Positions 1-64,000 of a stretch of 64,000 bases of DNA are shown piece by piece. A program made the position numbers and the translations under genes. Under the pieces are notes generated by a model that was not told the origin of the DNA, ran no database searches, and worked only from the letters and a program-made list of their open reading frames with translations. The first letter of the stretch is position 1. The number at the start of each line of letters is the position of its first letter. The DNA comes from Sphingomonas aerophila. GTDB lineage: Bacteria > Pseudomonadota > Alphaproteobacteria > Sphingomonadales > Sphingomonadaceae. The stretch is from positions 434,001-498,000 of the forward strand of contig NZ_JACIJK010000001.1 in assembly GCF_014199305.1 (NCBI RefSeq), in the 5' to 3' direction.

Positions 1-33
1 AAGCGAAGCACTGAAAACCCTTTGCGAAGAATG

Positions 34-50
34 CTTCATTATAGACAGCG
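34..50 (+). promoter_or_regulatory. Weak candidate -10 box upstream of the chemoreceptor gene
   Basis: A TTATAGA string at about 39-45 resembles the YCTATA boxes in front of many flagellar units in this window. It lies about 140 bases ahead of the chemoreceptor start, so the leader would be long, and no -35 element is obvious. This is a resemblance only. Confidence 0.25.
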
Positions 51-187
51 ACCAGGACAGCTGATCGCTCGCCGACGACATTTAAGATCGACGAAAAACA
101 CGGCTCATTTCGTCCGGGCAGGCACCCCACCGTCTATGATGAAGCTGATCGCGCATGCTCAGCGCTGCGTATTACTGGAGACCCTTA

Positions 188-2038
188 ATGAGTGCCCTCG
201 ACGACTGGCGCCTGTCCAAGAAGATCATCGTGCTGTTCAGTGCGATCGCATTGCTCTTCGCTGCAGTTAGCGTGAATGCTATCATGTCGAACCAGGCGTT
301 GAGCGCCGTCGCGACGCGCCACGTTCAGCGCGGCGTGGGGGGAACGGAGGCACTTGGCCGCGTTATCTCGGCGCTGCGTGAGCACCGCATCATCATCTTT
401 TCGCAGCTGAACGCAGGCAACGCCGAGGAGATGCGCAGTTTCGAACAGCGCTTCACGAGCAACCGCGAAGCCCTGCAGCGAGCGATCGACGATTACGCCA
501 AGGTCGCTGGCGAGTTCATGCCTCAGGTCGACAAGTTGCGTCGTGATGTCAGTGCGCTCGAAGCAGCCAATGATGGCATCATGAGCACAACGCGTAATGG
601 CGGGATCGCCGCCGCGCTGCCACTCGTCAAGGGTGAGGGCAAGACGCTGTCGCGTGCTGCAATCGGCGACGTGGAAGAGTTGATCGCGCTGCAAAAGGAG
701 CGGTCGGCCAAGGCAAACGAGGCGGGAATGGCGACCGCCAGCAACGCGCACTGGCTCACCCTTGTGCTGGCGCTCGGATCGCTTGTGGCGTTGTTCGTGA
801 TCTGGCGTTTGCTGATCAAGTCCGTTGCCAAGCCGCTCTCCGAATTGTCGGCCGCGACCAAGACGCTCGCCGAAGGTGGCAGCGCTGACGTTCCGCACCG
901 CAGCCGTAAGGACGAACTGGGTGAGGTCGCCCATTCGGTTGAGCTGTTCCGCCAGGCGGCAGTGGATCGCGCCCTCGCAGACTCACGAACGGCGTCCGAG
1001 CAGCAGGCGGTCACCAGCGCTCTGCGGGAAAGCCTGAGGGCGTTGACTAATGGCGATCTGACTGCCGAAATCTCGAGCGAGTTCCCGGCCGCCTACAGCG
1101 AGCTTAAAGCCAACTTCAACGAGGCACTGGCCAGCTTGCGTGGCCTGATCGGACAGGTTTCGGAAAGCGCAGCCCGCATCCGCACCGGCTCGTCGGAGAT
1201 TTCGCACGCATCCGAGGACCTGGCTCGCCGGACGGAGGCGAACGCTGCCAGCCTGGAGGAGACCTCGGCGGCCCTGGCGCAGATCGATGGCCGACTGAAG
1301 GCGACGGCCGTTGCGTCGGCCAGGACCGTGGAGCGGGCAGATGGCGCGATCTCTACCGTGTTGGGCGGTCGCTCGGTTGCCGGGGAAGCGGTTGCCGCGA
1401 TGGGCCGGGTGTCGGAGAGCGCCAAGGGTATCGATTCGGTCATCGAAGGTCTCGACAAGATCGCATTCCAGACGCGCGTTCTTGCAATGAATGCCGCCGT
1501 TGAGGCCGGGCGAGCGGGTGAGGCGGGCAGGGGCTTCGCTGTCGTCGCAGACCTGGTTTCGGCCCTTGCCATGCGAGCCGAAGAAGAAGCGAAGCGCGCT
1601 CGCGATCAGCTGACGGTCACTCAGGACGAGGTGGGCACGGCAGTTGAGTCGGTCCGCAAGGTCGACGAGGCGCTCTCGGCGATCTCGGGAGATGTTGCCG
1701 AGGTACACCAACTCCTGGGCACGATGGCCGCCGACAATCAGGCGCAGTCGTCCGCAGTCTCTGAAATCGCCGTCGCAATTGGAACGATGGATCAGTCGAC
1801 GCAGCAGAATGCAGCAATGGTCGAGGAAACCTCAGCCGCTGCCCGCAATCTGACGAGCGAGGTCCAGAGCCTGTCCGACCAGGCTGGACGTTTTGCGGTC
1901 GGCCAGAGCCAAGCTCTTCGGGCCGCTCCTGGTAAGCTCGCGAGCCTGTCGCAGCCGACCAAGCAACTGCCTGCAGCTGCTATTCCGGCGTTGACCCGAC
2001 CGGCCACGGTTGATGACGGGAGCTGGAACGAATTCTGA
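188..2038 (+). CDS. Methyl-accepting chemotaxis protein (transmembrane chemoreceptor)
   Basis: Inner-membrane chemoreceptor that would control the CheA kinase encoded about 11 kb away. The start at 188 is preferred to the ATG at 155 because GGAG lies about 7 bases before it; this gives 616 residues. Membrane segments fall near residues 13-33 and 190-211, enclosing a periplasmic sensor region of about 155 residues. A HAMP linker follows (about 212-263), then the methyl-accepting signalling domain. The hairpin tip near residue 426 reads IAFQTRVLAMNAAVEAGRAG, with Arg where most receptors have Asn after QT. The protein ends in SWNEF, which fits the xWxxF tether used by CheR and CheB. The ligand cannot be inferred. 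Confidence 0.93.
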   Translation: MSALDDWRLSKKIIVLFSAIALLFAAVSVNAIMSNQALSAVATRHVQRGVGGTEALGRVISALREHRIIIFSQLNAGNAEEMRSFEQRFTSNREALQRAIDDYAKVAGEFMPQVDKLRRDVSALEAANDGIMSTTRNGGIAAALPLVKGEGKTLSRAAIGDVEELIALQKERSAKANEAGMATASNAHWLTLVLALGSLVALFVIWRLLIKSVAKPLSELSAATKTLAEGGSADVPHRSRKDELGEVAHSVELFRQAAVDRALADSRTASEQQAVTSALRESLRALTNGDLTAEISSEFPAAYSELKANFNEALASLRGLIGQVSESAARIRTGSSEISHASEDLARRTEANAASLEETSAALAQIDGRLKATAVASARTVERADGAISTVLGGRSVAGEAVAAMGRVSESAKGIDSVIEGLDKIAFQTRVLAMNAAVEAGRAGEAGRGFAVVADLVSALAMRAEEEAKRARDQLTVTQDEVGTAVESVRKVDEALSAISGDVAEVHQLLGTMAADNQAQSSAVSEIAVAIGTMDQSTQQNAAMVEETSAAARNLTSEVQSLSDQAGRFAVGQSQALRAAPGKLASLSQPTKQLPAAAIPALTRPATVDDGSWNEF

Positions 2039-2057
2039 TCCACCTCTAGATGACGGA

Positions 2058-2090
2058 GGCGCTGCCTTGGGTTTCCAAGGTGGCGCCTTT
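2058..2090 (+). terminator. Intrinsic terminator after the chemoreceptor gene
   Basis: A 13-base stem (2058-2070 with 2075-2087, paired throughout if G-U pairs are allowed) closes a GTTT loop and is followed by TTT. It begins 19 bases after the stop codon. Confidence 0.7.
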
Positions 2091-3085
2091 GGCGCACCTG
2101 CAAGCTTGCGTCCGGAGCTAGCATTTGAAGCGTTCCCGGATCTATCGGCCCTCGCCCTCCGAAATGCGAGGTCGCCTGCCGAAAACCTGCCAACCCTCGA
2201 ATTTGCCTCTGCCGGGGCTGCCTGCACGTTGGCATTTCTGTCCGGGGCGGGTTCTCGGGAAAGACTACGGCAGCCCAACTCATCTGATCAACATGGGCCG
2301 ATTCACGCGGCGGTCAGCGCAGCCACTGCAGTCAGTTGACAAGCACCGGCGTAGCTTAGGCTGCATCGCGTTCGGTGACGCCGGACGGCTATGAACTGTC
2401 GTTCGCGATTCGCGACAGCAGCCATTCCGGCCTTGCGGCAGCCATGTCCCTGGACGATCTCGCCGCCTCGGTCAGCGCTTCCACCGGTGAGTTCAGCCTT
2501 GAGCTGAAATGTGGTGCTCCGCATTGCCGTCACGATGGCGGCGAGATCCAACGAAAGCTGATTCCCTTGACGCTCTCCCGACCTCGGACGGGCCGAGCGG
2601 GCATGGACGACAGCAAGGTTTTAGGCGGAGCAACTGCTTTTAAAGCTGGCGATTGTGCAGGAGATACAGCGCGATAGGCTGACCGGCCTGCGCCGTCGGC
2701 GCGGGATCGGCGGAGAACTGGCGAGAGCACAAACCTCTGGCGCCCCTCGATAGGCATTCTCCGGCGCCTTTGCCGATCAGCAGCGAAGCCATTTCTGGTG
2801 AGCAACGGAACCGCGGCGAGTTTCTGCTCTTCTCATGTAGAACCGCAGAAGCAGCAGGCATGGAAGTCCTAAGCGGCGCAGTTCAGGCGAACCGCTGGTC
2901 CGGTCATCCTTTCTGGGACGTTCAGGGGTAGTCTGGCTGTCGCAAGCTGACGCTCGAACACTCTATGCTTTAAGGCGGCGCGAAGCACACTGCGGGCCAC
3001 CAGACCTGCGTGGCAGTGGGTGCGCCGGATCAACCCGCGATGTAGGCCCTCAACTGACGAGAGCGGCCCTGACAGGTGGATTGGC
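2091..3085. other. About 1 kb without a convincing gene
   Basis: Only short overlapping open frames occur, on both strands. The longest are about 90-110 codons (for example 2375-2677 plus and 2530-2805 minus). None has a good ribosome-binding site, a recognisable motif or steady codon use. It could be spacer or a decayed gene. Confidence 0.5.
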
Positions 3086-4150
3086 TCAGCCCGTCCGCTT
3101 CGCAAGGCGCATGACATAGCCGATGACCTCCGCGACGGCCGCGTAGTGCTCTGGGGGAACAGGGCGATCGACCTCTACAGCCGCATAAAGCGCACGTGCC
3201 AGGGGACGGTTTTCCATGATCGGCACACCCGCGGAGGTCGCGACCTCACGAATGCGGAGCGCGACCGCGTCCACCCCTTTGGCCACCACCACTGGCGCGC
3301 CCATCTTGCCGTGATCGTACTTAAGAGCGACTGCGTAGTGGGTCGGATTGGTCACGATCACGCTGGCGGTGGGCACGGCCGCCATCATCCGCTTGCGTGA
3401 GCGTTGCATGCCAATTGCGCGTATCTTCGCCTTGATCTTGGGATCGCCCTCAGACTGTTTGTGCTCGTCCTTGATCTCCTGGAGCGACATGCGCATCCGG
3501 GAAAGCCAGGATTGACGCTGGTAGATCAGGTCGAAGAGTGCAATCGCGCCGACCAGGGCGGCGACCGCCTTCAGAAGCATCACGATCAGATGGCCGGCAG
3601 TGCTGCCGATCGTCGTTGGATCAGCGCCGACGATCCCGTCCAGCGCTATCGCCCGCGGCCAGATCACCATGGCGCTTACCGCACTCACGGCCGACACCTT
3701 GGCGAGTGTCTTGCCAAATTCCACCAATGCGCGTTTGCCGAGCAGGCGTTGTGCGCCGGACAGCGGCGACAGTTTCGACCACTTTGGTGCGACGCGTGAC
3801 CAGCTAAGCGTCGGCCGGCCCTGCAGCATGCCGCCAAGCAGCGCAAATGCCACCAGCGTTCCTAGCAATGGCGCCAGAACCGCGAACAGCTGAGATAGAA
3901 TGCCGGTCGCGAGGCTCTCTGCCCCCTCGGGCGAGAAACGGTAATCTTCTGCCCGACCCCAGAGGCGCAGCAGCAAGTGACCCATGCGCGAAAAGGTCCA
4001 AACGCCCATGCCGCCCGTGACGACCAGTGCCGCCGAGAAGATGGCGGCGTGCCGCATCTCGGGCGCCTGCGCGATGTCGCCCTTTTCCCGGGCATCCGAC
4101 AGCTTCTTCTCTGTCGGATCGTGGGTTTTCTGATCCTTGTCGTCGGCCAT
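3086..4150 (-). CDS. flhB: Flagellar export gate protein FlhB
   Basis: Substrate-specificity switch of the flagellar type III export gate, in the inner membrane beside FliP, FliQ, FliR and FlhA. At 354 residues it has the normal length. A charged N-terminus is followed by hydrophobic segments at about 32-55, 85-108, 145-165 and 185-208, then a basic cytoplasmic domain. The self-cleavage motif NPTH is at residues 268-271, close to the classical position, so the switch from hook to filament substrates should work. It is the last gene of flgC-fliE-fliQ-fliR-flhB and starts 4 bases after the fliR stop. Confidence 0.97.
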   Translation of the reverse strand: MADDKDQKTHDPTEKKLSDAREKGDIAQAPEMRHAAIFSAALVVTGGMGVWTFSRMGHLLLRLWGRAEDYRFSPEGAESLATGILSQLFAVLAPLLGTLVAFALLGGMLQGRPTLSWSRVAPKWSKLSPLSGAQRLLGKRALVEFGKTLAKVSAVSAVSAMVIWPRAIALDGIVGADPTTIGSTAGHLIVMLLKAVAALVGAIALFDLIYQRQSWLSRMRMSLQEIKDEHKQSEGDPKIKAKIRAIGMQRSRKRMMAAVPTASVIVTNPTHYAVALKYDHGKMGAPVVVAKGVDAVALRIREVATSAGVPIMENRPLARALYAAVEVDRPVPPEHYAAVAEVIGYVMRLAKRTG

Positions 4151-4154
4151 CGGG

Positions 4155-4913
4155 TCAGCTCCAACCGGTCTGCATCCAGTTCGCCATGGCGGTAGCGAAG
4201 CTGGTCAGGATTGCCCCGAGCACGGCGGCGAACAGCCCTATTCCGAGGATCAGGTTGAGTGGCTGGGCGACAAAGAACACCTGGACCGCAGGCGCCAGGC
4301 GCGCCGCCAGCCCAAGAGCCACGTTGAACACGATTCCATAGACCAGCAGGGGCGCAGCCAGGCTGACGCCGAGCGACATGGCACGGGTCGCCGTATGAAG
4401 CGCAATGGTCGCGAAGTCGCCCGTGGACGGAAGGCCGCCAACCGGGAACAGCGTGTAGGAGCGAACAATCGAAGCGATCCACAGGTGGTGCACCGCGAGC
4501 GACATGCACACCACCGCAGCCGCCACACTGACAAATCGCGACAGGAGCGCCGCTTGTCCACCTTGCGACTGATCAAAGACGATTGCCGAGGACAAGCCGA
4601 TCTGGAGGCTGATGATGGAACCGGCGATGGCGATCGCCTGGAACATCATCTTGACCAGAAGGCCCAGCCCAAGGCCGATCAGCAATTCGACCAGCAGGAT
4701 GCTGACCAGCCCGTCGGTCTTCGCGGCCGCGGGCATGGTCTGGCTGCCCAGCATGCCCCACAAACCGATCGTCATCCCCAGCGCGATCAGTAGCCGGATT
4801 CGGCCTGGCACCGCATCTTCAGAGAAAACGGGCAACAGCATCAGCACCGCCCCAATCCTGGCGAACAGGATCAGGAACGCTGCGGCCTGTTGAGGGACGT
4901 TGTCGAAATTCAC
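4155..4913 (-). CDS. fliR: Flagellar export gate protein FliR
   Basis: Core subunit of the FliPQR export channel. The frame is open back to 4988, but the start is placed at the GTG at 4913, which overlaps the fliQ stop as GTGA. The longer N-terminus would lie entirely inside fliQ and has no membrane character. The 252-residue product has several hydrophobic segments and the sequence FARIGAVLMLLPVF near its start, typical of FliR. Translational coupling with fliQ is likely from the overlap. Confidence 0.95.
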   Translation of the reverse strand: MNFDNVPQQAAAFLILFARIGAVLMLLPVFSEDAVPGRIRLLIALGMTIGLWGMLGSQTMPAAAKTDGLVSILLVELLIGLGLGLLVKMMFQAIAIAGSIISLQIGLSSAIVFDQSQGGQAALLSRFVSVAAAVVCMSLAVHHLWIASIVRSYTLFPVGGLPSTGDFATIALHTATRAMSLGVSLAAPLLVYGIVFNVALGLAARLAPAVQVFFVAQPLNLILGIGLFAAVLGAILTSFATAMANWMQTGWS

Positions 4914-5179
4914 CGTGAGCCGTGAATGATGCGGTCGCTGATCTGCAGCGTGAAGTCTGACATCGCGTGCCCGATCATGGGCAGGCACAGGAGAAGGACC
5001 ACACCCATCGCCATGACCTTGGGAACGAAGGTCAGGGTCTGCTCCTGAACCTGGGTGAGAGCCTGGAACAGGCTAACAGCCACGCCGACGATCAACGAGG
5101 TAATCAGCAGCGGACCCGCGATCGTGAGCACAAGCACAAGGCCCGAGCGAGCGATCTCCATCGCATCGTAACCGGTCAT
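4910..5179 (-). CDS. fliQ: Flagellar export gate protein FliQ
   Basis: Small two-helix subunit of the export gate (89 residues, standard length). Hydrophobic hairpin segments lie at about 12-37 and 52-75. The central SLFQALTQVQEQTL string is the family signature. It lies between fliE (9 bases upstream) and fliR (4-base overlap). fliP is not in this operon but in the divergent fliN-fliO-fliP unit. Confidence 0.97.
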   Translation of the reverse strand: MTGYDAMEIARSGLVLVLTIAGPLLITSLIVGVAVSLFQALTQVQEQTLTFVPKVMAMGVVLLLCLPMIGHAMSDFTLQISDRIIHGSR

Positions 5180-5188
5180 GGTCCGCGA

Positions 5189-5536
5189 TCAGATCTGCAA
5201 GCGCATGATGTCGGAATAAGCGTTCACCACTCGATCACGCACGGCGACCACCGTGTCGAGCGCGGTTTCCGCAGCGCCGATCGCAGTGACCACGTCGATC
5301 AGGTCGCCCTTGCCGGCCACCTGCTTGGCGCTCGCGCTCTCCGCCTGGCGCATCGAGCCCGCGGCATCGGTCACCATCTTTTCGACCATGTCGCCAAATC
5401 CGCTCGGGGCCGTCGTGCCGGTGCCGCCGGCAACGCCCCCGATCCCGCCGGCACCGCCGCCGATGCCGCCAATACCCTTGCCGACGCCCATTGCGCGGCC
5501 ATACGCAGTCGCTGCGTCCAATGCTCCGATAGACAT
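5189..5536 (-). CDS. fliE: Flagellar hook-basal body protein FliE
   Basis: Periplasmic protein joining the MS ring and export gate to the proximal rod. The C-terminal half carries the conserved DVVTAIGAAETALDTVVAVR core followed by a terminal YSDIMRLQI. Residues about 17-45 are a run of glycine-rich GGIGG-like repeats, absent from textbook FliE, which raises the length to 115 residues. It lies between flgC and fliQ and is presumably exported before the rod proteins. Confidence 0.95.
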   Translation of the reverse strand: MSIGALDAATAYGRAMGVGKGIGGIGGGAGGIGGVAGGTGTTAPSGFGDMVEKMVTDAAGSMRQAESASAKQVAGKGDLIDVVTAIGAAETALDTVVAVRDRVVNAYSDIMRLQI

Positions 5537-5548
5537 GCTCGCTTGTCC

Positions 5549-5956
5549 TTACTTCAGCAGGTCGATGGTGCGCATCGTCAGGCTCTTGGCCGCTTCGATG
5601 GCATTAAGGTTGGCTTCGTAGGAGCGCTGGGCGGCCTTCATGTCCGCGGTTTCAACCAGGCTGTTGACGTTGGGCGTCAGTACATAACCCTTGGCATCGG
5701 CGGCCGGGCTGCCTGGCTGGTAGACACGTTGAAACGCGGAACGGTCGGCTGCAACTCGCTCGACCTTAACATTCATGGCGCCGCTGGCGCGATCCATCTC
5801 GGCGCGAAACGCGGTGACGCGACGCTGGTACGGATTGCCGCCCGCCTGGGTCGAAACCGAGTCCTGATTGGCCAGATTCTCCGCGATCACGCGCATTCTG
5901 AGTGACTGGGCGCGCAATCCTGATGCGGATACCTGCACCGCGGTATTGAGATCCAT
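5549..5956 (-). CDS. flgC: Flagellar proximal rod protein FlgC
   Basis: Proximal rod subunit, 135 residues. The N-terminal ASGLRAQSLRMRVIAENLAN matches the rod/hook signature, and the C-terminal half holds the YVLTPNVNSLVETADMKAAQ region followed by RSYEANLNAIEAAK. It is the first gene of a minus-strand operon with fliE, fliQ, fliR and flhB. Its usual partner flgB is about 36 kb away, which is unusual. A TATAAG box lies about 43-48 bases ahead of the start. Confidence 0.97.
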   Translation of the reverse strand: MDLNTAVQVSASGLRAQSLRMRVIAENLANQDSVSTQAGGNPYQRRVTAFRAEMDRASGAMNVKVERVAADRSAFQRVYQPGSPAADAKGYVLTPNVNSLVETADMKAAQRSYEANLNAIEAAKSLTMRTIDLLK

Positions 5957-5998
5957 CGGGGTCCGTCTCCATGCGGCACGCTGCCGCTTACCCAGAGA

Positions 5999-6055
5999 CT
6001 TATAGGCAACTTTTTCCTACCGCTCGGCAGTAGGCGGAAAAAAGATCCTATAGTG
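5999..6055. promoter_or_regulatory. Divergent promoter region of flgC and short fliN
   Basis: Two -10-like boxes point apart: minus-strand TATAAG (6004-5999) toward flgC and plus-strand TATAGT (6049-6054) toward fliN. Both are preceded in their own direction by GGAAAAA about 11 bases upstream. GGCAACTTTTTCC at 6005-6017 is one mismatch from the GGCA-N5-TGCC palindrome seen elsewhere in the locus. The assignment is by similarity among the promoters in this window. Confidence 0.55.
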
Positions 6056-6074
6056 CTCTCGAAAGGAATGCTTA

Positions 6075-6311
6075 ATGTCCGTGCTCGAGGGTATCTCAAT
6101 CGACATGTCGATCGTGCTCGGCTCCTGTCAGGTGCCGATCCGGCAAATCCTGAAGATGAGCCGTGGCGCCATGATCCCGCTGGACTGCGGCCACGACGAC
6201 CCGACGCTGGTGTATGTCAACAACAAGCTCGTCGCGCGGGGCAAGGTGCTGGTCAACGAGGACCAGATGTCGCTTGAGATCACCGAAGTCGTCCGCAAGG
6301 ACGCGCTCTAA
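6075..6311 (+). CDS. fliN: Short FliN-family switch protein (SpoA domain only)
   Basis: FliN-type C-ring protein of only 78 residues, essentially the bare SpoA domain. Motifs include VPIRQILKMSRGAMIPLD and VYVNNKLVARGKV. AAAGGA lies about 7 bases before the start. It leads a tight unit with fliO and fliP (fliO begins on the next base after its stop). A second, longer FliN is encoded at 49093, so the two may form a mixed C-ring or one may serve export. The symbol is by family; which copy is the main switch protein is not known. Confidence 0.88.
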   Translation: MSVLEGISIDMSIVLGSCQVPIRQILKMSRGAMIPLDCGHDDPTLVYVNNKLVARGKVLVNEDQMSLEITEVVRKDAL

Positions 6312-6761
6312 GTGGACATTCTGTCGCTGTTGCGCACGCTGGGCGGCCTGGGAATCGTGCTCGGGTTGCTGGCTGGCGGGCTGTGGGTGGTACGGCGCTA
6401 CGACATTCGCCTGCCCGGCCGGATCGGCGGCGGTCCGGCACGTCGCCTGGAGCTGGTTGAACGGCTGACCGTCGATGCGAAACGAAGCGTCGCGTTGATC
6501 CGTCGGGATGGATGCGAGCATCTGATCTTTATCGACCCGTCGGGCGCGGTTGTGGTGGAGACCGGCATTCCTTGCAGCCCGCCTGACCATGCCGACCTGG
6601 CGGTTGAAGCTGAGGGAGCGGGTTTGCCGCGGCCCTTTTCCGCCGCCCAGCCGATCCCATTTCGTGACGTCCTGCAGCGAGTTCAGGGCAGGATGCGGCG
6701 CACGCGAACGCAGGGCGAGGTCGATGCGACCGACGCCGGCCCGGAGCAGATCAATGGTTAA
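6312..6761 (+). CDS. fliO: Flagellar export assembly protein FliO
   Basis: Scaffold that helps assemble the FliP channel. GTG start directly after the fliN stop. The 149-residue product has one N-terminal membrane segment (about 10-27), a basic stretch, and the cytoplasmic RRLELVERLTVDAKRSVALI block typical of FliO, then a variable tail rich in charged residues. FliO is poorly conserved, so the position between fliN and fliP adds weight. Confidence 0.92.
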   Translation: MDILSLLRTLGGLGIVLGLLAGGLWVVRRYDIRLPGRIGGGPARRLELVERLTVDAKRSVALIRRDGCEHLIFIDPSGAVVVETGIPCSPPDHADLAVEAEGAGLPRPFSAAQPIPFRDVLQRVQGRMRRTRTQGEVDATDAGPEQING

Positions 6762-7491
6762 GCGGTTCCGCACTGCGCTGCGCATCGGACTGGGGCTGGC
6801 CGCGCTGCTAATGCCCGCCGCTGCCTGGGCCCAGAACACCACACTGAATCTCGGCGGCGGTTCGCTGTCCAACCGCGCTATCGGGCTGGTCCTGATGATG
6901 ACGGTGCTGAGCTTGGCGCCCGGCATCCTGATGACGGTTACTTCGTTTACCCGGATCGTGGTGGCGCTGTCCCTGTTGCGCACCGGCTTGGGCGCGCAAG
7001 GCGTGCCGCCGAACCCGGTGGTCATCAGCCTGGCTCTGTTTCTGTCCTTTTTCGTGATGGCGCCCACATTCCAGAAGGCCTGGGACACCGGCGTCAACCC
7101 CTACACACAGGGACGTATCAACGAGACACAGGCGTTTGAGCGCACGGCCGAGCCGTTCCGCGTGTTCATGCTAAGTCAGGTTCGCGATGACGACCTGGCG
7201 CTGTTCACCCGGCTGTCGGGGAAACCGGCCGTGCCGCGGGCGCAAACCCCACTGCCGACGCTGCTGCCTTCCTTCATGATCTCGGAACTCCGGCGCGCGT
7301 TCGAGATCGGGTTCCTGCTGCTGCTGCCCTTTCTCATTATCGATTTGGCTGTATCGGCCGTGCTGATGGCCATGGGCATGATGATGCTGCCGCCCACAAC
7401 AATATCGCTTCCGATGAAGATCATCTTCTTTGTGTTGGTCGATGGCTGGGCGCTGGTTGCAGGATCGCTGGTGCGCAGTTTCAGCGGTTGA
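6754..7491 (+). CDS. fliP: Flagellar export gate protein FliP
   Basis: Main channel subunit of the export gate. The ATG at 6754 overlaps the fliO end by 8 bases and gives 245 residues, the usual length. A signal peptide ending AAAWA (about residues 1-24) precedes the mature protein. The family signatures FTRIVVALSLLRTGLGAQ and the C-terminal block with MGMMMLPPTTISLPMKIIFF are present. FliQ and FliR are in the divergent operon just upstream. Confidence 0.97.
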   Translation: MVKRFRTALRIGLGLAALLMPAAAWAQNTTLNLGGGSLSNRAIGLVLMMTVLSLAPGILMTVTSFTRIVVALSLLRTGLGAQGVPPNPVVISLALFLSFFVMAPTFQKAWDTGVNPYTQGRINETQAFERTAEPFRVFMLSQVRDDDLALFTRLSGKPAVPRAQTPLPTLLPSFMISELRRAFEIGFLLLLPFLIIDLAVSAVLMAMGMMMLPPTTISLPMKIIFFVLVDGWALVAGSLVRSFSG

Positions 7492-7506
7492 CCTGACTAG
7501 CCCGCT

Positions 7507-7528
7507 GCGGCGCCTCACGAGGCGCCGC
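7507..7528 (+). terminator. Hairpin after fliP
   Basis: A perfect 10-base inverted repeat (7507-7516 with 7519-7528) begins 15 bases after the fliP stop. No T-run follows, so it may be a weak terminator or an mRNA-stabilising hairpin between converging units. Confidence 0.5.
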
Positions 7529-7597
7529 ACGACCCGGTTCCCTCATTCGGAGCGGGCATAGCAGATCGATCTTCCTCCAAGGTGGAGGCCCGTCTCT

Positions 7598-8320
7598 TCA
7601 GCTTTGTGCCTTGCCTGGTTCACGGGCGTTGAAGCGGACAGCCGTATCCTGCAGCCATCCATCCAGTTTCGCGAACGGTATGGGGGAGAGCAGCGTCACG
7701 CCGGCCTCCTCACCTTTGACCCAGCGCACTGCGGCCTGTTGCGGGTCCAGTCCGGGAATGGTGATCGTGATCCCGCCATCGATCGAAAGCGGGCGGTCAA
7801 GCAACAGCCGCCCACCCCTGGCCGAGATGTCGAGCAACGTGGCAGAGCAGAAGAAGCCATGGCTTTGTAAGCGAACCGTACATTCGGTCAGCAGCCGAGG
7901 TGCGCGCACCACGTAGTTAGCGCGGCCGCTCGCAGCAGGATGCATCAGCGCGGTAACGTCCGCAGGCCCGGAGAACTCGATGCCCGCGCGTCCATCCTTG
8001 CTCCAGGCTATCCGCCCGTCGAACAGGAGGTCGCGCGTTTCCAGCCGGATCGGCTCGCCAGCCATCAGGGCAAGGCTGGTTTCCACCATGGCACCACCAG
8101 TCGATACGTTGCGGATGCGGGCCAGCCCGTCACGAGTTGCGGTTTCCAGCCGGGCCAGCAACAGCATCGTGACGAGCCGCTTGTCGCGCGGCGCATAGGT
8201 TTCGCTTCTACGCTCCGCAACGCCAGAGGCGGTATGCCCGATCGTCTCTGCCGCTGAACGATCGTCGCCTTTTTGTTCGGTAGGACTGGGTGCGTCGAGT
8301 GCGGGACAATCCAGCATCAT
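7598..8320 (-). CDS. Tandem PilZ-domain protein, putative c-di-GMP effector of the motor
   Basis: Cytoplasmic protein of 240 residues with two PilZ-like repeats. The first has RDKR followed about 25 residues later by NVSTGGA; the second has RAPR followed by DISARGG. These resemble the basic and (D/N)xSxxG elements that bind cyclic di-GMP, although the basic part is RxxR rather than RxxxR. It is the last gene of the motA-chemotaxis-motB run, 2 bases after the FliL-like gene. A YcgR-like role in slowing the motor is inferred from this position. Either M1 or M2 could be the start. Confidence 0.8.
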   Translation of the reverse strand: MMLDCPALDAPSPTEQKGDDRSAAETIGHTASGVAERRSETYAPRDKRLVTMLLLARLETATRDGLARIRNVSTGGAMVETSLALMAGEPIRLETRDLLFDGRIAWSKDGRAGIEFSGPADVTALMHPAASGRANYVVRAPRLLTECTVRLQSHGFFCSATLLDISARGGRLLLDRPLSIDGGITITIPGLDPQQAAVRWVKGEEAGVTLLSPIPFAKLDGWLQDTAVRFNAREPGKAQS

Positions 8321-8322
8321 GA

Positions 8323-8760
8323 TCAGGCAGGAACCGCGGTGGTGACCGCAACGAACCGCACCACGCCGGGCCCATAAGTTTGCTTGGCAGCATTGGTGAC
8401 CACGGCCCGGAAGCTTCCGAGGTCTGGGATAAGGCCATCCGGACCGGCGGCCATGGGTGTCCGGTACGTTTGCATGTTCACAGCGTGCAGCAGCAAGGGA
8501 AGGCGCGCGTTGACCGTTTCGATCTGGTCGAGCGGAACCTCAAGGGATGCGTCAAAGCTGACATAGCCTGACAAGCGGCCATCTTGCAGCACCAGTGGTG
8601 CAGTGATCTTACTGGCCGTCACAAAGCCGGTCTTCTCCGACTTTGGCCTGGCAGGGTTGCCAGCATGCGGGCCGACCAGCATGGCAGCTGCGTATGCAGC
8701 CCCGCTGCCAACACCAAGGCCGGCGGCGATCATCGCCAGCGGAAGCAGGATCTTTTTCAA
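8323..8760 (-). CDS. Exported FliL-like protein downstream of motB
   Basis: TTG start (LKKILLPLAM) with AAGGAA about 8 bases upstream; 145 residues. A hydrophobic N-terminus (about 4-27) is a signal peptide or anchor. The rest is periplasmic-type sequence: GRLSGYVSFDASLEVP, a predicted helix (about 80-92), and a C-terminal strand VVRFVAVTTAVPA. The anchor-plus-small-domain layout recalls FliL, but a true fliL lies at 33651. It resembles the exported protein at 30659 over most of its length. A stator-associated role is inferred from its place between motB and the PilZ gene. Confidence 0.65.
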   Translation of the reverse strand: MKKILLPLAMIAAGLGVGSGAAYAAAMLVGPHAGNPARPKSEKTGFVTASKITAPLVLQDGRLSGYVSFDASLEVPLDQIETVNARLPLLLHAVNMQTYRTPMAAGPDGLIPDLGSFRAVVTNAAKQTYGPGVVRFVAVTTAVPA

Positions 8761-8771
8761 GGCACGGTTCC

Positions 8772-9623
8772 TTAAAACCTGAAGCTGGAGTCGCTGGGCA
8801 GCACCGGCGCATCACCCAGCGCAACAATGGTGATACGACGGTTTTCAGGCCGGTTCGGTTGATCCGGATACACTGGGCGCGTGCCGGCAAGTGCAACCAC
8901 CTCGGCAAAGCGATCGGGTGTAAGGCCAGCGGCGATCATTGCCTGGCGCGCGGCCAGGGCTCGCTCGCCTGACAAGCGCCAATTTGCCGCACTCTGACCG
9001 CCGGTCCCGTCGGTATGGCCTTCGATCGCGATCTGCGCGCCCGAGCTGGCGAGCTTGGCCGCCACCCGGCCCAGCAGCTCTCTGGCAAAGCCGTTGAGCT
9101 CGGCCGTGTCGCTGCGGAACATGGACCGGGAAGATGTGTCGGCCAGGCTGATGCGCAGCCCATCACGAGATTCCTCGATCCGGATGCCCTGCTTCACGGC
9201 GTCGTCCTGCGGCAGACTCTCGAGCGCGACCCGCATCTCCTGCGCAAGAACACGCAACGATGCATCGGGAACACTGGAAGTACCCCCATGCGCCGCACCG
9301 CCCGTCGCCACGTTCATGGACGGCTGGCCCTGGCTGGTAGCATTGTCTGAGTTCGTTCGCTGGGGGCGACCACCCATGCCCGGCACGTCCCCGGGCGAAT
9401 CCCCGCCCGATGCCGAGGCCGACGCCGGCGAGAAATATTCCGCCAGCCCTTTCAGTCGCTGCTTGTCCGGGTTGCTGATCAACCAAAGAAGCATGAAAAA
9501 GGCCATCATCGCCGTCACGAAATCGGCATAGGCGACCTTCCATGCTCCACCGTGGTGGCTATGCGCCGCCTTCTTGATCTTCCGGATGACGATCGGGCGC
9601 GCATTGTTGGGGAGGGTTGCCAT
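8772..9623 (-). CDS. motB: Flagellar stator protein MotB
   Basis: Stator subunit that anchors the proton channel to peptidoglycan. The 283-residue protein has a basic N-terminus, then WKVAYADFVTAMMAFFMLLW with the proton-accepting Asp at about residue 34, a glycine/serine-rich linker, and an OmpA-like domain with IEGHTDGTGG and NWRLSGERALAARQ. Unusually, it is separated from motA by the whole chemotaxis operon, though both lie in the same direction in one nearly gapless run. Confidence 0.97.
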   Translation of the reverse strand: MATLPNNARPIVIRKIKKAAHSHHGGAWKVAYADFVTAMMAFFMLLWLISNPDKQRLKGLAEYFSPASASASGGDSPGDVPGMGGRPQRTNSDNATSQGQPSMNVATGGAAHGGTSSVPDASLRVLAQEMRVALESLPQDDAVKQGIRIEESRDGLRISLADTSSRSMFRSDTAELNGFARELLGRVAAKLASSGAQIAIEGHTDGTGGQSAANWRLSGERALAARQAMIAAGLTPDRFAEVVALAGTRPVYPDQPNRPENRRITIVALGDAPVLPSDSSFRF

Positions 9624-9629
9624 CTTGCG

Positions 9630-9923
9630 TTACGCCGCCACGCCAAGTGCGCCACGCAGGCGATCCTGCACCGCCGCCAGCCGCACGGGAGCGATTGCGT
9701 CGTGAGGGCACGCCCCTTGCGCCAGGCGGTCGAGCACGGCCGCACTCTCGGCAGCGCACTGGATCACCAGGTCGAACGTCTGGAACTGGTCCAGATAGCG
9801 CGCGGCGATCTCCTCATCGCCGACCAGCGTCTCGGCAAGCTGCTCCATCAACGCAGCCATGAGACGCATTTCCTCGGCCACGGCGGCGTGAAGAGTGGGG
9901 GCGAGGTGTTGGGTCGTAGCCAT
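9630..9923 (-). CDS. Small helical protein between cheD and motB, function unknown
   Basis: 97 residues, predicted mostly helical, with no membrane segment. The pattern around residues 42-70 (LDQFQTFDLVIQCAAESAAVLDRL) is heptad-like. Gene order here parallels the Caulobacter che operon as I recall it, in which cheU follows cheD, so a positional CheU counterpart is possible. A diverged CheY phosphatase is another idea, since no cheZ was found, but no CheZ motif is visible. The ribosome-binding site is weak. Confidence 0.6.
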   Translation of the reverse strand: MATTQHLAPTLHAAVAEEMRLMAALMEQLAETLVGDEEIAARYLDQFQTFDLVIQCAAESAAVLDRLAQGACPHDAIAPVRLAAVQDRLRGALGVAA

Positions 9924-9956
9924 GTTATGTTCGCACCAGTTCGCTAAGAGCTCAGG

Positions 9957-10478
9957 TCAAAAAAGTTCGAGTTCGCCGCCCAGCGCGGCGGCGGGAACGA
10001 TCGGGATCAGCAGGGGCGGCGCGTCCTTGACGGCTGTGGATCGCGCCTTGCCGGCATAGGCCATGAATTCGACGCGGCGAGCGTGGGTGCCGCCGACATC
10101 GACATGGCCGACCGGAATGCCCTCGGTCTGGAGGAATCGCCGGGCGAACTCCGCGTTGCTCGTGCCAATCGGTCCCAGGCCAGCAATGATATTGGCGCCC
10201 CCGTATAGATGCGCCTTCAGCCGGGCGCGGACAGCCCCCATGCGCATCATTGCGTTAATAAGCAGCTCCATTGCATGAAGGCCGTAGCGCTGGAGATCTT
10301 GTGCGCTGACCTGCTGGTTCTCGCCTGGCTCCCCCAACAGGAAGTGGTTCATTCCGCCGATCCGGGCGACGCTGTCCTGAATGCACACCGCGATGCATGA
10401 ACCGAGGACTGTCGAGATTACGACGTCCGGTTCGGCCACAACGGCATGTTCGCCCTGTACGATCGAGATGCGGCGCAC
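9957..10478 (-). CDS. cheD: Chemoreceptor glutamine deamidase CheD
   Basis: Deamidates glutamines on chemoreceptors as part of adaptation. The GTG at 10478 is chosen over the ATG at 10547 because AGGAA lies 7 bases before it and the longer form would run into cheY; this gives 173 residues. The catalytic region STVLGSCIAVCIQD carries the nucleophilic Cys, and GGMNHFLLGE supplies the conserved His. Later, AHLYGGANII and NAEFARRFL are family blocks. It follows cheY by 13 bases. Confidence 0.95.
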   Translation of the reverse strand: MRRISIVQGEHAVVAEPDVVISTVLGSCIAVCIQDSVARIGGMNHFLLGEPGENQQVSAQDLQRYGLHAMELLINAMMRMGAVRARLKAHLYGGANIIAGLGPIGTSNAEFARRFLQTEGIPVGHVDVGGTHARRVEFMAYAGKARSTAVKDAPPLLIPIVPAAALGGELELF

Positions 10479-10491
10479 GATCAGTTCCTGG

Positions 10492-10881
10492 TCAAGAAAG
10501 CGCGCCGAAGACGCGCTCAATCTTCTCCTTGAGCGCGGCAGGCGCAAACGGCTTCACGAGATAGTTGTTTACCCCGAGCGCGGCCGCCTGTTGCACCAGA
10601 TCACGGTCAGACGAGCCGGTGAGCATGATGAACACCGTCTTCCCGATCACCTCGTCGCTCCGAACCTCCTTGAGGAACTGGAGCCCGTCCATGTCGGGCA
10701 TGTTGTAGTCGGAGATGATCAGGTGGACGCGGTCGGACTTGACCGCCGCAAGCGCTTCCACCGCCCCGGATTTGTCGCGCACGTCCTTGAAGCCCAGATC
10801 CTGAAGGGCAACGCGGATCATTGCGCGCATGCTGGTCTGGTCATCCACGACCATGACCTTGATTGCAGAAGCTGCAGGCAT
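10492..10881 (-). CDS. cheY: Chemotaxis response regulator CheY (copy after cheB)
   Basis: Single receiver domain of 129 residues from the ATG at 10881, which has GGAG 6 bases before it; an upstream in-frame ATG at 10911 has no such site. Acidic pocket VVDD (11-14), phospho-acceptor Asp58 in SDYNMPDMDG, Thr88 and Lys110 are all in place. It lies between cheB and cheD. A second receiver at 15476 precedes cheA; which of the two binds FliM and which acts as a phosphate sink is not shown by sequence. Confidence 0.95.
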   Translation of the reverse strand: MPAASAIKVMVVDDQTSMRAMIRVALQDLGFKDVRDKSGAVEALAAVKSDRVHLIISDYNMPDMDGLQFLKEVRSDEVIGKTVFIMLTGSSDRDLVQQAAALGVNNYLVKPFAPAALKEKIERVFGALS

Positions 10882-10898
10882 TGAACGCTCCCAGAACC

Positions 10899-11930
10899 CT
10901 AATTTCGGCATGCGCCGAGGATTGCCTCGGGCATGTTGGACAAGCTGATTTCTCGCTCCGCGGCGCCCAGCTCAAAGGCGGCACGCGGCATTCCGTAGAT
11001 CACGCAACTCTCGCGCGACTGGCTCATCGTGCGGGCACCTGCCTGGCGCATGGCCAGCATGCCCTGCGCCCCGTCGGACCCCATGCCGGTTAGGATCGCA
11101 CCCACCGCTGCCGAACCAAGTTCCGCGACCGAGCGGAACAGCACGTCAACGGAGGGACGGTGTCCGGCGACGAGGTCGCCGGCGCGGAGTCGAATGCGTC
11201 CGAACCGCCCGCCAGCCAACTCCATGTGGGTTGCGCCACCAGGAGCAATATAGACGGTTCCACGCACAACCGGCGTCGCATCAGTCGCTTCCACGACCCG
11301 GACCTGGCATTCCCGGTCGAGCCGGGCCGCGAAGCTGCCGGTGAAGCTGGCCGGCATGTGCTGCACCACCAGCACCGGCGGGCAATCCGCCGGCAGGCGG
11401 GGAAGCAGCTCAAACAAGGCTTCCACCCCCCCTGTGGAGGCGCCGATGGCAATCACCGTGTCGCGAAAGCCGCCCGCCGGTGTGCGAATTGCTGCCGCAG
11501 TGGGACCCGGCGCAGCCAAGCTGCGGCGCACGGATGCCCGTCCGGCATTTCGCACCGTGCGGCAGAGCATCGATGCATCTTGCGCGATCTCGAGCGGGTT
11601 GCCCGTCGGCTTGGCAATGCAGTCCACCGCGCCCAGCCGTAACGCTTCCACGGTTGCTTCCGCACCGCGCGCCGTCAGCGTGGAGCACATCACCACCGGC
11701 ATGGGCCGGAGGCGCATGATCTTTTCCAGGAAGGACAGGCCGTCCATCTTGGGCATCTCGATATCGAGCGTGATGACGTCCGGATTGAGCTCCTTGATCA
11801 TGGCGCGGGCGGCATGGGGCTCGGGCGCCATGCCGACCACCTCGATGTCCGGATCAGCCGACAGGATACGATTGAGAACCGCGCGCATCGAAGCGCTGTC
11901 GTCCACGATCAGTGCGCGAACCGGCCTCAT
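10899..11930 (-). CDS. cheB: Chemoreceptor methylesterase CheB
   Basis: Removes methyl groups from receptor glutamates when phosphorylated by CheA. 343 residues: receiver domain (1-120, phospho-acceptor Asp56 in LDIEMPKMDG), linker, and catalytic domain (about 157-343). The catalytic triad is visible as Ser165 in GASTGG, His191 in VQHMP and Asp286 in GMGSDGA. The start overlaps the end of cheR by 4 bases. The xWxxF tail of the chemoreceptor at 188 could tether this enzyme. Confidence 0.97.
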   Translation of the reverse strand: MRPVRALIVDDSASMRAVLNRILSADPDIEVVGMAPEPHAARAMIKELNPDVITLDIEMPKMDGLSFLEKIMRLRPMPVVMCSTLTARGAEATVEALRLGAVDCIAKPTGNPLEIAQDASMLCRTVRNAGRASVRRSLAAPGPTAAAIRTPAGGFRDTVIAIGASTGGVEALFELLPRLPADCPPVLVVQHMPASFTGSFAARLDRECQVRVVEATDATPVVRGTVYIAPGGATHMELAGGRFGRIRLRAGDLVAGHRPSVDVLFRSVAELGSAAVGAILTGMGSDGAQGMLAMRQAGARTMSQSRESCVIYGMPRAAFELGAAEREISLSNMPEAILGACRN

Positions 11931-12799
11931 GCGGATGCTCGGCCGCGCTTGCGGTAGATCGTCTGGCCGCAGCCCTGCATCTGGTCAGCGGCGGGACCGA
12001 TCAACCGTTCCGAGTGGCCGATGTAGAGGTACCCGCCCGGCGCGAGCATCTCCACGAATCGAGCCTCCAGCTCCGCCTTTGCGGAATCGTCGAAGTAGAT
12101 CATCACGTTGCGGCAGAAGATCACGTCATATTGCCGCCGCATCGGCCAAGGGCCAAACAGGTTCAGAACGCGTGCGGTGACCAGGGCGCGCGCCTCGTCC
12201 GCCATCTGGAAATCGGCGTTGACGGGTCGCATCCATGCCGATCGATAAGCGGCCGGCACTGGTTCGACGGCCGATGCAGAGTAGATGGCGGAATTGGTTG
12301 CTTCCACCACTGGCGGTGAAAGGTCGGTGGCCAGCAGCTTCACGTCACTGTTGCGCAGCCAGGCAGCGGACGTGCGGTCCTGCCCCAGCAGGCACATGGC
12401 AATGGTGTACACTTCTTCGCCGGTGGAACAGCCCGCCGACCAGATGCGCACCGGCTGGCGGCGTGCACGGTCCTGCAGCCAGGGCATAGTTGCCTGGCGC
12501 AGATGATCGAAATGGTGCCCTTCACGAAAGAAATGCGTGTGGTTGGTGGTCAGCGACACGACCATGGCAGAGCGTTCAACCGGATCAGACTGAACCAGCC
12601 GCACATAATCGCGAAAAGTCGAAACGCCCCGTTCGCGCAGACGGCGGCTGAGGCGCGAGTGCACCAGCGTCTTCTTGGCCTCCGTCAAGTGGATGCGGGC
12701 GTCGCTCTGCAGGATGGCAGCCACAACCGCGAACTCGGCCGAACCGAGCTCGCACGTGCCGCCCACCGCTGCGCCGCCGGGAAGCACGGCGGTTGTCAT
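11927..12799 (-). CDS. cheR: Chemoreceptor methyltransferase CheR
   Basis: S-adenosylmethionine-dependent methyltransferase acting on receptor glutamates. 290 residues with a helical N-terminal domain including SRLSRRLRERGVSTFRDYV, then TTNHTHFFRE, the cofactor-binding RIWSAGCSTGEEVYTIAM, and VIFCRNVMIYFD. The order cheW-cheR-cheB with 4-base overlaps at both ends points to coupled translation. Confidence 0.97.
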   Translation of the reverse strand: MTTAVLPGGAAVGGTCELGSAEFAVVAAILQSDARIHLTEAKKTLVHSRLSRRLRERGVSTFRDYVRLVQSDPVERSAMVVSLTTNHTHFFREGHHFDHLRQATMPWLQDRARRQPVRIWSAGCSTGEEVYTIAMCLLGQDRTSAAWLRNSDVKLLATDLSPPVVEATNSAIYSASAVEPVPAAYRSAWMRPVNADFQMADEARALVTARVLNLFGPWPMRRQYDVIFCRNVMIYFDDSAKAELEARFVEMLAPGGYLYIGHSERLIGPAADQMQGCGQTIYRKRGRASA

Positions 12800-13284
12800 G
12801 CGGCAAAATCCAGCTGGCGGGTGAGGCTCAGTGCATTGAGGTCGAGTAGCGACACCATGGTTCCAGCTTCGCCCTGCGAGCCGTCCGTTGCGCGAGTGGA
12901 GATCTGCACCAGACCGCGGATCACGTTCTCGGCCGTTTCCATGTCGGGTGCGGGCTGCACGTCCTCGTCCTTGATGAGAACGATGTCGGCAACTTCATCG
13001 ACAAGAAATCCACACTGATTGCCGCTGATGTTCACGACAAGGATGCAGGATCGCGAGTGAATCTTGCTGGCTGGCCAGCCGATCCGCTCGGCGAGACCCA
13101 CAACCGGGATCACTGTGCCGCGCAGGTTGGTCACGCCCTTGATGAAGGGGGCAACACCTGGAAGCGGCGTTGGCTCTTCCCATTCGCGGATTTCGATCAG
13201 CGCGTTCATGTCGATGCCGAACATCTGCTGACCGAGCGAGAAGGTGACCATCTTGCGCTCGCCGGGGCTGTTGGTGGTGCTCAT
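12796..13284 (-). CDS. cheW: Chemotaxis adaptor CheW
   Basis: Couples chemoreceptors to CheA in the signalling array. 162 residues forming one CheW domain: MVTFSLGQQMFGIDM near the start, then EPTPLPGVAPFIKGVTNLRG and VIPVVGLAERIG, and a later CGFLVDEVADI block. It overlaps cheA upstream and cheR downstream by 4 bases each. Confidence 0.97.
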   Translation of the reverse strand: MSTTNSPGERKMVTFSLGQQMFGIDMNALIEIREWEEPTPLPGVAPFIKGVTNLRGTVIPVVGLAERIGWPASKIHSRSCILVVNISGNQCGFLVDEVADIVLIKDEDVQPAPDMETAENVIRGLVQISTRATDGSQGEAGTMVSLLDLNALSLTRQLDFAA

Positions 13285-15479
13285 GCTGCAAGGCCTTTCA
13301 GAGAGTGCTGCGGGGCGGAGGCGCTGGAGCCGACCAGGGCCTCGACGTCGAGAATCAGAGCGATCGAACCGTCGCCAAGAATGGTGGCGCCGCCCAGGCC
13401 GCGGATCGGGTGAAGGTTCTGATCGAGGCTCTTGATCACCACCTCTCGGCGGTCCTCGATCGTGTCGACCATCAAGCCGACATGGCCCGCTTCGCTTTCC
13501 ACGATGATGACGAGCGAATCTTCGGGAGCGCGCCCCTTGCCACCGAAGCCGAACAGGTCGCCCAGGCGCCGCACGGGCAGGTAATTGCCGCGAAGCTCGA
13601 TGACCTCGGTTGTGCGTGACATGGGTCGTACCTGGCCCGGCTCGGGCTTGACCGACTCCACCACGGTGGCGAGGGGAAGCACGTATCGCTGACCGGCAAG
13701 CCGGACCACCATTCCATCCAATATCGCCAGTGTCAGCGGCAGAATCATGGTGAAGGTGGTGCCTTGGCCGGGTACCGAGCTGATCTCGACCCGGCCGCCC
13801 AAAGCCTCAACATTGGAGCGCACCACGTCCATGCCGACCCCCCGGCCAGAGATGTTGGAGATGGACTCCGCGGTCGAAAAACCGGGCGCACAGATGAGCT
13901 GGTCGATCTCTTCGTTCGACAGCACGGCGTCGGCGGGGATGATGCCCTTTTCCACGGCCTTGGCGCGAACGCGCGCGCGGTCGATCCCGCGACCGTCGTC
14001 CGACACGCGCACAAAGATGCGTGCGCTTTTCTGCTCGGCGGACAGGCGAATGGTGCCCTCGCGCGGCTTGCCGACAGCGGCGCGGTCGTCAGGGCTTTCG
14101 ATGCCATGGTCCACCGCGTTGCGGATCATGTGCGTCAAGGGATCGCCGATCTTCTCGATGACGCCCTTGTCGACTTCGGTCGACTCTCCCGTGGTTTCCA
14201 GCAAAACCAGCTTGCCGGTTTCGACCGACAGGTCACGGAGCATGCGGGGTACGCGACTGAACGCCTGCTTGATCGGCTGGGCGCGCAGAGACATGACGTT
14301 GTCCTGGATTTCACGCGTCAGCCGGGCGAGTTCGGGCAGCTCCACTCGCTGCTGCTCCTTGGGACTCAGCCGGTCCGTCAGGATCGAATTCCGGATCACG
14401 AGTTCGCCGACCAGATTGAGCAGCATGTCGAGCTTCGTGAGGTCGACACGAATGGTCTGAGCGGCGGGTTCTGCCGCGCGAGGGGTGTCCGACTTGGGCA
14501 CCACTGCCAGGGCGAGAACCTCGGGTTCGGGCGCCCGGTTGGGCGAGAAGGCTGTTGTGGCGCTTGTAGGCTCAGGCGCTGCATGTCCAGGGTCTGGAGC
14601 TGCCGCCGCCGAGGAGGGTGCGAGTTCCAGATCGGTATCGGCGGGCGGTTCAGCTCGCGTGATCTCGATGATCGAATCGGGCGACACGAAGTCGAAGCAT
14701 TCGGCGATGTCGGCCTGTGGCAGAGTGGCCGGCGCGGACAATGTCCACACCATGTAGCTTTCTTCCGGATCGAGGTCACGCAAGGGAGGCAGAGCGGAGC
14801 AATCGATGTCCACGACGCTGCCGCCGAGATGCTCGACTTCGCGCACCACGAGGAGGGGCTCGCCGCCGTTCGCGAGGGCGGAGCGAGAGGGTGCAAAGCG
14901 AACGGTCCAGCCGGCAACCTCCGACGGTGCTTCGGCGGGCTGCGGGTCCAGATCCTCCAGCATGACGCCGATCGGTTCGAAACCGAACGGATCAAGGTCG
15001 TCGATCACCGCCGTGACCGGCGTGAAGCCAAAATCATCCGCTGCCTCGATCACGGGCGTCGCAGCAGCAACCGGGGCGGCAGGCGTGCCAGCACCGCCTG
15101 TCGCCAGCACTTCGTCCAAGGCAGCAAGCGCGGCGGCATCGGCCGGAGCTGGCGCGGTGCCTTTCGACGCTTCGACGTGGTCCGACAGAATATCGAACGC
15201 GGTCAGCATCACGGCGGTCACCCCGGGTGTGGGGGCGATACGGCCGGCACGAACCTCGTCCAGAACATTCTCGAATCGGTGCGAAAAGGCCGTCAGGGCT
15301 GCATGGCCGAATGCGCCGGCGCCTCCCTTGATCGAATGCACCGCCCGGAACACGCCGGCGATCACGTCCGCGGAGACGTCGCCGCCTGCCATCGCGGACA
15401 GCCCCTGTTCGGCCGTTACAAGCCCTTCGGCGCATTCTTCAAAGAAGATCGCCTGGATCTCGTCGAGTTCGTCGCTCAT
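13281..15479 (-). CDS. cheA: Chemotaxis histidine kinase CheA
   Basis: Autokinase that phosphorylates CheY and CheB. The ATG at 15479 overlaps the cheY stop as ATGA and is preferred over the ATG two codons earlier; 732 residues. The HPt domain (1-110) carries His48 in AVHSIKGGAG. A long acidic, proline/alanine-rich linker (about 120-340) may hide a degenerate P2 domain. Then come dimerisation helices (RVDLTKLDMLLNLVGEL), the ATPase domain with NAVDHGIE, SDDGRGID and ISGRGVGMDVV, and a CheW-like P5 domain to the end. Confidence 0.97.
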   Translation of the reverse strand: MSDELDEIQAIFFEECAEGLVTAEQGLSAMAGGDVSADVIAGVFRAVHSIKGGAGAFGHAALTAFSHRFENVLDEVRAGRIAPTPGVTAVMLTAFDILSDHVEASKGTAPAPADAAALAALDEVLATGGAGTPAAPVAAATPVIEAADDFGFTPVTAVIDDLDPFGFEPIGVMLEDLDPQPAEAPSEVAGWTVRFAPSRSALANGGEPLLVVREVEHLGGSVVDIDCSALPPLRDLDPEESYMVWTLSAPATLPQADIAECFDFVSPDSIIEITRAEPPADTDLELAPSSAAAAPDPGHAAPEPTSATTAFSPNRAPEPEVLALAVVPKSDTPRAAEPAAQTIRVDLTKLDMLLNLVGELVIRNSILTDRLSPKEQQRVELPELARLTREIQDNVMSLRAQPIKQAFSRVPRMLRDLSVETGKLVLLETTGESTEVDKGVIEKIGDPLTHMIRNAVDHGIESPDDRAAVGKPREGTIRLSAEQKSARIFVRVSDDGRGIDRARVRAKAVEKGIIPADAVLSNEEIDQLICAPGFSTAESISNISGRGVGMDVVRSNVEALGGRVEISSVPGQGTTFTMILPLTLAILDGMVVRLAGQRYVLPLATVVESVKPEPGQVRPMSRTTEVIELRGNYLPVRRLGDLFGFGGKGRAPEDSLVIIVESEAGHVGLMVDTIEDRREVVIKSLDQNLHPIRGLGGATILGDGSIALILDVEALVGSSASAPQHSLKGLAA

Positions 15480-15841
15480 GGGCACACGCGGCGGACAGCC
15501 GCCCCCAGCTTCGTCGCCTCGAACGGCTTCGTGATCCAGCCGGTCGCGCCGGCGCTGCGCGCACGGGCCTTTTTGTCGTCCGAGAACTCGGTCGACAGCA
15601 CCAGAATGGGCGTGCCGCGGAACTGGGGCAGGGCGCGAACCGCCTCGATCAACTCGAAACCGTCCATGCGCGGCATGTTGATGTCGGTGATCAGGAGGTC
15701 GGGGTTGACCTCATGCATCCGCTCCAGGCCGTGCACGCCATCCGTGGCGCCCTCGATCCGGAACCCCTGCTGTGAAAGCGAGGTCTTTAGCAGCATGCGC
15801 ATGCTCGCTGAATCGTCAACGGTGAGGATCAGTTTGCTCAC
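15476..15841 (-). CDS. cheY: Chemotaxis response regulator CheY (copy before cheA)
   Basis: Receiver-only protein of 121 residues with Asp9-Asp10, phospho-acceptor Asp53 (ITDINMPRMDG), Ser83-Thr84 and Lys105 (ITKPFEA). Its start overlaps the STAS gene and its end overlaps cheA, each by 4 bases. A receiver just ahead of cheA is the common alphaproteobacterial arrangement. Confidence 0.95.
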   Translation of the reverse strand: MSKLILTVDDSASMRMLLKTSLSQQGFRIEGATDGVHGLERMHEVNPDLLITDINMPRMDGFELIEAVRALPQFRGTPILVLSTEFSDDKKARARSAGATGWITKPFEATKLGAAVRRVCP

Positions 15842-16164
15842 TGAAGATCATCCTTTTCGATCTCGAGGCCAATCTCGTCCGCCAAGCGGCTCGCCACCAC
15901 GCGGTGCACAAAAGCGGGGGAAGGGTTGTGAATGGAGAAGGGCTGCCCGGACTGTCTGGCCTCGCGATTTGCCGCGACCAGCAGTTGCAAAACCGCTTGC
16001 CCCACACTCTCCACGCCGGAAGCGTCGATTTCGGTGGCGCCCTCGAAGTCGGCGGCGAATACGAGGCGCGTGCGCAGATCTTCGGCAGTCACGGTAGAGC
16101 CGTGAACGGGAAGGCGGATCGGCCCGGTTTCGTCCGGTGCGTTAAACGGCGATGCTGAGATCAT
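15838..16164 (-). CDS. STAS-domain protein at the head of the chemotaxis genes
   Basis: 108 residues with an anti-sigma-antagonist-like fold. The EIDASGVESVGQAVLQLLVAA block (about 44-64) corresponds to the STAS loop and helix, with Ser49 where antagonists are phosphorylated. The start lies 23 bases inside motA and the end overlaps cheY by 4. Its place before cheY-cheA matches the gene called cheX in the Caulobacter che operon as I recall it. No anti-sigma partner is visible nearby, so a scaffold role in the chemotaxis complex is as likely as sigma control. Confidence 0.8.
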   Translation of the reverse strand: MISASPFNAPDETGPIRLPVHGSTVTAEDLRTRLVFAADFEGATEIDASGVESVGQAVLQLLVAANREARQSGQPFSIHNPSPAFVHRVVASRLADEIGLEIEKDDLQ

Positions 16165-17023
16165 TCTTGGCCTCGTCCAGGGCTGTCTCGAGTTGCTGGA
16201 AGCTGGGGGCGCAATCGGACGGCGTCATGCGCCGTGCGATCTCAATCGCCACCTGGGTGGGAGCGCCCTGAGCATGGGCAATGATCGCGCTCTTCGCGAT
16301 CGCATATGGCTTGGCTTCCTCGTTCACGAGGTGGAGCAGCTTCTGCGCCAGCGGCCCGACCAGGCAGTAGGCGAGCAGCACGCCAAGGAACGTGCCGACC
16401 AGCGCGCCACCGATCATGGCACCCAGCACTTCGGTCGGCTGGTCGATGGAGCCCATGGTCTTGATGACGCCCAGAACCGCCGCGACGATGCCGATCGCGG
16501 GAAGACCGTCGGCCATCATCTGTAATGCGTGCTGGGGCGCGAGCTCTTCGTGATGGTGGCGCTCGATGTCGTTGTCCATCGCTTCGGCGAGCTGGTGCGG
16601 ATCCTCGAAGTTCACCGTCATCATGCGCAGGTAATCGCAGATGAATTCCACCAGATGATGGTCGGCCAGAACGCGCGGGTAGCGCGAGAAGATCGAGCTT
16701 TCGTGCGGATGGTCCAGGTGCGGTTCGATCGCGGTCGCGCCCCCCTTCTTGAAGGTGGACAAAAGCCCGAACAGCAAGGTCAGGAGATCGCGATAGTCCT
16801 TATCCTTCCAGCGCGGCGCCTTGAACGCGCGCACCAGCCCCTTCCCCGCAAGTTTCACGGTGGGCAGTGAGTTGGATACAATGAAGGCGCCAATGGCAGC
16901 GCCGCCGATCGCCATCATTTCGTGCGGCAGCGCGTGCATCACGATGGTCATCTTGCCGCCGGAGATCAGGAAGCTGCCGAAGACGCAGCCCAGGATGATC
17001 AGCAGGCCAATGCCGTTGAGCAT
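16142..17023 (-). CDS. motA: Flagellar stator protein MotA
   Basis: Proton-channel stator subunit, 293 residues. Hydrophobic segments lie at about 1-22, 32-50, 170-190 and 200-225. The cytoplasmic loop carries RYPRVLADHHLVEFICDYLR, and the channel segment GLPAIGIVAAVLGVIKTMG is the family signature. It is the first gene of the long minus-strand run that ends in motB and the PilZ gene. TATAAT lies about 41-46 bases upstream of the start. Confidence 0.97.
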   Translation of the reverse strand: MLNGIGLLIILGCVFGSFLISGGKMTIVMHALPHEMMAIGGAAIGAFIVSNSLPTVKLAGKGLVRAFKAPRWKDKDYRDLLTLLFGLLSTFKKGGATAIEPHLDHPHESSIFSRYPRVLADHHLVEFICDYLRMMTVNFEDPHQLAEAMDNDIERHHHEELAPQHALQMMADGLPAIGIVAAVLGVIKTMGSIDQPTEVLGAMIGGALVGTFLGVLLAYCLVGPLAQKLLHLVNEEAKPYAIAKSAIIAHAQGAPTQVAIEIARRMTPSDCAPSFQQLETALDEAKNDLSIAV

Positions 17024-17063
17024 GAAGGGAAACTTTCTTTATGCGGTCTACTCGTCTGTTCCG

Positions 17064-17069
17064 ATTATA
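17064..17069 (-). promoter_or_regulatory. Candidate -10 box of the motA-chemotaxis-motB run
   Basis: Minus-strand CCTATAATC contains a perfect TATAAT, giving a leader of roughly 35 bases before motA. No GGCA-N5-TGCC palindrome is nearby, unlike several structural operons, so this unit may be controlled differently. Confidence 0.6.
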
Positions 17070-17172
17070 GGACGGCCACGGTCATCCTGGGGTTTGCGGC
17101 CAAAACATTGCGTCCGCGGCGCTTGGTGCGACTAAGATGTAGCGGGGTGCGCCGCTTTCCGATGCGATCGTC

Positions 17173-17178
17173 TAAAAT
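17173..17178 (+). promoter_or_regulatory. Candidate -10 box of flaF
   Basis: TCTAAAATG lies 27 bases ahead of the flaF start and resembles the YCTATAAT family with one change. A strong AAGGAGGTT ribosome-binding site follows at about 17194-17202. Confidence 0.45.
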
Positions 17179-17204
17179 GGGGTCAGGACATCCAAGGAGG
17201 TTCC

Positions 17205-17564
17205 ATGTCCCTCAATGCCTATCAGCGTGCGCGCACCATGGTTGAGCAGCCACGCGGCACCGAATACCGTCTCATGAGCCAGATCACCGGCGACATGATA
17301 AAGGCCCGCGACTCCGGGCTATGCGGAGCCGCGCTGGTGCCGGTGCTGCACCGCAATCGCGAAGTGTGGGGCGCCTTTACGACGGCATGTGCAGGAGCGG
17401 AAAACCAGCTGCCCGACCCCTTGCGCGCCAGCATCATCTCGATCGGGCTTTGGGTCGACCGTTTCACCAGCGATGTGGTGACCGGACGCGACTCTATTCA
17501 GGAGCTGATCGAAGTGAATTGCTCGATCATCGACGGCCTGCGCTCTCAGAACGCGCCGGCCTGA
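17205..17564 (+). CDS. flaF: Flagellin biosynthesis regulator FlaF
   Basis: 119 residues matching FlaF: MSLNAYQRA at the start, LHRNREVWGAFTTACA in the middle and LRASIISIGLWVDRFTSDV after it. In Caulobacter FlaF promotes flagellin secretion and synthesis and opposes FlbT, which represses flagellin translation; flbT is present here at 23368 but not adjacent. A very strong ribosome-binding site precedes the ATG. It is transcribed alone, divergently from motA. Confidence 0.95.
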   Translation: MSLNAYQRARTMVEQPRGTEYRLMSQITGDMIKARDSGLCGAALVPVLHRNREVWGAFTTACAGAENQLPDPLRASIISIGLWVDRFTSDVVTGRDSIQELIEVNCSIIDGLRSQNAPA

Positions 17565-17627
17565 CCCCGGCCTGCGCTTTCATCGACCTCGCGCCAGGGC
17601 CGATCGCGTGCTGGACGCGAGAAGGCG

Positions 17628-18341
17628 CTAAACGCGTCGAAGCAGGCCGGCGGTGAAGGCGAGGCGTAGCGCTTCGGACATGCTTCCGACTCCAAGCTTG
17701 TTCATCAGTTTCGCCCGATGAATTTCGATCGTGCGAGGGCTGAGGCTCAGCTCCTGCGCGATCTGCTTGCTCGAGCAGCCATCGATCAGGCCCTTCAACA
17801 CCTCCAGTTCACGAGGTGAAAGTCGCGCCAGAGCCTCGCTGGCCCTGATCCGGGCAATGGCAACACGGCGGTTTCGCTCAAAGCGAACCATGCCCGGCTC
17901 CAGCGTGCTAATCAGCGTGTCCGAACCGCAAGGCTTTTCCAGGAACTCAAAAGCCCCAGCTTTCATGGCCCGAACTGCTCCTTTGATGGTCGAATGCGCA
18001 CTGACTACGACAAACAGGAACTGGTGATCGCACGGAGCCAGGACTTGCATCACGTCAGCCGCTCCGGTCGGGTGTGCTTCATCGTCTAAAATGACAATCC
18101 CGCCTTCCAATTCGTGAGCCTGTTCCATGAAGGCGCGCGCTGAGCGGAAGCCACGCACGACGACACCGGGGCGCGCGGCCAGCATCGATACAATCGATGC
18201 GCGAAACTGCTCGTCTTCGTCGACGACGTAAACGTTTCGCGTCGGGCCAGCAGATTCTCCTGCAAGCTCCGCGACCCGGCCATCGAGTGAGACCTGGTCC
18301 GCCGTTTCCGCTTGGCTTGCTGTCGTGCTCTCGAGCTTCAA
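17628..18341 (-). CDS. Orphan FixJ-type response regulator (receiver plus LuxR HTH)
   Basis: 237 residues from a TTG start at 18341 that has AGGAGG nine bases before it; no ATG fits. After about 35 variable residues comes a receiver with VVDEDE, phospho-acceptor region VILDDEAHP, VVSAHST and FLEKPCG. A LuxR/FixJ HTH follows: LSPRELEVLKGLIDGCSSKQ, then SLSPRTIEIHRAKLMNKLGV. It converges on flaF and has no sensor kinase next to it. A role in flagellar control is only suggested by position. Confidence 0.88.
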   Translation of the reverse strand: MKLESTTASQAETADQVSLDGRVAELAGESAGPTRNVYVVDEDEQFRASIVSMLAARPGVVVRGFRSARAFMEQAHELEGGIVILDDEAHPTGAADVMQVLAPCDHQFLFVVVSAHSTIKGAVRAMKAGAFEFLEKPCGSDTLISTLEPGMVRFERNRRVAIARIRASEALARLSPRELEVLKGLIDGCSSKQIAQELSLSPRTIEIHRAKLMNKLGVGSMSEALRLAFTAGLLRRV

Positions 18342-18597
18342 CGCGTTCCCCTCCTGAACAACGCGACGCTTCAGGGGGTGGCCTGACGATCGAGCCCTTC
18401 CAGATCCGCGCGAGCATAAATCGATTGTGATCAACTGACCACAGAGCCTCGGATGGCTGGAGCGGGCGCCGGGGCCGGTTTCGCGTGACGGGCTCAGGCG
18501 CAGGCGTGGAAAGCCAACCGGCGGAGAACCGGTGTTCTGCGTGACTCGACCGGACGAGCGAGCGGCGCCAAGCCGACAGCGGCTTGACTCAGCCTGA

Positions 18598-19113
18598 TCA
18601 GCCGAGCTGTGGCCTGGCTGGCCCGGACAGGATGTGCCCGGGGGCAAATGGAAGAAGGTATGTGAGGTTGCGGTCGCGCTTCTGCCGGGCTGCCCACCCG
18701 GGAGAACGTGGGTCGGGGTCATCCGCGCAGAAGCCCACTCCAACGCCGTCTGTAACAACGCCGAGGCCCTGCGGTGGCGTGCGGCACGGCCAGCGAGGCT
18801 CAAGCGTCAGCAGCAATGCCTCGGCAGCCCGCTCGATAGCTCCGACAACGGAGCGGAACGGGTAGAGTGGGTCCGCCAGGGACTCACTAAGCGGACCCTG
18901 CACGTCCCCCTCAACATTCCACAGCAACACCGGCATCGCCGGATCGCGGTCTGCGCTACGCAGCGGGATCGCGGCTAACGCGGCGCTGCGGCTGGCGAGC
19001 AGCCACGCGCCCAGTTCCGCTACCTCATGTGCATGCACGCCGAGCGAAAGCTCAGGAGCGGGCAGGGACGTGTGCGCCAGATACAGGCGCGACGGGATGA
19101 GGGGGTCGCCCAC
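18598..19113 (-). CDS. Hypothetical protein, 171 residues
   Basis: GTG start with AAAGGAAG about 8 bases upstream, and GC-rich third positions in the first two thirds support a real gene. No family is recognised. There is no signal peptide or membrane segment; a central VLLWNVEGDVQGPLSESLAD stretch is followed by a helical region (about 85-105) and a proline/glycine-rich tail. It lies between the sigma-factor gene and the FixJ-like regulator on the same strand, with 256 bases of apparent non-coding DNA before the latter. Confidence 0.5.
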   Translation of the reverse strand: MGDPLIPSRLYLAHTSLPAPELSLGVHAHEVAELGAWLLASRSAALAAIPLRSADRDPAMPVLLWNVEGDVQGPLSESLADPLYPFRSVVGAIERAAEALLLTLEPRWPCRTPPQGLGVVTDGVGVGFCADDPDPRSPGWAARQKRDRNLTYLLPFAPGHILSGPARPQLG

Positions 19114-19212
19114 GGATCAACTTCCTTTGTTCTCTTTCATTCTAGAAAGAGTTTGCGGGAAGTTGGGCATTCACCCGAATAAAAAGTTAACGGGCCAGAA
19201 CGTGTGAGGCGA

Positions 19213-20271
19213 TCAGTCCACCAGAACCTTTGACCGCATCACGAAGCCGGAGGGGGCGGGCAGATCCGCCGCGGCGTCGACGTCGAGATCGAGATCCATA
19301 GTCGTATGCCCGCCGATGGTTGCAGGGTCGATAGCCACCACGCGGGTGAACTGGTTGTGGGCAGCATCGGCGGCGAGCAGGATCGGGGACGCCGCTGGCT
19401 TGCGGGTGCGGGCCGGCTTGGACGGCAGGCGATGCGTGCTGCCCATGACGGCGAAACGAGCGTCGCTGGCGGCCAGTTCGCCCATGACCTTTGCCGCGCT
19501 CTTGGTGATCTGACGCACGCGCTCCTTGGTTACGCCGACGTCATTGCCGACCTCGTCCAGCGTTGCGTCATCGAACAAGCGACGCTCGATTACCGAACGG
19601 TGCTGCGCGACTTTTTCCTCCAGTTCGGCCAACTCCCCGGCATCGAGCGCTGCGCTGCCACGAAAGCGCGGGAGGTTGGGATCAGCAGGCTGAGTGGCGC
19701 GCTTTGCCCGTGCCCGGCGCTTCAACTGCTCCATGCCAACCGAGCGCAGATGCTCGACATACCGATCGATCAGCGCGGCGCGTGCGGCGCCGGCAAAGTA
19801 GTCGGACGCCGCCGACTCGGTCCGCTCAAGGGCGTCCGTGTCTTCGATCATCGACTCGAGGGAGCCCTCGTCGCCATCTGCATTGGCCGAGATCGCGTTG
19901 AGCGAAACAGTGGTTGCCTCCACCTTCTTCGCGGACGGGCGCTGATCCGTCATCAGGCGGAAACGCAGGCTCTGCAGTTCGCCGCGGAGCTGCCAGTTCA
20001 CGAAAGTGGTGAACTGCGCCTTTTCGGGTTCATAGGCCTGGATGGCACGATGCACGCCAATCGCGCAGCACTGCTCGGCGTCCTCCCAGTGAGCGGCAAG
20101 GCCGTACTGGCGGATGAAGTGGCGCATGCGCGGCCCGATGAGCTTGAGGATGTGGGCAAAGGCCTTGTCGGCGTTGGCGCGCTGGCGAACGGTTTGACGA
20201 ACCTCGCCAGCCGGAGTGTTCTCGATCACAACGGCGACAGCAGCTTCCAACGCAACAGTGGTCTTCGACAT
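19213..20271 (-). CDS. Alternative sigma-70-family sigma factor with C-terminal extension
   Basis: 352 residues from the ATG at 20271. Region 2 is recognisable: WEDAEQCCAIGVHRAIQAYE and TTFVNWQLRGELQSLR, with the RGEL ending closer to FliA than to RpoH. A variable middle (about 135-220) follows, then region 4: DDATLDEVGNDVGVTKERVR, with the typical KERVRQI helix. The last 80 or so residues are proline/alanine-rich and then acidic, with no known match. FliA is possible given the locus, but the known FliA promoter pattern was not found at flagellar genes here. RpoH-like function cannot be excluded. Confidence 0.85.
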   Translation of the reverse strand: MSKTTVALEAAVAVVIENTPAGEVRQTVRQRANADKAFAHILKLIGPRMRHFIRQYGLAAHWEDAEQCCAIGVHRAIQAYEPEKAQFTTFVNWQLRGELQSLRFRLMTDQRPSAKKVEATTVSLNAISANADGDEGSLESMIEDTDALERTESAASDYFAGAARAALIDRYVEHLRSVGMEQLKRRARAKRATQPADPNLPRFRGSAALDAGELAELEEKVAQHRSVIERRLFDDATLDEVGNDVGVTKERVRQITKSAAKVMGELAASDARFAVMGSTHRLPSKPARTRKPAASPILLAADAAHNQFTRVVAIDPATIGGHTTMDLDLDVDAAADLPAPSGFVMRSKVLVD

Positions 20272-20614
20272 CTTCTGGTTCCCCAACCAGCGAGGCGGAG
20301 CAGTCCGCCGAGCTTCGATGAGGCCGTTTTGACGCCGAAAGGTTAACGCAATGACACGAATTGAGTACGTAGATGTACGTACGCGACGGTCTACACGCCG
20401 GGTGTAGCGGTCAAGCTTAGCCAAAACGGGCCGTGTGTCCGTTTGTTCCCGGCATCGCGCTGGCTTTTCGCCAGCTGAGTCGCACATGTCGTTATAGGGA
20501 GATTGCACCCGCAACGGGTCGATCGTCCAGTTTTTTCGCGAGTCGCCGCTTTGTTCGTCAAATAAGGAGCGGCGATTGAGCCCGACCGAAGTGATTCGGG
20601 GTGGCCGTGGTCAA
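20272..20614. promoter_or_regulatory. Intergenic region upstream of the sigma-factor gene with inverted repeats
   Basis: CTACAC-GCCGG-GTGTAG is a 6-base-arm inverted repeat at 20391-20407, about 120 bases ahead of the sigma-factor start, and could be an operator. A TACGTA-rich repeat lies at about 20365-20382. Near 20540-20577 an 8-base inverted repeat (TCGCCGCT / AGCGGCGA) spans a 19-base loop between the transglycosylase stop and the sigma gene. No clear -10 box or gene is present. Confidence 0.45.
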
Positions 20615-21583
20615 TTAGGCTGCGAATCGGTCAGGGCGTAGCTGGCGACTGACATAGCCCAGATACCAGGCACGATGGGCCACGCTGGCATTGCCGGCTT
20701 GGGCGATCTCCTGGCTCGCCTTTGTTGTGCCGATCTGTGCGCACAACAGCTGACGGGCGCGGGCGGGATCCAGCCCGCCCTTGGCGAACTTGATCGCGTC
20801 TCCCAGGCCCAAGTGATGGCCGAGGTAAGCACTCTGGGCGATCGTGGTTGCGTCGCTGCCGACCGGGACGCCCGCACGGCGCAAGCCGTCGAGGTTGCGG
20901 CGCGCATAGTCGGCAACGGTGTTGATCGAAGCTTCTGCGTCATAGCGCATCTGCAACAGTGAGGAGCGGGCCGACGGTAGAACATGTCCGTTATCTCCGA
21001 TCCATCCGCGCGAGCGGGCGATCGAATTGAGCCACGTGCCCGAGCTGGAGGCCATGCCCTCCCACGTGCTGCTGAGGAACTGGCCCAACCCGGCGGCACT
21101 GGATCGAGGATTGCGCGAAAAGGCAAGCCAGCTGCCGTCCGCGCCCTTGGCCGCTTCCGCGTTCACGATCGCAGCGAGGGCCGGTGCGGGAATACCTGTA
21201 CGAGATGCTGCATCCGCTAGTGTTCCGGCGTGCCGGGCGTTCGCGCCAAGCCCCACTGGCGCGGCATGACTGCCGGCCTCTTCCGAAGAGCCGGATTCCG
21301 ACTTGATGGGCAGGTCTGCCGGTTGTGGGACCGCGGCCTGCAACGTCGGCTCGGTGGTTGGTCCGGCAGAGGCAGTCTTATTCGGTTCAAACAGGGCGAG
21401 CAGCGAATCGAGCGGCATGGATTCCGCATCTGGCCCGGAAGGACGGTTCGCCTGTTCCGCGTCACCGTCGCCCAGCGCCGCGCGCCAAAGGCGGTTGGAC
21501 AGATCTGCGCGCGCCTTGCTGTAGATCAGCTCGGCGCGCTGAGGGGGCGTCAGCGCCTGCAATTCTTTACGAATGGTAGTCAT
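20615..21583 (-). CDS. Lytic transglycosylase-like muramidase, flagellar
   Basis: 322 residues. The N-terminal third (MTTIRKELQALTPPQRAELI onward) is variable and polar. The C-terminal region (about 125-250) resembles lysozyme-like transglycosylases: AAIVNAEAAKG with a candidate catalytic Glu, then SSAAGLGQFLSSTWEGM, then SAYLGHHLGLGDAI. No clear signal peptide is seen, so it may leave through the flagellar export channel, as FlgJ does. The FlgJ of this locus (40246) lacks a muramidase domain, so this protein plausibly cuts peptidoglycan for the rod. Its start overlaps fliJ by 4 bases. Confidence 0.75.
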   Translation of the reverse strand: MTTIRKELQALTPPQRAELIYSKARADLSNRLWRAALGDGDAEQANRPSGPDAESMPLDSLLALFEPNKTASAGPTTEPTLQAAVPQPADLPIKSESGSSEEAGSHAAPVGLGANARHAGTLADAASRTGIPAPALAAIVNAEAAKGADGSWLAFSRNPRSSAAGLGQFLSSTWEGMASSSGTWLNSIARSRGWIGDNGHVLPSARSSLLQMRYDAEASINTVADYARRNLDGLRRAGVPVGSDATTIAQSAYLGHHLGLGDAIKFAKGGLDPARARQLLCAQIGTTKASQEIAQAGNASVAHRAWYLGYVSRQLRPDRFAA

Positions 21584-22032
21584 CGGACGTCCTGCGATTG
21601 GGCGCGGGCCTGGCGTGCCTGATGCAGCGCGCGTGCAAAGCGAGCGCCTGCGAAATCATCCACCGACGCCTGTTCAGCAGTGGCCGCGTCGCGCTCAGCC
21701 GATTCACGAAATTGCTGGGCCGCGCCTTCCAGCGCGCGCAGCGAACCATAGCTTTCGATCGCCCGCTGCCGCAGTGCATCCAATTCTGCAGTGACCGTGC
21801 AACGGGTCTCATTCAACTGCCTGGCCTCTGCCCGCGTACGAGCGAGATAGGCAACAGGCGAGAAGACGAGGTCACCGGCGGCAATGCGCTTCTCACGCGC
21901 GACCGTGTCGCTGAGCGCCTGGGCAAGGGCCTCTGCTTCGGCCACCTTGCGAGCAGCGCCCCCGATCGTCGTGCGCAGGTCGTCAACCTCTCGCTGGCGG
22001 GCTCGAAGCGCGGTGTCGTACGGGGTCTTCAC
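21580..22032 (-). CDS. fliJ: Flagellar export chaperone FliJ
   Basis: 150-residue, almost wholly helical protein with long charged heptads, as expected of the coiled-coil FliJ that links the FliI ATPase to FlhA. Sequence conservation in this family is low; identification rests on the coiled-coil pattern, length and 4-base overlap with the end of fliI. It overlaps the muramidase gene at its other end. Confidence 0.85.
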   Translation of the reverse strand: MKTPYDTALRARQREVDDLRTTIGGAARKVAEAEALAQALSDTVAREKRIAAGDLVFSPVAYLARTRAEARQLNETRCTVTAELDALRQRAIESYGSLRALEGAAQQFRESAERDAATAEQASVDDFAGARFARALHQARQARAQSQDVR

Positions 22033-23354
22033 GCCTGGGGCTCCAGCATTTCGTTAAGCCTGGCGAATGTTTCCACCGCGTGGCCGCGATCGCCCTTGCC
22101 CTGCTTCAAAAGCGTTTCGATTGCGGGCGCGAGACGAATTGCGTCGTCCACCTCTGCGCTGGATCCGGCCTTGTAAGCACCCAGCCGTACCATTTCCTCC
22201 ATGTCGCCATAGGTGGACAGCAATTGACGTGCCGCGAGCCGCGTGTCGTTCTCGCTCGTTGAATGACAATGGGGCAGGGTGCGCGATACGGACTTCAGAA
22301 TGTCGATGGCGGGATATCGGCCGCGTTCAGCGATCCGGCGGGTGATAACGACGTGCCCGTCCAAGATGCCGCGCACGGCGTCGGCGACCGGCTCATTATG
22401 GTCATCGCCATCGACCAGAACGGTGAACAGGCCGGTGATGGATCCCTGGCCCGGCAAACCTGGGCCGGCGCGCTCCAAAAGACGTGGCAGCTCGGCAAAC
22501 ACCGTGGGGGTGTACCCCTTCGTCGCGGGTGGTTCGCCATTGGCCAAGCCGATCTCCCGCTGCGCCATCGCGAAACGAGTGACCGAGTCCATCAGGCACA
22601 GGACGTTGAGCCCCTGGTCCCGGAAATGCTCCGCGATTGCGAGGGTGGTCCAGGCAGCCTGGCGCCGCATCAGCGCGGGCTCGTCAGACGTGGCCACCAC
22701 CACTACACTGCGGGCAAGTCCTTCGGGACCCAGGTCGTCTTCAACGAACTCCTGCACCTCGCGCCCGCGCTCGCCAATCAAGCCGATCACGGCCACGTCG
22801 CATTCGGTCCAGCGGGCCAGCATGGAAAGCAGCACCGACTTGCCCACGCCTGATCCGGCGAACAGGCCAAGCCGCTGGCCGCGGCACAAGGGCACAAACA
22901 CGTCCAGCGCGCGAACGCCGGTTTCGATCTTTTCCCCAACCCGCGCGCGATGAGCGGCAAGCGGCGGCGGCGCCTTGATGGGGCGTGGTTCAGCGCCGGC
23001 GGCCAGAACACCCTTGCCGTCGACCGGCCGACCGAGCCCGTCAACCATGCGACCGAGCCAAGCATCGCTTGGCCGTACGGCAAACTCACCTGCTACCAAC
23101 CGCGCGCGTGTGCCTGACGACAAGCCGTGCGGATCGCTGAACGGAAGGCACTGGGCAAGCCCGCCATCCAGGCCTGTCACCTCCGCCTCCACCGCGTCCC
23201 CGCTCGCGCCGATGCGGACGCGCGAGCCGATCTGGGCGGCCCCGGACAGGCCCTCTACCTCGATCAATGCGCCACGTACCGCCACGACCTTGCCAAAGCG
23301 CTGATCGGGCGACAACGCGCGGAGGGTGCGGGCGGCGGAATTGAGGGTCTGCAC
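22029..23354 (-). CDS. fliI: Flagellar export ATPase FliI
   Basis: F1-beta-like ATPase that powers flagellar export at the cytoplasmic face. The GTG at 23354 is chosen: it lies 13 bases after the flbT stop, and the upstream open frame would overlap flbT with cysteine/arginine-rich nonsense. 441 residues. Walker A AGSGVGKS (about 166-173), IGLIGERGREVQEFVEDDLG, and VLCLMDSVTRFAMAQREIGL are family signatures, as is EPPATKGYTPTVFAELPRLL. Confidence 0.97.
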   Translation of the reverse strand: MQTLNSAARTLRALSPDQRFGKVVAVRGALIEVEGLSGAAQIGSRVRIGASGDAVEAEVTGLDGGLAQCLPFSDPHGLSSGTRARLVAGEFAVRPSDAWLGRMVDGLGRPVDGKGVLAAGAEPRPIKAPPPLAAHRARVGEKIETGVRALDVFVPLCRGQRLGLFAGSGVGKSVLLSMLARWTECDVAVIGLIGERGREVQEFVEDDLGPEGLARSVVVVATSDEPALMRRQAAWTTLAIAEHFRDQGLNVLCLMDSVTRFAMAQREIGLANGEPPATKGYTPTVFAELPRLLERAGPGLPGQGSITGLFTVLVDGDDHNEPVADAVRGILDGHVVITRRIAERGRYPAIDILKSVSRTLPHCHSTSENDTRLAARQLLSTYGDMEEMVRLGAYKAGSSAEVDDAIRLAPAIETLLKQGKGDRGHAVETFARLNEMLEPQA

Positions 23355-23367
23355 CGGAACGCCTCTT

Positions 23368-23778
23368 TCAGGCTGCCTGGGACGGCAAGCGGGACAAAGC
23401 CTCCGCTTCATAGGTGATCAAGGCGCGGCATTCGGTTAGTGCGCGGTAATAGTCACCGGTGGCGAGCCGGCTCGCAATGGCTGTGCAGAGGGCGCGTGGT
23501 TCGTCCGCGACCAACGCAGCGATCAGGTCGCCCAGCAGGCTCACGATGTTGTTCTGCTGTGCTGCGCGAGCCTCTTCACCGCCGATATAGGCGAGCATGC
23601 AAGCGAAATAGAGCCGCCGCGCCGGCGTCACCGCTTCTTCGGGCGACATTACTTCGCGACCACGCAACAGCGCGACCTGGTTCTCCACCACGAGGTCGGT
23701 GCGACCCACGGCGCGCATCACCGCGCCGTTCACAATCATCTTTTCGCCGTCCTTCAGCGAGATACGCAATGTCATCAT
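23368..23778 (-). CDS. flbT: Flagellin translation repressor FlbT
   Basis: 136 residues matching FlbT: LRISLKDGEKMIVNGAVMR at the start and then LLRGREVMSPEEAVTPARRL. In Caulobacter FlbT acts post-transcriptionally on flagellin mRNA and opposes FlaF. AAAGG lies 4 bases before the first ATG and 7 before the second, so the protein may start one codon later. It leads fliI, fliJ and the muramidase, an unusual grouping of a regulator with export genes. Confidence 0.95.
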   Translation of the reverse strand: MMTLRISLKDGEKMIVNGAVMRAVGRTDLVVENQVALLRGREVMSPEEAVTPARRLYFACMLAYIGGEEARAAQQNNIVSLLGDLIAALVADEPRALCTAIASRLATGDYYRALTECRALITYEAEALSRLPSQAA

Positions 23779-23804
23779 CGGCGCCTTTCTGTGCCCTCTC
23801 CCGA

Positions 23805-23906
23805 CTTATAGAATGACTGACGATCGAGGCGGGGCGAGGTGGGCAAAATTTGCCGATCTGATTTTTGCACGCGGTTCCGTCCGGCCGGCTCCCACCCCTC
23901 TACAAT
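23805..23906. promoter_or_regulatory. Divergent control region of flbT and flgE with GGCA-N5-TGCC palindrome
   Basis: A perfect palindrome GGCAAAATTTGCC occupies 23842-23854. Minus-strand TATAAG (23810-23805) faces flbT, and plus-strand TACAAT (23901-23906, in TCTACAATA) faces flgE. The palindrome centre is about 40 bases from the first box and 55 from the second, so a protein bound there could influence both. Confidence 0.55.
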
Positions 23907-23970
23907 AAACAAAGACGGGCGTGCTCGGCGACACAGCCGGTGGGCCTCATCACCCGCAGGGAGATCATTG

Positions 23971-25269
23971 TTGAGCCTTTATTCCGCTCTTTACGCCGGC
24001 GTGTCCGGCCTCAGCGCTGAAGCCGCCGCGATGGCAGGCGTCGCGGACAACATCACCAACATCAACACGGTCGGCTACAAAGGTGTCGAAACCCAGTTCC
24101 GCACCATGGTGACGGACGGCAAGTCGCGCTCGACCTATTCGGCCGGCGGTGTTCAGGCGGCACCCCGCAGCTTGATCTCGCAGCAGGGCCTTCTTTCTGC
24201 ATCGGCAAATGCGACCGACATGGCGATCGACGGCGGCGGCTTTTTCGTGACGCGCGACGGCAGCGGCCCGGACAGCAGCGTTTCGTTCACGCGCGCCGGC
24301 TCGTTCAGTGCCGACAAGGAAGGGTATCTCCGCAACACGGGCGGCTATTACCTTCAGGGGTGGAAGCTCGATAATGCGGGCGGATACGTCAACACTGGCG
24401 ACCTGGGCGCGCTCCAGCCGGTGCGGTTGAGCGACCTCACGGGAACCGCGGCGCCGACGTCCAAGATCGCGATGCGCGTGAACCTTCAGTCCACCACCGC
24501 AACCTATAGCGGCACGTACAATGCGGGCGACATGGCGGCGGGCGCGGCCACCCCGCAGTTCACCCGCGCAGTTACCGTCTATGACGGTCAGGGCGGGGCG
24601 CACCAGCTCAACGTCGGCTTCGTCAAGCGCAACGCGAACGAGTGGGCGGCCGAAGTCTATGCCTCCCCCGCCAGCGACGTGACAGCTACCAACGGCCTGG
24701 TTGCGAGTGGCACGGTTCGCTTCAACGGTGACGGCAGCCTCAACCTGACCGACAGCACGCCTTCCTTGTTCGGCGCGCTGAACATCGGTTGGACCAACGG
24801 TGCAGGCTCCAGCCCGATCCGGCTGCAGCTGGGTGACAATGGCGGCCTCAACGGCCTGACGCAGTTCGGCAGCGAGTCTGCGCTGATCTCCTCCAGCGTC
24901 GACGGCGGCCTGCAGGGTGCATTCACCGTTCAGGTTTCCGAAACCGGCCGGGTCAGCGCGCTGTTCGAGGATGGCACCTCACGCGAGGTGTTCCAGCTTC
25001 CCGTCGCGACCTTCCCGAACCCCAATGGGCTGACCCGTCTGTCGGGCAACGCTTATGGCGCGTCGGACCTGTCGGGCCTGGTGGCGATCAACGAGGGCGG
25101 GGCCGCCGGCGCGGGCAAGCTTTCGTCGAACAACCTGGAAGCGTCCACGGTCGATCTGGCCGCTGAGTTCACCAACATGATCCGGTTTCAGCGGGCCTAC
25201 AGCGCGTCGTCCAAGATCATCACCACGGTGGACGACATGCTGCAGGAAGTCAGCAACCTGAAGCGCTGA
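23971..25269 (+). CDS. flgE: Flagellar hook protein FlgE
   Basis: Hook subunit, 432 residues, from a TTG (second of two adjacent TTG codons) with AGGGAG about 7 bases upstream; the frame opens earlier at an ATG that has no ribosome-binding site. N-terminal SLYSALYAGVSGLSAEAAAM and ITNINTVGYKG, and C-terminal AAEFTNMIRFQRAYSASSK, are the hook/rod signatures. The domain between them is shorter than in some hook proteins. It leads flgE-flgK-flgL. Confidence 0.95.
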   Translation: MSLYSALYAGVSGLSAEAAAMAGVADNITNINTVGYKGVETQFRTMVTDGKSRSTYSAGGVQAAPRSLISQQGLLSASANATDMAIDGGGFFVTRDGSGPDSSVSFTRAGSFSADKEGYLRNTGGYYLQGWKLDNAGGYVNTGDLGALQPVRLSDLTGTAAPTSKIAMRVNLQSTTATYSGTYNAGDMAAGAATPQFTRAVTVYDGQGGAHQLNVGFVKRNANEWAAEVYASPASDVTATNGLVASGTVRFNGDGSLNLTDSTPSLFGALNIGWTNGAGSSPIRLQLGDNGGLNGLTQFGSESALISSSVDGGLQGAFTVQVSETGRVSALFEDGTSREVFQLPVATFPNPNGLTRLSGNAYGASDLSGLVAINEGGAAGAGKLSSNNLEASTVDLAAEFTNMIRFQRAYSASSKIITTVDDMLQEVSNLKR

Positions 25270-25275
25270 TGATAA

Positions 25276-25299
25276 GGGCGGGGCCTCCAGGCCCCGCCC
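25276..25299 (+). other. Strong hairpin between flgE and flgK
   Basis: GGGCGGGGCCT-CC-AGGCCCCGCCC is an 11-base perfect stem just after the flgE stop. With no T-run it is more likely an mRNA-stabilising or attenuating hairpin that sets the high hook to low junction-protein ratio than a full terminator. Confidence 0.6.
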
Positions 25300-25319
25300 A
25301 CGAGTAGGAAGAACGGTTC

Positions 25320-27419
25320 GTGTCGCTAAACGAAATCTTCGGATCGGCCTTGTCCGGACTTGGGGCTGCCCAGGCCGGCTTGCGAACCGTGTCAAACAAC
25401 ATCGCCAACGTCGGCACGCCGGGTTACGCGCGCCAGAAGCTGTCGGTCACCACTGCCGTCTCCGGTGGCAAGGTCAACGGCGTCACTGTCGGCGAAACGA
25501 GCCGGGTGGCGGACCGCTTTCTGGAAACCACGGTGTACAAGCGCGCCGGCGATGTGGGGCAGGCGGACGTCACCTCCTCCTATCTCGACCGATTGCAGGC
25601 GCTGCTGGGCGCTCCAGGAGCGGACTCCGGCCTGCCCGCACAGCTCGACGAAATACGATCGTCTGCGATTGCGATGACGGCCGACCCGAGTTCGGCGCAG
25701 GCGGTGGCAGGCTTCACCAACAATGTGCAGGACGCGATCGGGTCCATGCAGCAGCTCTCAAGCGACGTTTCCGCCCTCAGGGGCGACGTCGAGTCCGCCG
25801 TGGGCCAGAGCGTCGACCGTATCAACGCGCTTTTGGTGCGGGTTCATGGACTGAACGACGAGGTCGCGCGCCTTGAAGGCCTTGGTCGCAGCACCGCCGG
25901 CCCCGCCGATCAGCGCAATTCGGCGTTGGAAGAACTCGGCGGCCTCATGAAGGTGTCGGTTCGTGACCAGCCGGATGGGCGCGTCACGGTTGAAACTGCC
26001 TCTGGCCTGCAGCTTCTAGACCGCCGGTTGCGTCAGCTTTCCTACCCCTCAGCCGGCGGCGGCATCGCACAGCCCGACTACCAGGGCATCGAAATCCGGT
26101 TTGCAGAAGCGAATGGTCAGATAGGACCGGCAACGGGCGACAAGATCGATTCCGCGTCGGTAGGTGGCCGGCTGGGCGGATTGCTGGACCTGCGCGACCG
26201 CTCCCTGCCCGCCTTTGCCGAAAAAATGGGCGTGCTGTTTGGCGGCCTTGCAGAAACGGTGAACGCCGTTTCGAATGCCGGAACCACCGTGCCCGCCCCT
26301 GCCGAGCTCACCGGCAACACGACGTCGCTGATCGGGGGCGACCGGCTAGGCTTTACCGGAGCGGCAACATTTGCGGTGACCTCTGCGAATGGTACGCTGG
26401 TGGCCAAGGCGCGCGTGGACTTCGACGCACTCGGCGCCGGCGCAACTATCGACGACGCCGTTGCCGCAATCAACGCGGGGCTGGGCGGGGCAGGCCAGGC
26501 CAGCTTTGTTGATGGCAAGCTGACGATCCGTGCCAGCGGTACGGGAAACGGGATTTCGATTTCCCAGGACCCGAACAGCCCGAGCGCCCGTGGTGGCGTG
26601 GGCTTTTCGCAGTATTTCGGTCTGAACGATCTGGTACGCAGCGAAACAAGCACGCTGACGCCCTCTGGCTTCGTCGCCGCGGACCCCACGGGTTTTGGCA
26701 CAGGCGAGACGACGGAACTGGTGCTGCGCGACTCAACAGGTCGAGCGGTAACTCGCTTCACCCTTACAGCGGCCAGTGGCGATACGTTCGGTGACGTCGT
26801 GAACCGGCTGAACCAAAGTCCGCTGGGCGGCTTTGGCAGCTTCGCGCTGGACACAAAGGGACGTCTGCAGTTCGAGCCATCCCCGGGCGTACCGGGTGCT
26901 ACGCTCTCGATTCCGTCCGACTCGACGAGCCGTTATGGCTCGGGCCGGCCTTTCTCAGCCATCATGGGCCTGACAGGGGCGGAAAGCGGCCTGTCGAGCG
27001 CGGGCGTGCGTCGGGATATCCTGGGTGATGCGTCCAAGCTGCCGCTCGCGCGCCTTCAGGAAGGCGTAGCGGTAGGCGGCAAGGCGTTGGGTGCCGCTGA
27101 TAATCGCGGTGCAGCCGCGCTTGTTGACGCGCTGGCCGGCCAGGTTGATCTCGGCAAGAATGGTAAGTCGACGCTGGACCGATTTTCCAGCCTCTTAATG
27201 GGTGAGGCCGGCACGCAGGCCAGCCGTGCGGCGGAAAGCCTGGCGGATGCCAGCGCTCGCCAGAGTGACGCCGTGAACCGCCGCGATAGCTATTCGGGCG
27301 TCAATATCGACGAGGAACTCGCCAACATGGTCGTGCTCCAGAACAGCTATTCGGCCTCTGCGCGCATCATCACCACCGCCACCCAGATGTACGACACGCT
27401 CATCGCGATGATGGGCTGA
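25320..27419 (+). CDS. flgK: Flagellar hook-filament junction protein FlgK
   Basis: First hook-associated protein, 699 residues, GTG start with AGGAAG 8 bases upstream. N-terminal ALSGLGAAQAGLRTVSNNIA and NVGTPGYARQ, and C-terminal IDEELANMVVLQNSYSASAR, are diagnostic. The middle part contains a flagellin-IN-like stretch (ATIDDAVAAINAGLGGAG). It lies between flgE and flgL. Confidence 0.96.
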   Translation: MSLNEIFGSALSGLGAAQAGLRTVSNNIANVGTPGYARQKLSVTTAVSGGKVNGVTVGETSRVADRFLETTVYKRAGDVGQADVTSSYLDRLQALLGAPGADSGLPAQLDEIRSSAIAMTADPSSAQAVAGFTNNVQDAIGSMQQLSSDVSALRGDVESAVGQSVDRINALLVRVHGLNDEVARLEGLGRSTAGPADQRNSALEELGGLMKVSVRDQPDGRVTVETASGLQLLDRRLRQLSYPSAGGGIAQPDYQGIEIRFAEANGQIGPATGDKIDSASVGGRLGGLLDLRDRSLPAFAEKMGVLFGGLAETVNAVSNAGTTVPAPAELTGNTTSLIGGDRLGFTGAATFAVTSANGTLVAKARVDFDALGAGATIDDAVAAINAGLGGAGQASFVDGKLTIRASGTGNGISISQDPNSPSARGGVGFSQYFGLNDLVRSETSTLTPSGFVAADPTGFGTGETTELVLRDSTGRAVTRFTLTAASGDTFGDVVNRLNQSPLGGFGSFALDTKGRLQFEPSPGVPGATLSIPSDSTSRYGSGRPFSAIMGLTGAESGLSSAGVRRDILGDASKLPLARLQEGVAVGGKALGAADNRGAAALVDALAGQVDLGKNGKSTLDRFSSLLMGEAGTQASRAAESLADASARQSDAVNRRDSYSGVNIDEELANMVVLQNSYSASARIITTATQMYDTLIAMMG

Positions 27420-27430
27420 AAGGAAGCGTC

Positions 27431-28336
27431 ATGACTCGCATCGCTACCATCCCGCTTCAGCAATCCATGTCGGACGCGATCCAGCGATCCCAACAGAAGC
27501 TGGCGGTCAGCCAGGCCCAGCTGTCGACAGGCAAGAAGGCGCCCGACTTCGCCTCGCTTGGTGCGCAGGCAGTGCGGAACCTGTCCGCGCACTCGCTGGT
27601 CTCGCGCGAAAAGGCGCATTCCGAGGTTGCCAGTCAGGTCGGGACGACCTTGTCGATCTATGACTCCAACATCTCGGCAATCGAGACAATGGCGAGTGAT
27701 CTGAAGCAGAGCGCTACGGCCGCTATCGGCACCCAGGACTCGACGGGGTTGCAGGATGCGATCAACGCGGCCTTTGCCCAGTTCCGTTCCAGCATGAATG
27801 CCACGGCGGGTGGCGTACCGATCTTCTCCGGTTCGCAGACAAGTTTGCCGTTCACGCCTGAAAAGCTTGCCGACACGGCTGGCCTGGCCCCTTCCAACGC
27901 TTTCACCAACGACCAGGTTCGCGCTTCGGCAAGGGTCGGCGACGGGATCGACGTGCAATACGGAGTGACGGCGAGCGAGCTGGGAACGGACATGTTGGCC
28001 GCGTTCCGCACCCTCGCGGAGGCGGGGACGTTCGGCGATCGGCCGACTGAGGCCCAAACACAGGCATTGAGAAGCGCCATTGGCCAGATCGGCGATGCAC
28101 TCGGCAACATTCGCGGCGTCAATGCCGAGAACGGCCGCAAGCAGGCACAGCTCGAGACACTGGGCACGCGTGCCGACCAGCGCAGCCTGATCTATCAGGA
28201 TGTCATCGGTCGCAACGAGGACGCCGACCTTGGGCAGGTAGCGATTGACCTCGCCCAGCAACAGGCAGTGTTGCAGGCGAGCTATGTCGTTTTCGGTAAG
28301 CTGTCCGGACTAAGCCTGGCCGACTATCTGCGCTAA
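27431..28336 (+). CDS. flgL: Flagellar hook-filament junction protein FlgL
   Basis: Second hook-filament junction protein, 301 residues, flagellin-like at both ends. N-terminal QQSMSDAIQRSQQKLAVSQ and QLSTGKKAPDFASLG, and C-terminal DLGQVAIDLAQQQAVLQASY, fit FlgL. It starts 11 bases after flgK and is followed by a strong bidirectional terminator. Confidence 0.95.
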   Translation: MTRIATIPLQQSMSDAIQRSQQKLAVSQAQLSTGKKAPDFASLGAQAVRNLSAHSLVSREKAHSEVASQVGTTLSIYDSNISAIETMASDLKQSATAAIGTQDSTGLQDAINAAFAQFRSSMNATAGGVPIFSGSQTSLPFTPEKLADTAGLAPSNAFTNDQVRASARVGDGIDVQYGVTASELGTDMLAAFRTLAEAGTFGDRPTEAQTQALRSAIGQIGDALGNIRGVNAENGRKQAQLETLGTRADQRSLIYQDVIGRNEDADLGQVAIDLAQQQAVLQASYVVFGKLSGLSLADYLR

Positions 28337-28378
28337 GCAGTTACGCCGGGCAGCATCCCGGGGCCAGAGCTGAACAGC

Positions 28379-28409
28379 AAAACGCCGGCGCGATTGCGCC
28401 GGCGTTTTT
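28379..28409. terminator. Bidirectional terminator between flgL and the TPR gene
   Basis: An 11-base perfect stem (28381-28391 with 28396-28406) closes a GATT loop. TTTTT follows on the plus strand, and AAAA precedes it so that the minus strand also ends in a T-run. It serves two converging units. Confidence 0.9.
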
Positions 28410-28447
28410 GTTGGGTGCGGAGCGGAACGGTGGGGGCGAGCGTCAGC

Positions 28448-30319
28448 TCACCCCGCCGGTTTTGGAGAAGCAGACGCAAGTTGTGGGGAAGGCGCGTCGG
28501 CCGCGAGCAGGTTCGCGATCTGTCCGGCGGGGCTGGTGGACGGCAGCGATGCCATGGCATCGGACAGAGCCGACGGGTCGATTGTGCTTACCGGCTGGGT
28601 CAGGACGTTGAAGGTTGCCGCAGTTGGCAGCCTGGCAAAGGACACCGCATAGCGTGACTTCAGTTTCGCCAAACCGCCTTCCTGCCCCAGCATAGCAAGT
28701 CCGATTGCATGGCGGAGCACGATCGTCTGCTCGACATCGTTCAGGGCTCCCGGCGCGGGCAAGTCCGCTTCACCGGCCGCCACCAGGTTCTTCCAGTCGT
28801 GCTTTTGCCAGAACATTTCGGCGGTGATCCGTTTGCCGTCCGGCACGTCGTCCAGGACGGCCAGGGCTTCGCTGGTGCGGCCGAGCAGGTGCAGCGCCAC
28901 TGCCTCGATCCGGTGGCGGTCCTGCAGCATCTGATCGGGATAGAGCACGCCATTGGTGCTGCGCAGGGCAGCCAGCGCCCGGTCTGGACGTCCAGCCAGG
29001 ATCTGCAGGCTGGCAACCCGGACCGACAACGGCCCTTGCGCGATGTCCTGGGCTCGCGCGGTCATCTGATATTGCAGCAGTTCCGCGGCGCGCGCGTACA
29101 GGCCGGCGGCCTGCAACCGACTTGCGAGGTTGTTGACCAGGAGATCGCCTTCCCCACCGGCCGGGGCAAGATCGCGGAACTCCCAATAAAGCCCCGCGGC
29201 CTTGTCGAGCGGCACGCCGCTGCCAGGAGCAAGGGAGGCGGTGAATTGCGCCCGTAGGGCTGCAAGCGTCGGGGCCGCTTCCGTACCCAGGCGGAAGTAA
29301 CGGAACAATGCGGCACCGGCCGACAGCGACCGAGCGGTATAATGCGCACCGGCGCTGAGCTGAGCTGTCATGAGGAGCGCTCGCTTCTCGATATCACCGC
29401 CGCGCCAGGCGAAGCGGATATGGTCGAGCTGCTTCAAGGCGCTTGCCGGGGCCAGTGTCTTGGAGGCGACCGCGCCTTCAAGCGCGCTAAGCTTCGCGTC
29501 CATCTGCTCTTCGGCCGTGCCGCTCAGGCCCACGCGGTCAAGGCGGAGCCGAGCTTCCTGCATCTTACCCAGGGCAAGATAGGCGCGGCCCCGAAGGAGA
29601 TTGGCGGCAGGGTCGCGGTCGCGGAGCTGGGCGAGCCATTGAACCGCCTGCGCAGGCATGTTGGCGGCCAACGCTGCGCGCGACGCGGCAAGAACAAAGG
29701 GAGCGCGCTCCCGAACGGTGCGTGCGTTTATGGCAGGAAGAGCACCGTTTACCTGCGACAGGGCGGGGCCGGCGAGCCCCGCCTCTCCCATGCTTCGCAT
29801 CCGCCACGCGCATGCCTCTGCATTGGTGGTCAGGGCGGCCCCACCGAGCGCATTCAGTGCGTCAGCATAGCGACCGAGCTGAGTCAGGGCGGCGCCCCGG
29901 GCAAGCTGCCAGCTGTCCACCAGCGCCAGATCGGGATCGTCGCTCTTCATCACGTCAAGCACGCTGAGCGCTTCCGCGCCCAGACCCTGCCCGATCAGAC
30001 TGCGGACATAGTTCCAGCGCGCTTGCTGCCGCCCGTCGGACGCAGCGCTGGCAAGCGCCGACCACGCTTTGTCATAGGTCAGAACGGGCCAGGCGTTTGG
30101 CCCCGAAAGCGTGGGCTGCTCGGCAAGCTGGGCGGCGAATCCGGGAAAGCGAGCGTGGGCTGACGCCGGTGCGGACGCAACTGCCATTGTGGTCGGCGCA
30201 ACGTTGGAGAAGGCATCGCTTGACGACTGGACGGCGGCGGTCCGCACGTCCGCTGGCGTTGCATGTCCCGCTGGCATGACGGCAGCGACCAGCAGGAGAA
30301 TAGGTTCAATCTTCGCCAT
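28448..30319 (-). CDS. Exported tetratricopeptide-repeat protein
   Basis: 623 residues from the ATG at 30319, which overlaps the stop of the upstream small gene as TAATG. A signal peptide ends near residue 20 (AGHATPA). The rest is alpha-solenoid sequence of TPR type, with repeated A-rich helix pairs such as GRYADALNALGGAAL, AGRPDRALAALR and GRTSEALAVLDDV. It is probably periplasmic. Its promoter, shared with the exported FliL-like gene at 30659, carries the same 14-base core as the fliL/flgF promoter, so a motor or stator assembly role is plausible but unproven. Confidence 0.8.
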   Translation of the reverse strand: MAKIEPILLLVAAVMPAGHATPADVRTAAVQSSSDAFSNVAPTTMAVASAPASAHARFPGFAAQLAEQPTLSGPNAWPVLTYDKAWSALASAASDGRQQARWNYVRSLIGQGLGAEALSVLDVMKSDDPDLALVDSWQLARGAALTQLGRYADALNALGGAALTTNAEACAWRMRSMGEAGLAGPALSQVNGALPAINARTVRERAPFVLAASRAALAANMPAQAVQWLAQLRDRDPAANLLRGRAYLALGKMQEARLRLDRVGLSGTAEEQMDAKLSALEGAVASKTLAPASALKQLDHIRFAWRGGDIEKRALLMTAQLSAGAHYTARSLSAGAALFRYFRLGTEAAPTLAALRAQFTASLAPGSGVPLDKAAGLYWEFRDLAPAGGEGDLLVNNLASRLQAAGLYARAAELLQYQMTARAQDIAQGPLSVRVASLQILAGRPDRALAALRSTNGVLYPDQMLQDRHRIEAVALHLLGRTSEALAVLDDVPDGKRITAEMFWQKHDWKNLVAAGEADLPAPGALNDVEQTIVLRHAIGLAMLGQEGGLAKLKSRYAVSFARLPTAATFNVLTQPVSTIDPSALSDAMASLPSTSPAGQIANLLAADAPSPQLASASPKPAG

Positions 30320-30573
30320 TACAGCAGGCCCAGCAGCGGCAGCGCCGCCCCGCCGATTGCGCAACTCGCCAGGAACAAAATGGCGAGCATCAGCCCCGCC
30401 CTTCCGGTCCGGGCGGGCACCGCGCCGGCCGGGGCGGCTACACGCCCGCCCTCATTTGCTACTGTGACCGCATTAGCGCCATCGCCCCGCCGGCGCTGGG
30501 GCACGGGCGCGGCAGCAATGGTGCCGCCGCTGACGACGCGCATGCGTCCGGGTTTCTGATCCTGGCTCATCAT
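30319..30573 (-). CDS. Small single-pass membrane protein upstream of the TPR gene
   Basis: 84 residues with an Arg/Ala-rich polar N-terminal part and one C-terminal membrane segment (AGLMLAILFLASCAIGGAAL, about 61-80), so it looks tail-anchored. It overlaps the TPR gene as TAATG, so the two are probably co-translated and may act together. It starts about 28 bases after a perfect TATAAT. No family is recognised. Either of two adjacent ATG codons (30573, 30570) may be the start. Confidence 0.65.
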   Translation of the reverse strand: MMSQDQKPGRMRVVSGGTIAAAPVPQRRRGDGANAVTVANEGGRVAAPAGAVPARTGRAGLMLAILFLASCAIGGAALPLLGLL

Positions 30574-30596
30574 TTGTCCCGAAAAGAAGACTATTC

Positions 30597-30610
30597 TTCT
30601 ATTATAGAGG
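30597..30610. promoter_or_regulatory. Shared divergent -10 element (TTCTATTATAGAGG)
   Basis: Near-palindromic TCTATTATAGA gives TATAAT on the minus strand toward the small membrane protein and TATTAT on the plus strand toward the gene at 30659. The identical 14-mer occurs at 34271-34284 between fliL and flgF. Confidence 0.6.
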
Positions 30611-30658
30611 AAAGGCGCCCGTTGGTTCGGCGCCCGTGCAGAGTTGCCGGAGCCATTG

Positions 30659-31051
30659 ATGCGAAACCTTGTCCGTCTTGCCCTAGCTTCCTCGCTGGTC
30701 GTGCCGACTGCAACCGCGTTTGCCTCCGGGGGCGACAGCGGCGTGCATCTGGTCACGATGGATGAGATGAGCGTACCGATCGTCGATGGCACGCGCACCG
30801 ACGGTATCTTGCGGTACCAGATCGTCATCGAGGCAAAGGACGAGGCCGCCGCGCATGAGCTGACAGCAAAGGCTCCGCTTCTGCGTGCCGCATCGCTCAG
30901 CGCGGGCATCGAGTTCGCGCGACTTTATGCTTCGCCCATGATGCCGGTCGATGCGGGCCGGCTTGCATCGGACATGACGGCTGCGTTGAAGGCGCAAGAC
31001 CCCCGGGTAGCGCGCGTGCTGCTGGTCAAGGTGATGGCGGTCCGCGCCTGA
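30659..31051 (+). CDS. Second exported FliL-like protein
   Basis: 130 residues from the ATG at 30659 (GGAG 7 bases upstream). A signal peptide ends near residue 22 (ATAFAS). The mature part has VDGTRTDGILRYQIVIEAKD, a helix (KAPLLRAASL), FARLYASPMMPVDA and a final strand RVARVLLVKVMAVRA. Strand, helix, dipeptide PM and terminal strand line up with the protein at 8323, so the two look like paralogs. It is divergent from the TPR pair and shares its promoter core. Confidence 0.7.
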   Translation: MRNLVRLALASSLVVPTATAFASGGDSGVHLVTMDEMSVPIVDGTRTDGILRYQIVIEAKDEAAAHELTAKAPLLRAASLSAGIEFARLYASPMMPVDAGRLASDMTAALKAQDPRVARVLLVKVMAVRA

Positions 31052-31706
31052 TTGTTCATGGGGCAGGTGTTGGTGTGCGATCCGGCGTGAGCCAAGTCCC
31101 GGCCGTTCCACCGCAGCGCAGCGGAGCTATCTAAAGTCGCGTTTCCCCACCGGTGCCTCACTTCGCGGGCGCAATCGCATCCCTGCACAGCCGCGCGCTC
31201 CAACCATTTTTGGCATCAGGTCGAAGCTCGCGAACGAGCGCATGATGAGAGTCGGGCCGATGTCGCCGCACTTGCCAGCACTCTGCGAATTGCTGGCAGT
31301 GTTGCGGCGCCATCAAGCGAACCCGCCTGGATTCAGGCCGTCCTGGATCACCGGTTACGTGCATGGGACCGTCGTTATGACTAACAACAAACCGCGCGAT
31401 CCCTCAGTCGCCAAAGTGCCTTAGCTGACGACGCGAAGCGTTTAGTCCAGCCACGGTGTAGCGCGGGAGGAGATTTGCCGACAGTTCAGGCCGCAACCGT
31501 TGCCCGTCAGCGGTGCGCCGGGCGGGCCTGGTCAGGGAAGCGTACGCTGAACGATGTTGCGCCGCGCCCCTTCACCGATGGCCAGCCCGCGCGCGGAGAG
31601 GGCTGCTTGGCCGGCCCCTCATATGCCATTGCGCTGAGTTGCATGGCTGACCGGCCCCTGCTCGCTTTCAAGGCCGGAGTTCAGGCGACGTGCACCAATG
31701 CCCAGG
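31052..31706. other. 655 bases without a convincing gene
   Basis: A plus-strand frame stays open from about 31090 to 31381 and its last 55 codons look protein-like (VEARERAHDESRADVAALAS), but it has no credible start codon or ribosome-binding site. It may be the remnant of a decayed gene. Nothing else is recognised. Confidence 0.45.
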
Positions 31707-32264
31707 TCAGGGGCGAGCTGCGATTTGACGCGGCGGCGGTGACGAGACCGCCCCGCGCCGTGCCAACGCCATGCTCAACGCCGCAGCGCCCTTCGGTGTC
31801 ATCGCACCCAGGATCATGGCGGTGGAACGCTCGCGCATTTTCTGCGCCACCTTCATCTGAACATAAAGGTCGAGACGCTCAAATACGACCGCTGCCTGGG
31901 CGGGCTTCATCGCCTGATAGATGCGCGCCAGGTCATCGAACTGGTCCGTTTGTTCTTCCGCGCGGTTGTTGCTGCGGCTCTGGGGTTGAGCGGCGGCCGC
32001 GTTTGCCTGTTGCCGGGCATCGAGATCGGCTTTCAGGCGTGCTTCGGCAGCGCGCGTCGCCTGCTCGCGAAGGTCAAGCGCACGATTGCGCTGGGCGGCC
32101 GCACGATCGCGAGAGTCGAGGTCGTGGTCTATAGCGACGCCTAGCCGCGTCTGCGACGCTTCAATGCCGGCGTCCGTTGGAGATGCCGCGCTGACCCCAT
32201 TGGCAATGGCCGAGGCTGCCGCGACAGCGGCGGTGAGCGCCAGGAGCGAGGGTCGACCGATCAT
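31707..32264 (-). CDS. motE: Motility protein MotE-like (stator-associated chaperone)
   Basis: 185 residues: signal peptide or anchor (about 1-26, ending VSAAS), a long charged coiled coil (about 45-100) and a C-terminal helical domain with ARIYQAMKPAQAAVVFERLD and AMILGAMTPKGAAAL, the MgtE-N/MotE pattern. In Sinorhizobium MotE is the periplasmic chaperone of MotC. It is last in fliL-fliM-DUF6468-motE, with a 4-base overlap, the usual alphaproteobacterial context. Confidence 0.85.
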   Translation of the reverse strand: MIGRPSLLALTAAVAAASAIANGVSAASPTDAGIEASQTRLGVAIDHDLDSRDRAAAQRNRALDLREQATRAAEARLKADLDARQQANAAAAQPQSRSNNRAEEQTDQFDDLARIYQAMKPAQAAVVFERLDLYVQMKVAQKMRERSTAMILGAMTPKGAAALSMALARRGAVSSPPPRQIAARP

Positions 32265-32641
32265 GCCGCCACCTTTGCGTCTTCACTGGCATCCGCGTCG
32301 GCTTCAGCGCCGTCTGCGATGCTGGCCCGATTGGCGTCGGCGGCTGCCTGTACAAGACGTTCGGCGGTGTTGTTCGCGATCTCGATCATCACGCCCAGCT
32401 CGTCGGCCATGCTCTTGCCCTCGTTTAGAACGCGGGCGTTCCCGGCACACTCCACCAAAGCTGCCTTTAGCTCCGACAGGACGGAACGCGCCTGAACAGT
32501 GGATCGGTCAAGGGCAGTGACTACATCGGTCAGCGCGCCTTCCTTTACAGCTTTCAGCGACCGCATCATGCGAACGCTCTGTACCAGCACGGCGATGCAC
32601 AGTGCCATGGTGAGGATGTTGGTGATCACGGCGAAATTCAT
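32261..32641 (-). CDS. DUF6468-type membrane protein of the fliM operon
   Basis: 126 residues from the ATG at 32641, which overlaps the fliM stop as ATGA and has AAGGAAAT upstream. One N-terminal membrane segment (about 4-22) is followed by a long helical, partly coiled-coil region and an acidic alanine-rich tail. The position between fliM and motE is conserved in alphaproteobacteria; the molecular function is not known to me. Confidence 0.8.
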   Translation of the reverse strand: MNFAVITNILTMALCIAVLVQSVRMMRSLKAVKEGALTDVVTALDRSTVQARSVLSELKAALVECAGNARVLNEGKSMADELGVMIEIANNTAERLVQAAADANRASIADGAEADADASEDAKVAA

Positions 32642-33654
32642 GCCCGGATTTCCTTGGCAAGGTCCGCGACAAGGCGGATTGCGATGTTGTTGCGGCGCTG
32701 GCCGATATGAGCGCGGCCCAAAGTAACACCGCCGCATTGAAGTTTGAGTGCGTCATTGGGGCTTTGGTGAAGAGTAACCGTGTCGCCGACCTTGAACTCG
32801 CTGATCTGCTGAAGCGTCAGCAACTCCTCGCCCATCACCACGTCCACCATGACTTGGGTGTTGCGGATCTCCGACGCCATATGCGCTTCCCATACATTGT
32901 CGCCCGCGAACTTCTCACCCATGAACCGCTGGCCAAGCTGATGGCGCACCGGCTCGATCGTGGCATAGGGCAGCAGCACGCTGAACTTGCCGCCGCGGCC
33001 CTCCATGTCGACGCGGAACGTCGCCACCGCGCAGATATTGGTCGGGGTGGCAATCGCGGCGAAGCGGGGGCTGGTCTCGATCCGCTCCAGCTTCATGGTG
33101 TTGGGCGTGATCGGCATCATTGCCGCGCTCATGTCCGACAACGCGAGCTCAAGCATCCGGGCGACCAGGCCCGTCTCGATGCTGGTGAAACCGCGCCCAT
33201 CGATCACCAGCGGCGCCGCGCTGCGGCGGCCGCCCAGCAAGGCATCTACAACTGCGTAGATCAGGCCGGAGTCGACCGATATCAGGCCATAGTTTTCCCA
33301 TTCCTCGACCCTGAACACGCCAATCATGGCCGGCAGCATCACCCGGCTCATGAAGTCGCCGAAGCGAATGGTGCTGATCTCCTCCAGGCTGACGTCGATC
33401 GCGTCCGATGTCAGATTGCGCATGGAGGTCGCAAAAGTGCGGACCATGCGGTCATAGACGACTTCCAGCATCGGCAGCCGTTCGTGGCTGATGACGTTGG
33501 ACTCGATAACCGCCTTTACGCCGACCTTTGTGGGTGTCGGAGCACTCAGATCGCCGAACAGTGCGTCAATGCCCGCCTGGTCGAAAGTCGCATCGCTGCC
33601 CATCGCCATCACCGGCGGATCGGGCAAGGCGAAATCGTCGAAGTCGTCGCTCAT
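32638..33654 (-). CDS. fliM: Flagellar switch protein FliM
   Basis: C-ring protein that binds CheY-P and sets rotation direction. 338 residues: N-terminal CheY-binding peptide at about 25-34 (DQAGIDALFG, matching the xSQxEIDxLL motif loosely), a CheC-like middle domain including the FliG-binding GGRR loop, and a C-terminal SpoA domain (about 265-335) with ISEFKVGDTVTL. It overlaps fliL and the DUF6468 gene by 4 bases each. Confidence 0.97.
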   Translation of the reverse strand: MSDDFDDFALPDPPVMAMGSDATFDQAGIDALFGDLSAPTPTKVGVKAVIESNVISHERLPMLEVVYDRMVRTFATSMRNLTSDAIDVSLEEISTIRFGDFMSRVMLPAMIGVFRVEEWENYGLISVDSGLIYAVVDALLGGRRSAAPLVIDGRGFTSIETGLVARMLELALSDMSAAMMPITPNTMKLERIETSPRFAAIATPTNICAVATFRVDMEGRGGKFSVLLPYATIEPVRHQLGQRFMGEKFAGDNVWEAHMASEIRNTQVMVDVVMGEELLTLQQISEFKVGDTVTLHQSPNDALKLQCGGVTLGRAHIGQRRNNIAIRLVADLAKEIRA

Positions 33655-34193
33655 TGCTGAACAAGGTCCTGAATGAGAACGTCTTTCACATAGCCGGTGC
33701 CCAGCGTGGAGTTGGCGCGAACCAGCATCTCTTCCTTGATGCGAAACACCGCGGCGGAGCCCGCCAGATCCTCGGGTCGAAGCTCGCGAAGGAATGGTTG
33801 ATAGGCATCCAGGAGCAGCGGCAGTTTGCCGGTCAGTGTGTCGGGCGTAGCCTTTGCGCCAGGGACCAGCATGAAATGCAGCTTGATGAAGTGGGTCCCG
33901 CCATCTGCATTGCGCAGATTGACGACCATGGCTGGCACGTCGACGAACTGGTCGGCGCCCCCTTCGCCATGGCCGCCTTCCTCCTTGGCGGCTTCACCAT
34001 GGTCAGCCTCGGCGGTGTCGGCGGCCTCGGCGTCCTTGCCACCCATGAACGCATAGGCGCCGCCGCCGCCGCCGAGCAGCAATACGCCGGCCGCGGCAGC
34101 GATGATCATCCGCTTGCGCTTGTTCGGCTTGGCTTCGGCGGCATCTGCGGCCCCGCCAACCACGTCCGTGCTGACTTGCTTGTCTTTCGCCAC
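33651..34193 (-). CDS. fliL: Flagellar stator-associated protein FliL
   Basis: Single-pass membrane protein forming rings around the stator. The GTG at 34193 is preferred to the ATG at 34271 because that ATG would lie at the transcription start and its peptide is not FliL-like; 180 residues. A basic N-terminus (KPNKRKR) precedes the membrane segment (about 29-48), then a His/Glu/Ala-rich linker, and the periplasmic domain from VPAMVVNLRN to KDVLIQDLVQQ. It heads fliL-fliM-DUF6468-motE. Confidence 0.95.
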   Translation of the reverse strand: MAKDKQVSTDVVGGAADAAEAKPNKRKRMIIAAAAGVLLLGGGGGAYAFMGGKDAEAADTAEADHGEAAKEEGGHGEGGADQFVDVPAMVVNLRNADGGTHFIKLHFMLVPGAKATPDTLTGKLPLLLDAYQPFLRELRPEDLAGSAAVFRIKEEMLVRANSTLGTGYVKDVLIQDLVQQ

Positions 34194-34270
34194 TGCGTCT
34201 TCGCCTCTTTCGCCACCTGCGCTGCAGGCCGTTGATTTTGCTCCGGAGCGAACCCGCCCCGCGATTTCCA

Positions 34271-34305
34271 TTCTATTATAGAGGGGCGAGCGGGCAGTTT
34301 TTGCC
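34271..34305. promoter_or_regulatory. Divergent control region of fliL and flgF with GGCA-N5-TGCC palindrome
   Basis: The 14-mer TTCTATTATAGAGG (34271-34284) supplies TATAAT on the minus strand toward fliL. A palindrome (34293-34305, read GGCAAAAACTGCC on the minus strand) is centred about 21 bases from that box, near position -33, where it would overlap the -35 contact. No other -10 box is evident for flgF, so the same element may serve both. Confidence 0.6.
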
Positions 34306-34343
34306 TAGTCGCAGCGAAAACGAATTTTTCCAGAAGGCTCCGG

Positions 34344-35087
34344 ATGGACATCTCCTCCTATGTGCTGCTGAGCCACGAACAGGCGCTTCGGCGAAAGCTG
34401 GACGTGGCGGCCAACAACATGGCGAACATGAGCACGGCTGGCTTCAAGCGCGAGCAGCCTGTTTTCCGCGAATTTGTTGAGCGGGCCGACAAGGCGATGG
34501 TGCCTGACGCCAAGCAGACCTCGTTCGTGCTCGATTTCGGCCAGATCCACGACACGGCCGCCGGCAGCTTCGAAGCGACCGGCAACCCGCTCGACGTGAT
34601 GATCGACGGACCGGGTTACTTGGCCGTGGAAACGCCTGAGGGCGGCACGGCCTATACGCGCGCAGGCTATATGAAGGTGTCGGACAGCGGCGACCTGATA
34701 ACAGCCGGCGGCCAGCGCCTTCTGGGCGAGGGCGGCAAGCCCATCAACGTGCCTCCAGAGGAGCAGGCTGGATTGACCGTCATCGCTGACGGCACGGTGA
34801 TGGGGCGAAGCGGTCCGCTGGGTCGCATTGCGGTAACCGTGTTCGACGACGAACGCGGCGTGGATCCACGCGGTGATGGCCTTTTCGATGCGCAAAACGG
34901 TCGCGAGCTGGCGAGTTCGGAAACCAAGCTTCGCTCAGGCGGTATCGAGAGCTCCAACGTGCAACCGATCGTCGAGACTACTTCGATGGTTGAGATCCTG
35001 CGCGCTTATCAGACCAGCGTGCAAATGAACCAGAGCCTGTCCGACATGCGCAAGAACGCAATCGACCGGCTCGGCCGCTTCACCTGA
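34344..35087 (+). CDS. flgF: Flagellar proximal rod protein FlgF
   Basis: Rod subunit of 247 residues. N-terminal YVLLSHEQALRRKLDVAANN and MANMSTAGFKRE, FEATGNPLDVMIDGPGYLAV in the middle, and C-terminal VEILRAYQTSVQMNQSLSDM are the rod/hook family blocks. It leads flgF-flgG-flgA-flgH. A weak AAGG lies about 11 bases upstream. Confidence 0.95.
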   Translation: MDISSYVLLSHEQALRRKLDVAANNMANMSTAGFKREQPVFREFVERADKAMVPDAKQTSFVLDFGQIHDTAAGSFEATGNPLDVMIDGPGYLAVETPEGGTAYTRAGYMKVSDSGDLITAGGQRLLGEGGKPINVPPEEQAGLTVIADGTVMGRSGPLGRIAVTVFDDERGVDPRGDGLFDAQNGRELASSETKLRSGGIESSNVQPIVETTSMVEILRAYQTSVQMNQSLSDMRKNAIDRLGRFT

Positions 35088-35124
35088 TCCTCATAACTTC
35101 ACCCATCCAATCGAAAGGTAAGCC

Positions 35125-35907
35125 ATGCGCTGTCTATCCACTGCCAGCACCGGCATGCTGGCCCAACAGACCAACGTCGACACCATCTCGCACAACATCG
35201 CGAACATGAACACGACCGGCTTCAAGCGCCAGCGGGCCGAGTTCCAGGACCTTCTTTATCAGAACGTGTCGCGGCCAGGTGCCTCGACCGGCCCTGACAC
35301 AAAGGTGCCGACCGGCATCCAGATCGGCCTGGGCGTTAAGACCGGCGGAATCTACCGCATCAACGAGCAAGGCGCTCTGCAGCAGACCGATAACCGCTAC
35401 GACCTTGGCATCCAGGGCCGCGGCTATTTCCAGGTCACCATGCCGAGCGGCGAGACCGCTTACACCCGCGACGGTGCGTTTCAGCTGTCCGACCAGGGTG
35501 AGATCGTCACGCCAGACGGTTATCCGGTCCAGCCCGGCATCACGGTCCCGCAGGACGCAGTGGACGTGTCCATCTCCAAGACCGGACAAGTGCAGATCAA
35601 GACCGCTGGCGCGCCCGAGATGCAGACGGTTGGCCAGCTTCAACTCGCAACCTTCGTGAACGAAGCCGGGCTGGAAGCGCAGGGCGGAAACCTGTTCCTG
35701 GAAACCGCGTCATCGGGCCAAGCGACCGTGGCCTCGCCGGGTGATCCTGGGCTGGGCACGCTGCAGCAGGGCTTTGTTGAAGCGTCGAACGTCAATCCGG
35801 TTGCCGAGATCACCGCGCTCATCACTGCGCAGCGCGCTTATGAGATGAACAGCCGCGTCGTGAAAACGGCGGACGAGATGCTGTCCACAACGAGTCAGCT
35901 GCGTTGA
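35125..35907 (+). CDS. flgG: Flagellar distal rod protein FlgG
   Basis: 260 residues, highly conserved: LSTASTGMLAQQTNVDTISH and NIANMNTTGFKRQRAEFQDL at the start, GYFQVTMPSGETAYTRDGAF in the middle and AEITALITAQRAYEMNSRVV at the end. GAAAGG lies 6 bases before the ATG. Its stop overlaps the flgA start. Confidence 0.98.
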   Translation: MRCLSTASTGMLAQQTNVDTISHNIANMNTTGFKRQRAEFQDLLYQNVSRPGASTGPDTKVPTGIQIGLGVKTGGIYRINEQGALQQTDNRYDLGIQGRGYFQVTMPSGETAYTRDGAFQLSDQGEIVTPDGYPVQPGITVPQDAVDVSISKTGQVQIKTAGAPEMQTVGQLQLATFVNEAGLEAQGGNLFLETASSGQATVASPGDPGLGTLQQGFVEASNVNPVAEITALITAQRAYEMNSRVVKTADEMLSTTSQLR

Positions 35908-36362
35908 GCCGTTTCGCCGTCATTGCGGCGCTGGCGGTCGGACTGGCGCCTGTGCCAGCTGTCGCACAGGCGCGCGCTGCCGTTGTGGAAGTCCCCGTGC
36001 TGGCCCGCGCCGTACCTCGCGGAGAGGTGCTGGGGCGGGATGACTTCACCGACGAAGAGCGTTCGGCGGCGCAGGCCCGCAATGCTCTCGCCGTTGCCGA
36101 CGCGATTGGGCGGGAGGCAGCGCGCACGTTGCCGGCAGGCACGGTGTTGCGGCCGACCGACGTGGTCGCCCCCCGGCTGGTCCGGCGCGGGGAGCCCGTT
36201 TCCATCACCATCCGTTCGGGCGGACTGTCGATTGCCACACAGGGACGCGCGCTGGCGAGTGCCGGCGCCGGGGACCATGTCCGCGTGGTCACCACCTCCA
36301 CCAATCGCACCCTCGACGGTGTCGTTGACGGGCCGGACGCCGTGCGCGTCGTCGCGCCTTGA
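35904..36362 (+). CDS. flgA: Flagellar P-ring assembly chaperone FlgA
   Basis: Periplasmic chaperone for FlgI. TTG start overlapping the flgG stop as TTGA; 152 residues. A signal peptide ends near residue 22 (AVAQA). The SAF-type domain follows: LARAVPRGEVLGRDDFTD, LPAGTVLRPTDVVAPRLVRR and SGGLSIATQGRALASAGAGD. It is shorter than the E. coli protein, which has an extra N-terminal domain. Confidence 0.93.
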   Translation: MSRFAVIAALAVGLAPVPAVAQARAAVVEVPVLARAVPRGEVLGRDDFTDEERSAAQARNALAVADAIGREAARTLPAGTVLRPTDVVAPRLVRRGEPVSITIRSGGLSIATQGRALASAGAGDHVRVVTTSTNRTLDGVVDGPDAVRVVAP

Positions 36363-36385
36363 CCGTTCAGCGGAGTAGTTATCCC

Positions 36386-37138
36386 ATGAAGAAGATCGTT
36401 GCCCTGGCGCTTGTCACTGCGTCGGCCGCCACTTTGTCCGGTTGCGGTGCGGTGGGGCGCCTTAAGGCAGTGGGCAAGGCACCGCCGCTGACGGAGGTCG
36501 GTCAGGTCGAGGCGCCCTTTCTGGAACGTTCGCTTGGCGAGTCCGGCTCTGCCCAGCGGCGGGAGACGGCTACTCCTGCGGGAGTGGTGCAGGCACCCAG
36601 CGCATCGCTGTTCCGGGCGGGCGCCGGGTCGTTCCTGAGCGACCAGCGCGCGTCCCGCGTCGGCGACATTTTGACGATCCGTATCAACGTCGCCGACCGG
36701 GCGGAGGTTGGCAACAGCAGCTCTCGCACGCGAACGGGGTCTGAGAATGCCAGTGTCGCGTCGCTGCTGGGGCTGGAAAAGCTCCTGCCGGGTAATGGCG
36801 CCAACCTTGCCAACACCAGTTCCGATTCCAAGAGCAGCGGCGGCGGCAACATCAGCCGAAGCGAAACGATCAACATGACCATGTCGGCGATCGTCACGAA
36901 CGTTTTGCCGAACGGTAATCTTGTGATCCGCGGGCGGCAGGAGGTTCGGGTGAACTTTGAGCTGCGGGAGCTGATCGTGACGGGCGTCGTTCGTCCGCAG
37001 GACATCGCGCGAAACAACTCGATTCTTCACAGCCAGATTGCGGAAGCGCGGATCAGCTATGGTGGGAGAGGGCAGCTTAGCAGCGCGCAGCAGGCACGCT
37101 GGGGGCAGCAGATCTACGACGCGCTGTTTCCGTTCTGA
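36386..37138 (+). CDS. flgH: Flagellar L-ring lipoprotein FlgH
   Basis: Outer-membrane L-ring protein, 250 residues from the ATG at 36386 (a TTG nine codons earlier overlaps flgA but would spoil the signal peptide). Lipobox LSGC ends a typical lipoprotein signal (MKKIVALALVTASAATLSGC). Family blocks include RASRVGDILTIRI, NVLPNGNLVIRGRQEVRVNF and VTGVVRPQDIARNNSI. A strong hairpin follows the gene. Confidence 0.96.
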   Translation: MKKIVALALVTASAATLSGCGAVGRLKAVGKAPPLTEVGQVEAPFLERSLGESGSAQRRETATPAGVVQAPSASLFRAGAGSFLSDQRASRVGDILTIRINVADRAEVGNSSSRTRTGSENASVASLLGLEKLLPGNGANLANTSSDSKSSGGGNISRSETINMTMSAIVTNVLPNGNLVIRGRQEVRVNFELRELIVTGVVRPQDIARNNSILHSQIAEARISYGGRGQLSSAQQARWGQQIYDALFPF

Positions 37139-37167
37139 GGCCCACCCCAGGCCAGTCATATGCCATG

Positions 37168-37199
37168 TCGGGCGCCGCGGGACACCCCGCGGCGCCCGA
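37168..37199 (+). terminator. Strong hairpin terminator after flgH
   Basis: A 14-base perfect GC-rich stem (37168-37181 with 37186-37199) closes an ACAC loop and is followed by TCTCGTTT. It separates flgF-flgG-flgA-flgH from flagellin. Confidence 0.8.
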
Positions 37200-37233
37200 T
37201 CTCGTTTGGCAGGTCGGAAAGGCTTAATCGTAG

Positions 37234-37248
37234 TTAACTGCCTGTTAA
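37234..37248 (+). promoter_or_regulatory. CtrA-type site TTAA-N7-TTAA upstream of flagellin
   Basis: TTAA at 37234-37237 and at 37245-37248 are separated by exactly 7 bases, the consensus of the CtrA response regulator in Caulobacter and relatives. It lies about 140 bases ahead of the flagellin start. Binding is inferred. Confidence 0.55.
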
Positions 37249-37325
37249 CTAACAAAAAAAGTGCGCAATACGCTCACCCGGTCGATTTTCTTCCCATGAT
37301 GTAATCACAGGCCGCAGGGGCGGCC

Positions 37326-37355
37326 GGTCGAGGGCCAGCGATCTGGCCCATGACC
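37326..37355 (+). promoter_or_regulatory. Leader hairpin of flagellin mRNA, possible FlbT target
   Basis: GGGCCAG-CGAT-CTGGCCC (37332-37349) is a perfect 7-base stem with a tetraloop, extended by outer GGTC/GACC pairing (37326-37329 with 37352-37355). It ends 34 bases before the flagellin ATG. FlbT and FlaF, both encoded here, control flagellin mRNA in Caulobacter through its leader, so this is a natural candidate site. Confidence 0.5.
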
Positions 37356-37389
37356 GCAGAAGCGGTTTACAATCCAGAAGGAAATTACC

Positions 37390-38244
37390 ATGGCAATGTC
37401 AGTCAACACCAACGTCGGCGCGATGGCAGCTCTCCAGAGCCTGAACAGCACGACCAAGGGTCTGGCCCAGGTTCAGAGCCGCATCAACACCGGCCTGAAC
37501 GTAAGCTCGACCAAGGATGACTCGGCCAAGTACACTGTTGCGCAGAAGCTGCGTGGCGACATGGGTGAACTGTCGGCGGTGAGCTCGTCGCTCAACCGTG
37601 CGAAGAGCACCACCGATGTGGCCGTTGCTGGTGCCGAGCAGGTTTCCGACCTGCTCAACCAGATGCAGTCCAAGGCGAAGGAAGCGTCGGACACCGGCAT
37701 CGACAGCAACAGCCGGGCGGCGATCACGAAGGACCTGAATGCTCTCAAGCAGCAGGTCGAGACGGTCATCGAGTCCTCCAGCTTCAACGGCACCAACCTG
37801 CTGAAGGGCGACACCACCGACTCCGGCAAGGTTTCCGCGCTGCAGTCGCTGTCGTCGACCGGAGCTTCGGGCACCCTGACGGTTGCCAACCAGGACTACA
37901 CCGCGAAGGCGGCGACCGGTTTTGGTAAGGCAGTTGGCGCAGACATCACCCTGGCTAGCGGTGCAGAAGCCGACACCCTGATGGGAACGCTGAAGACCTT
38001 TGCCGGGGAAGTCCGGTCGAGCCTCAGCGATCTGGGTTCTGCGTCGCGCAAGATCGACGGTCAGCTGAGCTTCAACAGCAAGCTGAGCGACGTGATCGAG
38101 GCTGGTATCGGCAACATGGTCGACGCCGACCTCGCCAAGGAGTCGGCGAAGCTGCAGGCTCTGCAGGTCAAGCAGCAGCTTGGTGTGCAGGCTCTGTCGA
38201 TCGCCAACCAGGCGCCTCAGTCGATCACTTCGCTCTTCCGTTAA
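37390..38244 (+). CDS. fliC: Flagellin
   Basis: Filament subunit of 284 residues with the conserved flanks only: N-terminal NTNVGAMAALQSLNSTTKGL and then SSTKDDSAKYTVAQKLRGDM, C-terminal LAKESAKLQALQVKQQLGVQ and NQAPQSITSLFR. The surface-exposed middle is short (about 145-190). It is the only flagellin gene in the window and sits alone between two strong hairpins. AGAAGGAA lies about 7 bases before the ATG. Control by CtrA, FlaF and FlbT is inferred from leader elements and neighbours. Confidence 0.97.
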   Translation: MAMSVNTNVGAMAALQSLNSTTKGLAQVQSRINTGLNVSSTKDDSAKYTVAQKLRGDMGELSAVSSSLNRAKSTTDVAVAGAEQVSDLLNQMQSKAKEASDTGIDSNSRAAITKDLNALKQQVETVIESSSFNGTNLLKGDTTDSGKVSALQSLSSTGASGTLTVANQDYTAKAATGFGKAVGADITLASGAEADTLMGTLKTFAGEVRSSLSDLGSASRKIDGQLSFNSKLSDVIEAGIGNMVDADLAKESAKLQALQVKQQLGVQALSIANQAPQSITSLFR

Positions 38245-38293
38245 GGGCATGCGGGCCCCGCCCGCATCCCCAACCCGGGTGGGGTCGCACTTG

Positions 38294-38326
38294 GAAGCCG
38301 GAACGGGAAACCGTTCCGGCTTCTTT
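38294..38326 (+). terminator. Terminator after flagellin
   Basis: A 13-base perfect stem (38294-38306 with 38311-38323) closes a GAAA tetraloop and is followed by TTT, 50 bases after the flagellin stop. It suits a highly expressed gene. Confidence 0.85.
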
Positions 38327-38414
38327 GCGTACGGCTGGATCGTCAGTCCAGGCGATGGTGAAGCCTTTCTTACCTTTTCCTTGTCCGGGCAGGCCTTGGG
38401 CACTGCGCACCTCC

Positions 38415-38420
38415 TATAAT
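38415..38420 (+). promoter_or_regulatory. -10 box TATAAT of the orphan gene at 38441
   Basis: CCTATAATG matches the flagellar box family of this window exactly. An AGAGGAGG ribosome-binding site follows at about 38428-38434, so the leader is only about 15 bases. Confidence 0.6.
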
Positions 38421-38440
38421 GAAACAAAGAGGAGGCGTTG

Positions 38441-38896
38441 TTGTTCGCAAGGGTCAGGGAGATCACCGATTCACTGGGCGGTCGCCTAAGAATTGCCATC
38501 GAGTCTCAGCCGCAGGGTGGGAGGGTCGTGCTGGAACGACCCAACCTTCGCGGTAGCGCGCGCGCGGTGCTCGACGTTTATGGCGTGGAGCTGTTGTGGG
38601 GGTACATCATGGCTGCCCGCGTCGCCGGCGACCAGGACCTGCCCGATGAATGTACCGATGGCGAATGCACCACCCGCATCCGGCTCGCACGCGCTCCACG
38701 GCCAGCGATCGCCTTGATCCAGGCCGGGCTGGAACGCCCATTCCAAGTACCAGCGACCTTCTGGGACAGGCTTTACGCTGAGCTCTGCCTGGTGCTGGCG
38801 CACGTCCGTGCGCTAGACCGTCAGGCTAGCAACCAGGGGACGCCATGTGTGGGGCGCGGCGAGCTGCTGCCCTCAAGCCGGCAAACGACGGTTTAG
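38441..38896 (+). CDS. Hypothetical protein downstream of flagellin
   Basis: 151 residues from the second of two TTG codons, chosen for its 6-base spacing to AGGAGG. Cytoplasmic in appearance, with mixed strands and helices: LGGRLRIAIESQPQGGRVVL, ARAVLDVYGVELLWGYIMAA and RPFQVPATFWDRLYAELCLV. No family is recognised. The flagellar-type promoter suggests co-regulation with the locus. The last 25 residues look less conserved in character. Confidence 0.6.
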   Translation: MFARVREITDSLGGRLRIAIESQPQGGRVVLERPNLRGSARAVLDVYGVELLWGYIMAARVAGDQDLPDECTDGECTTRIRLARAPRPAIALIQAGLERPFQVPATFWDRLYAELCLVLAHVRALDRQASNQGTPCVGRGELLPSSRQTTV

Positions 38897-39829
38897 AACG
38901 TCGAGGTTCAGGCTTCCTAAGGCCTGAACCCGCGACAGCGTCAGGCTTTACCGGTTCAGCGACAACACAAGGGTGCTTGGTTGGGCTGCAGCAGGATGAC
39001 TCAAGAGCGTCGGCTGGGCAGAGGGCAGCGCGTCGCAAATCAATTCACGAAACGTCGGCGTCGCGGCGAACTTCGGCAGCACTATACGGTACCCGTGATA
39101 CACCGGGCTGTTCGATCCAAGATGTCATGGGCCTGCCGACGGCAAATCCCAGCTGCAGCCCACGTCCGCTGTTGCTCATCTCGCGACAGGATCACTCACC
39201 AGGGATAGGGTGGCTTGTATCCAGGCTCAGACGACATCGCCAACGCCAAGCCCGCAGGTTCCCTGCTTGCCCTCGTTCCTTTGTTGATACGGCTTGGCGG
39301 GTGCAAGCGCTGGACCCAGAACCGTCATGGATCATGCGACTTTTGCAGGCGCGTAGCTCATCCTCGAATTGCGAGTGATGTAACGCGGGCGGCCGAGCGT
39401 CTGACCAGCGGTATATGCTCGAAATTTTATCTGGCAGATGCGGAAACGGCGCCGTGGCTCGGCATGCGTGGGCGCAGGCCGAGGGCGGCGAACGGGCGCC
39501 GGCGAGAGCAAGTAACATGGCTATCGCGAAGCGACTGCTCGCAGGCGCCTCACTGCCAACTGGCCCAGGCCGCCTCTCGCCAGGGACATCGAGCCCGGCA
39601 TTGGCGAAGGCTTATCTCTGCTAAGCTTGTCAGAAGCGACAATCGGCTGCCGAGGGTCGCTTCTGCGACACCATCGTCGGGCTCCCCGGCGGCTGGCGGC
39701 GCTTTGCCGCCACAATCGCCGCCGTGGGTCTCTGCTTTTTTGTCTCGCGGCCTCGATCATCTTTCCGCGCGCGCCGGCTGTTGCGAACAACGCTGCAACC
39801 CGAGGCCGACGATAAGAGCGCGGCTAAGG
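38897..39829. other. 933 bases without a convincing gene
   Basis: Several short open frames overlap on both strands, none with a ribosome-binding site, recognisable domain or consistent codon use. It may hold decayed sequence between flagellin-side genes and the flgI-flgJ-flgN operon. No clear hairpin terminator for flgN was seen. Confidence 0.45.
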
Positions 39830-40249
39830 TCAAAGTCGCGTGTTGAGCGCGATCGGCGTAGCTTGAGCAGTCTGAGACATGCCACCGTCCGCACCGTAGG
39901 TAGCTCTCGTCGTGCCCGTAAGGCGCTGCACTTCAGCGGCCACCGCGCTGATCATCTCGGCGGATAGCGCAATTTGACGGCTGATCACGTCGGCGTTGAC
40001 GGAGGCTGTATCAAGCAAGGCGGCGATTGCTGCACATAGCCGCTGGCGTAGTTCGGGCTCCAGTTCGCGCAGCCAGTCGGGGTTCTCCCGGTTGCGGCGG
40101 GCCATCTCCTGGTCCAGCAAACCCACCAGGCGCACCTTCGCGGCAGAACATTCTTCAATGTCGCGATGAAGGCCGGGCTTGGTCAGACGATCGCTCTCCT
40201 CCTCCATCAACGCGGTGAGGGAAAGAACGGTGTCGAGGATGTCAGTCAT
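39830..40249 (-). CDS. flgN: FlgN-family export chaperone
   Basis: 139 residues from the ATG at 40249, which overlaps the flgJ stop as ATGA. Mostly helical: an N-terminal LDTVLSLTALMEEESDRLTK followed by a KVRLVGLLDQEMARRNRENP helix, the FlgN pattern. FlgN guards FlgK and FlgL before export. It is last in flgI-flgJ-flgN; the C-terminal 35 residues are polar and probably flexible. Confidence 0.82.
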   Translation of the reverse strand: MTDILDTVLSLTALMEEESDRLTKPGLHRDIEECSAAKVRLVGLLDQEMARRNRENPDWLRELEPELRQRLCAAIAALLDTASVNADVISRQIALSAEMISAVAAEVQRLTGTTRATYGADGGMSQTAQATPIALNTRL

Positions 40250-40569
40250 GCCTGCCCTCCTTGCAGCTTGATTATCTGGTTGAGCACCATGGGAGCGAGG
40301 CCGATCCCGCCGCGCTGGCTGATCGCCGTTCCAAGCTTCTCGGCGAGCACCCCGCGGAACATCTCCTCGCCATGGCCGCCGGAGAACTCGCCGTCCGGCG
40401 TGGCGGTTTCCATCATCATCTGCGTCATCTGCCCAACAAACACGGCTTCGAACTCGCGCGCTGTCTTGGTCGCCGCGGCCGTGCCCTTGTTGGCGGTTGC
40501 GGCATTGACCGAGGGAAGGCGCGGGCCGGTCGGCAGCGCGGGCGAAGGGGTGGCGATCTCGCGTATCAT
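40246..40569 (-). CDS. flgJ: Rod-binding protein FlgJ, N-terminal domain only
   Basis: 107 residues holding just the rod-binding domain: REFEAVFVGQMTQMMMETA and GGHGEEMFRGVLAEKLGTAI. The C-terminal muramidase domain of enterobacterial FlgJ is absent, as is usual in alphaproteobacteria; the transglycosylase at 20615 may supply that activity. It overlaps flgI and flgN by 4 bases each. Confidence 0.92.
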   Translation of the reverse strand: MIREIATPSPALPTGPRLPSVNAATANKGTAAATKTAREFEAVFVGQMTQMMMETATPDGEFSGGHGEEMFRGVLAEKLGTAISQRGGIGLAPMVLNQIIKLQGGQA

Positions 40570-41675
40570 TGTACCTCGATGTCGGCCTGAAGGGCGCCGG
40601 CCGTCTTGATTGCCTGGAGAATGGTGATGAGGTCGCGTGGGCTGACACCCAGGGCGTTGAGGCCGCTGATCAGCGAGCGGAGCGACGCGCCCGTGCCAAC
40701 CATCGCCAGAGAGGCACCGCCGCCGTCGTCCACCGAAACCTGGGTGCGAGGCACCACCGTGGTCTGCCCCTGCGACAGGGGTGCGGGCTGTGACACTTGC
40801 GGCGCTTCAGTCACGCTGATGGTCAGACCGCCCTGTGCGATCGCGACCGGGCTGATCCGCACGTCGGCGCCCATTACCACAGTGCCGGACGCCTCGTTGA
40901 TGACAATGCGCGCCGGTTGGTCGACCTCGACCGCGAAGTTCTCGACCTGCGCGAAAAGGTCCACCACGCCACCGGTGACGCCACCAACCGGGGCGATCTG
41001 CACCGTTGCAGGGTCGAGCACCTGCGCCGCACCGGGAAAGCGGTTGTTGATCGCGGCGGCGACCCGACCGGCAGTGGTAAAGTCGGGGTTTTTCAGGGCC
41101 AGCTTTAAACTGGTGGAGGACCGCAGTGCGAAGGGTACTTCGCGCTCGACAATCGCGCCGCCGGCAATGCGGGCCGAGGTGGAAACGCCCCGGCTGACGC
41201 TTGCCGCGGCGCCTTGTGCGCGGAAGCCGGAAACAGCGACCGGCCCTTGCGCAACGGCGTAGATTTCCCCGTCCAGCGCGCGCAATGATGAGATCACCAG
41301 CGTGCCACCCTGAAGGCTGGTCGCGTCGCCAATCGCGGAAACCTGCACGTCGATACGGGATCCGGCACGCGCGAACGGCGGCATCGTCGCCGTGACGGAC
41401 ACGGCAGCGACGTTTTGCGTCCGCATCTGCGAGCCACGGACGTTGACGCCCATTCGCTCCAGCATCGCTTGCAGCGATTCCTCGGTGAACGGGGCATTGC
41501 GGATGCGGTCGCCCGTGCCCGGAAGGCCGACCACCAAGCCATAGCCGACAAGCTGGTTCGGGCGGACGTTCTCGACGTCGACGATGTCTTTGATGCGGTT
41601 ACCGGCACTTGCGGGGCTGGCCCCCCATAGTGCCGAAAACGCCATCAACGCGATCCAAAGAAGTCGAACATGCAT
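40566..41675 (-). CDS. flgI: Flagellar P-ring protein FlgI
   Basis: Periplasmic P-ring subunit, 369 residues from the ATG at 41675, which begins the signal peptide (MHVRLLWIALMAFSALWGAS, cleaved near PASA). The frame is open further upstream but lacks signal-peptide character. Conserved blocks: NRIKDIVDVENVRPNQLVGY, GLVVGLPGTGDRIRNAPFT, and C-terminal LNALGVSPRDLITILQAIKT. It leads flgI-flgJ-flgN; FlgA is its chaperone. Confidence 0.96.
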   Translation of the reverse strand: MHVRLLWIALMAFSALWGASPASAGNRIKDIVDVENVRPNQLVGYGLVVGLPGTGDRIRNAPFTEESLQAMLERMGVNVRGSQMRTQNVAAVSVTATMPPFARAGSRIDVQVSAIGDATSLQGGTLVISSLRALDGEIYAVAQGPVAVSGFRAQGAAASVSRGVSTSARIAGGAIVEREVPFALRSSTSLKLALKNPDFTTAGRVAAAINNRFPGAAQVLDPATVQIAPVGGVTGGVVDLFAQVENFAVEVDQPARIVINEASGTVVMGADVRISPVAIAQGGLTISVTEAPQVSQPAPLSQGQTTVVPRTQVSVDDGGGASLAMVGTGASLRSLISGLNALGVSPRDLITILQAIKTAGALQADIEVQ

Positions 41676-41693
41676 ATTCGCGCGGGCTTTCGT

Positions 41694-41720
41694 GGAAAAT
41701 TGCCTTGCTTCTCTTATAGA
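41694..41720. promoter_or_regulatory. Shared divergent promoter of flgI and fliX
   Basis: CTCTTATAGAG (41711-41720 region) reads TATAAG toward flgI on the minus strand and TATAGA toward fliX on the plus strand. GGAAAATTGCC at 41694-41704 resembles a partial GGCA/TGCC element. Confidence 0.5.
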
Positions 41721-41759
41721 GTGATTAGGGCCCCCGGCCGGGCGGGTTGAGGAGATAAA

Positions 41760-42185
41760 ATGCGGATCGCCGGGTTGCCTCCCGCCATGCAGCAAGGCTT
41801 GCTTGCAGCGCTCGCCAAGGCAGGCGAGGATTTCACCAGCGCCGTAAAGGTCGTGGAGACACGCGCTGGCGCGGCCCTGCCGCCGACCGTCGCTCCACTG
41901 GCGCAGCCGGCCACGTCAGTCGAGATGTTGGTGGCGCTTGCCGCGGCGGAGCCACTGGTGGAACGGCGCCGCAAGATGGCCGAAGCAACGAACCGCGGCC
42001 TGGCGCTGCTGGAGCGGCTGCATGCCAAATTGCTTGCCGGCGCGCTCGAGCCCGAGCTGGTCGAAGAGCTCGTTGAGTGGTCGGAAAGCTTTCAGGCGCC
42101 AGAGAACCCGCAGCTGGCCGCGCTGGCCAGCGAAATCGAAGTGCGGGTGCGAGTCGAACTCGCGAAGCACGAGATGCGGGTATAA
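41760..42185 (+). CDS. fliX: Flagellar assembly regulator FliX
   Basis: 141 residues with strong GAGGAG upstream. Helical C-terminal region RGLALLERLHAKLLAGALEP and ELVEWSESFQAP fits FliX. In Caulobacter FliX senses basal-body assembly and holds FlbD in check, then helps activate it; an FlbD-like regulator is encoded at 49456. It is a single-gene unit diverging from flgI. Confidence 0.88.
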   Translation: MRIAGLPPAMQQGLLAALAKAGEDFTSAVKVVETRAGAALPPTVAPLAQPATSVEMLVALAAAEPLVERRRKMAEATNRGLALLERLHAKLLAGALEPELVEELVEWSESFQAPENPQLAALASEIEVRVRVELAKHEMRV

Positions 42186-42191
42186 AAAGAA

Positions 42192-42217
42192 GGGCGGGGC
42201 AGCGGCTCCGCCCGTTT
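42192..42217. terminator. Bidirectional terminator between fliX and flgB
   Basis: A 9-base stem (42192-42200 with 42205-42213, one G-U pair) with AGCG loop. On the minus strand it is followed by TTCTTTTT, a good T-run for the flgB unit; on the plus strand GTTTC follows. Confidence 0.75.
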
Positions 42218-42266
42218 CACAAGATGCGATTTAGGCGAGGCGGCAGATCTTCTGCCACCCCTGCGC

Positions 42267-42689
42267 TCAACCGCGACCTAGGGCCGTCTTCAAGAGCGAC
42301 TGCTGCTTGCGATAAAGGTTCGTCATGGCTGTGAAATCAGCCTGCACCTTGCTCATGCGCAGCAACTGGTCTTCCAGCGTCACGTTGTTGCCATCGGGCT
42401 TTGTTTCCGAGATGTCCTTGTCCATCACGATATTGCCCGCCTGGATCGGCCGTGCTCCCAGGGCGGACATGCCGCTGGTGATCTGGACCTGTGGACGCGC
42501 AACACTTGGCACGCCGGACTGGCCCTGCTGAGCAAGAAGGTCACTGAAGTCAGGCGCTTCAACTTCGCGCGATTTGTAGCCGGGCGTTTCGCTGTTGGCG
42601 ATATTCTGCGCCAGCACGCGCTGCCGCTCGGCGAGATGTTTCATCTCGCGGCCGATGCCGTTCATCAAAGCTGGAAGAGTTGAAGACAT
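42267..42689 (-). CDS. flgB: Flagellar proximal rod protein FlgB
   Basis: 140 residues from the ATG at 42689, 4 bases after the stop of the large upstream gene. MKHLAERQRVLAQNIANSET-PGYK is the rod signature, and the C-terminal helix (QADFTAMTNLYRKQQSLLKT) fits FlgB. It is separated from flgC (5549) by about 36 kb, whereas the two are adjacent in most bacteria. The ribosome-binding site is weak, suggesting coupling to the upstream gene. Confidence 0.95.
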   Translation of the reverse strand: MSSTLPALMNGIGREMKHLAERQRVLAQNIANSETPGYKSREVEAPDFSDLLAQQGQSGVPSVARPQVQITSGMSALGARPIQAGNIVMDKDISETKPDGNNVTLEDQLLRMSKVQADFTAMTNLYRKQQSLLKTALGRG

Positions 42690-42693
42690 CGGA

Positions 42694-45462
42694 TCAGAAT
42701 CCCAATAAGCCGCTTGAGGCTTGGCTGCTGGAGAGGCGATCAAGCGCCGCTTGGTAGTTGGCCATCTGTGCCGCCTCTCGCGAGTTGGTGCCCGCGCCCG
42801 TCACACCTCCGTTGACGCGCGCCGCCTTGATATCATCCCAATATAGAGAGCGAAAACCGGTTTGGGTCATCGACAGCGCCTGCTTTATGCGGCCAAGCGC
42901 GACCTTGGCGTCGTCGGCTGTTGTGATCCCCAATGCTTCTGACAGATCCAGGCCGTAGCGTCCGCCCGGCGTAACAGCTGGGGTCTTGGCCGTAGTCGTG
43001 ACGGGAACGGTGACCCGCGCTTCGGGCAGGCCGAGCTTCGTCAGCGCATCCTTGCCGTCGGGTCCGGCGATGAACTGGATGGACGTGCCCGCCACGGGCT
43101 CGATGCGCAGGACATTGCCGTCCCCGCTCTTGGGCGTGGAGACTGTTGCCTTTTTTCCAGTGATGGCGCGGATCCGGTCGGCAAGGGTCGTCAGCGTGTC
43201 GTCGGCGGTAACGGTGAACTTACGTACCGCCCCATCACCAACGCGGATGGAAAACTCATCCCCCGGCCGCAACGAGGTCTGCGCCACCAGCTTTGCGGAG
43301 TCCACCGCGGTAAGCGCGCCACGGTGCAGACCCAGCGCGCCCAGGACGGTATCGCCTCCTGATGCGCCCGACACCCGAACCGGCTCGCTGCGAAGGCCCG
43401 ATTGACCGAACTGGCTGGTGTTTTCGACCGCGCCATTGCCCGGGTCGATGCGGCTGACAAAGCCATCCACCGTCCCCTGCCGATTGCCGTTCAGGCTACC
43501 GGTAGTGCGTCCGCCAGCATAGATGTCGCCGTTCAGGAAGGTGACACTGTCGACCTGGTCATCTCCTGCGCTGCCGAGATAGGTGATCGCCGAACCACTC
43601 ATGCCCGCATCGATCCGGGCCACGAAGCCGTCGCGACCACCACTAGGAGCATTGACCTGAGTTCCTGCAACTGTGGCGCTCGTAGCGCCCGCGACCGCGA
43701 TGCTACCATCGGCCGCGACGGCGATAGCACGCGCGTCGGTGCTGGCGCCCAGGCTGAGGTTGGACAGATCGCTGGCGAGATTGGACGAGTCCAGCCGGCG
43801 AAGCACAGAGCCCATCCCCTCACGCGTGAGGGCGAGGAGTTGGCCGTCATTGTCGATTGCGAGTGCGGTGACCCGGTCCGTGCTGCCACTATCGATGGTG
43901 CGGCGCTCCATCAGGGCGCCCGTGGCGCTCAGGCGCGCGATGAATGCGTCGCCGTTGCCCCCGGACGATTGCCCGCCGACAAAGATCGACCCGTCTGCAC
44001 CGACCGCGACGGCTCCTGCGCTATCCGCGCCGGCCGAGCGTACCAGCTTGGCAAACTTCTCGTCGCCATTGGCGTTGAAGCGGGCGACCAGCATGTCGCC
44101 GTCGCTGGATGATCCATCAAAGCTGCCCGTCACCGTGCCGGCGACCACGATGTCGCCATCAGGCCCGATCGTCACCGCTGCCCCCTCGGCAGTTCCGGCG
44201 GCCCCCAGGCTTCGCTGCCAAACCTGCCGGCCCTCGCTGTCCAGCTTCAGCAGAACCAGGTCGTTTCCGCCGTCTGATCTGTTGCTGCCCAGGTCGCCGT
44301 TGGTCGTCCCGACCACATAGCTGAAACCCTGCGCATCGGTGGCGATGCCCGCGGCCGTCGTGGGGGCGAGAACCTGCGGGGCCGGCGCGGGCGCGGCTGC
44401 CGTCTTTGTTGTTGTTGCGACCGGCTTATCGGCCGCGATGATCTCCGCCTTTTCGGTCGCGTTCCTGTCTACCGCGGCGATCGTGCCGAGCATCGAACGG
44501 CTCATCGTGCCGCCCGCGTCACCGATCCGCATGATCCGGGTCGCAGTGGGGCTGTCCACATCGGTGACGCCGCTGGCGACCATCACCGCGTCGCGTGCAC
44601 CGACCTGGTCGATCGAGACCTGTTCAAGTCCATTGGTTTTCAGCAGCAGGCCCCACTTTCCGGTGCCCTTGTCAGCGGAAAAGGATACGCCTTCCCAGCG
44701 CTGCTTAGGATTGCCGTCGGTGCCGAGCACCACGTTGCCGGATGCGTCACGCGCCGGAACGGCGGCAATGGCCGCGTTGATGGCGGCGGCAACACTGTCC
44801 AGCGTCGGCGGCTGCTGAGTTCCGGTCAGGTCCACGACAACGCTGTCGGTCGCAGTGGTTCTGGACAGCGTGACGCGGAATTGCTCGGTGCCCGTCAACC
44901 CGGCCAGCGGTGCATCGCGAGCGTCAGAGATACCCTTGCCCGCCACCTCCGTCGTGACGAGCCCGGCAGGCGCCTTAACCGATACGCTTTCTGCGCGGCG
45001 TGCCGGCTCACCAAAGGCCAGCGTCAACTGGCTGGACGGGGCCGTGCTCAGATATGTTTTGAGGTCCTCGAGTCCCTTGGCGAATGTCGCATTCAGCTGT
45101 GTCCGTTGCGCCGACGATGTCGTTGCGGCCGTGGCTGTCTCCGCCAGCAGGCGGAGCCGGTCGAGCGCCTTGTAGCTGGTGAAGGCGGTTTGCACGTCGC
45201 CGGGCAGCGCGTCGTTACCGGTCGCGGGCTTGTCGATCAGCGTCTTCATCGCGCGGATCGCGGAAACCTGGCTGGACACTGAAGTTGACGGCGCCGCCTG
45301 CTGCCATGGCGCTGTGGCGGCCGGGGTGGTGAACAGTGCCTTGGCCAATCGCACGGCGCGCGTGTCCATGGTGGCGGGCGACGATGACGCGCCGAACGTC
45401 AGGAAGCTGTTGCTTCCCGTCAGCATACTCAGCCCAACAAGGCTGCTTGAGAGATTTGCCAT
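42694..45462 (-). CDS. Large repeat protein upstream of flgB, possibly FlaEY-like
   Basis: 922 residues from the ATG at 45462; the frame is open much further but only as the antisense of fliG. N-terminal MANLSSSLVGLSMLTGSNSF has no signal peptide. Two flagellin-IN-like segments (near residues 200-235 and 720-760) flank a beta-propeller-like region (about 390-690) of repeats such as NDLVLLKLDSEGRQVWQRSL and GDMLVARFNANGDEKFAKLV, of SBBP type. The helical C-terminus (ALGRIKQALSMTQTGF) resembles hook-associated ends. Caulobacter FlaEY is the nearest thing I recall. It is likely exported by the flagellum and co-transcribed with flgB. Confidence 0.75.
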   Translation of the reverse strand: MANLSSSLVGLSMLTGSNSFLTFGASSSPATMDTRAVRLAKALFTTPAATAPWQQAAPSTSVSSQVSAIRAMKTLIDKPATGNDALPGDVQTAFTSYKALDRLRLLAETATAATTSSAQRTQLNATFAKGLEDLKTYLSTAPSSQLTLAFGEPARRAESVSVKAPAGLVTTEVAGKGISDARDAPLAGLTGTEQFRVTLSRTTATDSVVVDLTGTQQPPTLDSVAAAINAAIAAVPARDASGNVVLGTDGNPKQRWEGVSFSADKGTGKWGLLLKTNGLEQVSIDQVGARDAVMVASGVTDVDSPTATRIMRIGDAGGTMSRSMLGTIAAVDRNATEKAEIIAADKPVATTTKTAAAPAPAPQVLAPTTAAGIATDAQGFSYVVGTTNGDLGSNRSDGGNDLVLLKLDSEGRQVWQRSLGAAGTAEGAAVTIGPDGDIVVAGTVTGSFDGSSSDGDMLVARFNANGDEKFAKLVRSAGADSAGAVAVGADGSIFVGGQSSGGNGDAFIARLSATGALMERRTIDSGSTDRVTALAIDNDGQLLALTREGMGSVLRRLDSSNLASDLSNLSLGASTDARAIAVAADGSIAVAGATSATVAGTQVNAPSGGRDGFVARIDAGMSGSAITYLGSAGDDQVDSVTFLNGDIYAGGRTTGSLNGNRQGTVDGFVSRIDPGNGAVENTSQFGQSGLRSEPVRVSGASGGDTVLGALGLHRGALTAVDSAKLVAQTSLRPGDEFSIRVGDGAVRKFTVTADDTLTTLADRIRAITGKKATVSTPKSGDGNVLRIEPVAGTSIQFIAGPDGKDALTKLGLPEARVTVPVTTTAKTPAVTPGGRYGLDLSEALGITTADDAKVALGRIKQALSMTQTGFRSLYWDDIKAARVNGGVTGAGTNSREAAQMANYQAALDRLSSSQASSGLLGF

Positions 45463-45498
45463 CGTGTCCGTCCGTTTCCGCCGTTCTGCCGGCACTCT

Positions 45499-45509
45499 CC
45501 TATAATAGG
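45499..45509. promoter_or_regulatory. Shared divergent -10 element between the repeat-protein gene and fliG
   Basis: CCTATAATAGG contains TATAAT toward fliG (plus, 45501-45506) and reads CCTATTATAGG toward the repeat-protein gene. It is near-palindromic, like the shared boxes at 30597, 34271 and 41711. Confidence 0.6.
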
Positions 45510-45579
45510 TGTAAACAAGCTCTTTCGGCGCAGTTGCCGCACTGGCTTTTAAGTTCCTCTCAAGGAGACCTGGTCTACC

Positions 45580-46614
45580 ATGTCGCTGATGGCCCCGATC
45601 GCCGAACCGCCCGAACTGAAGCGCTTTTCCGGTCCGCAGCGTGCGGCTGCACTGATGCTGGCGCTCGGCAAGGATCATGGCGCGCCAATCTGGGAACAGT
45701 TGTCGGTGGACGAGATCAAGGAGCTGTCCTCCACCATCGCGCAGCTCGGCCGTATTCCTTCGGCTGTGGTCGAGCACCTTCTGGTCCAGTTTTCGGGCGA
45801 GGTGTCCAGCATGGCATCCCTGCACGGATCCTTTGAATCCACCGAACGGCTGCTTTCCGGCGTCGTGCCGGAAGACCGGTTGAAGGAGATCATGGAGGAA
45901 ATCCGCGGTCCGTCGGGTCGGACGATGTGGGACAAGCTGTCCAATGTCAGCGAAGCGGTGCTCGCCTCTTACCTCAAGAACGAATATCCGCAGACCGTCG
46001 CAGTGATCCTGTCGAAACTGCGTGCCGATCATGCCGCGCGCGTGCTCGCCGAACTGCCACGCGACCTGTCGGTTGATGTGATCCAGCGTATGCTTCGCAT
46101 GGACCCTGTGCAGAAGGATGTGCTGATCCAGATCGAACAAACGCTTAAAAGCGAGTTCATGAGCAACCTTTCGCGTGCGCAACGCCGCGATCCGCACGAA
46201 GCCATGGCGGAAGTGTTCAACGCCATGGATCGGTCGACCGAAGAAGCGATGTTGACTGAACTCGACCATCGGTCGCCGGAAGCAGCGGAGCGCATTCGTT
46301 CGCTTATGTTCACGTTCGAAGACCTGGGCACGCTGTTGCCGGCGGCCATCGGCGTGATCGTCAAGCAGGCGGACAAGCGACAGATCGCGCTGGCGCTGAA
46401 GGGGGCACCGGACGAGCTGAAGCAGCTGTTCTTTGGTACCATGACCGAGCGGTCGGCCAAGCTGATGCGCGACGACATGTCCGCGATGGGGCCGGTCCGG
46501 GCCCGCGACTGCGAAGACGCGCAGAACGTACTGGTGCGTCTTGCAAAGCAGCTGGCGGATGCTGGCGAGATCATGCTCGTCGATCCGCGCAGCGAAGACG
46601 CGATGATCATCTGA
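45580..46614 (+). CDS. fliG: Flagellar switch protein FliG
   Basis: Torque-transmitting C-ring protein, 344 residues. N-terminal RFSGPQRAAALMLALGKDHG, the middle LKNEYPQTVAVILSKLRADH with the family EHPQ motif altered to EYPQ, and the C-terminal FEDLGTLLPAAIGVIVKQAD region with charged residues facing the stator. AAGGAG lies about 13 bases upstream; a second in-frame ATG three codons later is possible. It leads fliG-fliH; fliF comes 0.9 kb later under its own promoter, a reversal of the common fliF-fliG order. Confidence 0.96.
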   Translation: MSLMAPIAEPPELKRFSGPQRAAALMLALGKDHGAPIWEQLSVDEIKELSSTIAQLGRIPSAVVEHLLVQFSGEVSSMASLHGSFESTERLLSGVVPEDRLKEIMEEIRGPSGRTMWDKLSNVSEAVLASYLKNEYPQTVAVILSKLRADHAARVLAELPRDLSVDVIQRMLRMDPVQKDVLIQIEQTLKSEFMSNLSRAQRRDPHEAMAEVFNAMDRSTEEAMLTELDHRSPEAAERIRSLMFTFEDLGTLLPAAIGVIVKQADKRQIALALKGAPDELKQLFFGTMTERSAKLMRDDMSAMGPVRARDCEDAQNVLVRLAKQLADAGEIMLVDPRSEDAMII

Positions 46615-46621
46615 GGTAGTT

Positions 46622-47281
46622 GTGGACCAATCGCTAAACATCCGGCCCTTTGCCTTTGACCGCATCTTCGCGATGCCAGCGGCGGCAGACCCATCGCTCA
46701 GGGCCGAGGATCTTCAGCTGCAGATCGTCTCGTTGGAAGCCGAACTGGAACGGATGCGGGCCGATCACCTGGCAGCATTGGCGCTGGCGCGGGCCGATGG
46801 TTTCGATGCTGGCCTTAACCAGGCGCGTGGCGAGGTTCAGGCCGCGCTGCTGTCCGCCGTTGACGCGTTCCAATCCACACTTGAACTTACCGACGCGAGA
46901 ATTGAGGAGATCAACACCCGCGCCACTCAGGATGCTGCTGGTGTGGCACTTGCCGCGGCCGAGATGTTGGCGGCTCGCGCTATTGCCCATGATCCGAGCC
47001 TTGCCATCGACGAGGCGATCGGCCGCGTGTTGAAGCAGGTCGCGCGTGGTCAGGATGTCTGGGTGCGCGTCCATCCGACATTGGTGGAGGAGCTGGAGAG
47101 GCTCGTCGGCGAGCGGCAGAGCCGCGATCGGCGGCGCTTGAACCTTCATGTCGTGCCTGACGACAATGTGCTGTCGGGAGATGCGCATATCGAATGGGAC
47201 CAGGGCGGCCTGACGCTTGAAGCTGCCGAGCGTGCGACCGTCGTTCGTGCGGAACTGGAGAGCCTGCTACCGTCAAGCTGA
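46622..47281 (+). CDS. fliH: Flagellar export ATPase regulator FliH
   Basis: 219 residues, GTG start 7 bases after fliG. A coiled-coil region (about 30-65) precedes the V-type-ATPase-E-like C-terminal domain with QDVWVRVHPTLVEELERLVG and DDNVLSGDAHIEWDQGGLTL. FliH binds FliI (22029) and regulates it. The gene is followed by a terminator. Confidence 0.9.
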   Translation: MDQSLNIRPFAFDRIFAMPAAADPSLRAEDLQLQIVSLEAELERMRADHLAALALARADGFDAGLNQARGEVQAALLSAVDAFQSTLELTDARIEEINTRATQDAAGVALAAAEMLAARAIAHDPSLAIDEAIGRVLKQVARGQDVWVRVHPTLVEELERLVGERQSRDRRRLNLHVVPDDNVLSGDAHIEWDQGGLTLEAAERATVVRAELESLLPSS

Positions 47282-47319
47282 CGTGTGCGGGTACCTCCGC
47301 CTTTCTCCCTGATCCCTGC

Positions 47320-47349
47320 AAACCCGCCGCGGCTACGCCCGGCGGGTTT
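47320..47349 (+). terminator. Terminator after fliH
   Basis: A 10-base stem (47320-47329 with 47340-47349) with a 10-base loop, followed by TTTGTTGTTTG. It separates fliG-fliH from the fliF promoter. Confidence 0.75.
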
Positions 47350-47378
47350 GTTGTTTGCGACAGGCCGAACGCCCGCAC

Positions 47379-47429
47379 GGCAAAAAATGCCTAGCGGCAG
47401 AAACTGCCGGCCCATTGGCGTCCTATAAA
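47379..47429 (+). promoter_or_regulatory. fliF promoter with tandem GGCA-N5-TGCC palindromes
   Basis: Two 13-base palindromes, GGCAAAAAATGCC (47379-47391) and GGCAGAAACTGCC (47396-47408), have centres 17 bases apart. TATAAA (47424-47429, in CCTATAAAA) follows, so the second palindrome lies near -35. In Caulobacter FlbD represses fliF from ftr sites near its promoter, and this layout would suit repression. Confidence 0.65.
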
Positions 47430-47473
47430 ACAGGAGAAGGGCTCGCGGCCCTGTCACCAATGCGGGGTTTGTT

Positions 47474-49093
47474 TTGGACCAGTTGCGAGCTTTCGTCGCC
47501 CAGATCGGGCAACGACGACTGATGATGATGGGCGGCGTCGCTGCGGTCCTGCTAGTGGCCATGGCGGCCCTTGCCTTCCGCGGCGGCTCTTCGGAAATGG
47601 GCTTCCTGTATACCGACCTTGATCCGTCGGCCGCCCAAACCATTGCCGAAAAGCTGAAGGGCCAGAATGTGCCGTTCCAGTTGTCGGCCGACGGCACGTC
47701 CATCATGGCGCCGCAAGACAAGCTGCCGCAGCTGCGCATGGACATGGCCGGCGAGAAACTTGGCGGCAAGATTGGCTATGACGTGCTCGACGAGGAAGAG
47801 CCATTCGGCGTTTCCGCCAGCCGTGCCAAGATGAACGAAACCCGCGCGATCGAGGGCGAGCTCTCCCGTTCGATCCAGAGCCTGGATGGCGTGCGCAGCG
47901 CCCGGGTGCATATCGTCATGCCGGAACGCGACATGTTCGCAACCGAGTCTCGCAAGGCCACTGCCGCGGTGACCGTAAAGACCAGCGGCCGCCTGTCCGG
48001 GGAAGCCGTGGAGTCCATTCGTTATCTCGTGGCGTCATCTGTTCCCGAGCTTTCGGCGGAGTCGGTGTCGATCGTCGATCAGACCGGCGCTCTGCTGGCG
48101 CGGGCAGGCGAGGCGGGTGCCTCCGGTGGCGGAGCGGACGAGCGCCAGACCTCCGTAGAAGGCAAGATGCGCGACCAGATCGTCGCGCTGCTGGAGCCCA
48201 TCCTGGGGCAGGGCAAGGTACGCGCGGAAGTTTCGGCGCAGATCGATCGTGACCAGACGCGCGAAGAGTCGGATGTGTTCGATCCCGATAAGCAGGTGAT
48301 TGCGCATCAGGTCACGGTGGAAAGCCAGGACCAGAACAGCGAAAGCGATGCCAAGGCCGAACTCGCCAGTGTCGCTACCCAGCTTCCCGAGAACCAGGGG
48401 CAACCTGCAAGCGCCGGCGGCGGCAACACCCGCAACGCCGCCCAGAAGCAGAACTCCGAGGACACTACCTTCGACAACAGCCGCACGCACAGCGTGAAGC
48501 TGCGCGGGCCGGGCAACATCACCCGCCTGTCGGTTGCGGTGATGGTGGATGGCGGGGCCAAGGGCCTGCCGCAGCCGCAGATCCAGCGCATTCAGCGCCT
48601 GGTGGAAAATGCCGTTGGCATCGACAGCGAGCGCGGCGACAGCGTGGTCGTGGAGAGCATGAAGTTCGCGGGCGACGACAGCCTGGCCGACAAGCAGACC
48701 GGCTTCTTCTCTACCCTGACGCCCGGTCAGATCATCAACCTTCTGGAAGTGCTGGCAGCAGGCATCTTCGCCCTGATCGCGTTGCGGATGTTCCGCTACA
48801 AGCTGATCCCGGCTGCCGAGGCGGAACCGGCCGCCCTCGAGGGCCTGCTCGCTTCTCAGAATCCTGAGATGCTGGCCCTCGCCGAGCAGGCTGCTGACGG
48901 TGACGCAGACGCGCTGCAGCGGCTGGAAGCGATGCAGCAGGGCCATGCTGACGTACAACTTCTCGATCAGGAGATCGCGCTGGCTCAGGTCGACGGCCGC
49001 ATCAAGGCATCTGCCCTGAAGCGCATCGGCGACGCGATCAGCGCCAGCCCCCCTGAGGCCGCGGCCGTGATCCGCCAATGGATGAACGCATAA
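47474..49093 (+). CDS. fliF: Flagellar MS-ring protein FliF
   Basis: MS-ring and basal-body platform, 539 residues, TTG start. Membrane segments near residues 18-36 and 415-435. Conserved blocks: RAIEGELSRSIQSLDGVRSA and RVHIVMPERDMF in the YscJ-like domain, then SVEGKMRDQIVALLEPILGQ. The C-terminal FliG-binding tail ends PPEAAAVIRQWMN. It heads fliF-fliN-flbD-like-flhA. Confidence 0.97.
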   Translation: MDQLRAFVAQIGQRRLMMMGGVAAVLLVAMAALAFRGGSSEMGFLYTDLDPSAAQTIAEKLKGQNVPFQLSADGTSIMAPQDKLPQLRMDMAGEKLGGKIGYDVLDEEEPFGVSASRAKMNETRAIEGELSRSIQSLDGVRSARVHIVMPERDMFATESRKATAAVTVKTSGRLSGEAVESIRYLVASSVPELSAESVSIVDQTGALLARAGEAGASGGGADERQTSVEGKMRDQIVALLEPILGQGKVRAEVSAQIDRDQTREESDVFDPDKQVIAHQVTVESQDQNSESDAKAELASVATQLPENQGQPASAGGGNTRNAAQKQNSEDTTFDNSRTHSVKLRGPGNITRLSVAVMVDGGAKGLPQPQIQRIQRLVENAVGIDSERGDSVVVESMKFAGDDSLADKQTGFFSTLTPGQIINLLEVLAAGIFALIALRMFRYKLIPAAEAEPAALEGLLASQNPEMLALAEQAADGDADALQRLEAMQQGHADVQLLDQEIALAQVDGRIKASALKRIGDAISASPPEAAAVIRQWMNA

Positions 49094-49452
49094 TGGAACC
49101 CGCCATGAACCAAGACATCGATCTTCTTCCGTCCGACTCTGCTGTTGATCGCTCAGGCATCTCGCTGGACGAATTCGGCATGCCGGATCACGCGGAGGAA
49201 GGGCAGGGCGCACGCGGTCTGGAAGCGGTGCACGACGTTCAGGTAAAGGTGCAGGCGGTGCTTGGACGCGCGCGCATGCCGATCGGTGAGCTGCTTCGTC
49301 TTAAGAAGGGTACCGTGGTTGAGCTGGACCGGCGGGTTGGCGAGCCGGTCGACATCTACGTCAATGATCGCCTGATCGCCCGAGGCGAGGTGGTCATGAT
49401 CGACCATTCACTCGGTGTGACCTTGACTGAGATCGTGCGTCCAGACCGCTGA
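49093..49452 (+). CDS. fliN: Flagellar switch protein FliN (long copy)
   Basis: 119 residues from the ATG overlapping the fliF stop as TAATG; an ATG inside fliF is also in frame but unlikely. An acidic N-terminal extension (about 1-40) leads to a SpoA domain with LGRARMPIGELLRLKKGTVV and YVNDRLIARGEVVM. It resembles the 78-residue FliN at 6075 in the core but not in the extension. Grouped with fliF and flhA, this is the likelier main C-ring FliN. Confidence 0.93.
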   Translation: MEPAMNQDIDLLPSDSAVDRSGISLDEFGMPDHAEEGQGARGLEAVHDVQVKVQAVLGRARMPIGELLRLKKGTVVELDRRVGEPVDIYVNDRLIARGEVVMIDHSLGVTLTEIVRPDR

Positions 49453-49455
49453 GTG

Positions 49456-50814
49456 ATGGAGATGGCCGATCCTATTCGCCTGCTGCTGGTAGGCGCCCCG
49501 CACCGGTCCGAGTTCCGCACCGCCGCCGGCATGGCGCGGGACGCGGGCGCGGAGGTGACGCTGGCCGACACGCCTGCAGGGGCGCTGGCCCACTTGCGCG
49601 TCAGCCATGCCGGCCTGGTGATGATTGATGTGGAGCTGGATATAGTGGAACTAATGGCCCAGCTGAAGGCGGAACGGTTTGCCGTCCCGGTGCTGGCATG
49701 CGGCATCAATGCGTCGGCTGACCGGGCCGTTGCAGCCATTCGAGCCGGCGCGCACGATTACCTGCCGCTGCCGCCCGATCCCGAGCTGATCGCCGCCGCG
49801 CTGACCGCCGTTGTTCCGGCGCCCGCGGTGGAGATGGTCGGCGAAGATCCTGCCCTGCGGCACGCCGTCGCCTTTGCCCGGTCGCTGGCGAACAGCAGCG
49901 CACCCGTGCTGATCTGCGGTGAAGCGGGCACGGGCAAGGAAATGATGGCGCGTGCCATCCACGCGTACTCCGGCCGCCCCGGCCGGTTCCTTGCGGTGGA
50001 ATGCGCTGGCGTGGCCGCCGAGGTGGTCGAAGCCGAATTGTTCGGCCATGAGGCCGGTGCCTTTGCGGGTGCAGTCGCTCGCCGGCTTGGTCGCTTCGAG
50101 GAAGCGAACGGCGGAACCCTGTTCGTGGCCGATGTCGATTGCCTGGCGCCCGTTGCTCAGGGCAAGCTTCTGGCGGCGCTCGATAAAGCCGGTTCACGCC
50201 GGGTGGCTGGGGGCGCGATCGTTTCGACCGACGTTCGGCTGATCGCCAGCACCCGCCGCGACCTCCAGGCGATGGTCGGCGAGGGCAGCTTTCGCGCCGA
50301 CCTGTTCGCGCGCCTCAACATCGTTCGCGCCGGCCTGCCCCCCTTGCGCGAGCGCGCGGCCGACATCCCGTTGCTGGCACGTCACCTGGCCGCGCGGCTG
50401 GCCGCGACGCATGGACTGGTCCCAAGGCCCTTTGCTGGCGAGACGCTGACGCTGCTCGGTGAGCACGAATGGCCCGGCAACGTGCAGGAACTGGAGAACG
50501 TAACGCACCGCGCGCTCCTCCTCGCCACCGGCTCCACCATCGGCCCCGAGGCGATCGTACTGAACGATGGCGCGCGCATCGTGGCTCGCTCGCAGCATGA
50601 GGCGCCGGCCGAGGGGGCCTGCCGCATGGAAGTGGAGGCGCTTGTTGGCCGCACTGTCGAGGAGGTTGAGCGCGAGCTGATCCTTCAGACGCTTGAGCGC
50701 TGCCAGGGCAACCGGACCTCCGCGTCGATGATCCTCGGTATCTCCGTACGCACGATGCGCAACAAGCTGAGAAGCTTCATCGAGGCGGGGATCCCCGTCG
50801 CGCCTGCCCTCTAA
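49456..50814 (+). CDS. flbD: FlbD-like NtrC-family flagellar regulator with altered sigma-54 motifs
   Basis: 452 residues from ATG 49456 (GTG 49453 or ATG 49462 are alternatives). The receiver-like domain (1-115) lacks the acidic pair near its start. The AAA+ domain has an intact Walker A, GEAGTGKE (155-162), but the GAFTGA loop reads GAFAGA (201-206) and Walker B reads TLFVAD (221-226) where LFLDE is usual, with Ala in place of the metal-binding Asp. The arginine-finger region FRADLFARLNIVRAGLPPLR is kept. A Fis-type HTH ends the protein (GNRTSASMILGISVRTMRNK). It may act as a plain DNA-binding regulator on the GGCA-N5-TGCC sites. Confidence 0.88.
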   Translation: MEMADPIRLLLVGAPHRSEFRTAAGMARDAGAEVTLADTPAGALAHLRVSHAGLVMIDVELDIVELMAQLKAERFAVPVLACGINASADRAVAAIRAGAHDYLPLPPDPELIAAALTAVVPAPAVEMVGEDPALRHAVAFARSLANSSAPVLICGEAGTGKEMMARAIHAYSGRPGRFLAVECAGVAAEVVEAELFGHEAGAFAGAVARRLGRFEEANGGTLFVADVDCLAPVAQGKLLAALDKAGSRRVAGGAIVSTDVRLIASTRRDLQAMVGEGSFRADLFARLNIVRAGLPPLRERAADIPLLARHLAARLAATHGLVPRPFAGETLTLLGEHEWPGNVQELENVTHRALLLATGSTIGPEAIVLNDGARIVARSQHEAPAEGACRMEVEALVGRTVEEVERELILQTLERCQGNRTSASMILGISVRTMRNKLRSFIEAGIPVAPAL

Positions 50815-50834
50815 GACTTCACGGACGCATCAAC

Positions 50835-52916
50835 ATGCCGCCCCAACTGAACTCGCTGTTCCAGCGCATCGGCACCAATCGCGACATGGCGCTCGCGATC
50901 GGCGTGCTGGGCATCATCGGTATGTTGATCCTGCCCATGCCGGGCTGGATGCTCGACCTGGGGCTGGCGCTTTCGATCACCGTCTCGGTGATGATCCTGA
51001 TGACCGCGTTGTTCATCGAAAAGCCGCTCCAGCTGTCGGCCTTTCCAACGATTCTGCTCATCGCGACGATGCTGCGTCTGGGTCTCAACATCGCGTCCAC
51101 GCGGTTGATCCTGGGGCATGGACATGAGGGCGCGGACGCAGCGGGCGGCGTGATCGCCGCCTTTGGTGAGTTCCTGATCGGCGGCGATACGGTGATCGGC
51201 ATCACCATCTTCGCCATCCTGATCGTCATCAATTTCGTGGTGATCACCAAGGGCGCTGGCCGTATCGCGGAGGTCGCGGCGCGCTTCAGCCTCGACTCCA
51301 TGCCGGGCAAGCAGATGGCGATCGACGCCGACCTGTCCGCTGGCATGATCACCGAGATACAGGCGCGCGAGCGCCGTGCCGAGGTGGAAGCCGAAAGCGG
51401 CTTTTATGGCGCCATGGACGGCGCGTCCAAGTTCGTGAAGGGCGACGCGGTCGCGGCTTTGCTGATCACCGCCATCAACGTGTTCGTCGGCCTGATCATG
51501 GGCGTGGCCGTGCACGGGGTCCCGTTTGGTGACGCGTTTCACACCTATACGCTGCTGACGGTCGGAGACGGTCTGGTTAGCCAGATCCCGGCACTGATCG
51601 TGTCCACCGCCGCGGGCCTTCTGGTCTCAAAGGGCGGCGTCACCGGGAAGACGGGTTCTGCGGTAGGCGAGCAGCTCGGCCGTTACCCGAAGGCGTTCGG
51701 TATGGTCGCGTTCCTGATGGGCGCCCTGGCCCTGATCCCCGGACTTCCGTTCGCCCCCTTTGCTCTTTTTTCAGCGGCTAGTGGCTTCCTTGCTTGGAAG
51801 CTGGGCAAGCAGGCCGAGGCCCGGACGCTTCAGGTCCATGCGGACGAGAGCGCAGCCGCGGCCGCCGAAGCTGACGTGGAAGAGCCGATCTCGCGTACGC
51901 TGGCGATTGACGCGATCCGCATCGAGATCGGCTACGCGTTGCTGCCCATCATCAACGATTCCCAACGTGAGCCGCGCCTGGATGACCAGGTGCGTGCACT
52001 GCGCCGCCAGATGGCCGTGGAATATGGGTTTGTCCTGCCGTCGGTGCGCATCATCGACAACATGGCGCTGAAGGCCAACGAGTACGCCGTATACGTCAAG
52101 GAGACGGAGGCTGCGCGTGGCGAGATCCGGCTCGACCGGCTGCTTGTGATCAATCCAGGTGACGACGACGTGGGTATTCCCGGCGAACAAACGCGCGAGC
52201 CGGTGTTCAATCTGCCGGCGCTGTGGATCGACCGTGCCGCACGGGACGAAGCGGCGTTTCGCGGCCTGACGGTGGTGGACGCCGGCACGATCATCACCAC
52301 TCACGTCACCGAGCTGGTGAAGGACAACATCGCCGACCTGCTGAGCTATACCGAAACGCAAAAGCTGCTGAACGAAGTCCACAAGGAGTCGGAGAAGTTG
52401 GTCGGTGACATTGTTCCGTCCAAGATCTCCATCTCGGGCGTGCAACGGATCCTGCAGAACCTGCTCGCGGAAGGCATTTCGATTCGCGATGTCCCCACAA
52501 TCCTGGAAGGCATCGCCGAGGCCGCGCCGCTCACGGCCAATCTGACCCAGATGACGGAACATGTGCGCGGCCGTCTGGCCCGGCAGATTTCCGCCCAGCA
52601 GACCAGGGATGGCTCGATCCCGATCGTAACCCTTTCGGGTGAATGGGACGCGGCGTTTGCCGATAGCATCGTGGGGCAGGGCGACGACCGCCAACTCGCC
52701 ATGGCGCCCTCCAGTCTCCATGCCTTCATTGGCGCGGTACGCGAAACGCTGGACCGTTTGGCGGGGAACGGGGAAATCCCCTGCCTCCTCACCAATCCCG
52801 CCATTCGACCGTTTGTGCGGTCAATCATCGAGCGGGTGCGTCCGTCAACCGTGGTCCTGTCGCAGAACGAAATCCATGCTCGTGCCCGCATTCGTGCTCT
52901 TGGGACGATCAACTGA
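50835..52916 (+). CDS. flhA: Flagellar export gate protein FlhA
   Basis: Largest export-gate subunit, 693 residues, with about eight hydrophobic segments in the first 330 residues and a cytoplasmic docking domain. Signatures: FPTILLIATMLRLGLNIAST, VVITKGAGRIAEVAARFSLD, and SLDSMPGKQMAIDADLSAGM followed by RERRAEVEAESGFYGAMDG. It follows the flbD-like gene by 20 bases. FlhB is in another operon at 3086. Confidence 0.98.
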   Translation: MPPQLNSLFQRIGTNRDMALAIGVLGIIGMLILPMPGWMLDLGLALSITVSVMILMTALFIEKPLQLSAFPTILLIATMLRLGLNIASTRLILGHGHEGADAAGGVIAAFGEFLIGGDTVIGITIFAILIVINFVVITKGAGRIAEVAARFSLDSMPGKQMAIDADLSAGMITEIQARERRAEVEAESGFYGAMDGASKFVKGDAVAALLITAINVFVGLIMGVAVHGVPFGDAFHTYTLLTVGDGLVSQIPALIVSTAAGLLVSKGGVTGKTGSAVGEQLGRYPKAFGMVAFLMGALALIPGLPFAPFALFSAASGFLAWKLGKQAEARTLQVHADESAAAAAEADVEEPISRTLAIDAIRIEIGYALLPIINDSQREPRLDDQVRALRRQMAVEYGFVLPSVRIIDNMALKANEYAVYVKETEAARGEIRLDRLLVINPGDDDVGIPGEQTREPVFNLPALWIDRAARDEAAFRGLTVVDAGTIITTHVTELVKDNIADLLSYTETQKLLNEVHKESEKLVGDIVPSKISISGVQRILQNLLAEGISIRDVPTILEGIAEAAPLTANLTQMTEHVRGRLARQISAQQTRDGSIPIVTLSGEWDAAFADSIVGQGDDRQLAMAPSSLHAFIGAVRETLDRLAGNGEIPCLLTNPAIRPFVRSIIERVRPSTVVLSQNEIHARARIRALGTIN

Positions 52917-52938
52917 ACCGCGTGTGCCGGAAGCGTTC

Positions 52939-52944
52939 TATAAT
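52939..52944 (+). promoter_or_regulatory. -10 box TATAAT of fliK-flgD
   Basis: TCTATAATG lies 46 bases before the fliK start and 22 bases after the flhA stop, so fliK-flgD can be transcribed separately. No GGCA-N5-TGCC palindrome is visible here. Confidence 0.6.
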
Positions 52945-52989
52945 GATCGATAAGGCCACTGATCCCGCGTCCAAGGAAACCGACTGCCG

Positions 52990-54465
52990 ATGACGATTGC
53001 ACCGACCAGCTTTCTGCCGAACGGCCTTTCTCCGGCGGCGAGTGCTTCCGCCAGTCCGGCAACAGGCGGTTTCGGGCAGGCGCTGGGCGCAGCAATCGCC
53101 GGTGTGGACGCGTCGGTGGGATCGGCGCAGCCCGTCACGGGCGCAAACGCCGCCTCGCCGATGTTGCCCGGGAAGGGCGTGGGCATGGATGCGCTTCTCT
53201 CCACGGGCCTTGTTGCGCCCCCCGCCACAACCACGCCCCCGCCAATCGATGCGAACGCGCCTTTGGTACCCGGCGCACTGCCGGAAGGTGAACTCGCTGA
53301 ACCAGATCTGGCGACGTCCATAGCGATGGAGGGCAACGACGACGTCCTTGAACCGACGACGGCTGCCGTTGAACCGGGTCGTTCGGCCCCGGCCAAAACG
53401 CCAGCTCATGTAGTTGCTGCTGATCGAGCAGCCTCTGTGCCCGTCGGGACTCCGGCTGGCCAGTCGTCGGCTCCGCCCCCGCCAACCATCTCGACATTGC
53501 AGGCTGCGGTCGCAGCCGATGTGTCGGATGCCTCTAAGGACGGCGATACTGCGGAAGCAGTCACGGATGATCAGGTGTCGGCTGACGCTCCGGGCACGTC
53601 CGCCACGTCGAACCAACCGGCGCCAGTGATTCTAGTGGTGGTGCCAGTCGCTTCCGTTGCTGCCCCACCCCGTCTCTCGCCAGCAGCGCCCCGGAATCTT
53701 GGCGACGTGCCGGCCGGCACAGCACAAGCCGCCGTGACTGCCATTGCGCGTGGCGCGGACGGCGCAGCAGCGGCCGACGGCACCGCCATTGCGCCAGGCG
53801 TCGGCGACGCAGCAGCTGCCAACGACCAAGCCGCGCCTGACACCGGGTTCGCCGACCGACTTGCCGCCCAGACGACTGTTCCCGCCCCGGCCGCGCGCCA
53901 GGAAGCCGCGGTGCCGCCTACCGCGTTGCCGCCAGCTGTCCGCATCGGCACCGACGCCGCGTCACCGCTTGCGACGGCGCCCGCTGCTGCCCATGCCGTC
54001 AAGCCGCAGGAGATGCCGAGCGTCACTGCCCAGAGCGGCCGTATCGGGCATGAAATGGGCGTGCACATCGCCCGTCGCGTCATTGATGGCAGCAGCGAGC
54101 TTACCGTTCGGCTCAACCCGGCGGAAATGGGACGGGTAGAGGTGCGGATCGCGTTTGACGACGCAGGCACGCTGCGGGCCACAGTTGCGGCTGAGCGTCC
54201 CGCGGCGCTGGACCTGTTGCGGCGCGACAGCGCCGATCTCGGCCGCGCCTTGAACGACGCGGGCGTTCGCGCCGATGGTCAAAGCTTCCGTTTCGACACT
54301 CGTGCCGGCACCGGCGACGGTCAGGCCTGGCAGCGTAACGGTAGTCAGCAGGACGGTGGGCGCCAGCAACAGAGCGGCGGGCGAGGCTATGCTGGCGATA
54401 CGCCGGCCGATGAACCCGTTTACCGCGCGCTTCGCACCAGCGGCCGCGTCGATCTCATGGCTTAA
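52990..54465 (+). CDS. fliK: Flagellar hook-length control protein FliK
   Basis: 491 residues. The first 350 are alanine/proline/threonine-rich and poorly structured, as in molecular-ruler FliK proteins. The C-terminal domain (about 355-445) is conserved: ELTVRLNPAEMGRVEVRIAF and LNDAGVRADGQSFRFD. A Gln/Gly-rich tail follows. It measures hook length and triggers the FlhB switch. AAGGAA lies about 12 bases upstream; flgD follows after 12 bases. Confidence 0.9.
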   Translation: MTIAPTSFLPNGLSPAASASASPATGGFGQALGAAIAGVDASVGSAQPVTGANAASPMLPGKGVGMDALLSTGLVAPPATTTPPPIDANAPLVPGALPEGELAEPDLATSIAMEGNDDVLEPTTAAVEPGRSAPAKTPAHVVAADRAASVPVGTPAGQSSAPPPPTISTLQAAVAADVSDASKDGDTAEAVTDDQVSADAPGTSATSNQPAPVILVVVPVASVAAPPRLSPAAPRNLGDVPAGTAQAAVTAIARGADGAAAADGTAIAPGVGDAAAANDQAAPDTGFADRLAAQTTVPAPAARQEAAVPPTALPPAVRIGTDAASPLATAPAAAHAVKPQEMPSVTAQSGRIGHEMGVHIARRVIDGSSELTVRLNPAEMGRVEVRIAFDDAGTLRATVAAERPAALDLLRRDSADLGRALNDAGVRADGQSFRFDTRAGTGDGQAWQRNGSQQDGGRQQQSGGRGYAGDTPADEPVYRALRTSGRVDLMA

Positions 54466-54477
54466 GGACTTCGCATC

Positions 54478-55152
54478 ATGACTAGCATTACCGCAAACAC
54501 TGGCTCCGATGCGTCGGTCGGCACCGCCGTCGGCAATGGCGCGCTTGCAAAGACGTCGGCTGATTTCAACATGTTCCTGAAGATGCTCACGACGCAGATG
54601 CAGAACCAGGACCCGCTGAACCCGATGGATACGGCGCAATACACACAGCAGCTGGTGCAATATTCCCAGGTTGAGCAGTCCATTCAGCAAACGGGAACGC
54701 TGAAGGACATTCTTGGCCGCCTGACGACGCAAGATATGGCGCAGTCCTCGTCCTTCATCGGTCGCGAGGCGCAGTTTGACTCGGAGGTGTCCGGTCTGTC
54801 CGCCGCGGCGCCCGCGCAATGGGCCTTCACCGCTGACCGCGCGGTCGGCTCGCTGCTCGCAACCGTGACCGACTCTGCAGGCAAGGTCGTGGATACTCGC
54901 CCCGTCGATCCAGCAACCAGTGGCCGTTTCACTTGGGACGGCAAGCTGTCCAACGGTGAGCGAGCCCCGGCCGGCAGCTATTCCTTGTCGATACAGGGTG
55001 CGGATCTTTCGGGTACTGTGGTCCCGGTAAGCGTTCAGAGCGTCGGAACGGTCAAGCAGGTCACAAGTGCGAACGGAGTGGTCCAATTGGGCGTGAATGG
55101 CGCCGATATGCCGGCCAGCAAGTTGATCCGGGTATCCTCCGCAGGCGAGTGA
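54478..55152 (+). CDS. flgD: Flagellar hook assembly scaffold FlgD
   Basis: Hook cap protein, 224 residues. The N-terminal block FNMFLKMLTTQMQNQDPLNP and MDTAQYTQQLVQYSQVEQS is diagnostic, and a FlgD-type immunoglobulin-like domain with FTWDGKLSNGERAPAGSYSL follows. AAGGAC lies 8 bases upstream. It is the last flagellar gene in the window. Confidence 0.97.
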   Translation: MTSITANTGSDASVGTAVGNGALAKTSADFNMFLKMLTTQMQNQDPLNPMDTAQYTQQLVQYSQVEQSIQQTGTLKDILGRLTTQDMAQSSSFIGREAQFDSEVSGLSAAAPAQWAFTADRAVGSLLATVTDSAGKVVDTRPVDPATSGRFTWDGKLSNGERAPAGSYSLSIQGADLSGTVVPVSVQSVGTVKQVTSANGVVQLGVNGADMPASKLIRVSSAGE

Positions 55153-55696
55153 TCCGGGCTGGCTACTCAGACAAGGTGTCGAAAGCGGCGAGGAGGCTGC
55201 AGGGCTCGTTGCGGTTAGGTCGGGAAGCTGGTCGACCCGCATGCCCGCGATGCAAGTCGCTTTGAGCGATGATCGACGCCCGCATCGGCCCGATCGCAGC
55301 TTTAAAGACTTTCCCTATGGCCTAAATCTCCGCCCTGTGAGGATAGATCCCCCAGGGCTCCGACAAGCGGCATCGGGTCTGGCGTGATTTGTGAATGGCC
55401 AGCTTGCAACCGAATAGGCGGGCGCAGACGGTCAGCCCCGAGCGAGGATAAGGGCCGTGGGTACGCCAGCGGCTGATCCGCGGACGGCGATCCAAGAGGC
55501 GCGGGAGGTCGAGCCAGAACGCGAGCGGATCGTTGGAGCCGTGGGCGGCGATCAAAATCGCATAGGTCGGCGGTCCCGATCTCATATCGACAGGCCGGCT
55601 ACATGACTGGCCAATGGACCTCATGGCGCTCCGCGCGGACAAGCCGCTGCCCCGGACCTTGACCCAGCTTGACGTCGACGCCGGCGAGTCGCTCGA
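55153..55696. other. 544 bases with one unassigned minus-strand frame
   Basis: A minus-strand open frame of 106 codons (55322-55642) has no recognised domain and no good ribosome-binding site. Its neighbouring frames are also partly open, so it may be part of a decayed gene. No terminator for flgD is obvious. Confidence 0.4.
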
Positions 55697-56368
55697 TCAG
55701 GAGCGCGGGCGCGTGTCTGGCACGTCAGGCGTCACGGGCACCAGTTCGTACAGATCGATGTCCGCGTCGCGTCCCGCATGCGCAAGCACGAGCCGCCACC
55801 GGAACGGGGCGACCCTTGTGACCAGGCCTACCAAGTCGCGAGAGGGGTCGGCACCATAGGCCCGTCCGGCTTTCTCCCCTGCAGCACGCATCGTCCCAAG
55901 GAACACCTGACTGGTCGCCGTATCTGAATACACATAGCCCTCGGGCAGGGTGGATCCGGTCTGTTTCGTGAAGGCGAGCCGATCATCGGCGGCGTCAACA
56001 TAACAGAAATCGGCCGGGTAGGTTCGGAACCGTGCAGCGCCGCCCAACCGCACCAGTCGGCAACGATAAGATCCCGGCGGCAATTGCGGCAGCGGCGCAG
56101 CGGCTGCCGGATCTAGCAGCGGGCCTTCGGCCTGAACTGCCTTGTTCAGGCTCGCCGGCAGTGCGGCGCGGGCTTGGGCAAAGCGCCGGGGCAGGTCGGC
56201 CAATCGCGCCTGGTCCGCTGGCGAGGCAAATAGCTTCCAGCCGGTAACGGTCCGGGAAGGCGCTTCCACGACCGGGGTAGAAGCGGGCGCTAGGGGTCGT
56301 ACGGCACCAGCCGTACATCCGGCGAGGAGCAACGAGCCGGCCGCGCCGATGATGGTGGTCCGCAACAT
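55697..56368 (-). CDS. DUF4893-type lipoprotein
   Basis: 223 residues with GGAG about 9 bases upstream. A lipoprotein signal ends in LLAGC (Cys18). The body matches the DUF4893 layout: TGWKLFASPADQARLADLPR, then PPGSYRCRLVRLG and AFTKQTGSTLPEGYVYSDTA. Probably outer-membrane or periplasmic; function unknown. It faces flgD and is unrelated in content to the flagellar genes. Confidence 0.8.
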   Translation of the reverse strand: MLRTTIIGAAGSLLLAGCTAGAVRPLAPASTPVVEAPSRTVTGWKLFASPADQARLADLPRRFAQARAALPASLNKAVQAEGPLLDPAAAAPLPQLPPGSYRCRLVRLGGAARFRTYPADFCYVDAADDRLAFTKQTGSTLPEGYVYSDTATSQVFLGTMRAAGEKAGRAYGADPSRDLVGLVTRVAPFRWRLVLAHAGRDADIDLYELVPVTPDVPDTRPRS

Positions 56369-56960
56369 TGATCATTCTCCGTCCGAGCCCACTCAAGGCG
56401 TTGGCGTTCGAGAACCCGTGTGCCTTGATGGTTAACGAAAGGTAAACGCAGCGATGGGCGGAGGTTCAAATACGGCGGACAACCTCCGAAGCACAAACAC
56501 CTCCGGCCCTGCGCGCGTGTCGGCGCAAATCGCCAGCAGGAGCTAACAGTCCGGAGCCTTCATCCGCTTGGCGTGCGCGGCGCTCTGGATGCAAGTCGAT
56601 CGGCACTACGCCCAGAGTGACCGACTACGATGAAATGAGCGGATACCAACGCCGCCAGGCAGAAGGTGCCATTCGTCGGCGCAGCTCTTGAGAGATCCCG
56701 ACGCTGTATCAAAGCGGCGGCTCCGGATGATGTTAACCCCATCAGCCTGGCCTACCGAGCAACTGGCACCTCTCGATCAGGTATAAGGCTAGACAATTCT
56801 GCCTAGGGAAGCATTCCACGCCTGTTAGCGCGCGGAGCCATGATCCTCACCTGTAAGAATGGCCCAGCAATCCGCCGCGGCAGTGCTTCATCAATACTCC
56901 CGCCGGATCTCAAGACCTAGCGCGACCGGTCACCAGGACAGGCCGCGCCAGGCCCCCGGT
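56369..56960. other. 592 bases without a convincing gene
   Basis: Only short frames are open. TTAA-CGAAAGG-TAAA at 56432-56446 is one base off the CtrA consensus and lies upstream of the minus-strand DUF4893 gene, but no other promoter element is clear. The region separates the flagellar locus from housekeeping genes. Confidence 0.4.
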
Positions 56961-57473
56961 TCAGCTATCGGCAGTCGCAGCCGCCTTGCGGCGACGCGGC
57001 GCCGGGGCGGGCTCGGCTGCCGGCTCTGCTGCGTCCCCACCGGCCTTCTGGCCGGGCTTGCGACCAAGACCGATCTTCTTGGCCATCGCACGCCGGCTTT
57101 CCGAATAATTCTCGGCAACCATCGGGTAATCGGCGCGCAGGCCGTAACGCTCGCGATATTCGGCCGGTGTCAGGCCGTGGGTCGCAAGATGACGACGCAG
57201 CGTCTTGTAAGGTTTGCCATCGATCATCGAGACAATGTGGTCCTTGGACGCCAGCGATTTGCGGACTGACACGGCCGGCGTGTATTCGGTCGGTGTTTCC
57301 ACCGCTTCAGGCTCGCCGCCCTGGCCCAGCAGTGACGACACCGTGTCGTGCATCTTGCCGAGAAATGCCGGAACATCCTCAGCCGACGTGCGAGTGTTCG
57401 GATTGCCAAGCCAAGCAATTGTCAGCTCGGTCGCAAGCTCGACGGCATTGAGATCGGTGTTGTCGGTGGCCAT
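56961..57473 (-). CDS. MucR/Ros-family transcriptional regulator, cysteine-less variant
   Basis: 170 residues; AGAGGAG lies 7 bases before the ATG. The family core is present: IDGKPYKTLRRHLATHGLTP and EYRERYGLRADYPMVAENYS, then AKKIGLGRK. The Ros zinc finger (Cys-x2-Cys ... His-x3/4-His) has Ser and Asp in place of the two cysteines (SMID), while both histidines remain. MucR proteins control exopolysaccharide, motility and cell-cycle genes in alphaproteobacteria. The C-terminal tail is basic and alanine-rich. Confidence 0.9.
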   Translation of the reverse strand: MATDNTDLNAVELATELTIAWLGNPNTRTSAEDVPAFLGKMHDTVSSLLGQGGEPEAVETPTEYTPAVSVRKSLASKDHIVSMIDGKPYKTLRRHLATHGLTPAEYRERYGLRADYPMVAENYSESRRAMAKKIGLGRKPGQKAGGDAAEPAAEPAPAPRRRKAAATADS

Positions 57474-57657
57474 GCGAAACTCCTCTTAATTATCCTGCGG
57501 CCTAGCGCTGTGTTCTTTGAGGTCAATGGCGAATGTTACCAGACACTGACCTGACAAGGCCGGCTGTGCTTAACGGTGCTGAGTATTGAGAACCCAAATC
57601 TTCACCAGTCACAAGCACGCGGGAAGAATGCGTATAGTATGATGACCAGTTAACGCT

Positions 57658-58071
57658 CTAGTCGCGCGAAGTCCCCGGCACAAAGAAACGATCAATGACA
57701 TCACGAGCCAGACGGGCGGGCCGAAGGGTTGCAGCATCAAGGCAGCACCAGCTTGATTTAACCTCGGCTAGAACGTCCTCACCGCGCCGGATCACCGTTT
57801 CGTAGAAGGCGCGAGCACCTTGCACCTTCTCTAGAAGCACTGTTGCGACGACATCATCGCCGAGGAAGGTGGGTTTGCGGTAGGTAATCTCGTGCTTCAG
57901 CGCGACCCACAGGTGTTGGGCCACCGCCTCGGCAGGGGCGAGGCGCTGCCAATGGCTGATTACCGCGTCCTGTACCCACTTGAGGTAGCTCGCATTGTTG
58001 ACGTGCCCCATGAAGTCGATGTCAGCGGGATCGATGGCGATCGTGAATGAATGGGGCAGACCTGTAGTCAC
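57658..58071 (-). CDS. Acyl-CoA thioesterase, 4HBT hot-dog fold
   Basis: 137 residues, GTG start. The D-x-DFMGHVNNASYLKWVQDA block near residues 16-35 is the 4-hydroxybenzoyl-CoA-thioesterase-type active site region, followed by HEITYRKPTFLGDDVVATVL. It would hydrolyse acyl-CoA esters in the cytoplasm; substrate unknown. It stands alone downstream of cytochrome oxidase genes, past a terminator. Confidence 0.85.
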   Translation of the reverse strand: MTTGLPHSFTIAIDPADIDFMGHVNNASYLKWVQDAVISHWQRLAPAEAVAQHLWVALKHEITYRKPTFLGDDVVATVLLEKVQGARAFYETVIRRGEDVLAEVKSSWCCLDAATLRPARLARDVIDRFFVPGTSRD

Positions 58072-58124
58072 GGTGCAATAATAGCATGGCGGGCCCCCTG
58101 TTACGACCCGGCGTTCGACACAAA

Positions 58125-58157
58125 AACAAAACGCCCCGGCGGTGAGGCCGGGGCGTT
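58125..58157 (-). terminator. Terminator after ctaD
   Basis: An 11-base stem (58130-58140 with 58147-58157) with a 6-base loop, followed on the minus strand by TTTTGTTTTTGTG. It starts 25 bases after the ctaD stop. Confidence 0.88.
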
Positions 58158-58182
58158 GGGTCGTCGGACCTGTTCGGTTGGA

Positions 58183-59874
58183 TCAGTGATCCTTGCCGCC
58201 GTCGATCACCGGCAGCGTTTCGAACTGGTGGAACGGTGGCGGGCTCGACAGCGTCCACTCCAGCGTCGTTGCGCCTTCGCCCCACGGGTTATCAGGCGCC
58301 TTCTTGCCGGCGAGGAGCGACCAGATCAGGTTGACGAAGAAGATCGCCATGCCTGCAGCCATGATCTCGTAACCGTGGCTCGCCAGCGCGTTCCACGTCG
58401 AATAGGCGTCCGGATAGTCCGGATAACGACGTGGCATGCCCTGCAGGCCCAGGAAGTGCATCGGAAAGAACAAAATGTTCACTCCGACAAAGAACACCCA
58501 GAAATGCAGCTGGCCGAGGAACTCGTTGTACATTTTCCCGCTCATCTTCGGGAACCAATAATAGAAGCCGGCGAACAGCGCGAACACGGCACCCAGCGAC
58601 AGCACGTAATGGAAGTGCGCCACGACGTAATAGGTGTCCTGCATGTAGTCGTCGACGCCGCCATTCGCGAGCACCACGCCCGTGACGCCACCAACGGTGA
58701 ACATGAAGATGAAGCCGATCGCCCAGACCATCGGGGTCGGGAAGCGAAGCGAACCGCCCCACATGGTCGCGATCCAGGAGAAGATCTTGATGCCGGTCGG
58801 CACCGCGATGACCATGGTTGCGGCGGTGAAGTACATCTTGGTGTTTACGCTTAGGCCGGTCGCGAACATGTGGTGGGCCCACACGACGAAGCCGACGACG
58901 CCGATCGCGACCATTGCATAGGCCATGCCGAGATAGCCGAACACCGGCTTGCGGCTGAAGGTGGCGATGATCTGGCTGACCATGCCGAAGCCCGGCAGGA
59001 TCATGATGTACACTTCGGGGTGGCCGAAGAACCAGAACAGGTGCTGGAACAGCACCGGATCGCCACCGCCGGCCGGATCAAAGAAAGTGGTGCCGAAATT
59101 GCGGTCGGTCAGCAGCATGGTGATCGCCGCGGCGAGCACCGGCAGCGCCAGCAGCAGCAGGAACGCGGTGACCAGCACCGACCAGACGAACAGCGGCATC
59201 TTGTGCAGGGTCATGCCCGGCGCGCGCATGTTAAAGATGGTGGTGATGAAGTTGATCGCGCCCAGGATCGACGACGCACCCGCAAGGTGGAGCGACAGGA
59301 TCGCCATGTCCACGCTTGGCCCAGGCTCGCCATAGGTCGAGAGCGGGGCATAGATCGTCCAGCCCGTGCCTGCACCGCCGCCCACGAATGGCGAAGCGAG
59401 CAGCAGCGTGAAGGCCGGGATCAGCAGCCAGAAGCTGATGTTGTTCATGCGCGGGAACGCCATGTCGGGCGCACCGATCATGATCGGCACGAACCAGTTG
59501 CCGAACCCGCCAATCATGGCCGGCATGACCATGAAGAACACCATGATCAGGCCGTGAGCGGTGATCAGCACGTTCCACAGGTGAAGCGACTGGTCGAGGC
59601 TCTGCTCGCCACCATGGATCATGCTGGCCCAGGTGCCGAGATACTGGATACCCGGATGGGCGAGCTCGGCCCGCATCAGGCCCGAAATCGCGCCACCGAT
59701 GATCCCCGCGACGATCGCGAAGATCAGGTACAGCGTCCCGATGTCCTTGTGGTTGGTGGACATGAACCAGCGCGCGAAGAACGCCGGCTTGTGATCGGCA
59801 TCATGGTGATGCTCGTGATCGTGCGCCTGGAACGGCGACATCGATCCCTGGGGGTGGAGAGCAGTATCGGTCAT
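58183..59874 (-). CDS. ctaD: Cytochrome c oxidase subunit I
   Basis: Catalytic subunit of aa3-type oxidase, 563 residues with about 12 membrane segments. Heme and copper signatures: [20 protein letters not shown] with the CuB His and the His-Tyr region, [10 protein letters not shown] with the paired histidines, and [17 protein letters not shown] with the heme ligands. A His-rich N-terminus ([10 protein letters not shown]) is present. It follows ctaC by 6 bases. Confidence 0.98.
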
Positions 59875-59880
59875 GATCTC

Positions 59881-61116
59881 TTACATTCCAGCGTTGCCGG
59901 CACCGGTCCGGTTGTTGGTGGCGCCCTGCGGAGTGGCGGGAAGGGGCTTGGTCGCGGGGTCGAGGCCTGCCGGTGGCGTCGCGAACTCGCCCGCCTTTTC
60001 GGTCGGATTGGCGTCCGCGCCCGGCTGCGGAATGACCTTGTCCGATGACTTGGCGGTGCCGTCGGCATTGCGGCCCGGCATGGTGCCGCCCTTGGCACGA
60101 ACCCAGGCAGCGAACTGCGCCGGCGGAACGGCCTCCACCGCGATCGGCATGAACGCGTGGCGCGGGCCGCACAGTTCGGAGCACTGGCCGAAATACAGGC
60201 CCGGTCGCTCGATGGTGAAGCTCGACTCGTTCAGGCGGCCCGGGATCGCGTCCAGCTTCATCCAGAATGCAGGGATCGCCCAGCTGTGGATCACGTCGTT
60301 GGACGTGGTGATCAGGCGGATGGGCACGCCCACCGGCAGAACGACGCGGTTGTCGGCGGCCAACAGGCGGGGGCCGTCGGCATCGGTGCGGAACCGCTCA
60401 CCGGCTGCGACCTGATCCTTTTCCTTGAGCATGTTGGCGGTGATCTCGAACCCACCATTGTCCGGGTACTGGTAAGTCCAGTACCACTGGTTGCCGATCG
60501 CCTTCAGCGTCACGGCGCCCGCCGGAGCAGGCTTGAACTGCGCCTGGAGCAGACCAATCGACGGGATCGCGATCGCGACCAGGATCGCCACCGGGGCGAG
60601 CGTCCAGATCACCTCGATCGCGGTGTTGTGGCTGGTCTTGGACGGAACGGGGTTTGCCGCCTGACGAAAGCGGATCACTACCCAGATCAGCAGCGCCAGC
60701 ACGAACAACGAAATGATCGTGATCAGCGGGAACAGGATCTTGTTGTGGAACCAGTAAGCGAACTGGCCATTGCGCGTGACCTGCGGCTGAATGTCGAACA
60801 TGCCGTCGGTCGGCCGGCCAATGTTGCGGCCGTCCGGACCCGCCTTGTTCACCTCTGCCGAGGACATGGCGGGCGCGCCGTCCATGGCGAGTGCCGGCGA
60901 GGCGGCATCGGCCGGCGGGGTCGCGCTGGCGGTGGTCGGCGCGACGTTCGACACGTTGCCGGGAGCCGCCGCAGCCTGCTGGCCAGGATCGGTGCCCTGC
61001 ACGGCTGGCGCTGCCGCCTGCGGCGCCGCCTGGACGGCGGCGGAAAGCCCCGCCACCGCGAGCCCCGCGGCGATCACGATCCCCTTCAACCCCATCATGC
61101 CCATGCGCATCAACAT
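59881..61116 (-). CDS. ctaC: Cytochrome c oxidase subunit II
   Basis: Receives electrons from cytochrome c. About 411 residues if the first of several clustered ATG codons (61116) is used; 61110, 61104 and 61098 are also possible. A signal peptide ends AAVQA, then a low-complexity Ala/Pro region, two membrane segments (about 130-155 and 175-200), and the periplasmic CuA domain with [12 protein letters not shown] and [15 protein letters not shown] proline-rich tail follows. Confidence 0.95.
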
Positions 61117-61315
61117 CCCAGTACCGGTTCGACCAAGGCCGCATGCTGGCGACCTTTTTCGGACGCAGGCGCGCCCGTTTGGGCAAGGCCTATACGCTGG
61201 GGGTGTTCCAGCCTCAAGCCATCGGGCGCACAATCTCGCGAGCTGGTGCTTTGCGTTGCGCGGACGGGACCTGCGCCTTAGATGCGGCCCCATCCGCAGC
61301 CAGGGACGCGTGCGC

Positions 61316-61900
61316 ATGACCGATGATGAAGTGCTGGCTGAATTCCGTGCGGCCGATGCACTGCTGGAAGGGCATTTCATCCTGTCATCGGGGTTGCGGT
61401 CGTCGCGGTACCTGCAATGCGCCCGGGTGCTGATGGACCCGGCACGCGGTGCCCGGCTGGCACAAGCGCTCGCCGCGCGATTGCCGGACGAGGTGCGGGG
61501 CGCGATCACGGCAGTGGTGTCGCCGGCCATGGGCGGGGTGATCGCCGGGCATGAAATGGCGCGCGCGCTGGAAGTCGAGGCCATGTTCCTGGAGCGGCCG
61601 GAAGGTACCTTCGAGCTGCGCCGCGGGTTTCGCCTGGCGCCCGGGCAGAAAGTGCTAATGATGGAGGATGTGGTCACCACCGGCCTGTCATCGCGTGAAG
61701 CCATCGCCGCGATCGCGCGCGCCGGGGGTGAGACGGTGGCCGCGGCGGCGCTGGTAGACCGGTCGGACGGCCAAGCGGACCTGGGCGTGCCATTCTTCCC
61801 GCTGGTTCGCTTGTCGGTACCCGCCTACGCCCCCGACGCGCTGCCGCCCGAGTTGCAGGCGATCCCGGCGGTCAAGCCGGGGAGCCGCGCCGCAGCATGA
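61316..61900 (+). CDS. pyrE: Orotate phosphoribosyltransferase
   Basis: Makes orotidine monophosphate from orotate and PRPP in pyrimidine synthesis. 194 residues from the ATG at 61316; the frame is open far upstream only because it is antisense to ctaC. PRPP-binding loop [20 protein letters not shown] and [20 protein letters not shown] are diagnostic. It leads pyrE-pdxJ-acpS-lepB with 4-base overlaps, divergent from ctaC. Confidence 0.95.
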
Positions 61901-62664
61901 GCCGATCGCTGCGCCTGGGGGTCAACATCGACCATGTCGCCACCGTTCGCAACGCGCGCGGCGGCGCCTATCCGGACCCGGTACGAGCCGCGCTGCTGGC
62001 GGTCGAGGCGGGCGCTGACGGCATCACCGCCCATCTGCGTGAGGATCGGCGGCACATCACCGATCACGACATTGCGCGGCTGAGCAAACAGCTCACCGTA
62101 CCGCTCAACCTGGAGATGGCGGCAACGGAGGAGATGCTGAGCATCGCGTTGCGTCATCGTCCGCACGCGGCCTGCATCGTCCCCGAGAAGCGCGAGGAAC
62201 GTACAACCGAGGGCGGGATCGATGCCGCCGGGCAGCGCGAGCGGCTGGCGCCCATGATGGCGGCATTGGCGCAAGCGGGGGTGCGTGTGTCCTTGTTCAT
62301 CGAGCCCGACCCGCGCCAGATCGAGGCAGCGGTGCACCTCCGCGCGCCGGTCGTGGAACTTCATACCGGTCGTTATGCGGAGCTTGGCGGCATCCAGGAT
62401 GCCGAACTCGCAGCTGACGAATTGCGCCGCCTCGCCGACGCAGCCGCGCTGGCCGCTAAGAACGGGATAGAGGTTCATGCCGGCCACGGCCTGACCTATG
62501 ACAATGTCGGCCCCATCGCCGCGATCCCGCAGGTGCGCGAGCTGAACATCGGCCATTTCCTGATCGGCGAAGCGTTGTTCGTCGGGCTTGCGGACAGCGT
62601 ACGGCAGATGCGTGGGGCGATGGACGACGCGCGTGGGCCCGAGGCGGAAGGCGCGATCGGGTGA
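61897..62664 (+). CDS. pdxJ: Pyridoxine 5'-phosphate synthase
   Basis: Final step of the deoxyxylulose-dependent vitamin B6 pathway. 255 residues with [54 protein letters not shown] and [19 protein letters not shown], all hallmarks of PdxJ. Starts as ATGA on the pyrE stop. Confidence 0.98.
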
Positions 62665-63068
62665 TCATCGGGCTCGGTTCAGACTTGTGCTCGATTGAGC
62701 GGATCCAGTCGTCGCTCGACCGGTTCGGCGAGCGTTTCGAGCAGCGCTGCTTCACCGATGCCGAGCTGGCGCGGGCGAACAAGCGTCCGTTCACCAGGGC
62801 GGCCACGCTGGCCAAGCGCTTTGCCGCGAAGGAAGCCTTTTCCAAGGCGGTCGGCACCGGGTTCAAGCAGGGCGTGTTCTTGCGCGACATCGGCGTCGTG
62901 AACCTGCCCTCGGGCGCCCCGACACTGCGGCTGACCGGCGGCGCAAAGGCAAGGCTTGACGCATTGGTACCACATGCCCACGCCGCAATCGTTCACCTTA
63001 CCATGACCGACGATCATCCCTGGGCCCAGGCCCTGGTGCTGATCGAGGCCCGACCGGAACACCCTTGA
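62661..63068 (+). CDS. acpS: Holo-[acyl-carrier-protein] synthase
   Basis: Transfers phosphopantetheine to acyl carrier protein. GTG start overlapping the pdxJ stop; 135 residues. [15 protein letters not shown] carries the magnesium-binding Asp and [18 protein letters not shown] is the family motif. The pdxJ-acpS-lepB order is common in alphaproteobacteria. Confidence 0.97.
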
Positions 63069-64000
63069 ATGAAGGACGCCCTGTTGAACCGCGACGAAAC
63101 GCCGGCGCCATTGCCGGATAAGGCGGAAGCCGACCGGGGCGGGGGCGCCGGAACGACGGAGCGCGGCCGCGGCGCGCGCTGGTGGGCCGAAATCGTTGGC
63201 GTGTTCTGGCTGTTGCTGATCGTGCTCGGCTTTCACAGCTTCATCGCCAAGCCCTTCTATATACCGTCCGAATCGATGCTGCCCGGCTTGCGCGTCGGGG
63301 ACCGGCTGGTGGTGACCAAGTTCGCTTATGGCTGGAGCTTCGTGTCGCCGACGATCCCCAATCCGGCTGCGATCGTTCGTAGCCTCGTGTTGCGCCAGCC
63401 CGCGGATAGCTGGTCGGTTTCGCTGCCGGCGTGGCATGGACGGCTGCTGGGGCGCCTTCCGGTTCGGGGCGACGTGGTGATCGTGACCCCGCCTGGCACC
63501 AACAGCGATTATATCAAGCGCGTGATCGGCCTGCCGGGCGACCGGCTGGAGGTGCGTGGCGGCACAGTGTTGTTGAACAACAAGCCGGTTATGCGCGGTC
63601 CGATCCATTATCTCGACATCCCCGTCGACGTGAACAGCCCGTGTAACCCGATCGACTATCCAGATGCGCAGCTTCGTCGGCCCGACGGTACGTTGGTCTG
63701 CCACCTGCCACTGGTGACCGAGACGCTGCCCAACGGCCGCCGCTATGACACGGTGGAACTGGGGCCAAGCCCGGGCGACGATTATGGCCCGATCACCATC
63801 CCGACCAATTATGTGTTCCTGATGGGCGACAATCGCGACCGCTCTGCCGACAGCCGGTTCTCGAGCGCGGAACTGGGTCTGGGCGGTCCGGTGCCATATG
63901 AGAATATCGGCGGCCGGGCCGAGTTCGTGACATTTTCGCTCGACGGGCGGGCGACGCTCAACCCGCTGACCTGGCCGGGGTCGCTCCGCGCCGGGCGTGC
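63069..64000 (+). CDS. lepB: Signal peptidase I (3' end outside the window)
   Basis: Membrane-bound serine/lysine peptidase that removes signal peptides. The ATG at 63069 lies directly after the acpS stop. About 310 codons are present and the frame runs off the end. A polar N-terminus, one membrane segment (about 40-60), the catalytic Ser at about 69 in IPSESMLPG, the catalytic Lys at about 150 in DYIKRVIGLPGD, and MGDNRDRSADSR near residue 255 are all intact. Confidence 0.96.
   Translation, partial: MKDALLNRDETPAPLPDKAEADRGGGAGTTERGRGARWWAEIVGVFWLLLIVLGFHSFIAKPFYIPSESMLPGLRVGDRLVVTKFAYGWSFVSPTIPNPAAIVRSLVLRQPADSWSVSLPAWHGRLLGRLPVRGDVVIVTPPGTNSDYIKRVIGLPGDRLEVRGGTVLLNNKPVMRGPIHYLDIPVDVNSPCNPIDYPDAQLRRPDGTLVCHLPLVTETLPNGRRYDTVELGPSPGDDYGPITIPTNYVFLMGDNRDRSADSRFSSAELGLGGPVPYENIGGRAEFVTFSLDGRATLNPLTWPGSLRAGR

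Follow-up and report, generated by a model that had tools for sequence, protein, structure and literature searches.

Does the flagellar regulator FlbD of Sphingomonas still work as a sigma-54-dependent activator and, if not, what has it become? The question arises from a 64,000-nucleotide stretch of the Sphingomonas aerophila genome (the window), most of which is a flagellar and chemotaxis cluster. A sequence-only reading of this DNA had described an NtrC-type protein with a good Walker A motif, GAFAGA in place of GAFTGA, and a Walker B stretch TLFVAD with Ala at the Asp position. The open reading frame, for which an alternative GTG start is possible at 49453, bears out each of these points. 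Its features, with two other genes of the cluster, are:

49456..50814, + strand: FlbD orthologue P0001, 452 aa, sigma-54 loop and Walker B lost
49471..49809, + strand: receiver-like domain, residues 6-118
49918..49941, + strand: Walker A GEAGTGKE, kept, residues 155-162
50056..50073, + strand: L1 loop GAFAGA, residues 201-206, Thr of GAFTGA lost
50116..50133, + strand: Walker B TLFVAD, residues 221-226, Asp225->Ala and Glu226->Asp (Ala225 at the Asp position, Asp226 at the catalytic Glu position)
50641..50793, + strand: Fis-type HTH, residues 396-446, strongly conserved
41760..42185, + strand: FliX (PF10768, 3.2e-16)
19216..20271, - strand: divergent sigma-70-family factor P0002, 351 aa without the start Met

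Pfam recovered all three parts of the NtrC layout in P0001: receiver-like (Response_reg, 2.3e-7), AAA+ (Sigma54_activat, 3.9e-49) and Fis-type HTH (HTH_8, 1.2e-13). The best NCBIfam model is that of FlbD itself (NF050807), reached at 482.2 bits, below its curated 750 bits. The place of the gene between fliN and flhA, in the Pfam-supported order fliG-fliH-fliF-fliN-FlbD-flhA-fliK-flgD, fits FlbD orthology; elsewhere in the cluster the labels fliJ (no Pfam match), LT and flaEY are provisional. The genome (4.0 Mb, 31 contigs) holds one rpoN and 12 Sigma54_activat matches over the cut-off, nine of them strong, FlbD included. Five distant loci met in the scan of its contigs (30-38% identity to P0001) were not taken as orthologues. 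Rfam returned nothing in the window at gathering scores, and AlphaFold on P0001 alone gave a pLDDT of 39.7, the model being left unused. The missing acidic pair of the receiver had also been put forward as a sign of altered function. The absence stands but its diagnostic value does not: the consensus of intact relatives lacks the pair too, so the receiver loss is ancestral. The Caulobacter FlbD receiver is likewise described in PMC3096577 as being without key phosphorylation residues.

To place these changes, FlbD orthologues were collected at several taxonomic levels. In a family draw of 199 genomes, where orthologues were told from paralogues by score, nine orthologues besides that of the window were found at <=2.6e-106, the next matches being at >=5.3e-71. 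A search of the 295 genomes of the genus (E <= 1e-75) gave 78 orthologous copies in 76 of them; these 78 copies and five from other genera make up a degenerate set of 83. GAFTGA is kept in none of the 83, the commonest loop being GAFPGA (42 copies), and the L1 loop is deleted in a few. Arg occupies the Walker-B Asp position in 81 of 83 copies, the two others being that of the window, with Ala, and a copy with a local frame shift. Residue 226, the catalytic Glu position, is more variable (E52 D20 G6 N4 of 82), and the Walker A Lys is present in 77/83 and replaced by Arg in 6. The HTH segment SVRTMRNK is found in 81/83 degenerate copies (one further copy has SVRTLRNK, and one partial copy is without the segment) and SIRT(L/M)RNK in 31/31 intact copies; the RTxRNK recognition segment is thus conserved.

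The 31 aligned intact copies, four family members (L018, L019, L020, L022) and 27 from seven other families of the order, all have G(A/S)FTGA and the Walker-B Asp, and Walker-B Asp-Glu is found in the four family members as in 27/27 of the others. At class level G(A/S)FTGA was present in 29/29 loci and LLLDE in 28/28 readable ones; these 29 loci, like the 27 from other families, are the best-scoring of longer lists. One lower-scoring class match outside the order (G715) is degenerate, with GAFEGA and LYLRDI. Its cluster resembles that of the degenerate clade and comes with the same sigma gene, which suggests transfer of the cluster. Six distant matches (L126-L131) proved to be a different, intact bEBP and were dropped as orthologues. 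Two genomes of the genus (G205, G221) have a truncated flhA beside other flagellar genes and gave no FlbD match and no sigma match; their flagellar clusters are apparently broken. The alignment thus shows the loop and Walker B changes to be fixed in the clade. The sequence-only reading had allowed that intact close relatives would point to a recent lesion. Four such family members exist, but they lie outside the degenerate clade, and they therefore serve to place the loss in time; the case for a recent lesion gains nothing from them.

A further step of reduction was met in 11 genomes that carry the cluster sigma gene and flhA of the same system and gave no FlbD match at the threshold used. In these, fliN and flhA are separated by a short reading frame (mini-FlbD) whose end is 44-82% identical to the C-terminal part of P0001, mostly over residues 393-452. 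With a plausible Met taken as start, nine of these frames come to 95-150 aa, eight of the nine being 140-150 aa. HTH_8 was present in 8/8 mini-FlbD scanned, and none of the eight matched a Sigma54_activat, AAA or Response_reg family. The N-terminal stretch may be a receiver remnant, judging by its likeness by eye to residues 8-75 of P0001. G107 has the same mini layout with a 149-aa open frame, and in G231 the HTH itself is decaying. Loss of FliX together with the AAA+ domain was seen in one mini genome only (G259).

An FlhA tree was built from 44 sequences. In it the 19 degenerate and the 11 mini clusters each form a clade, the two being sisters (95/90 and 98/88); the 14 intact rows all fall outside, and two changes of state suffice. 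The nearest intact row (G022) has the flaEY-like cluster order, a FliX match and an intact FlbD; no sigma match and no rpoN match were found in its assembly, which is 67% complete.

Is the AAA+ domain of the degenerate copies still under selection? Domain statistics were calculated on 80 degenerate and 31 intact copies; three copies with a frame change or partial sequence (L097, L122, L125) were excluded here and included in the motif counts. Mean pairwise identity in degenerate versus intact copies was 0.67 and 0.655 for the receiver, 0.546 and 0.762 for AAA+, and 0.864 and 0.874 for the HTH. The corresponding median dN/dS, from 2440 degenerate and 54 intact pairs with dS 0.1-1, was 0.304 and 0.296, 0.492 and 0.241, and 0.166 and 0.102. 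The AAA+ domain is clearly relaxed, short of neutrality. The HTH dN/dS is also slightly higher in degenerate copies, although its constraint is not relaxed overall. With the Walker A Lys in 77/83 copies, an acidic residue 226 in 72/82 and an AAA+ dN/dS of 0.49, below 1, the AAA+ domain may retain some role: nucleotide binding, oligomerisation or FliX contact may still be possible.

We then turned to the promoters. The window had been read as having no -24/-12 promoter at the flagellar operons, and its 10 sigma-54-like sites against 11.8 expected agree with this. Across clusters, flagellar genes are preceded by a sigma-54-type site in 11/14 intact and in 0/30 degenerate or mini clusters, with 20-64 kb seen per degenerate or mini cluster. 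Pattern matches were not counted if they fell inside recognised genes or if the next 2.5 kb downstream held no recognised flagellar gene; before this filter there were 16 matches in 1.18 Mb of degenerate or mini clusters and 29 in 0.50 Mb of intact ones. In 10/14 intact clusters TGGCCC(G/A)-N4-(T/C)TGC(T/A) precedes the fliK-flgD genes, and one further intact cluster has a sigma-54-type site before flbD. In the 160 bp upstream of nine of these ten fliK-flgD sites there is an FlbD-like palindrome carrying one mismatch or none; among random windows the figure is 11%. The sigma-54 signal comes mainly from this one conserved promoter of intact clusters, and a sigma-54 weight-matrix scan of the clusters gave no consistent excess in any group, intact included. 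The gene for sigma-54 itself is not missing: rpoN was found in 77/77 good-quality genomes of the 80 searched, intact and degenerate together (the search omitted G426, G427, G438, G460 and G485). Since rpoN persists, sigma-54 is apparently uncoupled from the flagellar cluster and not lost. In R. sphaeroides, none of the four RpoN proteins is said to take part in fla2 expression (PMC6180460).

What stands in place of the sigma-54 sites are palindromes of the form GGCA-N5-TGCC and TATAAT-like boxes. In the window the relevant elements are:

47379..47391, + strand: candidate FlbD-type palindrome GGCAAAAAATGCC, distal, upstream of fliF
47396..47408, + strand: candidate FlbD-type palindrome GGCAGAAACTGCC, proximal, upstream of fliF
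47424..47429, + strand: TATAAA box, putative fliF -10, 15 nt after the palindrome
34293..34305, unstranded: candidate FlbD-type palindrome between fliL and flgF
34273..34281, unstranded: symmetric CTATTATAG/CTATAATAG box in the fliL/flgF divergon, TATAAT towards fliL
45500..45508, unstranded: symmetric CTATAATAG box in the flaEY-like/fliG divergon
30599..30607, unstranded: symmetric CTATTATAG box upstream of the gene of a TPR protein of the cluster
23842..23854, unstranded: candidate FlbD-type palindrome GGCAAAATTTGCC between flbT and flgE

GGCA-N5-TGCC occurs 75 times against 27.5 expected in degenerate clusters, 33 against 8 in mini clusters and 30 against 18.5 in intact ones. As the count in the window alone is unremarkable (6 against 2.8 expected; 6 of 100 shuffles were as high, not significant) and as other spacers (N4, N7) are also in about twofold excess in degenerate clusters, the case rests on placement across genomes. 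Here the pattern is regular. The palindrome lies upstream of fliF in 23/28 and of flgF in 18/21 degenerate or mini clusters. When a search allowing 9-15 nt between palindrome and TATAA was made, 41 sites were found in 1.18 Mb, in 24/30 degenerate or mini clusters and at a spacing of 12-15 nt, versus one in 0.42 Mb of intact stretches and none in 146 kb of 38 other loci; the strict arrangement is missing from six clusters. Judged by box spacing, the putative promoters of fliF and fliL would have the palindrome centred near -31 to -34. From this placement, and from its resemblance to ftr sites, GGCA-N5-TGCC is proposed to be the FlbD site.

The TATAAT-like boxes reported in the window are real. 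The 9-bp palindrome CTATWATAG, which presents a -10-like TATAAT/TATTAT on both strands, occurs three times in the window, each time between genes of the flagellar cluster, and in none of 100 shuffles. Degenerate and mini clusters hold 44 and 16 such sites versus about 0.2 expected, and intact clusters one, inside flhA, versus 1.0 expected. At least one is present in 25/30 clusters, mostly at orthologous places, and 3/19 degenerate clusters are without it. Boxes lie near fliG in 15/19 degenerate and 0/11 mini clusters, near flgF in 12/13 and 8/8, and near the TPR gene in 12/15 and 6/7, respectively. For these counts and for the palindrome-TATAA search, three intact clusters (G052, G022, G040) were represented by stretches of 4-5 kb; 14 kb of G022 were examined separately. 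Upstream of fliF and fliG, G022 has FlbD-type palindromes and, before fliG, a weak -24/-12-like match; CTATWATAG is absent from both regions. A CtrA site at the flagellin promoter was rejected as a feature of the clade, TTAA-N7-TTAA being found in one of 22 clusters, the window itself.

Taken together, these data make it very probable that FlbD has become an ATP-independent, DNA-binding regulator of sigma-70-type promoters. Both halves of this proposal, already made by the sequence-only reading, gained support: the clade-wide motif loss, the relaxed AAA+ domain and its deletion argue for uncoupling from ATP hydrolysis and sigma-54, and the disappearance of sigma-54-type sites together with palindromes beside TATAA boxes argues for action at sigma-70-type promoters. 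Neither the relatives devoid of AAA+ nor the sigma factor of the cluster figured in that reading. P0001 would descend from the sigma-54-dependent flagellar activator FlbD and work as one no longer. The ancestor shared by a large clade would have exchanged the sigma-54 promoters of the flagellar regulon for ones that have a TATAAT-like -10, and the FlbD binding site would have been kept and relocated from a remote enhancer position to beside the -10. There, FlbD is predicted to bind DNA and to influence a sigma-70-type RNA polymerase without hydrolysing ATP, be it by activation from a proximal site, by repression or by both. The ATP-driven step having become dispensable, the AAA+ domain would have decayed in the branch of the window and been deleted in the sister branch. 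Binding to the palindrome, the direction of control, the loss of ATPase activity and the sigma factor that would read TATAA are all deduced from sequence and are proposed as such.

Could FlbD have kept repression only? The positive sigma-54 arm would then have been lost and the negative feedback on fliF would remain, with the palindrome lying over the -35 region and blocking sigma-70 polymerase. Caulobacter FlbD is described in PMC3930126 as repressing fliF through ftr4, the best conserved sites are those at fliF and before flgF, and the predicted centres at the fliF and fliL promoters agree with it. However, no -35-like element was seen by eye when the fliF and fliL promoters were aligned, and the conserved spacing of 12-15 nt between palindrome and TATAA also fits a proximal activator. 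We consider repression alone possible, with the balance somewhat against it.

The cluster encodes a candidate sigma factor for these boxes. P0002 matches Sigma70_r4 of Pfam (1.2e-8), with r2 (0.0097) below its cut-off; it matches 24 NCBIfam families and reaches the curated cut-off of none. It reaches 35.9 of 354 bits on RpoD, 33.3 of 394 on RpoS and 29.6 of 323.1 on RpoH. On FliA/WhiG (TIGR02479) it reaches 28.9 bits versus a cut-off of 189.6, and in this it is unlike Swit_1281, a FliA/WhiG sigma-28 reported in a sphingomonad flagellar cluster in PMC3238334, which is likewise of the sigma-70 family. A profile of 13 P0002 relatives matched only RpoS chains in the PDB, weakly and mainly at region 4.2. 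Region 2 is more conserved than region 4 (regions assigned by eye).

The distribution of P0002 (E <= 1e-10) follows that of the degenerate FlbD: it was found in 41/41 genomes with degenerate FlbD, in 0/35 with intact FlbD and in 0/4 FlbD-less genomes of the genus; for four of the 35 the motifs were confirmed in a separate check. Genus-wide it is present in 76/76 FlbD genomes (two by partial matches only) and in 10/219 others, of which four are mini-FlbD genomes and six are without flhA of the system's type. The family draw added seven mini-FlbD genomes, with weaker or stray matches in others without FlbD, and in the class draw (181 genomes) G715 gave the only strong match outside the family. 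All co-occurrences stem from one origin, so that P values overstate their independence: the association of P0002 with degenerate FlbD is essentially one evolutionary event. Moreover, as the tree implies a single origin of the syndrome, the association cannot separate cause from joint inheritance.

P0002 might nevertheless read CTATWATAG/CTATAAT, with FlbD as a surrogate for the -35, the two jointly replacing sigma-54. This co-occurrence, the flagellar neighbours of P0002 (LT, fliJ/fliI and flbT in 15/19 contexts examined), the exact 9-mer box at mostly orthologous places in 25/30 clusters and the stronger conservation of region 2 all speak for it. Against this, TATAAT is also the -10 of RpoD, and P0002 could serve late genes instead. 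Homologues also lie away from flagellar genes (second copies in G377 and G262, and the copy in G132) or with LT alone (G039), and CTATWATAG is absent from the 16 kb around these four. We regard such a swap of sigma factors as rather unlikely. Also rather unlikely is the fuller, one-step version of the switch, in which sigma-54 and FlbD would have been replaced by P0002 at the bidirectional CTATWATAG, with FlbD as -35 surrogate, and the AAA+ domain would then have decayed or been deleted.

It is unlikely, though conceivable, that the degenerate AAA+ domain still works, either as an ATP-binding switch or by joining an intact bEBP as a poisoned subunit. The retained Walker A Lys, the dN/dS of 0.49 and the nine strong Sigma54_activat matches of the genome speak for it, and PMC10274813 states of R. 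capsulatus NtrC that ATP binding is required and hydrolysis is not. Yet the Walker A Lys has become Arg in 6 copies, the loop is deleted in several, and the whole domain is absent in the 11 mini-FlbD genomes, most of which have the same promoter layout. A recent lesion, sequencing error or pseudogene, for which one genus copy with a local frame change at Walker B (L097) might be cited, can be dismissed in view of 78 copies spread over 76 genomes, a genus listing that reports no inner stops, and an HTH under strong constraint.

That single NtrC-type proteins have moved to sigma-70 is known already; here a whole regulon appears to have moved. TyrR is a bEBP relative that works with sigma-70, VpsR binds c-di-GMP, and neither is a flagellar FlbD orthologue. 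In the account given by PMC10274813, Vibrio cholerae VpsR (spelt VspR there) is without GAFTGA, does not need ATP and works with sigma-70, and the GAFTGA-less NtrC proteins of Rhodobacter capsulatus and Caulobacter are reported at sigma-70 promoters. As in proteins of the RcNtrC/VpsR kind, GAFTGA is absent here and TATAAT-type boxes lie at the putative targets. In the R. capsulatus and Caulobacter NtrC, however, the L1 loop is deleted and the classical role is nitrogen assimilation, whereas here Walker B is lost as well and the sister clade has dispensed with the whole AAA+ domain.

A close point of comparison is FlbD of Caulobacter crescentus, which PMC3930126 and PMC3096577 describe as a flagellar regulator with a divergent receiver and FliX as partner, like the protein studied here, and as binding ftr sites to activate sigma-54 genes and repress fliF. 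According to PMC10274813 it has GAFTGA; the degenerate clade has lost GAFTGA, Walker B and the sigma-54-type sites, and its palindromes stand beside TATAA boxes. Those Rhodobacteraceae that one study shows have no FlbD (PMC6180460). The literature searched yielded no account of an FlbD that is sigma-54-less or AAA+-less, and a word search of a preprint on two flagellin clusters in plant-associated Sphingomonas (PMC13015449) returned no FlbD, sigma factors or promoters. In work on one Sphingomonas strain, FlbD is presented as the sigma-54 activator (PMC8921679); this annotation would be wrong for any strain with the FlbD of the clade.

Intact, motor-dead and motor-less versions of FlbD are thus alive at one locus, with matching promoter differences. 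The mini-FlbD is like Fis in being an NtrC-type HTH freed from the AAA+ domain, and unlike it in that an N-terminal stretch is still attached, the locus is unchanged and intermediates are alive. Fis, a nucleoid protein, has been proposed to descend from an NtrC-type HTH. If the one-step switch were true, the series from intact through motor-dead to motor-less would be a living record of the path from an NtrC-type activator to a Fis-like protein. Two questions become testable: by what route an activator of the enhancer type turns into an ordinary regulator acting close to the promoter, and whether loss of the AAA+ domain can make a Fis-like protein out of an NtrC-type one.

At the flagellin gene of the window, two upstream elements were observed:

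37234-37248: full CtrA-type box TTAACTGCCTGTTAA, 5′ of the flagellin gene; 0 expected from shuffled sequences
about 37289-37303: conserved tCTTcCCAnaATGaa block, upstream of flagellin at its promoter; 13 sequences

The CtrA-type box was found at flagellin in only one of the 22 clusters inspected, that of the window itself. The tCTTcCCAnaATGaa block differs from the TATAA boxes, the putative -10 elements of the other flagellar operons, and bears some likeness to a sigma-32 -10 element. It is a candidate late-gene promoter.

Changes in the AAA+ motifs are also found in other copies of FlbD and in another NtrC-type protein (bEBP). In FlbD copies L102, L107, L119-L121 and L123 the Walker-A Lys is replaced by Arg as well, and in four of these six the L1 loop is also shortened. 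This further bEBP, in the genome of the window (L007, C4:150175), keeps the Walker B LFLDE and has no GAFTGA loop; it is probably NtrX, given its position near another NtrC-type gene.

The flgI-flhB interval was inspected in one mini-FlbD genome (m_G259, L336), the only one of this AAA+-less sister clade in which the flgI region was seen, and no FliX gene was found there in the slot that holds FliX in degenerate-FlbD clusters.

Truncated flhA genes of this flagellar system were observed in G205 (L314) and G221 (L320), adjoining flagellin/flgH or motB. No match to FlbD or to the sigma gene was found in either genome, and both loci are apparently decaying flagellar clusters. An additional flhA-like gene, about 36-41% identical, is carried by 32 of the 34 genus genomes of a selected set (e.g. 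L321-L330); it may belong to a second flagellar system or to a different export system.

P0002, the divergent sigma-70-family factor encoded in the cluster (19216-20271, minus strand), has two partial copies elsewhere in the genome of the window, beyond the window itself, at C24:6-446 (85% identity over the first 147 residues) and C8:212631-212867 (92% over the first 79). Outside the order, genome G715 (L281-L282) carries a similar flagellar cluster together with a degenerate FlbD and a P0002-type sigma gene; this cluster was probably acquired by horizontal transfer.
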